Shown piece by piece: positions 1-25,618 of a stretch of DNA of 25,618 nt; positions within the stretch are counted from its first letter, which is position 1; each line of letters starts with the position of its first letter. This DNA is from a virus. A program made the translations under genes and the position numbers. Under the pieces are notes generated by a model. The model was not told the origin of the DNA and searched no databases. It saw only the letters and a program-made list of their open reading frames with translations. The stretch lies in IMG/VR virus record IMGVR_UViG_3300013130_000042, positions 1 to 25,618 of that record. One strand, given 5' to 3'.

Positions 1-101
1 CGCGTGGCGTAGGTGCCGTAGCTGCCCACACCGTTCTCGTTGACCTTGGCCGGGCCGACGATGATGTCGGTCACCCGATGGATGTTCAGACTGAAGTTCA
101 T
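1..101 (-). CDS. Conserved small phage protein, 3' end outside window
   Basis: The reading frame starts at ATG 101-99 and runs off the left edge; 33 codons are visible, beginning MNFSLNIHRV. The start is chosen because a perfect copy of the early-gene ribosome-binding cassette (AGAAAGGAGAAA, complement of 105-116) sits 3 bases upstream. The visible part has alternating hydrophobic residues (FSLNIH, DIIVG) that look like beta strands. No function can be assigned. It lies inside the still-open frame of the small helix-turn-helix gene that starts at 267, so one of the two has an unusual end. It is the last visible gene of the leftward early block. Confidence 0.6.
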   Translation of the reverse strand, partial: MNFSLNIHRVTDIIVGPAKVNENGVGSYGTYAT

Positions 102-267
102 GCCTTTCTCCTTTCTTGGCGACGTTGGCGTCGAGCAGCTCCTTGTGCAGCTTGTAGACCACCGGCTTGGCGGTCTCGAACTTCTCAGCCACCTTGGCCA
201 CATCAGCGGCCGGGTACTTTTGCAGGTACTCGCGGATGCGATCTGCCTTGGTCTTTCGGGTTTTCAT
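1..267 (-). CDS. Small helix-turn-helix-like protein, stop not visible
   Basis: The start is ATG 267-265, with AGGAGAAACC just upstream and a 4-base ATGA overlap with the preceding gene, so it is probably translationally coupled. The first 50 residues look like a compact winged-helix or helix-turn-helix unit: a basic start (MKTRKTKADRI), a helix, the turn PAADVAKVAEKF, and a second basic helix (KPVVYKLHKELL). That pattern is typical of small phage DNA-binding regulators. After about residue 53 the translation turns into Arg/His/Gln-rich sequence typical of a wrong frame, exactly where the next gene (ATG at 101) begins, yet no stop occurs before the window edge. The true protein may end by a long overlap, or there may be a sequence error or a frameshift fusing it to the next gene. 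The DNA-binding role is inferred from pattern only. Confidence 0.5.
   Translation of the reverse strand, partial: MKTRKTKADRIREYLQKYPAADVAKVAEKFETAKPVVYKLHKELLDANVAKKGERHELQSEHPSGDRHHRRPGQGQRERCGQLRHLRHA
105..116 (-). promoter_or_regulatory. Early-gene ribosome-binding cassette, copy 1
   Basis: AGAAAGGAGAAA on the minus strand, 3 bases upstream of ATG 101. The identical 12-mer occurs before the genes starting at 1149, 2351, 9030 and 9352. Confidence 0.7.
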
Positions 268-746
268 GGTTTCTCCTTGGGGGTTTGAATCTTGCGGACC
301 TTGCCTGCGCGGATGGTTTTCTCCACGTAGTCGTAGGCCACCTCGATGTCGTAGACAGTGCTGTTTTCCAACTGCACCTCGTGCAGGTCCGTGATCAGCT
401 TCAGAGCTTCCCACTCTGCGGCCTTCATCACGAACTTCATGCCTCGTTGAGCCCCGCGCTCGGCCAGCGTATGCAGGTGATGCTGGGACTCGTTGATCTC
501 CTTGAGCCCGTCGCGGCCCTTGCCATGGATGGCCAGGGACTCAGACATGTTGGCCATGGCGATCAATCGGTCGATGTCGTCCTTGGTTGCATTGCCTGTG
601 CGCACCTGCTCCAGCGCCTCACGATGCTTGATCTGCATCATCAGGAACTGATCCTTGAGCCGTGACAAAGGCTGCATGCCGGATAGAACGAAATCCAGTG
701 GGTTTTGCAGCACTGGCCGTGGCCGGTACTTGCTGCGTTTCCTCAT
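264..746 (-). CDS. Conserved hypothetical phage protein, 160 aa
   Basis: This soluble, helix-rich, charged protein of 160 residues has a basic N-terminus (MRKRSKYRPRP). Long amphipathic helices follow (QFLMMQIKHREALEQV, ATKDDIDRLIAMANMSESLAI), then a central His-rich ESQHHLHTLAERG segment and a Lys-rich tail. No signal peptide or membrane segment is visible. I do not recognise a named family. The start overlaps the stop of the preceding gene by ATGA (743-746), and its own stop overlaps the start of the helix-turn-helix gene by ATGA (264-267), so the three are probably translated in a coupled series. The helical layout is reminiscent of small phage regulatory or adaptor proteins, but this is only an impression. 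Confidence 0.75.
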   Translation of the reverse strand: MRKRSKYRPRPVLQNPLDFVLSGMQPLSRLKDQFLMMQIKHREALEQVRTGNATKDDIDRLIAMANMSESLAIHGKGRDGLKEINESQHHLHTLAERGAQRGMKFVMKAAEWEALKLITDLHEVQLENSTVYDIEVAYDYVEKTIRAGKVRKIQTPKEKP

Positions 747-985
747 TTGATGATCTCAGCCAGGGCCGCGATCAGCGTGCACACCCCGATCAGGTACAGG
801 GCGTAGATGGTCACCCCGTACTTGAAGGGAGACACCCTGTGCCCAAGCAGCGCTGCCTGCAGCCGCTCCATGTCGTAGTCAGGCCTGTACCGCTGACGCG
901 GAATGTGCTGCAGACCAATGAGTACCTTCCCGGTATTGGGGTAGCGGCCTGAAGCCGCCAGCTTCTTGTAGACGTCGGGCTTCAA
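743..985 (-). CDS. Small single-pass membrane protein, 80 aa
   Basis: The start is TTG 985-983, overlapping the TGA of the upstream gene as TTGA, which together with the crowded layout fixes the start. Residues 1-55 are polar and basic and include RQRYRPDYDMERLQAALLGH. Residues 56-78 (YGVTIYALYLIGVCTLIAAL and on) form one clear transmembrane helix, followed by two charged or polar residues. With a long N-terminal domain inside and a C-terminal anchor it resembles small phage membrane proteins that alter the host envelope, for example superinfection-exclusion proteins, but no family is recognised. It sits among early genes far from the lysozyme, so a holin role is less likely. Confidence 0.7.
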   Translation of the reverse strand: MKPDVYKKLAASGRYPNTGKVLIGLQHIPRQRYRPDYDMERLQAALLGHRVSPFKYGVTIYALYLIGVCTLIAALAEIIK

Positions 986-1149
986 AACAGGGCCTCCTCT
1001 ACGTCAGCCAGCTCCGCCATGGGGTCAGGCTTTTTCTTGGCAGCTTTGCGTACCTCTTTGGGGGCCAGCTCCATGGGCATCACCCACCGAGTACCGTCCC
1101 ATTGAGCAAAGGGCCATGGCCAAGGTATCAAGTCTTTTTCAGTCTTCAC
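982..1149 (-). CDS. Small hypothetical protein, 55 aa, GTG start
   Basis: The frame starts at GTG 1149-1147 and ends at TGA 984-982. The start is supported by a perfect AGAAAGGAGAAA cassette (1154-1165) 4 bases upstream. The product begins with KTEKDLIPWPWPFAQWDG, is unusually rich in Trp and Pro at the N-terminus, and has a Lys-rich middle (KEVRKAAKKKPDP) and an acidic end (ELADVEEALF). It overlaps the upstream 71-aa gene by 11 bases in another frame and the downstream membrane-protein gene by TTGA. A sigma-70-like promoter at 1180-1207 would give a leader of about 25 bases. Function unknown. Confidence 0.6.
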   Translation of the reverse strand: MKTEKDLIPWPWPFAQWDGTRWVMPMELAPKEVRKAAKKKPDPMAELADVEEALF

Positions 1150-1354
1150 ACTCTTTCTCCTTTCTGAATTGCTGCACCGATCTTACCGCATTCAACTCAA
1201 TTGTCAACAGCTCAACTCTTTTTTCTGCGGCCATCCAGGCATCACGCCAGAGGTGGCTGTCATCGAGCTTGTCAGCAGCGCTGACGAGCATGGTAGCGAT
1301 GGTGGAGTAGTGGGGGAAATCGGCCAGTGTGCGAAGCTGGTCAGATAGTTTCAT
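1139..1354 (-). CDS. Small hypothetical protein, 71 aa
   Basis: A 71-residue helical protein starts at ATG 1354-1352 with GGAGAAAGCG upstream. It overlaps the acetyltransferase stop by ATGA. The sequence has two helices separated by an aromatic stretch (LADFPHYSTIATMLVSAADKL, then DAWMAAEKRVELLTIELNAV) and a charged C-terminus. No motif is recognised. The coding sequence itself carries the -35 and -10 elements of a candidate promoter (1180-1207) for the next genes, and its last codons carry the next gene's ribosome-binding site. Base composition here is visibly lower in GC than in the polymerase or structural genes. Confidence 0.6.
   Translation of the reverse strand: MKLSDQLRTLADFPHYSTIATMLVSAADKLDDSHLWRDAWMAAEKRVELLTIELNAVRSVQQFRKEKECED
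1154..1165 (-). promoter_or_regulatory. Early-gene ribosome-binding cassette, copy 2
   Basis: AGAAAGGAGAAA on the minus strand, 4 bases before the GTG at 1149. It decides the GTG start of the 55-aa gene, since an overlapping GTG two bases upstream is followed directly by TGA. Confidence 0.7.
1180..1207 (-). promoter_or_regulatory. Candidate sigma-70 promoter inside the 71-aa gene
   Basis: The minus strand reads TTGACA (complement of 1202-1207), a 16-base spacer, then TAAGAT (complement of 1180-1185). The -35 is a perfect consensus and the -10 matches at four of six positions. The predicted start near 1173 gives a leader of about 25 bases carrying the ribosome-binding cassette of the 55-aa gene at 1149. 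Similarity to bacterial promoters is seen directly; activity is inferred. Confidence 0.45.
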
Positions 1355-1785
1355 CGCTTTCTCCAGGGGTGGCGTTGGTATTCGTCTCTCAAAAAGCCAA
1401 ACAGTACCAGGTCATCGCCGTCCTCAAATATCTTGCGCATGCGGCCTTCGTATTGAAAGCCCATGCGGGAGGCGAAGTGCTGGGTGTTCAGGTTGGAGCC
1501 TCGGATGAGGCCCGTGATCCGTGGTACTTGGAGCACGTCAAAAGGTAGCGCCATCACGGCGTTGTAGTAGCTGCGCGAGAGCCAGTTGCTGCCGGGCCTT
1601 GCAGCCAGGTGCATGTCAATGTTGGTGCCGATGTAAGAGGAGAAGACGCACACGGCGAGGAACTGCTCGTGCTCGTCCACCAGGCTGACGGCGGCGCAGT
1701 CCTGCCCGATCCCTTCAGCCCCTATTTTCTCCTTGGCCCATGCAACGGCGGCATCGACGTGCTGGTTACGCCAGATCGTTCTCAT
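1351..1785 (-). CDS. GNAT-family N-acetyltransferase
   Basis: This 144-residue protein matches the GNAT fold of acetyl-CoA-dependent acyltransferases. It has a central strand pair (FLAVCVFSSYIG then IDMHLAARPG), a helix with WLSRSYYNAVM, the strand RITGLIRGSNLNTQHFASRM that includes the paired Asn residues near 98-100 usual in this family, the GF-x-x-EGRMRK turn (109-117), and a final strand with DDLVLFGFLRDEY. Phage GNATs of this size occur in early regions; the substrate could be a host protein, tRNA or small molecule and cannot be read from sequence. The gene overlaps the preceding gene by 20 bases and the following gene by ATGA. The ribosome-binding site is weak, so coupling is likely. 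Confidence 0.8.
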   Translation of the reverse strand: MRTIWRNQHVDAAVAWAKEKIGAEGIGQDCAAVSLVDEHEQFLAVCVFSSYIGTNIDMHLAARPGSNWLSRSYYNAVMALPFDVLQVPRITGLIRGSNLNTQHFASRMGFQYEGRMRKIFEDGDDLVLFGFLRDEYQRHPWRKR

Positions 1786-2005
1786 CGAAGGATTCCATGA
1801 TCTCGTCTTCCCACAGCAGTATCTGCTCCTCAGGGATGCCCTTGGTGATGTCCACCTTGCGCGGCTTGCCAGCCGGGCCGGTGACTTCTAGCAGTACCTC
1901 GCGGATGTCGATCTGTGCGGGCAGCTCCATGCCCTCCACCACCATGGGTGGCAGCACGTCAAAAATGAGTTCGACCGGCAGGTTTATTTCGGCGTTGTGC
2001 TTCAC
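1766..2005 (-). CDS. Small acidic hypothetical protein, 79 aa
   Basis: I place the start at GTG 2005-2003 because GAGGAAGAAC lies directly upstream and the residues before it (an ATG-initiated extension beginning MRNPCCSC) are in the shadow of the upstream gene. The 79-residue product is acidic and strand-rich: INLPVELIFDVLPPMVVEGM, IDIREVLLEVTGPAG, then a C-terminal acidic helix LLWEDEIMESFDENDLA. No family is recognised. It overlaps the AT-hook gene by 47 bases and the acetyltransferase by 20 bases, which ties the three together as a translational unit. Confidence 0.6.
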   Translation of the reverse strand: MKHNAEINLPVELIFDVLPPMVVEGMELPAQIDIREVLLEVTGPAGKPRKVDITKGIPEEQILLWEDEIMESFDENDLA

Positions 2006-2351
2006 GTTCTTCCTCTTCTTTCTTGCGGCGCTGTTCGATACGCATGAGCAGCAGGGATTCCTCATAGACCTTGTCGAACTCCATCTCCACCATGGTCGCC
2101 ACAGCGTGGCCCAGGGAGACTTTGTGGAAGAGTGAAATCTCTTTGAGCTTGATGTAGGCGTCTTCGGTGATGGTCACAGTCTTGTACCGCGCGCCAAGGC
2201 GCTGCGACGGGGACAGGCGACCCACTGGATCACGCTTCTTGCGCGGTCTGCCCAGCTTTCGGGGCCTGCCGCGCCTGCGCTTCTTGGGCCCCTGGGGCTC
2301 TCGTGGTTTTGGGACGAAGACCTCGTCCTCTTCTGGTTCAACGTGTTCCAC
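1959..2351 (-). CDS. AT-hook and ribbon-helix-helix-like DNA-binding protein
   Basis: This 130-residue protein starts at GTG 2351, set by a perfect AGAAAGGAGAAA cassette 3 bases upstream. It has an acidic lead (residues 5-11), a basic segment with two AT-hook cores (RGRPRK at 28-32 and GRPRKK at 34-39), and a segment RYKTVTITEDAYIKLKEISL (55-74) followed by KVSLGHAVATMVE. The latter fits a ribbon-helix-helix strand plus two helices. A charged coiled-coil-like tail (RRKKEEEEREAQRR) ends it. AT-hooks bind the minor groove of A/T-rich DNA, and ribbon-helix-helix proteins are usually dimeric repressors. It is the first gene after the terminator at 2375-2400, so it may be a regulator or a host-nucleoid-targeting protein. 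Domain calls rest on pattern only. Confidence 0.65.
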   Translation of the reverse strand: MEHVEPEEDEVFVPKPREPQGPKKRRRGRPRKLGRPRKKRDPVGRLSPSQRLGARYKTVTITEDAYIKLKEISLFHKVSLGHAVATMVEMEFDKVYEESLLLMRIEQRRKKEEEEREAQRRNKPAGRTHF

Positions 2352-2354
2352 GTA

Positions 2355-2366
2355 TTTCTCCTTTCT
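2355..2366 (-). promoter_or_regulatory. Early-gene ribosome-binding cassette, copy 3
   Basis: AGAAAGGAGAAA on the minus strand, 3 bases upstream of the GTG at 2351. Only 8 bases separate it from the T-run of the terminator. Confidence 0.7.
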
Positions 2367-2374
2367 GGTCTGTC

Positions 2375-2400
2375 AAAAAAGCGGCCGCGCGAACGCGGCC
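2375..2400 (-). terminator. Intrinsic terminator after the DNA polymerase gene
   Basis: Read on the minus strand, GGCCGCG, the tetraloop TTCG, CGCGGCC, then GC and six T residues. The 7-bp all-GC stem with a UUCG loop and U-run is a textbook rho-independent terminator, and it works in one direction only because the other flank has no T-run. It lies 47 bases after the polymerase stop and 23 bases before the GTG of the AT-hook gene. Confidence 0.85.
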
Positions 2401-2447
2401 AAAGCCTCAATAGAGGAGGAGACAACTGCTGAAAAAACCCAGCTCCA

Positions 2448-4328
2448 TTATGCCGCCTCACCCCAACTTGGTCCAACCTCAACATCGACACGAGAGGGCA
2501 CTTCCAGACGAACAGCACTCATCATGAGCTCTGCCGCCTCACGTGCTTCTTCCTTGCTTCGCACCGACAGCGCGATCTCGTCATGCACCTGCAAGCGGAT
2601 GTCGAATCCGGCCTTGTACAGCGCCACCATCCCGGCCTTGGTTTGATCGGCCGCAGAGCCTTGGATGAGGCGGTTCAGGCCCTTGTAAGTGCCTGCTCGC
2701 TTGATCCGTTGGCCGTATTCAATGATGGCTTGCTCACGGGGCAGAGCCTTGTTCACGCCCCACTCCACCGGCTCCCACAGCGGGAAGCGGCATTTGCGGC
2801 CCAGGAGCGTCCTGATCGCGCCACCCGAGGCCGGGTGCTCGATCCTGCGCATCACCGCGTCCACGGTGCCCTTGAGGAACGGCACCTTGCTGTGGAAGGT
2901 GGCGATCAGCTCGCTGGCCTCGTCCAGGGGCAGGTCCAGGCTGTTGGCCAGCTTCTGCTTGCCCATGCCGTACATCAGGCCCAGGCCGATGGTCTTGGCA
3001 GCCTTGCGCTTGATCCCGGCCATGTCCGCGACCATCTGGTGGAAGTCGGTATCGGGGTTTTCCCGATAAGCGTCGGCCATCTTTTCAGCGCCTGGCAGGC
3101 CGAGCAAGGTGGCGTAGTGCACCAGGAGGCGCGGTTCTTGGGAGCTGAAGTCGTTGGCCGCCCAGAGCTGGCCATCCTCGGGCAGGAAGAGGCCGCGCAC
3201 CAGCGGGCCGATCACCTCGTGGCGGGCCGGAACCTGCTGAAGGTTGGGGTTGGATGCCGAGAGCCGCCCGGTGACCGTGCCCCCGTCCTCGTTTCTCATC
3301 TGGTTGAAGTGCGTGTGGATGCGGCCGTCCTTGGCGCTGTGCCTGAGGTAGGGCTCCAGGAACGTGCCATGGGTCTTGTTGAACTCCCGCGCCTCCAGGA
3401 TCATCTTGGCCATCGGGTGCTCGTGCGTGTCCAAGAACGTCTTGGTGAAGCTCGGCGCGCCCTGGGCGGTCTTGGGGTATTGGATGCCCAGCTTGTTGAA
3501 GGCCTGGGCAATGCTGGCGGCGGCCCAGATGTCCACCTTCACCCCGGCCTGGTTCTTGATGTACTTGAGGATGTCGGTTTCTTTGCGCCGCATCTCCTCG
3601 ACCTGGCGCTCGCACTCGGGGCGGTTGAAGCGCACGCCCTTGAACGTGATGTCCAGCAGCACTGGTAGCACGTCGGTCTCCAACTCGAAGATGGAGTGCA
3701 CTTCTTCGCGCTGAATCAGCGCTTTGAAGTGGTGCCAGAGCTTGAGCGTCAGCGCCGCGTCCTGCTCGGCGTACTCGCCAACGTGCATGGCGGGCAGCTT
3801 CCAGAGTTCCTTCTTTGGGTGGACGCCGAAATCCTGCGCAGCCTCCTTGAGCCCTTGCTCGGACTTGACGTCCTTGAGGTAGTCTAACCCCAGGGCGTTG
3901 AGACTGTAGCTGAAGCGGTTTTCGTCGAGGAGCGGGGCGGCGAGCATCGTGTCATAGATGCGGCCGTTGATGGTGAATCCACTTGCACGAAGCCACCCGG
4001 CGTCGTAGGTGGCGTTGTGCATGATCTTGTCGGCCCCAGTCGCAAGGACATCCGCAATCCATCGCTCCACAATCCGGCGATCAAGGTTCCCGCCGCCGCC
4101 ATGAGCAACAGGAAAATAGCCTGACCATCCGTCAACGGCAACAGCGTACCCAACAATGTAGCCGTCACCGCGAGGCCAGCCAGGGCCCATGGATTCCATG
4201 TTGGGGTCGCAGGTTTCGAGGTCAATTGCAATCTCCGTGGCTGTGGACAAGTTCGGGAAAACCTGTGGAGGAACCCACTCCGACTGGCGCGGGAAGAGAG
4301 ACATGGCCTGGGTGTCGCGTTTTTTCAC
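2448..4328 (-). CDS. Family A DNA polymerase with 3'-5' exonuclease
   Basis: This 626-residue replicative polymerase has a proofreading domain and a polymerase domain but no 5' nuclease domain. Exo I is DLET (D36, E38), Exo II HNATYD (N105, D109) and Exo III YAEQD (Y186, D190), so proofreading should be active. Polymerase motif A is ANDFSSQEPR with metal ligand D393; motif B is RKAAKTIGLGLMYGMG (R441, K445, Y453); motif C is QVHDE with D583. The residue matching E. coli Pol I Phe762 is Leu449, a variant common in aquatic phage polymerases and expected to change nucleotide discrimination. The GTG start at 4328 overlaps the helicase TGA as GTGA, with AGAAAGGA upstream; ATG at codon 9 is an alternative. 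It is the last gene before the terminator at 2375-2400. Confidence 0.96.
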   Translation of the reverse strand: MKKRDTQAMSLFPRQSEWVPPQVFPNLSTATEIAIDLETCDPNMESMGPGWPRGDGYIVGYAVAVDGWSGYFPVAHGGGGNLDRRIVERWIADVLATGADKIMHNATYDAGWLRASGFTINGRIYDTMLAAPLLDENRFSYSLNALGLDYLKDVKSEQGLKEAAQDFGVHPKKELWKLPAMHVGEYAEQDAALTLKLWHHFKALIQREEVHSIFELETDVLPVLLDITFKGVRFNRPECERQVEEMRRKETDILKYIKNQAGVKVDIWAAASIAQAFNKLGIQYPKTAQGAPSFTKTFLDTHEHPMAKMILEAREFNKTHGTFLEPYLRHSAKDGRIHTHFNQMRNEDGGTVTGRLSASNPNLQQVPARHEVIGPLVRGLFLPEDGQLWAANDFSSQEPRLLVHYATLLGLPGAEKMADAYRENPDTDFHQMVADMAGIKRKAAKTIGLGLMYGMGKQKLANSLDLPLDEASELIATFHSKVPFLKGTVDAVMRRIEHPASGGAIRTLLGRKCRFPLWEPVEWGVNKALPREQAIIEYGQRIKRAGTYKGLNRLIQGSAADQTKAGMVALYKAGFDIRLQVHDEIALSVRSKEEAREAAELMMSAVRLEVPSRVDVEVGPSWGEAA

Positions 4329-5824
4329 AGCCGGAATCCTTTCTGTTCATTCTTGGGCAGCACAATGTGCAGGCTCTGCTTGGCCCGGGTGATTCCGACG
4401 TACAGCAGGCGGTTGATGTCGTCCGAGTTGCGCTCGTAGTCCTTGGCAAACTTGGTGGTCAGGTCACCCATCAGGAGCACGTTGTCGGCCTCGCCGCCCT
4501 TGGCTCCGTGGATTGTGGATAACTTGATCGGAGCCTTGCCGGTGAGCTTCACGCCTTGGCGCAGCAGCGAGACGATGTACTGGCGGCGGTCCCCTGCGAT
4601 CTTGGTCAGGGCCTTGTGCCAAATTTCTGTAGAAAGAAGTCCGTGCTTTTCTTTCAGCAGATCGAGGGTGTACTCGATCTGCGGGTCGGCCGTCTTCAGA
4701 CCCTTGTGCCCGTGTTTCACGGCCTCTGTGCCAAGGTACTTGTAGATGGTGCGCACCACCTCGAACGGCACGCTGCCGCCCTTGCGCAGGCGCTCCCAGC
4801 CCAGCACGGCCGTGAGCACGGCCTCGGGCACGGACCGTTGTCCGTGGCGCTCGAACAGCAGCCCTTGGCTCTTGAGCCAGTCGTGCATGTCTGTGAGCAT
4901 GTAGTTGGCCGCAGCCAGCACCAGCCACTCCCCGTGAGTCACATCCACCTGTGCCCAATCGTTGTAGTAGTGCACCTCGCCCTGCTCCTGCCGGGCCTTC
5001 CAGGTCTTGGGCTGGCGCTTCCTGATGCGGTGGACCACGGTGTTGGCCAAGGCATGCACCTTGGCTGGCACGCGGTAGGACTGGTCCAGCACGTGCACCT
5101 CGCCCTCGAAGTTCAGGAAGCTGTCAACGTCGGCTCCGGCCCAGGTGTAGACGGCCTGGTCGTCGTCGCCTGCCAGAAAGCAGCGCTGGGCTCGCAACGC
5201 GAGTTGCTCGACCAGCCTCCATTGCAAGCGGGAGAGGTCCTGTGCCTCGTCGATGATCAGAGCGTCGAGCCGTGGCAAGCGGTCCGGCTCCAGCAGCACG
5301 TGCTCCAGCAGGTCGGTGAAGTCCAGCAGCGCGTGCGACTGCTTGTAGTGCCGGTAGGCGCGTTCCACGTACTCGAAGTGGAACCACTCCAGGTCCATGC
5401 GCGACTGGTTGTAGTGGGTCTTGAGGTCCAGGCCCTTGATCCGTGCGATGTTGACCTCGTTGAGGATCGGGTTGTCCGCCTGCACCATGAAGTCGTCTTC
5501 GCCCGTGCCGACGTTGATCTCGATGCCCGCCTCCTGCGCGAACTCGCGGTAGTTCTCGGGCGTCATCATGTCCTTGGTGCCGATGCCAAGGCACCGGTAG
5601 GCCAGGCTGTGCAGCGTGCGAAACCACGGGAAGTCGGTGTCGGGGTTCAGGCCGGGAAACTTGGCCACGGCGCGATCCCGCGCCTCGTTGGCCGCCTTCT
5701 TGGTGAAGCTGAAGTACCCGATCTTGGTCGGGTGCGTGTTGTCAGCCAGCTCCTGCTGGACGACGTTGAGCAGATAGGTCGTTTTGCCTGAGCCGGGCGG
5801 CCCAAATACCTTAGTGATTGCCAT
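4325..5824 (-). CDS. UvrD/Rep-like superfamily 1 DNA helicase
   Basis: This ATP-driven DNA unwinding enzyme of 499 residues carries all the main SF1A motifs. They are Walker A FGPPGSGKTT (7-16), the Ia-like region SFTKKAANEARDRA, motif II IDEAQD (191-196), motif III AGDDDQAVYTWAG (218-230), motif IV LDQSYRVP (246-253), motif V STIHGAKGGEADNV (436-449), and motif VI LLYVGITRAKQ (473-483). At about 500 residues it is shorter than cellular UvrD/PcrA (about 720), as is usual for phage members. ATG 5824 has GAGG upstream and overlaps the 69-aa gene by 14 bases. It sits between primase and polymerase, so a role at the phage fork or in recombination is likely; no DnaB-type helicase is present nearby. 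Confidence 0.93.
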   Translation of the reverse strand: MAITKVFGPPGSGKTTYLLNVVQQELADNTHPTKIGYFSFTKKAANEARDRAVAKFPGLNPDTDFPWFRTLHSLAYRCLGIGTKDMMTPENYREFAQEAGIEINVGTGEDDFMVQADNPILNEVNIARIKGLDLKTHYNQSRMDLEWFHFEYVERAYRHYKQSHALLDFTDLLEHVLLEPDRLPRLDALIIDEAQDLSRLQWRLVEQLALRAQRCFLAGDDDQAVYTWAGADVDSFLNFEGEVHVLDQSYRVPAKVHALANTVVHRIRKRQPKTWKARQEQGEVHYYNDWAQVDVTHGEWLVLAAANYMLTDMHDWLKSQGLLFERHGQRSVPEAVLTAVLGWERLRKGGSVPFEVVRTIYKYLGTEAVKHGHKGLKTADPQIEYTLDLLKEKHGLLSTEIWHKALTKIAGDRRQYIVSLLRQGVKLTGKAPIKLSTIHGAKGGEADNVLLMGDLTTKFAKDYERNSDDINRLLYVGITRAKQSLHIVLPKNEQKGFRL

Positions 5825-6020
5825 TGCGTTGCCTCAATCGTTCTTTGACTTCTGGAGTAAGGTCCGGAAGCGGGGCCCATGCCACACACCAGGAATCCCA
5901 CGTGCCGATGACGCACACGCCGCCGGGGGGCAGCAGCAACATCTTGCTGCCGCCAGGAGGTCGATCTTCCTCGGGAAGACGCCAAACGGCCGCGCCGGAG
6001 ACGTGCTTCATGACACTCAA
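5811..6020 (-). CDS. Small hypothetical protein between primase and helicase, 69 aa
   Basis: The frame starts at TTG 6020, overlapping the primase stop as TTGA, with AGGAG 6 bases upstream; an internal ATG at codon 4 is a second choice. The product has a Pro/Gly-rich centre with PPGG twice (residues 22-25 and 32-35), then a hydrophobic Cys/Trp-rich stretch VCVIGTWDSWCVAWAPLPD, and a basic tail (EVKERLRQRNGNH). No membrane segment is convincing. No family is recognised. It is locked between primase and helicase by overlaps on both sides (4 and 14 bases), which suggests co-translation and perhaps a small replisome accessory role. Confidence 0.6.
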   Translation of the reverse strand: MSVMKHVSGAAVWRLPEEDRPPGGSKMLLLPPGGVCVIGTWDSWCVAWAPLPDLTPEVKERLRQRNGNH

Positions 6021-7549
6021 AATGGGCTCCTATTTTTCACCTGCTCGGGCGTCTCGAAAGGCGCATCCTGGCCAGCAAAGCGCGGCATGCGCCAGCAGCG
6101 CACCGTGCGGTTCTTCAGGAACAGGCTGATCGGCTCACCACCAAGCTCACGGATGCGCTGGGCCATCTTCGGTGCGGTCAGGCCCTTGAAGTTGTTGCGG
6201 GTAAGGTGGGCTTCGAGGTCCTTCATACGGAAGTAGACCTTGGCCTCGTCCTCGTTCACCCAAGGGCGGCCCATGAGGATTTCATCGCGGTCCATGGCTT
6301 GTTGCATGTGCGTCGTGAACTCCTCGACCAGATCATTGAAACGTCCAGTCAGGCTGGTGTCCTCGGGCGCTTCAGTGATCTGTTCACTCTCGACCATCTC
6401 CCGCAGGAGGGCGTTGAGCATCTGCTCCCAGTCTTGCTTGCGCAGCGTGGGCGGCAGGACGTTGATGCGCTCGATGCAGGCCTTCTGGAATGCGGCCTGG
6501 TTGAAGAGGCTGTCGGTATCGAGCTCGACGCGCTTGCCGTTGACGTCGAGAAACCAAAGAGGGGGCTCGCTGTTGTACTTGGACAGCGAGGAAAGCTGTG
6601 GGGAGTCTGGGCCGTCACCGCCAATGCCGTATTTACGCGTGCGGCACAGGCCGCTGTGGCAAAACGCGTTCAGGGGCGCATCCTTGCACTTGTACTTGTA
6701 CTCTTTCTTGTGGAGCTGCTTGACGATGATCTGCAGCTCGTTGTTTGGCAGCGGCGGATGCACGTACTTCAGGTTATGGTCTGACAGCTCGTTATCCCAG
6801 GTCGCAGGCTTGGCCCGCTTGAGGTACACGCCGATGGCAAAGAGGGCATTGTTCCGCGTGCCCTCAGGCACGCCCTGCGCACAGATCGCCTGCAGGCATG
6901 GCGGCCCATCCTTGATTGGATGGTCGGGCTTCTTGGGCTCCTCTGGCGGCTCGACGCTCGGGTCCTGCACCCAGCGCTCGTACAGCTCGTAGAACTCCTC
7001 CAGCGTCGCGGCCGTGCCATCGTCTTGGATGGCGTAGCGCATGGTCTGGTCGCCACCGAAGTAGGGCAGGTTCAAGAAGTTACCGGTGTCGCCACGCTCC
7101 ACCAGAATCTCGGCCTGCTTGGGGAAAATCTCGCGCCCGGCCTCGCCGAGCACAGCAGCGCAAGCCTTGAGGTAGCGCTGCATGTTGGCAGCGGGCATCG
7201 GCTCGCGCACGAAGAGAAAGACATGGGCACCACCGGACTTGCTGCGGCAGACAATCAGCGGCAGCTCCAGGTCGCGGATGCGCCTGATCAGCCCCTGGTG
7301 ATCCAGCGGGTACTGATCAATGTCGATGCAGCCCCAGATGCAGGTGTTGTCTGCACGGATGGGGATGATGCCCAGTGACGGGTCGATGCCCTGCAGGTGT
7401 TTGACCCACAGATCATCGGTTGGCGGCTTGCGGACAACAACAGCCTTACCGGCCTGCTTTCCGCTCTCTTTGGACCCCTCGATCTTGTAGGTTCCATAGG
7501 CAATATCGAGGCCGCTGAATATCGCCTTGAACCGTGTGATGTCTGTCAT
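6017..7549 (-). CDS. Archaeo-eukaryotic-type primase (PrimPol/TOTE-like)
   Basis: This 510-residue protein is the likely replication primase. The catalytic core shows CIDIDQYPLDHQG with the paired metal-binding acids D76 and D78, the nucleotide-binding motif CRSKSGGAHVFLF (101-113), and REIFPKQ followed by GNFLNLPYFGG (157-166), the FP-x-Q and GN-x-x-x-LP pattern of TOTE-type AEP primases. Residues about 225-250 (GVPEGTRNNALFAIGVYLKR) fit a PriCT-like C-terminal primase domain. A Cys cluster follows (KCKDAPLNAFCHSGLCRTRK), which could bind zinc. ATG 7549 is preceded by AGAAAGAAGAA, a one-base variant of the early cassette. It lies upstream of helicase and polymerase in one transcription unit. 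No fused helicase domain is visible, so unwinding must come from separate proteins. Confidence 0.85.
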   Translation of the reverse strand: MTDITRFKAIFSGLDIAYGTYKIEGSKESGKQAGKAVVVRKPPTDDLWVKHLQGIDPSLGIIPIRADNTCIWGCIDIDQYPLDHQGLIRRIRDLELPLIVCRSKSGGAHVFLFVREPMPAANMQRYLKACAAVLGEAGREIFPKQAEILVERGDTGNFLNLPYFGGDQTMRYAIQDDGTAATLEEFYELYERWVQDPSVEPPEEPKKPDHPIKDGPPCLQAICAQGVPEGTRNNALFAIGVYLKRAKPATWDNELSDHNLKYVHPPLPNNELQIIVKQLHKKEYKYKCKDAPLNAFCHSGLCRTRKYGIGGDGPDSPQLSSLSKYNSEPPLWFLDVNGKRVELDTDSLFNQAAFQKACIERINVLPPTLRKQDWEQMLNALLREMVESEQITEAPEDTSLTGRFNDLVEEFTTHMQQAMDRDEILMGRPWVNEDEAKVYFRMKDLEAHLTRNNFKGLTAPKMAQRIRELGGEPISLFLKNRTVRCWRMPRFAGQDAPFETPEQVKNRSPF

Positions 7550-7653
7550 TTCTTCTTTCTATGGAGGTGGGGCCTACTCGCACGAAGAGGGGTACCCGCA
7601 TATTGCCTGACAGGAGCTACCTGGCACGACTCAGCTATCTGGACTCCTCGCAC
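7546..7653 (-). other. Possible 35-codon frame in the gap before the primase
   Basis: The gap 7550-7668 holds no recognisable RNA or terminator. A short frame from GTG 7653 to TGA 7546 would end with an ATGA overlap on the primase start, as real genes do here, and it encodes a basic peptide ending HLHRKKK. The ribosome-binding site is poor. The same frame is continuous with the upstream candidate SSB gene across its TGA. It could be a mini-gene or chance. Confidence 0.2.
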
Positions 7654-7668
7654 TTTCGGCCCCGGAAC

Positions 7669-8445
7669 TCAAAATGGCTGTGGGCCGCTGCTCATCTCAC
7701 CACCTTCTGCACCCTCGTGCTTGACCTTGATGTCGCCCGCGCCGACAGACTGCGCGAACTGCTTACAGGCCAAATAGATGTCGTTGGACTCGACCGGGCC
7801 GATGCGCTCGATCTCCCATCCGTGCCACTTGCCCTTGTCGTTGGACTCGGCCGTGGTGGTCAGGCGGTAGACCTGGCTGTACATGGGCGGCGTGAACAAT
7901 CCGTTCTTGCCGCTCATCTTCACTGACTGCATCATGGAGTTCCACTTGCGGCTCTTCTTGAGCTGCGTGGACTTCATGGTGATCAGTGCGGGGTTGGGCA
8001 CACCGTTTTCGTCAATCAGCATGACGTAGTGGTTTGCCGTGTTCTCGATGTAGTTGCCGTTGTCCAGGTAGTCCTTGTTGTCGCCAGGCTCGCGGTGAGT
8101 CTGGGACAGGATGTCGCTGGTAGCAGGGTAGATGTGCACGGGCGCACCGCTACCTTGCCCACGCGGGGCCCACTCGATGTACTGACGGACGTATGCGCAA
8201 GGTACCACGTGGATACCTTTCTTGCCGTCAAATAGCTCGCCGGTGACGCTGTTGAGTACCATGCCCGGCATCGCGCCGTCCATGTCACCTACTTCAGGGC
8301 TGGTTGAGGTGAGCAGTCGCAGGAACGGCAGTGCATAGTCGTCCTGGTTCATGTTCTCAAAGCCCTGGCCAGCATCCTGCTCCAGGTCGCTCATGATCGC
8401 CAGTGCGGTGCTGGCCTTTTGTTCCGCAATTTCAGTCTTGGCCAT
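7669..8445 (-). CDS. Conserved phage protein, candidate ssDNA-binding protein
   Basis: This 258-residue soluble protein has a helical acidic start and a core rich in beta strands: YALPFLRLLTSTSPEV, MVLNSVTGELFDGKKGIHVV, a Trp/Arg-containing YVRQYIEWAPRGQG, ALITMKSTQLKKSRKWNSMM, and YSQVYRLTTTAES. An ordered core is followed by a Gly/Ser/Glu-rich flexible tail that ends in Pro-Phe (GEMSSGPQPF). An OB-fold-like body plus a disordered tail with terminal Phe is the architecture of bacterial SSB and T7 gp2.5, and the location just ahead of primase, helicase and polymerase fits. I do not have a firm family match, so this is a hypothesis. ATG 8445 is preceded by AGAAAGGACC; another ATG 7 bases upstream is in a different frame and ends after six codons. 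Confidence 0.55.
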   Translation of the reverse strand: MAKTEIAEQKASTALAIMSDLEQDAGQGFENMNQDDYALPFLRLLTSTSPEVGDMDGAMPGMVLNSVTGELFDGKKGIHVVPCAYVRQYIEWAPRGQGSGAPVHIYPATSDILSQTHREPGDNKDYLDNGNYIENTANHYVMLIDENGVPNPALITMKSTQLKKSRKWNSMMQSVKMSGKNGLFTPPMYSQVYRLTTTAESNDKGKWHGWEIERIGPVESNDIYLACKQFAQSVGAGDIKVKHEGAEGGEMSSGPQPF

Positions 8446-8475
8446 GGTCCATGGTCCTTTCTTCGTGGTTCGTGG

Positions 8476-9030
8476 TTAAACAGACTTGATGACAGCTTTC
8501 TGGCCGATGAACACGCCAAAAAGCTCGGTATCGACGGGCTGCCCCTTCTCGATACGCTCCTTGACCCAGGCCTTGAGGGTCTGGGGCTCGATCTTCTCGG
8601 TCTGCTCGGCCGGATAGCCTTGCTCGCCCAGAAGATTGAGAAGTCGCGAGCACAGTTCGTCTTCCTTGCGGCCGAACCGAACGCTCACGGTATTCTTGAT
8701 GATGTCGTCAAAGCCGTTGTCGCGCAGCCATTGGTACGCTTCGGCCTGGCGGGCTTTCGGGATGCTCGCCCCGTAGAACGGCTTGATGCTGATGCTGGAA
8801 CCGTCCTCCATTGCGAAGGCTTTCATACCGGCTTCAGCCATGGCCTCAGGTATCGTCTGCTCGGTCAGCTTGCGGTACTGCTCGGACTTCTCGGACACTG
8901 TTTTTTCAAGGTCCGCGAGTTCCTTCTCAAGCAGCTTCGCACGGCGTGCAAGACCAGAGATACCAGTGACCTGCTCGTCAGAGACTTGCAGGGCGTTGGC
9001 GTCGTTCTCAAATAAATTCGTAAGACTCAT
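8476..9030 (-). CDS. Conserved coiled-coil phage protein, 184 aa
   Basis: The start is ATG 9030 (MSLTNLFENDANALQV), preceded 3 bases upstream by a perfect AGAAAGGAGAAA; the longer frame to 9057 reads through this site and is not favoured. Residues about 30-65 form a charged coiled coil (ARRAKLLEKELADLEKTVSE and on). Then come TIPEAMAEAGMKAFAMEDGS, IPKARQAEAYQWLRDNGF and VSVRFGRKEDE, a strand/helix domain that looks conserved among phage early proteins. The C-terminus (TLKAWVKERIEKGQPVDTEL) is helical. Function is not known; a role bridging replication proteins is possible from its place in the operon. It overlaps the preceding gene by 23 bases. Confidence 0.75.
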   Translation of the reverse strand: MSLTNLFENDANALQVSDEQVTGISGLARRAKLLEKELADLEKTVSEKSEQYRKLTEQTIPEAMAEAGMKAFAMEDGSSISIKPFYGASIPKARQAEAYQWLRDNGFDDIIKNTVSVRFGRKEDELCSRLLNLLGEQGYPAEQTEKIEPQTLKAWVKERIEKGQPVDTELFGVFIGQKAVIKSV

Positions 9031-9352
9031 CACTTTCTCCTTTCTTGAAGAGGTCAACCTCCAGGGGAATATAGCGCCTTTCGCGCTTGTCCCACTTGAG
9101 GCACTTGAAACGGCCCTGATTTTTGGCCGCAGCTACTGCACAGGCAATACCTATTGCAGAGGGGTCGCCGATGAGCAGCAGGTAGTCATCGTCGCAAAAC
9201 TTTTCGAGCTTGCGTTGGATGCGTCGCACTGTTGGCACGACTGAAAACGCAATCTGCGCCATGGGCGGCAGAATGGTCTCGATCTTGCCGTAGTCCAAAG
9301 CACTTGCGATGTTGTGCTGCGTGGTCTCGGACACGACGTACACAGTTGGCAC
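9008..9352 (-). CDS. Conserved hypothetical phage protein, 114 aa, first early gene
   Basis: The start is GTG 9352, fixed by a perfect AGAAAGGAGAAA 3 bases upstream. The product reads as an alpha/beta fold: TVYVVSETTQHNIASAL, a helix ending KIETILPP, PTVRRIQRKLEKFCDDDYLL, then the loop IGDPSAIGIACAVAAAKNQG, which resembles a nucleotide- or phosphate-binding turn without a full Walker motif. A strand FKCLKWDKRERRYIPLEVDL follows. No named family is recognised. It is the promoter-proximal gene of the leftward early block, across from the divergent SNF2 helicase operon, and overlaps the next gene by 23 bases. Confidence 0.75.
   Translation of the reverse strand: MPTVYVVSETTQHNIASALDYGKIETILPPMAQIAFSVVPTVRRIQRKLEKFCDDDYLLLIGDPSAIGIACAVAAAKNQGRFKCLKWDKRERRYIPLEVDLFKKGESDESYEFI
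9034..9045 (-). promoter_or_regulatory. Early-gene ribosome-binding cassette, copy 4
   Basis: AGAAAGGAGAAA on the minus strand, 3 bases before ATG 9030. It sets that start over the in-frame upstream ATG at 9057. Confidence 0.7.
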
Positions 9353-9355
9353 TGA

Positions 9356-9367
9356 TTTCTCCTTTCT
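9356..9367 (-). promoter_or_regulatory. Early-gene ribosome-binding cassette, copy 5
   Basis: AGAAAGGAGAAA on the minus strand, 3 bases before the GTG at 9352. Confidence 0.7.
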
Positions 9368-9381
9368 GAAAACGAGCGGCC

Positions 9382-9412
9382 AGTGTACACTACTTCACAC
9401 GGAGGTTGTCAA
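9382..9412 (-). promoter_or_regulatory. Candidate leftward early promoter with palindromic -10 region
   Basis: The minus strand has a perfect TTGACA (complement of 9407-9412), a 19-base spacer and TACACT (complement of 9382-9387, four of six matches). The -10 lies in the perfect 10-base palindrome AGTGTACACT (9382-9391), which presents TACACT on both strands. On the plus strand it could serve the divergent helicase operon, though the plus-strand -35 (TTTCTG at 9363-9368) is poor. The palindrome could be a repressor operator. The spacer is longer than the optimum of 17. Confidence 0.45.
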
Positions 9413-9437
9413 GCCCCCGGCAAGAAAGAGAGAACAC

Positions 9438-10889
9438 ATGGACAGATTCCTTGAAACCTACCCCTTCAAGAACAAGCCCTTCCTGCATCAGAAGGCATAC
9501 CTGCAGCGCTTCTGGAATGAGCCTGTAGCTGCGCTCTTTGCGGACATGGGCACTGGCAAGAGCTTCATGGTGATCAACAACATCGCCATGCTCTACGACC
9601 AGGGCAAGATCGACGCGGCGCTCATCGTCGCGCCCAAGGGTGCGTACCGCAACTGGTACGACACCGAAATCCCAAAGCACCTGCCTGAGCACATCGTGCA
9701 CCGGATGGCCATCTGGTCCCCAAGCCCGCGCAAGGCCGAGCAAAAGGCGCTCGACGAGCTCTTCGTGTCCACAGAGGACCTGAAGATTCTGATCATGAAC
9801 ATCGAGGCCTTCAGCACGCCCAAGGGCACCGCGTTTGCCAAGCGGTTTTTGTTCGTGCACAACGCCTTCATGGCCATCGACGAGAGCACGACGATCAAGA
9901 CGCCGACGGCAGCTCGCAGTAAGAACACCGAGAAGGTGGGCCGTGGTGCGCGATTCAGGCGCATCATGACGGGTTCCCCGGTCACCAAGTCGCCACTGGA
10001 CCTCTACCAGCAGTGTGCGTTCTTGGCTGACGGCTGCCTGAACATCCACAGCTACTACGCCTTTCAGGCCCGCTACGCGGTGGTGGTTGAGCGGCAGTTG
10101 GCCAGCCACAGCTTCAAGCAGATCGTGGGCTACCGCAGGCTCGATGAGCTCAAGGAAAAGCTCGACCGCTTCAGCTACCGCGTGAAGAAGGAGGAGTGCC
10201 TGGACCTGCCGGAGAAGCTCTACGTCAAGCGCGAGGTGGACCTCACCGACGAGCAGGTGAAGGCCTACAGTGACATGAAGGCGGTGGCCCTGGCGCTCAT
10301 CGACGGGGGCATCGTGAGCACGGTCAACGCCCTGACCCAGCTCATGCGGCTGCACCAGATCGTCTGCGGCCACGTGAAGATGGACGATGGCACGGTCAAG
10401 GAGTTGCCCAACAACCGGATTAAGGAGCTGCTGTCCATCGTCGAAGAGACGGACGGCAAGATCATCATCTGGGCCAACTACCGGCACGACATCGAGGCCA
10501 TCAAGCTGGCCCTGGCCAAGGAGTATGGGATGAACAGCGTGGCCACCTACTTCGGCGACACCGAAGGCGAGGAGCGCCAGCGCATCGTCAACCGCTTCCA
10601 GGACCCCAACGATGAGTTGCGCTTCTTCGTGGGCAACCCCAGCACAGGCGGCTACGGCCTGACGCTCACGGCCGCGCACACGATGGTCTACTTCAGCAAC
10701 AGCTTCGACCTGGAAAAGCGCCTGCAGTCCGAGGATCGGGCGCACCGCATCGGCCAGACCAAGAACGTGACCTACATCGACCTGATCGCGCCAGGCACGG
10801 TGGACGAGAAGATCGTCAAGGCCCTGCGCAGCAAGATCGACATCGCAACCCAAGTGCTGGGGGAGGAACTCAAGCAATGGCTCATCTGA
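9438..10889 (+). CDS. SNF2-type superfamily 2 DNA helicase
   Basis: This 483-residue helicase starts at ATG 9438 (MDRFLETYPFKNKPFLHQKA); the frame stays open upstream but crosses the promoter region. Motifs are Q-like FLHQKAYLQRFW, Walker A ADMGTGKSF (35-43), motif Ia LIVAPKGAYRNW, motif II IDES (147-150), motif III RIMTGSP (175-181), motif V GNPSTGGYGLTLTAA, and motif VI QSEDRAHRIGQ with the SNF2-typical RAHRIGQ. It should translocate on duplex DNA with ATP. Phage SNF2-like proteins are used in replication, recombination or fork restart. It forms an operon with the nuclease (13-base overlap) and is the only rightward transcript here. The Shine-Dalgarno site is modest (AGAAAGAGAGAACAC). Confidence 0.93.
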   Translation: MDRFLETYPFKNKPFLHQKAYLQRFWNEPVAALFADMGTGKSFMVINNIAMLYDQGKIDAALIVAPKGAYRNWYDTEIPKHLPEHIVHRMAIWSPSPRKAEQKALDELFVSTEDLKILIMNIEAFSTPKGTAFAKRFLFVHNAFMAIDESTTIKTPTAARSKNTEKVGRGARFRRIMTGSPVTKSPLDLYQQCAFLADGCLNIHSYYAFQARYAVVVERQLASHSFKQIVGYRRLDELKEKLDRFSYRVKKEECLDLPEKLYVKREVDLTDEQVKAYSDMKAVALALIDGGIVSTVNALTQLMRLHQIVCGHVKMDDGTVKELPNNRIKELLSIVEETDGKIIIWANYRHDIEAIKLALAKEYGMNSVATYFGDTEGEERQRIVNRFQDPNDELRFFVGNPSTGGYGLTLTAAHTMVYFSNSFDLEKRLQSEDRAHRIGQTKNVTYIDLIAPGTVDEKIVKALRSKIDIATQVLGEELKQWLI

Positions 10890-11566
10890 TCCCCTGGTCA
10901 GACCGCTTCAAGTACGAAAAGCTCGAAAGAATGGACACGTCGTCAGGACGTGTCTACGTTTTGCCCAATTCTGTACACGTCCCCTCGGTGACAACGATCT
11001 TGGATCGCACCAAGGACAAGGCAGCTTTGGAGGCGTGGGCGCAGCGCATCGGCCAAGAAGAGGCCCTACGGCAGAAGGAGGAGGCGTCCTACATCGGCAC
11101 GCACATGCACCTGACGCTGGAGGCCATTCTGGCCGGTGATCCGTTGTCCTTGGGCCGTGATTGGTTGGCCATGAAGGGGCACGAGATGGCCTTTCGCCTG
11201 GCCAACAAGTACTTTGGTGCCATCTCCGAGATTCATGGCTCGGAGGTGAGCGTCTATCTTGAGGACCGGTATGCGGGGACCACGGATTTGGTGGCCGAGT
11301 ACCGAGGCAAGCTGGCCATCGTGGACTTCAAGCAGTCAGTGCAGCCCAAGCGGCATGAGTTCATCACGGACTACTTTCACCAGCTCGCGGCCTATGCCAT
11401 CGCGCACGACGCCATGCACGGCACGGACATCGACTTCGCGGCCGTGCTGATCGCGGTTCAGGATGGGACGACGCAGGAGTTCACCACCACGGGCCGAGAA
11501 TTCAAGGAATTCAAGGCCCAGTGGATGGCGAGGGTTACTGCGGCGGCTGCGCTGCCATCCCACTGA
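10877..11566 (+). CDS. PD-(D/E)XK exonuclease, RecB/Cas4-like
   Basis: This 229-residue nuclease has the RecB-family layout. It shows the GTHMHLTLE helix (74-82) with conserved His and Glu, the acidic residue region GSEVSVYLEDRYAGTTDLVA with D137, the core IVDFK (D150, K152) after a beta turn, and QLAAY (169-173), the Q-x-x-x-Y motif that follows the active site in RecB, Cas4 and MGME1-like nucleases. No four-Cys iron-sulphur cluster is present, unlike Cas4. It should degrade DNA ends for recombination or genome processing. ATG 10877 lies inside the helicase end, with GGAGG 10 bases upstream. Its 3' end overlaps the convergent 1079-aa structural gene by 32 bases. Confidence 0.88.
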   Translation: MAHLIPWSDRFKYEKLERMDTSSGRVYVLPNSVHVPSVTTILDRTKDKAALEAWAQRIGQEEALRQKEEASYIGTHMHLTLEAILAGDPLSLGRDWLAMKGHEMAFRLANKYFGAISEIHGSEVSVYLEDRYAGTTDLVAEYRGKLAIVDFKQSVQPKRHEFITDYFHQLAAYAIAHDAMHGTDIDFAAVLIAVQDGTTQEFTTTGREFKEFKAQWMARVTAAAALPSH

Positions 11567-14500
11567 TCGTGTCAAACGGGAAGAGCGACTGCAGCATGGA
11601 GCGGCTGGTGCCTGCAGGCGCGGGCCCTGGTCCTTGGGGCGCGGCCGGTGCGCCACCGCCGGGCTTGCCGCCACCACCCTGCGGCGGTTGCTGCTGCAGG
11701 AATGGCACGCCACGGCTGCTTGGCGCTGGGGGCATCTGGCGCAGTGCACGCGCCGCCTGGCCTTGGGCCGTGAACGGTGGCTGGGTGCCAGCGACCGGCT
11801 CCGGCTGGGGCTCTTCGTACGTGGCGTAGTTCAGACCCGAGGTCAGCATGTATGCGTGGAGCTGGCGCGCGATGTTGAGCTTCTCGCGCTCGGTGCTGCC
11901 TTTGCGCAACAGCAGTGCCATGAACTCCGGGTCCTGTGCGGCGCGCTCCAGAATGCCCCGGGTAGAGATGGTCGGCATCTTGTCGAAGAGTTGGCGCACG
12001 GCCTTGGAGCCTGCCGAAGCGGCGATCAGCGTGGGGCCACTGGGGCCTCCGGCCTTTGCGCCAATGCGGGCACCGATCACACGCTGGGCGAGCTCGGAGA
12101 CCACGTCGCTGCCAGGGATCACGTCATCCATGGTGCGGCGGTTGGTCATCGCTGTCTCGATGCGCACCATCGGGTCCAGCAGGCGCTTCATGTTCTTCAT
12201 CTCGGTGAAGGTCATGATGCCGTTGGCTCGCATGATGTTGGCCAGCGAGGGCTGGTTCGGAGCCAGGGGCTTGAAGAACGCGTCTTCGAAGGCCTGCGGG
12301 CTGAACTTGCTGCCGTCCTGGGGCATGGCCTTGAGGTAGGCGTAGTCGTACAGGGCGGCTTTGAGGCCATTCATGGCAGCGGGCCCTGCATCGCGGGCCA
12401 TGGTGGCCACGTTGCGCATGCCGCTGACGGGGGCCCCGCCATTGAGGATCGTGCCCAGCGCAGTGCTGGGGCGCTCCTTGCCCGCCTTGAGCACCTGCGC
12501 GAAGGCGTACTGGTCGGCAGCACGCTTGACCAGATCGCTGTTCGCGTTTTGGACCATGCGGAACATGTTCTCGGCCTTGACAGCGTCGGACAGGTCCGCA
12601 GTGATGCCCAGCTTGTCCAGCATGGGCTTGTTCTCGGCCACGAACTTCTGCAGCTTCTTGGTGTTCAGGCGCGTGACTTCGCGACCCGTGGCCGGATCGA
12701 ACGTCGTGTCAATCGCAGCGGCCGCGCCCATGCGCAGCACCCGCGAGTGCGCATCGGCAATCGACGCCGCGCCCTGGCGCGACATGTCGGCCATGGGCTT
12801 CAAGGCCGTGGCCTGCGGGCTGTTGCGGCCAAACTGCTGCACAGCGGCGTCGTATTGGTTGGCCATGAACTTGACCGCGTCCTCAACCTCGGTCATGCGC
12901 ATGGCCGTTGCATCCGCATTGGAGCCAAAGGCACGCTTGACCAGAATCTCGGCTGGCAGGCGCTCGGCACCGGCGCGGGTGACGTCAGCGCTCTCGGCTG
13001 CTGTCTTGGCAAAGGTGCGGGTGAAGACGTCGTTCAAGGCCTTGGAGAAGGTGCGGGCCTCGTCAAACGCAGGGTTCTTGACGGTGTCCAGGTCCTTCAT
13101 CAGGCTCTGCGCGATGGTGCTGTAGAAGTTGGCGTTGCCCACTTCACCGGCACCGGCGGCCTCACGGGCCATCTTCAAGAGGTTCGAGCGGTAGCTCACC
13201 AGCTCAGTCAGGTCCACCTCCTTGGTTTGCGGCAGGAAGCGGGCGGGAATCTGGCCAGTCAGGGCGAATTCCTCGCTACGGCGGCCCGCCTTGTACTTCT
13301 TCACGTCCTCCGGCGTGACGCCGAACTTGGCCATGATGCTCTTGACCACGGCGGGCGTGTTCTTGTCGAACACAGCGTCACCGATATCCAAGGTGTAGTC
13401 CAGGAAATCCTTGACCGTGCTGTTCGGTCGCATCTTTGGCAGGTCCACCACCGTGCGGGTGACCTCACGGGTGATCGGGCGACCCTGGGCACCCAAGATC
13501 GCGCCAGGCACCTGCTCGGTGACCGTCTTGGTCGTGGGCTTGGTTAATTGAGCCAGGCCCTGCTTCCACAGCTCGGTCTCGTAGTCGCGAGCACTGGTCA
13601 GTGCGTTTTCGGTCTCGGTCTTGACGATCTCGCCAATCGTGCGACGCGCCTGGGGCGTGTCCTTGTTGATGCGGGCAATCCGAGCAGCCGCATTGGCGTC
13701 AGCCGCAGCCAAGCGGCCGTTGATCATGGCGTTGAAGCGCTGCTCCTGGAGCTGCGCAGCCGCAAACAAGGCTTCCTGCGTGCCGATGCCCTTCAAGCGA
13801 TCCACCATGAGCTGATAGGCCCGCAGCGCTTGGCGGCCCTGCTCTTGGGTCTCGCCCAGGAACTGCGCGTGAGCCTTGCCCAGCGCGGTCTCCATCTCGG
13901 TCAGCGCCAGGCTTCCAGTTTTCTGCGCCGAGGTAGGCGTGATCCGTTGTCCGGCAGGCGTGACCTGGGAGATCGGCATCTCGGCTTCCAGGCGGCGGAT
14001 CAGGGTCGGAATGTCCTCACCAGCCTCTTCCAGGATGGTGTACAGACGGTTCGCGGCCCGTGCTTCACGGGACCCGGCGCTGAAGCTGCCCTTAACCTTG
14101 CGCAGCGCGTCCATCGCAGTCGCGCTGGTGTTGACCACCAGACGGCCGGGGGAGAACATGCCGCCCACCACCTCGGCAGCCAAGCGGGTGCCCGGTGCGC
14201 CCGGGTCGTAGGTCTCAGCAACGCCTGCCCCCACACCAGCACCCGCACCACTCAAGGCTTCCCCGGTCAGGAAAACCTTGGGGTAACGACGGGCGGACTC
14301 ACCGATGGCCGACACGAAGCGGGCCACGCGGTTGGCGGTCATCTGCGGGATGCCGAACGCGGATGGGGCAAAGGCAATCGAGTCGCCGAAGGTCTTGCCA
14401 CCCTCGCGGTAAGGCAGCAGGTCAGGGTTGCTGACTTCAGGAAACAGTTGCTCGGCCTGGCGGCCCGCAAAGAAGCCCGTAGTGCCGCCGACAATCATGC

Positions 14501-14774
14501 CGCCGATGGCCCCATAAGGAGGGAAGAACGGAGCACCCGCCTTCAGCCCCATGAGCGCCCCACCAACCATCGGACCGGTGCGAAGCGCCCCCTGGGCAGT
14601 ACCCAACAAGGCCTCCTTGGCAGCGTCGCCGGTGCTCGGCTCGGTGACCATGCCAGGGTAGGCACTGGAAAGCGCGGCATCCGCCTCTGCTCCCGTGGGG
14701 CCGCTGGTGGAGATGCCCGGGTAGAGCTCCTCCAGGGTTTTGGGCTTGGCTGCTGGCTTGGTGGGGTCTGCCAT
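11535..14774 (-). CDS. Very large virion/internal (ejection) protein, 1079 aa
   Basis: This protein is probably structural and delivered with DNA. The N-terminus is Pro/Ala-rich and contains two related units with YPG (ELYPGISTSGPTGAEAD and SAYPGMVTEPSTGDAAK). Residues 68-104 are Gly-rich and hydrophobic (GGALMGLKAG, GAIGGMIVGGTTGFFAG), like a glycine-zipper membrane segment. The long middle is helical with many Ala, Gln and Lys. The C-terminal about 60 residues are disordered and Pro/Gly-rich (QQPPQGGGGKPGGGAPAAPQ). Size and position, last in the late operon, match podovirus internal virion proteins, but no enzyme domain such as a transglycosylase is seen. Start ATG 14774 shares one base with the preceding stop (TAATG). 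The end converges on the nuclease gene. Confidence 0.75.
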   Translation of the reverse strand: MADPTKPAAKPKTLEELYPGISTSGPTGAEADAALSSAYPGMVTEPSTGDAAKEALLGTAQGALRTGPMVGGALMGLKAGAPFFPPYGAIGGMIVGGTTGFFAGRQAEQLFPEVSNPDLLPYREGGKTFGDSIAFAPSAFGIPQMTANRVARFVSAIGESARRYPKVFLTGEALSGAGAGVGAGVAETYDPGAPGTRLAAEVVGGMFSPGRLVVNTSATAMDALRKVKGSFSAGSREARAANRLYTILEEAGEDIPTLIRRLEAEMPISQVTPAGQRITPTSAQKTGSLALTEMETALGKAHAQFLGETQEQGRQALRAYQLMVDRLKGIGTQEALFAAAQLQEQRFNAMINGRLAAADANAAARIARINKDTPQARRTIGEIVKTETENALTSARDYETELWKQGLAQLTKPTTKTVTEQVPGAILGAQGRPITREVTRTVVDLPKMRPNSTVKDFLDYTLDIGDAVFDKNTPAVVKSIMAKFGVTPEDVKKYKAGRRSEEFALTGQIPARFLPQTKEVDLTELVSYRSNLLKMAREAAGAGEVGNANFYSTIAQSLMKDLDTVKNPAFDEARTFSKALNDVFTRTFAKTAAESADVTRAGAERLPAEILVKRAFGSNADATAMRMTEVEDAVKFMANQYDAAVQQFGRNSPQATALKPMADMSRQGAASIADAHSRVLRMGAAAAIDTTFDPATGREVTRLNTKKLQKFVAENKPMLDKLGITADLSDAVKAENMFRMVQNANSDLVKRAADQYAFAQVLKAGKERPSTALGTILNGGAPVSGMRNVATMARDAGPAAMNGLKAALYDYAYLKAMPQDGSKFSPQAFEDAFFKPLAPNQPSLANIMRANGIMTFTEMKNMKRLLDPMVRIETAMTNRRTMDDVIPGSDVVSELAQRVIGARIGAKAGGPSGPTLIAASAGSKAVRQLFDKMPTISTRGILERAAQDPEFMALLLRKGSTEREKLNIARQLHAYMLTSGLNYATYEEPQPEPVAGTQPPFTAQGQAARALRQMPPAPSSRGVPFLQQQPPQGGGGKPGGGAPAAPQGPGPAPAGTSRSMLQSLFPFDTISGMAAQPPQ

Positions 14775-16825
14775 TACCGGCCTCCCTTTTTCTGCGCGTA
14801 GACGTAAATTTTGCGGGTGGGATCAAACACCAGGTACTCGCCTGGCGCAGCAGATGTCCACTGTTCGGTGTTGTCGATCTTGCGAGCACGAACACCCAGC
14901 AGGTCACGGATGAAGTTGACCTCTTCGAGCTTCTTGAAGGCCTCGCGGCGCTTTTCCATGCCAGTGTTCTTGGCTTCGGTCAGCGCCTTGGTCTTGGCCT
15001 CGATGCTGTCGAAGACGTTGTCCACGGCAATGATCTGGTTGATGAAGCTCTGCTTGTTGTCCAAGAGGCGCGGGCCGAGGTTGAGCTCACTCAGAATCTG
15101 CTTGCGCTCGCCTTCAGCAAAGCGTGGGTTCTCCTGCAGCACGTTGACCACACGGTTGCGCATGTTCTCCAGCATCGTCGTGGCCTGCTGAAATTCCGGC
15201 TTGATGCGGCCAGCGGCTTCCAGCGGGATGTTGCGGGTGATGCCGGACACCAGCACAGGTACAAAACCTGTGCCGGTGCTGGCCAAATCGAAGAACGTCG
15301 ATTGCGGCGCGGCCTGAACAATCGGTGCCACCTCTCCAGGGATGTCGTTGGGCGTTGCGCCAACCACAGGCGCGGGCCGTGGCGCGGGAGCCGCCGTCAC
15401 CGGTGCAGCACCGGCCCCAGCGGCCGCAGGCGCGGGCCGTGGTGCTTGGCCCGTGGGCCCTGGGCGGCCACCGGTAGGCAGCGCTGTGCCACGTGCTTTG
15501 AGCGCCGTGCGCACGAAGTCGGGCAGCTCGTTGCGCTGCTCGCGGATGCCCTTCTCGCCGGTCAGCGGGTTGGTGAATTCCACGAAGGTGGGCTGTGTGT
15601 AGTTCGTGACCGCCGACAGGAAGTAGCGCTCGGTCTCGGGGTCGAGTGCGCCCTTGGCGTAGTCCGGCGCGTACTTGACGAACATCTCCAGGCTGCGGCC
15701 AGCCAGACCGCTGCCGAACGGACCGGCTTCGGTCTTGGACTTGCCAGCGGCCTTGAGGATGTCGGCGTAGCCTTTGCGCTGGGTCTCCAGCAGCTTGAGG
15801 TTCGAGGCCTTGGTGCTCTCGATCTCCTTCTCGGCAGCCTGCAGGCCCATGAGCCGCGCTTGACGCTGCTCCTTGTCCGCCGCAGAAATGAACTGTGACA
15901 TCTCGGCAGGCAAGGTCCGCGTTGCTTGAGCCGCGCGGCTGAGGAAGCTGCCGCGCAGCGGACGACCCTGGTCATCGACGTTTCCAGCAAAGCCCAAGGC
16001 CCGCTGACCGAGGGACAGCAGGAGCTGGGCCTGACGGCTGTCGGTGTTGTCGCCCAGGATGTCCTTGTACATCTGCGTGCGACGGTCAGTCTCCGCCTTC
16101 AGATCGGGGACCACCAGCGGCCGCTGCGCCAGGGTGTTCATGAACTGCGTGCGAGCCTGTGCCAGCATCTCAGGTGTCGGGTTGAAACCCAACGAGGACG
16201 AGCCTTCACCAGCAGGGGTCACGCCGTCCTCATCAGACCCCGCTTGAAAACGCTGGACGATCCCGCCACGGGCCATCTGAACAGGCGGCTGGCCGCCCGG
16301 AGGCATCGGAGGAGCACCACCCGGTGCACCACCGGCCGCGCCCAACAAGGCAGCAATGCCGCCATCGGCAGGAGGCGGGGCCATCTCTGCGCCAGGGGCC
16401 CCAGGCATGCCAGGCGGCATCTGGGGAGGAGCCATCGGGGGCTGTGGCCCTTGGGCCATGGCTGCTGAAGGAGGCAGCGCGCCAATGCCTGCACCGGCTG
16501 CGCCTGCAGGACCTTGGGCCGCGAGCACCGGTTGCAGCATCGCGAGCACCGGCTCGGGAGTCTCGGCCGCAGCGGCGTAGCCCACCAGATCGGCGAGCTC
16601 GTCGCGTCGCGCATCAATCGAGCGCATGTCGCCGCGCAGATTGTTCATCAGGATTTCAGGAGAGTCCGGGCGACGGTCAAGGTCGGCATAGTCGTTGCCT
16701 CCCATCTCGTCATCGTCTTCCTCACCCTCGTCCTCATCATCCTCGTTCATGGAGTCCATGAATCCTTGCATGATGCCGACGTTTTCGACATCCAGGTCTT
16801 CGTTCATCATCTTGTCTTTCATCAT
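14774..16825 (-). CDS. Large virion-associated protein with acidic and Pro/Ala-rich segments, 683 aa
   Basis: Residues about 28-46 are almost all acidic (MNEDDEDEGEEDDDE), followed by a Pro/Met/Gly-rich low-complexity stretch to about residue 180. The short motif MARGGIVQRFQAGSDEDGV then appears, of the A-x-GGIV type recurrent in aquatic phage structural proteins. The middle is helical (ETDRRTQMYKDILGDNTDSR and so on), a Pro/Ala linker with two copies of APRPAP breaks it, and the C-terminus (IYVYAQKKGGR) is basic. Linkers and acidic tracts suit a flexible internal protein passing through the portal. Start ATG 16825 has AAGGGG upstream; ATG 16822 is an alternative. No enzymatic domain is seen. 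Confidence 0.75.
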   Translation of the reverse strand: MMKDKMMNEDLDVENVGIMQGFMDSMNEDDEDEGEEDDDEMGGNDYADLDRRPDSPEILMNNLRGDMRSIDARRDELADLVGYAAAAETPEPVLAMLQPVLAAQGPAGAAGAGIGALPPSAAMAQGPQPPMAPPQMPPGMPGAPGAEMAPPPADGGIAALLGAAGGAPGGAPPMPPGGQPPVQMARGGIVQRFQAGSDEDGVTPAGEGSSSLGFNPTPEMLAQARTQFMNTLAQRPLVVPDLKAETDRRTQMYKDILGDNTDSRQAQLLLSLGQRALGFAGNVDDQGRPLRGSFLSRAAQATRTLPAEMSQFISAADKEQRQARLMGLQAAEKEIESTKASNLKLLETQRKGYADILKAAGKSKTEAGPFGSGLAGRSLEMFVKYAPDYAKGALDPETERYFLSAVTNYTQPTFVEFTNPLTGEKGIREQRNELPDFVRTALKARGTALPTGGRPGPTGQAPRPAPAAAGAGAAPVTAAPAPRPAPVVGATPNDIPGEVAPIVQAAPQSTFFDLASTGTGFVPVLVSGITRNIPLEAAGRIKPEFQQATTMLENMRNRVVNVLQENPRFAEGERKQILSELNLGPRLLDNKQSFINQIIAVDNVFDSIEAKTKALTEAKNTGMEKRREAFKKLEEVNFIRDLLGVRARKIDNTEQWTSAAPGEYLVFDPTRKIYVYAQKKGGR

Positions 16826-16831
16826 GACCCC

Positions 16832-19033
16832 TTAGAAAAGCCCAGCCTTCTTCGCGCCTGCCGCTGTCGAGATAGCGCCCAAGCCGATGCCGACCGCCTG
16901 CTGGAACGGGCTTGCCGAGGGCTGGCTGGCCACCTGCGTGGACATCTGCGACGACGGTGCGCCCTTGTAGATGTCCGACAGGAAACCGGCCTGCTGGTAC
17001 GGTGCATACACCTTTTGCAGCTCGGTCGCACGCTGCGCGTCCAGCGTCTGCTGGTTGAACGCCTGCTGCGCCTGGCCGACGTTGTACAGGAAGTTGATGT
17101 CGCCCTGCTGCAGCGCCTGTGCGGTCTGGCCCAGCGCGCCTTGCTGCACACCAAGCTGGCCCAACTGGCCCGCCAGCGCGCCCAGGCCTTGCGCCTGCTG
17201 CTGCCCGATGCCGAACTGCTGCGTTGCGAGCTGCCCGATTCCCTGACCAAGGCCCTGGAACTGTTGGCCCTGCTGGCCATAGATGTTGGCGATCTGGCCA
17301 CCCATCTGGCCATACTGGCCCGCCTGCTGCATCAGCAGGTTGGCGATGTTCTGGTTGATCGCAGCCTCTTGGCCAGCCAAAGCACCCTGCTGGGACGCGA
17401 GGTTGCCGTACTGCTGCGCGGCCTGCTGGTAGATGTTGGCCGCGCCCTGGCCCAACTGAGCCTGCTGCACGCCCAACTGACCAAGGCCTTGGCCAGCAGC
17501 GACTTGCTGCTGCGCGAGGTTGCCGTACAGACCGGCACCGGCTTGTGCCAACTGAGCCTGCTGGCCAGCGGTTTGGGCCTGCAGTTGTGCGGCCTGCGCG
17601 AGCTGCTGCGCGGCGGACTGGCCAAGGCCTGCCTGCTGTGCGGCCACACTGGCCTGCAGCCCGGCTTGCGACGCCAACGCCTGTGCGCCCTGCTGCTGAA
17701 GACCTGCCTGCTGCACAGCGGCTGCGGTTTGCGCTGCCCCGGCTTGCCCGAGCATGCCAGCGGCTTGTTGGCCAAGGCCTGCCTGCTGCGCTGCGATGCT
17801 GGCCTGCTGTGTGCCCAACTGGCCAATGCCCTGTGCAGCAGCAGCTTGGCGCTGCTGCTGTTGCTCGAACGCGGCCATGGACTGCGCCTGCGCTTGGCTA
17901 TAGCCCTGCGACAGGAGGTTGGCAATCGTGCTGGAGCGCTGATCCATCAGGTTGCGCTCCAGCTCGGCCCGCTGAACGCCCTCGCGCTCACCGCCGAATG
18001 CACCTGCCCGTACCGCCTGCGCCGATAGTCCCTGTTGTGCAATCGCGCCCTGGCGATTGATTTGCTTCATCGCCTCGTCGATGACCTGCTGCTGGTACGG
18101 GTTCATGAAGGCCTGAGCAGCGGCTGGGTTGTACGCCTGCGCGGCACCCCCGAGCTGGCCAATGCCTTGTTGAATCGCCTGCTGCGCTGCACCAAATCCC
18201 GGCTGTTGTGCAGCTTGAGCAGCTTGCTGCGCTGCAGCGAACTGAGCCCCGACGCCGCCCTGGAGTCCGGGCTGCTGTGCTGCTTGCATGGCTGCTTGAG
18301 CAGCTTGCATGCCTGTCTGCTGTGCCTGTGCAAAGCCGGGCTGTGCAGCGGCCATTCGGGCCTGGTCAGCAGCGGTCAGGGCAGAGGCAATGCCTTGTGC
18401 AAAGCCCGGCTGCTGTGCCGCCATGGCAGCCATGCGCTGCGCTTCGGTCAGGCCCGTGAGCCCTTGTCCGATGGCGGCGGTGGCAGGCGTGAGGTCCGCC
18501 TGACTGGACAAGGCCGCCATGTTCTGGGCCGTGGCCAGCGATCCGATGCCCGTGTTGATGTCCTGATAGGCCGGTGCAAAGCGCCCCGACGTGTCGGACA
18601 TCAAAGCCCGCTGGCCAGCCGCGTCAAGATACCCAAGCCCCTGCCCGATGGGCTGCAAACCAGCAGTGATACCAGCGGCCGCGCCACCGGCCTGCTGCAT
18701 CGCCCTTTGTGCGTCGGTGAACTGCTGACGGGTGTCAGCGCCGCGCAGGATGTCGGCCGCCTCGCCGGTGGTGCTGTACGAGCCGCCCAGGGCCTGGTTG
18801 GCCGCCGTCATGTAGGGGGTGAACGCGCCAACCCCCTGCTGCTCGGTGGCTCGAATCGCGGCAAGCTGCGCTGGAGAAAAGCCTGCGACCTGGTAGCCGG
18901 GAAGCTGCTGCGACAGGGGCGTGCGGTTGACGTTGAACGCGAGGTTCTGCGCCTCTTGCAGCAGCTTGAGTTTGTACGCCTCGATCTCCGGGGCTTCCCG
19001 GACGATCTGTTGAGTTACGGTTTCATCTGCCAT
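16832..19033 (-). CDS. Gln/Ala-rich repeat virion protein, 733 aa
   Basis: The protein is dominated by Ala, Gln and Gly. Degenerate units AAQQPGF recur around residues 205-280 and AAQQAGLGQ recurs around 414-472, then Tyr-containing variants (YGNLAQQQ, IYQQAAQQYGNLASQQ) to 590. Between the repeats lies an ordered region NPYQQQVIDEAMKQINRQGA, then SAQAVRAGAFGGEREGVQRA (311-357). I associate this region with tail or internal structural proteins of aquatic podoviruses. The C-terminus ends in a small hydrophobic Gly/Ala helix with AKKAGLF. A long helical bundle or fibrous internal protein is likely. ATG 19033 lies 1 base from the preceding stop, with AAAGGTGA upstream. Its DNA is CTG/CAG-rich and prone to slippage. 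Confidence 0.8.
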   Translation of the reverse strand: MADETVTQQIVREAPEIEAYKLKLLQEAQNLAFNVNRTPLSQQLPGYQVAGFSPAQLAAIRATEQQGVGAFTPYMTAANQALGGSYSTTGEAADILRGADTRQQFTDAQRAMQQAGGAAAGITAGLQPIGQGLGYLDAAGQRALMSDTSGRFAPAYQDINTGIGSLATAQNMAALSSQADLTPATAAIGQGLTGLTEAQRMAAMAAQQPGFAQGIASALTAADQARMAAAQPGFAQAQQTGMQAAQAAMQAAQQPGLQGGVGAQFAAAQQAAQAAQQPGFGAAQQAIQQGIGQLGGAAQAYNPAAAQAFMNPYQQQVIDEAMKQINRQGAIAQQGLSAQAVRAGAFGGEREGVQRAELERNLMDQRSSTIANLLSQGYSQAQAQSMAAFEQQQQRQAAAAQGIGQLGTQQASIAAQQAGLGQQAAGMLGQAGAAQTAAAVQQAGLQQQGAQALASQAGLQASVAAQQAGLGQSAAQQLAQAAQLQAQTAGQQAQLAQAGAGLYGNLAQQQVAAGQGLGQLGVQQAQLGQGAANIYQQAAQQYGNLASQQGALAGQEAAINQNIANLLMQQAGQYGQMGGQIANIYGQQGQQFQGLGQGIGQLATQQFGIGQQQAQGLGALAGQLGQLGVQQGALGQTAQALQQGDINFLYNVGQAQQAFNQQTLDAQRATELQKVYAPYQQAGFLSDIYKGAPSSQMSTQVASQPSASPFQQAVGIGLGAISTAAGAKKAGLF

Positions 19034-19034
19034 G

Positions 19035-21257
19035 TCACTTCACCTTTACTGGCCCGCCTTCGAGCATCTTCATGAGTTTGTACATGCGAGCGGCCCCCTT
19101 GCGGCGGCTACCGTTCCCGACGTTGCGCACAGCCTTGGCTGTGAACACGAACTCTCCATCCGACAGCATGGCCGGGATGGAGTCAGAAGTCCCCGTGCCC
19201 GGGCCGTTGATCGGACCGTTCTTACGAGGGAAATCGGTCTGGCGGAGCTCACCGCCCTTGGCATAGCCAGGAGGCTGCTGGCCGTAGATCAGCGGCACAC
19301 CGTAGAGGCCCGCCACGTTGTAGGGCTGCGCCAGACCGCCCGGGCTGCGCGTGACGCCGCCCGGCATCACGACACCGGGCTGGCCAATCGGAATGGAGGC
19401 GTAGGACGGAGTGGGTACCACCACAGAGCCAGGGGTCTGCGGGCGCTGGTAGCCGGTGTCCAAGCCGCCTTGGAACATGTTCGGGTTGTCCCGCATGTAG
19501 TCGAGGCCGGTGTAGTTCCGATTGAACGCCGGGTTCTGGTTGGCGGGCTCGCCTTCCATGCCGCCAGTCGCTGCCACAGCAGCGGTCCCGGCCAGTGCCA
19601 AGGGGCCGTACTTCTGCAGGATGCCAGCATCGGCAGGCAGGCCAGGACGGCTGGGCGAGAGGTACTCGTTGTAGATGTTCTTCGCGCCGCTGACCAGACG
19701 ATCCACGATGCCTGCGGGCTGTGCAGTGGCTTGCGCCGATGCCGGTGTCAGGCTGTAGTTGGTCTGCGCGCCCATGCCCCCAGCGGCCTTGGAAAAGTCC
19801 ATTGCGCCGAAGGCGGTGTTGGGCTGGAAGCCTACGCTGGGCGGTGCGTTGCTCGGCACCAAGCTGTAGTTGGTTGCACTGCCCGTGCCACCCATGGCCG
19901 AGGAGAAGTCCTGCGCGCCAAAGGAGCCGCCTGGCATGCGCAGGCCGGGCTCGCCGGTGCCCATGCGCAGGCCCGTGCCGCCCCCCTGCCCCAGGAGGTC
20001 CTGGGCCGTGCCGGTCGTACCAGCCGATCCAATCGCACCTTCGCCTCCCGCAATCCGCACAGGACCCGGAGGGCTGCCAGAGATCGGGCCCGGGTTAAGC
20101 GGCTCGCCAGCAGCCTGCAGCGCTTGTGCCTGCTGGGGCGTGAGCTCGTTGCCCATGTCCCGCGCAAAGCGGGCATCGGACAGGAGCTTGGAATTCTGCA
20201 TGCCCTGCAACGCGGCCGCCGATGCGCCCGACATCACGCCCATGCGCAGCGCGTCAGCAGGCTTCATGCCGCCGATCAGGCCCACACCGGTGCCGATGGC
20301 ACCGGTGGCCAGGCCCGTGTTCAGCGCACTGCCTGCCGCGCCGGGCAGATACTGGCCCACGGCTGACACGGGACTGACGCCCATGATCGTGCCGCCACCG
20401 CCAACGTAGCCCAGAGCACCGGAGATCAGCGCTTCCTTGATCGAGCCACCGGCCATCAAGGTGGTGCCAGCGCCAGCCAGGCCTGCTGCGGTGCCCATCG
20501 ACAGGCCCACGCCTGCTGGTCCGAGGACCGTGGCCAACGCAATGGTGCCCAAGATGCGCCCGACGGGCGACTGGAGCACCTTCTTGACCACTTTGGTCAC
20601 GCTTTTGAAAATCTTCTTGACCCCTTTGAAAATCTTCTTGAGGAAAAACTCAGGCAGGCCGGTGACGGGGTTGATCGTGCCTGCACCGCCCCGTGCCTTG
20701 AGGAACTCCGCCTCTTCGGGGGTGATGTGGGCCAGCATCTTGTCGCCATTGCGGCCCTGGGCGGCCAGGAAGGACGCCACGTCAGCCAGGCCACCTTCGG
20801 CCATGGCCATCGGCTGCATGCCCCCCATGTCTGGCATCGGAGGCTCGGCCATCATCGGGGCCTGCGCCCCTTGGGCCATGGTCATCTGCAGTTCGTTGAG
20901 GACCGCCAAGATCGCGCCGAGGAACTCGGGGTCGTACTCTTCCGGCAGGTCCTCGGCATCGACGAAGTCGTTGCGAATCAGGTCCTCGCGGATGGTCTTG
21001 TACTCACGAGGGTTTTGCGAGACGTACTCGAAAATCTCGATGAGCGTGGTCAACTGGCTCGGGGTGAGCTGCAGGTCCGCCATATTCTGACGGAGCGACT
21101 CCTTGAGAGCGGCAAGCTCTCCGGGATTGACCATCCCAAGCGCTGTCTGAGCAGCGTCGTACGAGTCAAAGCTCGTCACCATTTGGGGCTGCTGTGCGCC
21201 GCCCTCGTCTTGCATGGCTGCCGATTGCGGCAGGGCCATGATGCCTTCATTTGCCAT
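19035..21257 (-). CDS. Large virion protein with cationic amphipathic helix, 740 aa
   Basis: The N-terminal 130 residues are helical and acidic (LTPSQLTTLIEIFEYVSQNP). Residues about 178-203 (ITPEEAEFLKARGGAGTINP, LPEFF) lead into a Lys/Phe amphipathic segment (204-228, LKKIFKGVKKIFKSVTKVVK) and a hydrophobic Gly/Ala region (235-330), together like a membrane-inserting module. A 37-residue-period duplication lies at 446-508. The C-terminus holds GPGTGTSDSIPAMLSDGEF then VFTAKAVRNVG (685-714), a motif I know from tail and tape-measure-like proteins of aquatic phages. It is likely a tail-tip or ejection protein. Start ATG 21257 has AAAGGACAACC upstream and its own candidate promoter at 21332-21361. 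Confidence 0.8.
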   Translation of the reverse strand: MANEGIMALPQSAAMQDEGGAQQPQMVTSFDSYDAAQTALGMVNPGELAALKESLRQNMADLQLTPSQLTTLIEIFEYVSQNPREYKTIREDLIRNDFVDAEDLPEEYDPEFLGAILAVLNELQMTMAQGAQAPMMAEPPMPDMGGMQPMAMAEGGLADVASFLAAQGRNGDKMLAHITPEEAEFLKARGGAGTINPVTGLPEFFLKKIFKGVKKIFKSVTKVVKKVLQSPVGRILGTIALATVLGPAGVGLSMGTAAGLAGAGTTLMAGGSIKEALISGALGYVGGGGTIMGVSPVSAVGQYLPGAAGSALNTGLATGAIGTGVGLIGGMKPADALRMGVMSGASAAALQGMQNSKLLSDARFARDMGNELTPQQAQALQAAGEPLNPGPISGSPPGPVRIAGGEGAIGSAGTTGTAQDLLGQGGGTGLRMGTGEPGLRMPGGSFGAQDFSSAMGGTGSATNYSLVPSNAPPSVGFQPNTAFGAMDFSKAAGGMGAQTNYSLTPASAQATAQPAGIVDRLVSGAKNIYNEYLSPSRPGLPADAGILQKYGPLALAGTAAVAATGGMEGEPANQNPAFNRNYTGLDYMRDNPNMFQGGLDTGYQRPQTPGSVVVPTPSYASIPIGQPGVVMPGGVTRSPGGLAQPYNVAGLYGVPLIYGQQPPGYAKGGELRQTDFPRKNGPINGPGTGTSDSIPAMLSDGEFVFTAKAVRNVGNGSRRKGAARMYKLMKMLEGGPVKVK
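19734..19922 (-). repeat. Internal tandem duplication in the 740-aa virion protein
   Basis: Two 26-residue units, 19845-19922 and 19734-19811, read FGAQDFSSAMGGTGSATNYS and FGAMDFSKAAGGMGAQTNYS in their first 20 residues, each followed by L-x-P-x and Ala. The period is 37 residues (111 bases). Confidence 0.8.
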
Positions 21258-21331
21258 GGTTGTCCTTTCCGATTTTGGCCTGTAGCTCCGCGAGGGGCTG
21301 CGCGTCGGAAAAGGACGCGTTATGGGGCCAA

Positions 21332-21361
21332 ATTATCCTGCAAAGAGTTGAGTTTTGTCCA
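21332..21361 (-). promoter_or_regulatory. Candidate sigma-70 promoter before the 740-aa virion gene
   Basis: The minus strand reads TGGACA (complement of 21356-21361, five of six), an 18-base spacer and GATAAT (complement of 21332-21337, five of six). It lies in the 108-base gap 21258-21365, the only sizeable gap of the late block, and would give a leader of about 70 bases before ATG 21257. The gap has no T-run terminator. Activity is inferred. Confidence 0.45.
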
Positions 21362-21365
21362 CTGA

Positions 21366-21698
21366 TCATGACCGATCCATCTCCAGATACGACAGGTAGA
21401 AATCCACGGTCGCTTGGCTGGAGGTCACCTTGATCACATCAGTGGCCTCAAGCACACAGGGCACGCCACTGAAAATGTCCATGGTCTGGTTCGTGGGCAG
21501 CGAATAGCTCTTGAGCAAGCAGTACGCTGTGGCCCCGCCGCCCGGGTAGACGTTCACCGTCAGCGCCGTAGTAGACGCGTTGCGATTGGTCACCCGCAGC
21601 GAGGACAAGACACCTGTATTGGCCGCCGGGACCGTGTAAATCGCGGTCTCGGTCGCGGCCGATGGGGTGAGGTGTTTGCGAAAGTACTTGTTGGCCAT
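21366..21698 (-). CDS. Small beta-rich virion-like protein, 110 aa
   Basis: The start is placed at ATG 21698 (MANKYFRKHLTPSAATETAI), 2 bases after the previous stop; the longer frame to 21890 is Arg/His/Gly-rich shadow sequence of the fibre gene. The product is a chain of beta strands: IYTVPAANTGVLSSLRVTNR, ALTVNVYPGGGATAYCLLKS, MDIFSGVPCVLEATDVIKVT and VDFYLSYLEMD. This is the pattern of a small beta-sandwich used in phage tails, fibres or capsid decoration. The ribosome-binding site is weak and coupling to the upstream gene is likely. Identity beyond structural is not claimed. Confidence 0.75.
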   Translation of the reverse strand: MANKYFRKHLTPSAATETAIYTVPAANTGVLSSLRVTNRNASTTALTVNVYPGGGATAYCLLKSYSLPTNQTMDIFSGVPCVLEATDVIKVTSSQATVDFYLSYLEMDRS

Positions 21699-21700
21699 GG

Positions 21701-22408
21701 TCAGATCGCCGATACAAAGTTGATGGTCAGGATCACCGACGGAATGGCTGGGCGGGTGGGACTCGTGCCCGCAGCGTAGTGCTCCAAGTAGACGTCCAGG
21801 CTGTCCGACCACCATGCGATTTCCAGGTAGTCGTTGATGGGGTCGTCCACGGTGAAAATGCCTGTGATGGCGGGCACGACGTGCGCCCAAATGGTTGAGC
21901 TTTTGCGCACTGGGATGTCAAAGCGGGTGTTGGACAGGGGATAGTTCACCCCAGTGTCCTTGGCCCAGACCTCAAATTCGGCTGCCGTGTTGCCTCGGTT
22001 GGTCACCTGCAGGGTGAAGGTAACCAGATACTGCCCCGCGCAGGGCACTTTGATGCGGCTGTTGCTCTCGACAGTGATGCCGTTGGCAAAGGCTGGCGCG
22101 AAGGTAAGCAGGTTCTCACCAGTGACGCTGGCGTTGGTTTGATCCTGCTCCGAGATCATCATTGCGTTGGGCAAGATGATGCCGTTGCTGTTCTGGAACC
22201 CGCGAATGCCGCCAGCAAACCCGCCACCCGCGCCGCTGCCCGCTGCGAACCAAGCGCCTGCTCCTGCCTTGTCCTCGCTGGTGGTGGGCGTGTAGGTGTT
22301 GTTGAGCTGGAAGACCACCTGCTCCAGCGAGCGCACGAGCTGGTCGAACTGCTCGGCGCTGTACTCGGGCCGAGCATTGGGCAGGCGGACGTTGTTGATC
22401 TTGCTCAT
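21701..22408 (-). CDS. Fibre- or decoration-like virion protein, 235 aa
   Basis: The N-terminus (MSKINNVRLPNARPEYSAEQ, then a helix ending VVFQLNNTYTP) is a helical attachment segment of a kind I have seen in aquatic phage structural proteins. A Gly/Ala-rich linker follows (GAGAWFAAGSGAGGGFAGGI). From residue about 95 there is a jelly-roll-like run of strands: IKVPCAGQYLVTFTLQVTNR, AAEFEVWAKDTG, and IWAHVVPAITGIFTVDDPIN, with LEIAWWSDSLDVYLEHYAAG at the end, which resembles C1q/TNF-like trimeric beta domains. It is likely a trimeric tail or head appendage. ATG 22408 has its Shine-Dalgarno sequence inside a 14-base palindrome. Confidence 0.72.
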   Translation of the reverse strand: MSKINNVRLPNARPEYSAEQFDQLVRSLEQVVFQLNNTYTPTTSEDKAGAGAWFAAGSGAGGGFAGGIRGFQNSNGIILPNAMMISEQDQTNASVTGENLLTFAPAFANGITVESNSRIKVPCAGQYLVTFTLQVTNRGNTAAEFEVWAKDTGVNYPLSNTRFDIPVRKSSTIWAHVVPAITGIFTVDDPINDYLEIAWWSDSLDVYLEHYAAGTSPTRPAIPSVILTINFVSAI

Positions 22409-22422
22409 TAGGGTTTACCCTA
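22409..22422 (-). promoter_or_regulatory. Perfect small hairpin covering the fibre gene ribosome-binding site
   Basis: The 14 bases between two genes read TAGGGTAAACCCTA on the minus strand, a perfect 6-bp inverted repeat with a 2-base centre. It contains the stop TAG of the 619-aa gene and the AGGG that precedes ATG 22408. If it folds, or if ribosomes melt it while ending the upstream gene, it would couple the two genes. Confidence 0.4.
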
Positions 22423-24279
22423 CCTCAAGCCATCAGGCTGGATGTCCACACGCATCGTGCCAAAGCGCCAGTTGGTGCCCAGCTCATCGCTTTCGATGCG
22501 AAGCTGAATCTGCCTGCCGCGCGCCCGGGTATCCACCTTCTGCGTGCCAGGGGCGATGACGTAGGGGTCGAGCGAACTCGGGCTGGCCGCAGCCTGGGGG
22601 AAGGGCCGCAGCAGCAGCCGCACCGTCAGGTTGCCGATCTGGTTCTTGAAGTCGGGGATGAACCGCTTCATGAACAGCATCTGATCGCCATCACCGATGT
22701 CAAAGTACCCGGACACCACGTAAGCGTTGATGGGCTGATCGACCGCGTTGACCCCGTCTTCCTGGCTGTACAGGCGCGTGCGCCCGGCCGTCAGGCCGTA
22801 AACAGGGTCTCCGTACGTCGGTGTCGCAGTGCTATCTGGCAAGTAGGCCGATGCCACGGGCTTGGCAAAGGTGTTCATGTCCGCCCAGGACGTGCGCGCC
22901 ATGGTGCCAATGCTCCAGACGTTCTCCAGGTAGTTGTAGCTCACGAAGCGGTCGATGTAGTCGCTTGTGAACGAGCAATACCACCACGTCACCTCGGTGA
23001 ACTGGGTGTTGATGCCCACGTGAGTCTTGAAGCTCTGGATGAGGTTGATGTCCTCAAACACGTAGTCCTGCACGGTGCAGGGAATCTTCTTGACCGTGCC
23101 GTCGAACATGAAGAACGCATCACGGCCCATCCAAAACGCCACGCCGTTGACATCCGCCGCTGCGTGCGGGCCGATGCAGCCGCAGTTGGCACCGAGCTGC
23201 TGGAAGCCAAAGGTGTAGGGCGGCCCCAGGTACTGCTGGCCATGCACGGAAGTGTCCGTGAAGATCAGAATCTGCCCCCGCGAGCGGATGGCCGTGACAA
23301 TAGTGTTGCCGTCCGTGATCCGCTGGCCCCCGGCCGTGTTCGTGGCCGTCGGCACAAAGTCCGTGATGTTCTCCTGGTCGGAAAAGCGCACGTACATCGG
23401 GTCCTGGGAAGCGGGCGTGCCCAGCACTGTCTCCGTGCCAAAGCACACCAGATGCCGGTCCGGGGTGGAGACAAGCGCGAACTTACTCTTCGTGGGGGCT
23501 CCTGCAATGGCCACGGCCCGCGTACCGAGGCCCCCGCTGGGGAGCCACTCGTAGATGTCGCCATCGACCACCTGCGCGATCAGGTTCTCGCCGTAGTTGT
23601 CGAACTGCCAGATGCGGGGGTTGAGCTGCAGACCGGCCGAGGGCGGGCGTGGCGTGCCCCAGGTGAAGAACCCCCAGGTGCCCGTGCCCCAGCCAAAGTC
23701 GATGTAGCCCTGATCCGCGCCCGTGTTGATCTGGTAGGCGGCATCGGCCGTTCCGGCCGCAGCAGCGGTGCTGGTGGCCTGAGTGGGGGAAGTGATGCGG
23801 TAGCTGTTGGCGTTCAAGACCTCGACGATCTCGAACTCGTTGTCCAGGTCCGCGTTGGGAATACCGCCGGGATCGCCGGTGGTGTTGGAGAACGTGACAA
23901 AGTCCCCGGTGACCGCACCGTGGCCAGAATCGTTGACCACCACGTTGGTCGAGCCGTTGGTCGTGTCAAACGTCACGCCGGTGGTTGTCGCACGGATTGG
24001 GGTGACATCGGCCCACGCGCCGCCATAGAACACGTAGAGCTTGCGGTTTGTACCAATGGCCGCACGTGGGGAGCCGTCCAGCGCGGTCCAAGTGAATACC
24101 TCGCTGGTGTAGCCGATGAAGTAGACCTCGGTGTTGTTGAAGTTGGTCCAGCCGCCCATCTTCTCGGGCAGGCCGTAGCGAAAGCGCACGTAGTCGCAAT
24201 CGACCCAGCCGCCTTCGGCACCATATTCGGTGTTCTGCTTGTCAACGCCGGGCTTGAGGAAGAGTCGAAGCAACGCCAT
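22420..24279 (-). CDS. Tail/hub beta-propeller-like protein, 619 aa
   Basis: The N-terminus KPGVDKQNTEYGAEGGWVDC, then YVRFRYGLPEKMGGW (residues about 31-45), is a hallmark I associate with the large tail protein of many aquatic podoviruses, similar in layout to the P22 gp10-type tail hub that closes the DNA channel. The rest is strand-rich with repeated Trp/Gly/Phe-containing blades (YIDFGWGTGTWGFFTWGTP, RHLVCFGTETVLG, RGQILIFTDTSVHGQQYLG, GVAFWMGRDAFFMFDG, DRFVSYNYLENVWSIG). The C-terminus ends in strands LTVRLLLRPF and RGRQIQLRIESDELG. There is no enzyme motif. ATG 24279 lies 2 bases from the preceding stop, with AAAAGGGC upstream. The role at the tail is inferred. Confidence 0.75.
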   Translation of the reverse strand: MALLRLFLKPGVDKQNTEYGAEGGWVDCDYVRFRYGLPEKMGGWTNFNNTEVYFIGYTSEVFTWTALDGSPRAAIGTNRKLYVFYGGAWADVTPIRATTTGVTFDTTNGSTNVVVNDSGHGAVTGDFVTFSNTTGDPGGIPNADLDNEFEIVEVLNANSYRITSPTQATSTAAAAGTADAAYQINTGADQGYIDFGWGTGTWGFFTWGTPRPPSAGLQLNPRIWQFDNYGENLIAQVVDGDIYEWLPSGGLGTRAVAIAGAPTKSKFALVSTPDRHLVCFGTETVLGTPASQDPMYVRFSDQENITDFVPTATNTAGGQRITDGNTIVTAIRSRGQILIFTDTSVHGQQYLGPPYTFGFQQLGANCGCIGPHAAADVNGVAFWMGRDAFFMFDGTVKKIPCTVQDYVFEDINLIQSFKTHVGINTQFTEVTWWYCSFTSDYIDRFVSYNYLENVWSIGTMARTSWADMNTFAKPVASAYLPDSTATPTYGDPVYGLTAGRTRLYSQEDGVNAVDQPINAYVVSGYFDIGDGDQMLFMKRFIPDFKNQIGNLTVRLLLRPFPQAAASPSSLDPYVIAPGTQKVDTRARGRQIQLRIESDELGTNWRFGTMRVDIQPDGLR

Positions 24280-24281
24280 GA

Positions 24282-24446
24282 TCAGCCCTTTTTGCGAGCA
24301 GCACGCATGTTGTCAACAAGATTCGGGTAGGGGCGACCGGCCGCCTTGGCCATCCTTTTGGCGGCCGCCTTTTTGGCCGGAGCGAGGGCCTTGGGCTTGC
24401 CCAGGCCCTTTGGCCGATTCTTGTCCCAGACGGGGGTGGATTTCAT
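24282..24446 (-). CDS. Tiny strongly cationic protein, 54 aa
   Basis: ATG 24446 is chosen because CCAGGAGACGCC directly precedes it; an upstream in-frame ATG at 24506 lies in the lysozyme end. The product MKSTPVWDKNRPKGLGKPKA, then APAKKAAAKRMAKAAGR, then NMRAARKKG, has about 17 Lys/Arg in 54 residues and only two acidic residues in the N-terminal half plus one near the end. The Ala/Lys/Pro middle resembles histone-H1-like tails. It could bind packaged DNA or act as a small virion component. Function unknown. Confidence 0.65.
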   Translation of the reverse strand: MKSTPVWDKNRPKGLGKPKALAPAKKAAAKRMAKAAGRPYPNLVDNMRAARKKG

Positions 24447-24462
24447 GGCGTCTCCTGGTAGG

Positions 24463-24966
24463 TCATGAAAGGAACATGGACCGCTCGTCACGACGACGGC
24501 GGTCAAGGCCTGGTAGCACCTTGCCGCCCGCCTTGTTCCACATCAAAAATGCGTCGGCCGCAGGTTCCCATTCAGCGCGGTTGGCCCGCATACGAATGGT
24601 ACTGCGCTGCAGGTTTCCTAGCCCGACATTAAAGGCAAAAGAGACGAGAGCGTCAAAGCGGCCTTGAGCGCCAGCACTGCCGGGAACAAGTCGAAGAACA
24701 CCGCGTTCAAAATGGACGAGGTCAGCCTTGAAAATCTCAACCAATTCCTCTTTTGACCATACACGATTGTCCTCCGGTTTAAGTTGGTAGTCGCTGCGAA
24801 CTGGCCCTGTGTAACCCCCGACACGGGCGTTGGGCAGGGCCAGTTGATCTGCGTACAGGGCATGGCCCCATCCAATCGTCCAAATCGCAGCACTGCAGCG
24901 ATAAGGGCGATTGCGGTAGCCCTCGAAGTGGTGCATCAGGTCAATACCTTTGCTGGACGTTTTCAT
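24463..24966 (-). CDS. T4-type lysozyme (endolysin, GH24)
   Basis: This muramidase cleaves the peptidoglycan sugar backbone at lysis. From ATG 24966 it has 167 residues. The start MKTSSKGIDLMHHFEGYRNR matches the usual G-x-x-L-I-x-x-FEG opening. The catalytic triad is spaced E-8-x-5-T as in T4 lysozyme: E15, then position 24, then T30 in WTIGWGHALY. Position 24, normally the catalytic Asp, is Cys; Cys at this site is known in some active GH24 enzymes. The C-terminal GRFDALVSFAFNVGLGNLQR and LPGLDRRRRDERSMFL are also conserved. No signal or SAR segment is present, so a holin is required; a probable holin lies two genes upstream. It overlaps the endonuclease by 26 bases. Confidence 0.92.
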   Translation of the reverse strand: MKTSSKGIDLMHHFEGYRNRPYRCSAAIWTIGWGHALYADQLALPNARVGGYTGPVRSDYQLKPEDNRVWSKEELVEIFKADLVHFERGVLRLVPGSAGAQGRFDALVSFAFNVGLGNLQRSTIRMRANRAEWEPAADAFLMWNKAGGKVLPGLDRRRRDERSMFLS

Positions 24967-25447
24967 GTCTTGATCCACATTTATCGAAGTGGTAGCGACG
25001 CATATTGCCGCCTCCCCCCCGTAGTCCACAGTGCGGGCACTCAATCACCAGGCGCTTGCCTTTGCACGCGCTACTGAGTTTTGCGCAGTAATCAGGGTCC
25101 GCAAGACGTTTTGCGGCACCGGCAACATAGGCCTCCTTAAGGCGCTTTATACCGGTTGCACCGTCTGCGCTCGGGGCCTTGTTGTACAACTCCGGCAGCC
25201 ACATGCGAACAATTTCCGTCTCAAGTTTTTTGGCCTCTTCGGGAGTCTGGGTTTCAATAAGTAATCGAAACTCAAACGCCTCCACGCCATACTTTTTAGC
25301 GTCCTCAGCGTACCCCTGATAGTGCAAAAACCGACTGGTTTTTATGTAGCATTTGTGGTGTCGTAAGCGCAACTCCACATTTTTGGAACTGCCAACGTAG
25401 GCCTTTCCATTCAACTTATTGCGAACAACATAGACACCAATGGTCAT
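24941..25447 (-). CDS. GIY-YIG homing endonuclease, free-standing
   Basis: This 168-residue selfish endonuclease carries GVYVVRNKLNGKAYVGSS (GVY at 4-6, YVG at 17-19), a conserved basic region LRLRHH with Arg27, FEFRLLIET (58-66) and the catalytic Glu in LETEIV (about 76). The C-terminal part binds DNA: CPHCGLRGGGGNMRR, then YHFDKC, a Cys/His zinc-like module (C137, C140, H153, C157) found in related homing endonucleases. Hand count of 25201-25440 gives about 45% GC, far below neighbouring late genes (73% and 78% on sampled lines), pointing to recent acquisition. ATG 25447 overlaps the holin stop as ATGA, and its end runs into the lysozyme. No intron is apparent. Confidence 0.9.
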   Translation of the reverse strand: MTIGVYVVRNKLNGKAYVGSSKNVELRLRHHKCYIKTSRFLHYQGYAEDAKKYGVEAFEFRLLIETQTPEEAKKLETEIVRMWLPELYNKAPSADGATGIKRLKEAYVAGAAKRLADPDYCAKLSSACKGKRLVIECPHCGLRGGGGNMRRYHFDKCGSRHENVQQRY

Positions 25448-25618
25448 TTCTTACCCCAGGTCCTGGAACCAAACCAAAACCCTAGTATACCACCAAGCAT
25501 GGCCATCTCATCGGACGAGAAGATCAGGTCCGAGTACTTGAGGATGTCGTCGATGCTCTTGATCAGCTCGGGATGGTTCCACAGATAGATCGCCATGAAG
25601 GTGTTGATCATCAGCAGC
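25444..25618 (-). CDS. Probable 3-TM holin, C-terminal part only
   Basis: The frame enters from the right edge and ends at TGA 25446-25444; 57 codons are visible. The first part (LLMINTFMAIYLWNHPELIK) is a membrane helix end followed by an amphipathic segment. The last part (DEMAMLGGILGFWFGSRTWG, then KK) is a short hydrophobic helix with the GFWFGSR ending that I associate with the GTA/3-TM holin family. Its place just upstream of the lysozyme, separated only by the homing endonuclease, supports a holin that releases the lysozyme through the inner membrane. The N-terminal half is outside the window. Confidence 0.7.
   Translation of the reverse strand, partial: LLMINTFMAIYLWNHPELIKSIDDILKYSDLIFSSDEMAMLGGILGFWFGSRTWGKK

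Follow-up and report, generated by a model that had tools for sequence, protein, structure and literature searches.

A conserved phage gene cassette with a compact UvrD-type helicase and a stand-alone AEP primase as a candidate replication module lacking a hexameric helicase

Textbook replisomes centre on a hexameric helicase, and we asked whether a cluster of genes in a freshwater phage fragment might encode a replication machinery built without one. The DNA analysed (the window, 25,618 nucleotides) is an incomplete 25.6 kb IMG/VR record classed as 'linear'; genomes of its relatives are about 60 kb. For positions 2448-9352, the original prediction had described an AEP primase, an SF1 helicase, an SSB-like protein and PolA, with an SNF2 helicase next door. 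Profile matches placed the first four genes where expected (Table 1). The SNF2 gene does adjoin the cassette, but it lies outside that range, is transcribed divergently and, by comparison with relatives, probably starts at 9438 rather than 9309. The stretch separating the two transcription directions is a probable regulatory region; no match to the sigma-70 consensus was found within positions 9300-9500. An Rfam search of the window returned no match, and no tRNA was found. Matches to bacterial genome bins, considered as a guide to the host, were confined to MAG contigs from unrelated phyla and are probably viral contigs binned with bacteria.

Table 1. Features of the replication cassette and its flank in the window, with predicted products (strand: +, rightward; -, leftward).
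Feature	Coordinates	Strand	Matches and remarks
Family A DNA polymerase (PolA), 626 aa	2448..4328	-	DNA_pol_A 5.1e-59; exo1 3.3e-8
UvrD/Rep/PcrA-type SF1A helicase, 499 aa, compact	4325..5824	-	UvrD-helicase 6.3e-32; UvrD_C 8e-12; phrog_1967 1e-83
69-aa ORF	5811..6020	-	No family match; variable slot between primase and helicase
Stand-alone AEP primase, 510 aa	6017..7549	-	AEP-TOTE 1.5e-12; phrog_21866 'primase' 3.1e-99
OB-fold SSB-like protein, Pam3_Gp34 family, 258 aa	7669..8445	-	PF23977 1.1e-66
DUF7307 protein, Pam3 gp33-like	8476..9030 (about)	-	PF23984 1.1e-33
Pam3_gp32-like protein, 114 aa	9008..9352	-	PF23992 1.7e-27; first gene of leftward cassette
Intergenic divergent region	9353..9437	.	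Between leftward replication genes and rightward SNF2-nuclease pair; gene starts
SNF2-type SF2 translocase, 483 aa with corrected start	9438..10889	+	SNF2-rel_dom 1.9e-18; Helicase_C 7.8e-13; phrog_62 1.5e-124
PD-(D/E)XK nuclease	10877..11566	+	PDDEXK_1 5.5e-7; phrog_298 exonuclease 3.7e-52; overlaps SNF2 gene

We assessed how constant this gene set is among related phages. Among the related loci, 75 extend 6 kb or more to either side of the primase gene; each of them carries all five principal genes (AEP primase, UvrD-like helicase, PolA, SNF2 and SSB), and this co-occurrence spans several phage lineages. Gene order, a comparison proposed earlier as a check on the cassette, was identical in 52 of 80 close loci; the relative order was kept in the other 28, nearly all of which differed only through missing end genes. 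The recurrence of both set and order is more than chance. Distance matrices of the five proteins, compared among themselves alone, showed pairwise correlations of 0.87-0.96. An apparent insert of about 1.4 kb between helicase and PolA in four loci (L004, L023, L045 and L070) was not retained: in L004, the sole one inspected, a late helicase frame start and a direct overlap with PolA point to an artefact of extrapolated coordinates or a frameshift.

The 69-aa ORF overlaps both neighbouring genes, which the original prediction had taken as locking it into the set. The overlaps are real, but tblastn recognised the ORF in 3 of the 80 close relatives, and elsewhere the slot is empty or holds mostly unrelated small genes. 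Because the contents of this slot vary, the ORF is not a fixed part, and we dismissed it as a replisome component. The conserved small partners of the cassette are instead the DUF7307 protein and the Pam3_gp32-like protein, the latter present in 67 of the 80 close loci. The DUF7307 start was picked by length match to phage DSL-LC04 (184 aa); the family extends over 445 phage records, and the protein is a conserved, putatively replisome-associated partner.

The primase carries no fused helicase, as had been proposed. It scored 48.1 bits against the AEP-TOTE profile (curated cut-off 27) and consists of an AEP domain, a PriCT-1-like region (PriCT_1 0.0026, under the cut-off) and a C-terminal region without an ATPase. 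Motif I DxD (D76xD78), motif II (S105/G107/H109) and four cysteines (C218/C288/C297/C302) were each conserved at 100% (rounded) among 300 aligned proteins; at the acidic position of motif III, no single Asp at the expected place attained 97% conservation in the 300 sequences. The enzyme is predicted to be catalytically intact and to synthesise primers; a search of PDB sequences gave no match. Among primase-encoding dsDNA viruses, nearly all carry a helicase too, with about 2% excepted (PMC5862659).

The neighbouring helicase retains SF1 motifs I-VI with intact Walker A and B. Its motif residues were invariant across 51 sequences (G8, P10, G11, G13-T15, D192E193, Q195D196, GDDDQ at 219-223 and R251, with T437/H439/K442/G443 and R480 in the C-terminal half). 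The structure model (pLDDT 92) has a UvrD-family fold, matching D. radiodurans UvrD with Z 33 (rmsd 2.9, 384 aligned residues) and Rep also with Z 33. The closest solved structures and sequences were UvrD, Rep and PcrA, and the protein did not fall with SF1B (Pif1/Dda-like) helicases; a 3'-5' polarity is predicted. Residues 8-368 and 431-498 aligned with PcrA 29-400 and 554-625, and the 2B insertion between them measures about 62 residues versus 153 in PcrA (about 90 shorter), so that a full-size 2B subdomain is absent by this comparison. Because the helicase activity of Rep survives without 2B, which is regulatory there and whose deletion activates the Rep monomer (review PMC13238157), we did not take a full-size 2B as defining SF1A.

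The window PolA has Leu at the position equivalent to E. coli 762 (RKAAKTIGLGLMYG), as do all relatives with a readable motif (167/167); Pan1 and R5C have Phe there. The 3'-5' exonuclease motifs DLET, MHNATYD and YAEQD were read directly in its sequence. A lysogenic lifestyle, suggested by Leu762, was ruled against by the absence of a tyrosine integrase, the only type sought, from 28 relatives (lambda was positive in the same search).

Some Leu762 PolAs displace strands, and a separate fork motor might therefore be dispensable. PolA would then part the strands itself and the AEP primase would prime the one displaced, leaving accessory tasks (protein removal, fork restart or recombination) to the SF1A and SNF2 proteins. 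The E. coli Rep and UvrD enzymes act as accessory helicases, which speaks for this arrangement. UvrD-family monomers have low processivity. UvrD-like genes also occur in the Meiothermus phages MMP7/17, in which the search detected no AEP of this kind, and the helicase may thus be an accessory or repair enzyme. Keown et al. 2022 described innate displacement by viral PolAs, linked it to SNF2 neighbours and proposed that the polymerase may replace a helicase (PMC9069017). However, only two of five primer-extending Leu762 PolAs displaced strands in vitro in that work (their kinship to this clade left aside), and the UvrD-like gene was present in 75/75 of our well-sampled loci, a constancy that an optional accessory would not need. 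Displacement by PolA as the main mode of fork opening therefore appears rather unlikely to us.

The SSB-like protein was modelled with a pLDDT of 86 and has an OB fold in the model; ssDNA binding is predicted. It matched the RB69 gp32 core with Z 6.4 over 158 residues and many SSBs with Z 4-5, and its structural neighbours were mostly SSB/OB proteins, with moderate scores and weak ones from Foldseek alone. The top neighbour was the phiC31 RDF gp3 (Z 9.0), which was not adopted as a function. A profile search of PDB sequences returned no match. The disordered tail ends in QPF in the window; among the C-termini of 226 relatives, 128 were PF/PY, 170 F/Y and 49 IV.

Since the window record is incomplete, the absence of DnaB was unprovable from it alone, and RecA-fold hexameric helicases were sought in relatives. 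We screened 64 related records, of which 11 are deposited complete genomes and many of the IMG/VR ones are of unstated completeness; DnaB_C gave no match over the cut-off in any of them, and T7 gp4 was positive at 7e-20. A weak match in one record (G001) was an APS-kinase/nucleotidyltransferase-like protein. In 33 of the 64 records, no match over the cut-off was found for AAA_25 (RecA-fold; only T7 was positive), DnaG, lambda P (lambda itself positive) or DnaC/IstB loaders; weaker AAA_25 and IstB matches fell on short P-loop stretches, several on the UvrD-like gene. A Walker-A census of DSL-LC04, 023Pt_psg01, MW202510, HTVC023P/027P, G003, G007 and G008 recognised no additional RecA-like motor. 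The lack of a DnaB/gp4-type gene, proposed for the phage itself, is thus supported by the relatives searched, and in the close ones no DNA motor was recognised other than the SF1 and SNF2 proteins, in line with the original prediction. Either the cassette is a ring-free replisome or the phage borrows the ring of its host.

If the ring is borrowed, host DnaB would be the fork helicase, recruited by an unrecognised phage protein, for instance DUF7307, the gp32-like protein or the C-terminal region of the primase, and the phage would give primase, polymerase and SSB. DnaB recruitment is common among phages (lambda P and others), and DUF7307 and the gp32-like protein are conserved without a known activity; a divergent recruiter would escape these sequence searches, which weighs against the ring-free reading. 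Recruitment of the host ring nevertheless appears unlikely, given that no lambda P or DnaC/IstB-type loader exceeded the cut-off in the 33 records noted above. Phages that take host DnaB usually gain DnaG too, whereas the phages of this set have an AEP gene of their own. Nor is DUF7307 specific to this primase, since Pbunavirus-type phages, which have a different polymerase, carry it as well.

Pbunavirus, Abidjanvirus, Vojvodinavirus and Kylevirus phages encode the Pam3_gp34-type SSB (10/10 examined), adjoined by an SNF2-type helicase and DUF7307 in wide-flank views. DnaB_C was not over the cut-off in any of these 10 records and AEP-TOTE was not found; several have an annotated Dda-like SF1 helicase, and Pbunavirus has Pol III alpha. 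The clustering of the SNF2-type helicase, DUF7307 and SSB genes in the first three genera, with other polymerases or helicases, would fit a cassette that is mainly a recombination or repair module (SNF2, nuclease, SSB and UvrD-like helicase), with replication proper relying on host factors. In all well-sampled loci of our set, however, a polymerase and a seemingly intact primase accompany those genes, and we consider a mainly recombination or repair role very improbable.

We favour, at what we judge an even chance, a phage replication module that relies on a compact SF1A helicase instead of the hexameric ring. The SSB would coat single strands and the AEP primase would lay primers, while the SF1A motor would travel 3'-5' along the leading-strand template, like Rep in phiX174 replication, and unwind the DNA in front of the Leu762 PolA; the polymerase would synthesise, perhaps also displacing strands unaided. 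SNF2-family proteins are double-strand translocases, and the one encoded here may clear proteins or remodel forks, with its partner nuclease trimming branches. The SF1A protein is most likely the fork motor; it may contact the primase, and the module may be independent of host DnaB. That the five-gene set forms a replisome is a hypothesis open to test, predicted from sequence and models. More tentatively, and with chances we place somewhat short of even, the set may be a self-contained ring-free replisome of hundreds of aquatic phages, independent of host DnaB and DnaG; its stand-alone AEP and a constitutively active SF1A helicase with a trimmed 2B would correspond, on the bacterial side, to the herpesvirus helicase-primase and would work together with the Leu762 PolA and SSB.

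Several known systems share parts of this design. In phiX174 a Rep-type SF1A helicase is the fork motor, as proposed here, but that phage takes both Rep and the polymerase from its host and relies on a nicking initiator; no such initiator was identified in the window. The T7 replisome (gp4, gp5 and gp2.5) is likewise a small phage-encoded set with a family A polymerase and an OB-fold SSB, but gp4 fuses a TOPRIM primase to a hexameric helicase, whereas in the window the primase is an AEP and the SF1A motor is a protein of its own. Herpesvirus polymerases belong to family B. The herpesvirus UL5/UL52/UL8 complex resembles the window in pairing a viral SF1 helicase with an AEP primase bearing a Cys-rich metal site, with no hexameric ring, although UL5 is Pif1-like and 5'-3' (PMC8187027) and the window helicase belongs to the UvrD/Rep branch. 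No UL8 counterpart was identified in the window, and a primase-helicase complex of this phage would be putative.

In a Chesapeake virome, the combination of Leu762 PolA with UvrD and SNF2 ranked second in abundance among PolA gene sets; in Leu762 Group II neighbourhoods UvrD is always accompanied by SNF2, and the helicases of the group are non-ring (Nasko et al. 2018, PMC6302109). The window is likened to these neighbourhoods by its Leu762 and its UvrD-like and SNF2-like genes. The rarity implied by the original prediction thus does not hold, since ring-less sets of PolA, UvrD and SNF2 were already published there as abundant in virioplankton. The term AEP is absent from the available text of that study, and neither an AEP primase, an SSB nor a lack of DnaB, DnaG and loaders in complete genomes was found described there. 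To judge from our searches, what is new here is that an AEP primase and an SSB constantly accompany the set and that DnaB, DnaG and loaders are missing. Whether a Rep-type helicase can drive a replication fork could be tested directly on the five proteins of this cassette, all of modest size, since the widespread phage lineage that carries it has its own primase, polymerase, SSB and SF1A motor, and no ring, DnaG or recognisable loader. If true, the proposal would explain an abundant, biochemically little-tested class of virioplankton, and the cassette could yield an isothermal amplification system.

The same cassette in the same order is present in phage DSL-LC04 (OR003939, proposed 'Dishuiviridae'), and in the available text of its description no discussion of replisome type was found (PMC10611076). 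Identity to the window is 77% for the primase, 71% for the helicase and 76% for the SSB, and the slot between primase and helicase holds a small gene of 85 aa, versus 69 aa in the window.

We assessed whether a DnaB- or gp4-like ring helicase gene, named beforehand as the finding that would refute a replication set lacking one, accompanies the set in related viruses, and none was found over the cut-off in 64 related records (DnaB_C, zero matches in 27 + 37 records, 11 of them deposited complete genomes; positive control T7 gp4 at 7e-20). The sole sub-threshold DnaB_C match was an APS-kinase-like protein. Among the relatives searched, AAA_25 exceeded the cut-off in none (T7 alone did), lambda P was not found (the lambda control matched), and IstB/DnaC gave nothing over the cut-off. 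The DnaG N-terminal domain was found in 0 of 33 relatives, a search that covers DnaG-type primases only, as T7 gives no match in it. In 15 relatives covered completely or nearly so, a Walker-A census with a strict motif that some SF2 helicases may escape picked out the UvrD-like and SNF2 genes together with other ATP-binding proteins, and several matches fell in structural genes; the larger Nanhaivirus and Pan1 genomes had an additional clamp loader, PhoH and further SF1 helicases.

Given that the longest close relatives reach ~59-63 kb, the window record (classed linear in IMG/VR, 25,618 bases) is a fragment. Its leftward cluster is transcribed in the order gp32-like, DUF7307, SSB-like, AEP primase, 69-aa ORF, SF1 helicase and PolA. 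Elsewhere in the window, a GIY-YIG endonuclease gene adjoins a phage lysozyme gene.

Genes of the window discussed here, with positions and strands
Feature	Position	Strand	Remark or match value
gp32-like gene	9352-9008	-	first in leftward cluster
DUF7307 gene	about 9030-8476	-	
SSB-like gene	8445-7669	-	
AEP primase gene	7549-6017	-	
69-aa ORF	6020-5811	-	between primase and SF1 helicase
SF1 helicase gene	5824-4325	-	
PolA gene	4328-2448	-	last in leftward cluster
SNF2 gene	9438-10889	+	opposite direction to leftward cluster
PD-(D/E)XK nuclease gene	10877-11566	+	opposite direction to leftward cluster
GIY-YIG endonuclease	24941-25447	-	1.4e-10
phage lysozyme	24463-25044	-	2.2e-33

The gene set recurs in relatives. 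The order nuclease, SNF2, gp32-like, DUF7307, SSB, AEP, UvrD, PolA was identical in 52 of 80 close loci, and the other 28 kept the same relative order, nearly all without end genes, as expected of short contigs. UvrD, PolA, SNF2 and SSB were present in all 75 AEP-anchored loci with at least 6 kb either side of the primase (five groups: the window's own, bacterial MAG contigs, HTVC027P-like, 023Pt-like and MW202510-like), which do not represent 75 independent events because the sample was conditioned on AEP and includes near relatives. Pairwise distance matrices of the five replication proteins, compared among themselves, correlated at 0.87-0.96, which fits inheritance of the set as a unit. The weak point of the original prediction is the 69-aa ORF, taken there as a component locked in by overlaps: the slot is empty in some relatives, where primase and helicase genes overlap directly, and in most others (loci L001-L080) holds a different small gene, commonly encoding an 80-aa 'MLKIDGHD' protein. 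Overlap with neighbours is therefore no sign of machine membership. Across L001-L080, this slot (window 5811-6020) is a gene-exchange hotspot within the replication operon. Close relatives L132-L138 were binned with MAGs assigned to Verrucomicrobiota, Armatimonadetes, Burkholderiales, Pirellulaceae and Flavobacteriaceae; they are probably misbinned viral contigs, and the bins give no host identification.

Judged from their sequences, PolA, helicase and primase each look functional. PolA has Leu at position 762 and three exonuclease motifs, seen directly in the translation. The SF1 motif residues were unchanged in all 51 diverse helicases aligned, and the predicted structure (pLDDT 92) matched UvrD, Rep and PcrA (Z 32-33). 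The profile aligned with PcrA in two blocks separated by about 62 residues versus about 153 in PcrA, so the predicted 2B subdomain is strongly shortened. As 2B is autoinhibitory and its removal from Rep makes the monomer active (PMC13238157), we infer that the helicase may be active as a monomer. The primase indeed stands alone, with no fused helicase or other ATPase domain; D76xD78 and S105/G107/H109 were kept in 100% (rounded) of 300 aligned sequences. Outside its catalytic domain, cysteines C218, C288, C297 and C302 (C-x69-C-x8-C-x4-C), invariant in about 300 relatives, suggest a putative metal site, for which zinc and an iron-sulphur cluster are candidates.

The SSB assignment, initially a guess, gained support from an OB-fold model (pLDDT 86), its structural neighbours and a disordered tail whose last two residues are PF or PY in 128 of 226 relatives. 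Z values were moderate (RB69 gp32, 6.4; T4 gp32 in complex with Dda, 5.4; many bacterial SSBs, 4-5), and Foldseek alone gave no match at E < 0.001. Its best structural neighbour was the recombination directionality factor of phiC31 (Z 9.0 over 146 residues), a modelled likeness hinting that this factor may have arisen from a replication OB protein or may also act as one.

In Nasko et al. 2018 (PMC6302109), 68% of Leu762 Group II PolAs adjoin a UvrD-like gene and 45% an SNF2-like gene, UvrD never occurs without SNF2, and in a Chesapeake sample 16.4% of PolA-contig reads fall to this combination, a share exceeded only by that of Tyr762 with gp4; the contrast between ring and non-ring helicases is already drawn there. 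With the proposal of Keown et al. 2022 that the polymerase separates the strands (PMC9069017), these precedents make the window arrangement a member of a described class, to which we add two invariable companions, an AEP primase and an OB-fold SSB, and the lack of DnaB, DnaG and any known loader in the relatives searched. Most likely, though at no better than even confidence, the SF1A (UvrD/Rep/PcrA-type) motor would open the fork, AEP would prime, PolA extend and SSB protect, while SNF2 and its nuclease would handle blockages or branched DNA. The best indirect case for this scheme is that reliance on host DnaB would make a phage-encoded primase unnecessary, and that dsDNA viruses with a primase gene almost always encode a helicase as well (PMC5862659). 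The strongest counter-argument has two parts: certain viral PolAs, which are associated with SNF2 neighbours, can separate strands with no helicase present (PMC9069017), and a novel DnaB recruiter would escape these searches. We consider strand displacement by the polymerase itself, with no fork helicase, rather unlikely, and recruitment of host DnaB slightly less likely still. Functionally, the closest parallel is the herpesvirus helicase-primase; however, that helicase belongs to the Pif1-like branch and has 5'-3' polarity (PMC8187027), which places the window set outside that family.

Several hundred phage records contain members of the SSB-like and DUF7307 families, and the former is shared by Pbunavirus, Abidjanvirus, Vojvodinavirus, Kylevirus, Carpasinavirus, Wifcevirus and others (L358, L359, L361-L368). 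In the first three genera both genes lie next to a helicase gene that occupies the place of SNF2 and carries no annotation beyond DNA helicase. None of these ten SSB-family phages had DnaB_C over the cut-off or AEP-TOTE, and several carry an annotated Dda-like helicase; ring-free gene sets may thus be widespread among these phages, SF1A plus AEP being one form. Two larger relatives, Pan1 (L085) and vB_DshS-R5C (L086), combine AEP, UvrD and a Phe762 PolA with genes annotated as clamp or clamp loader, and also have more SF1 helicases and 7-deazaguanine (queuosine-type) genes.
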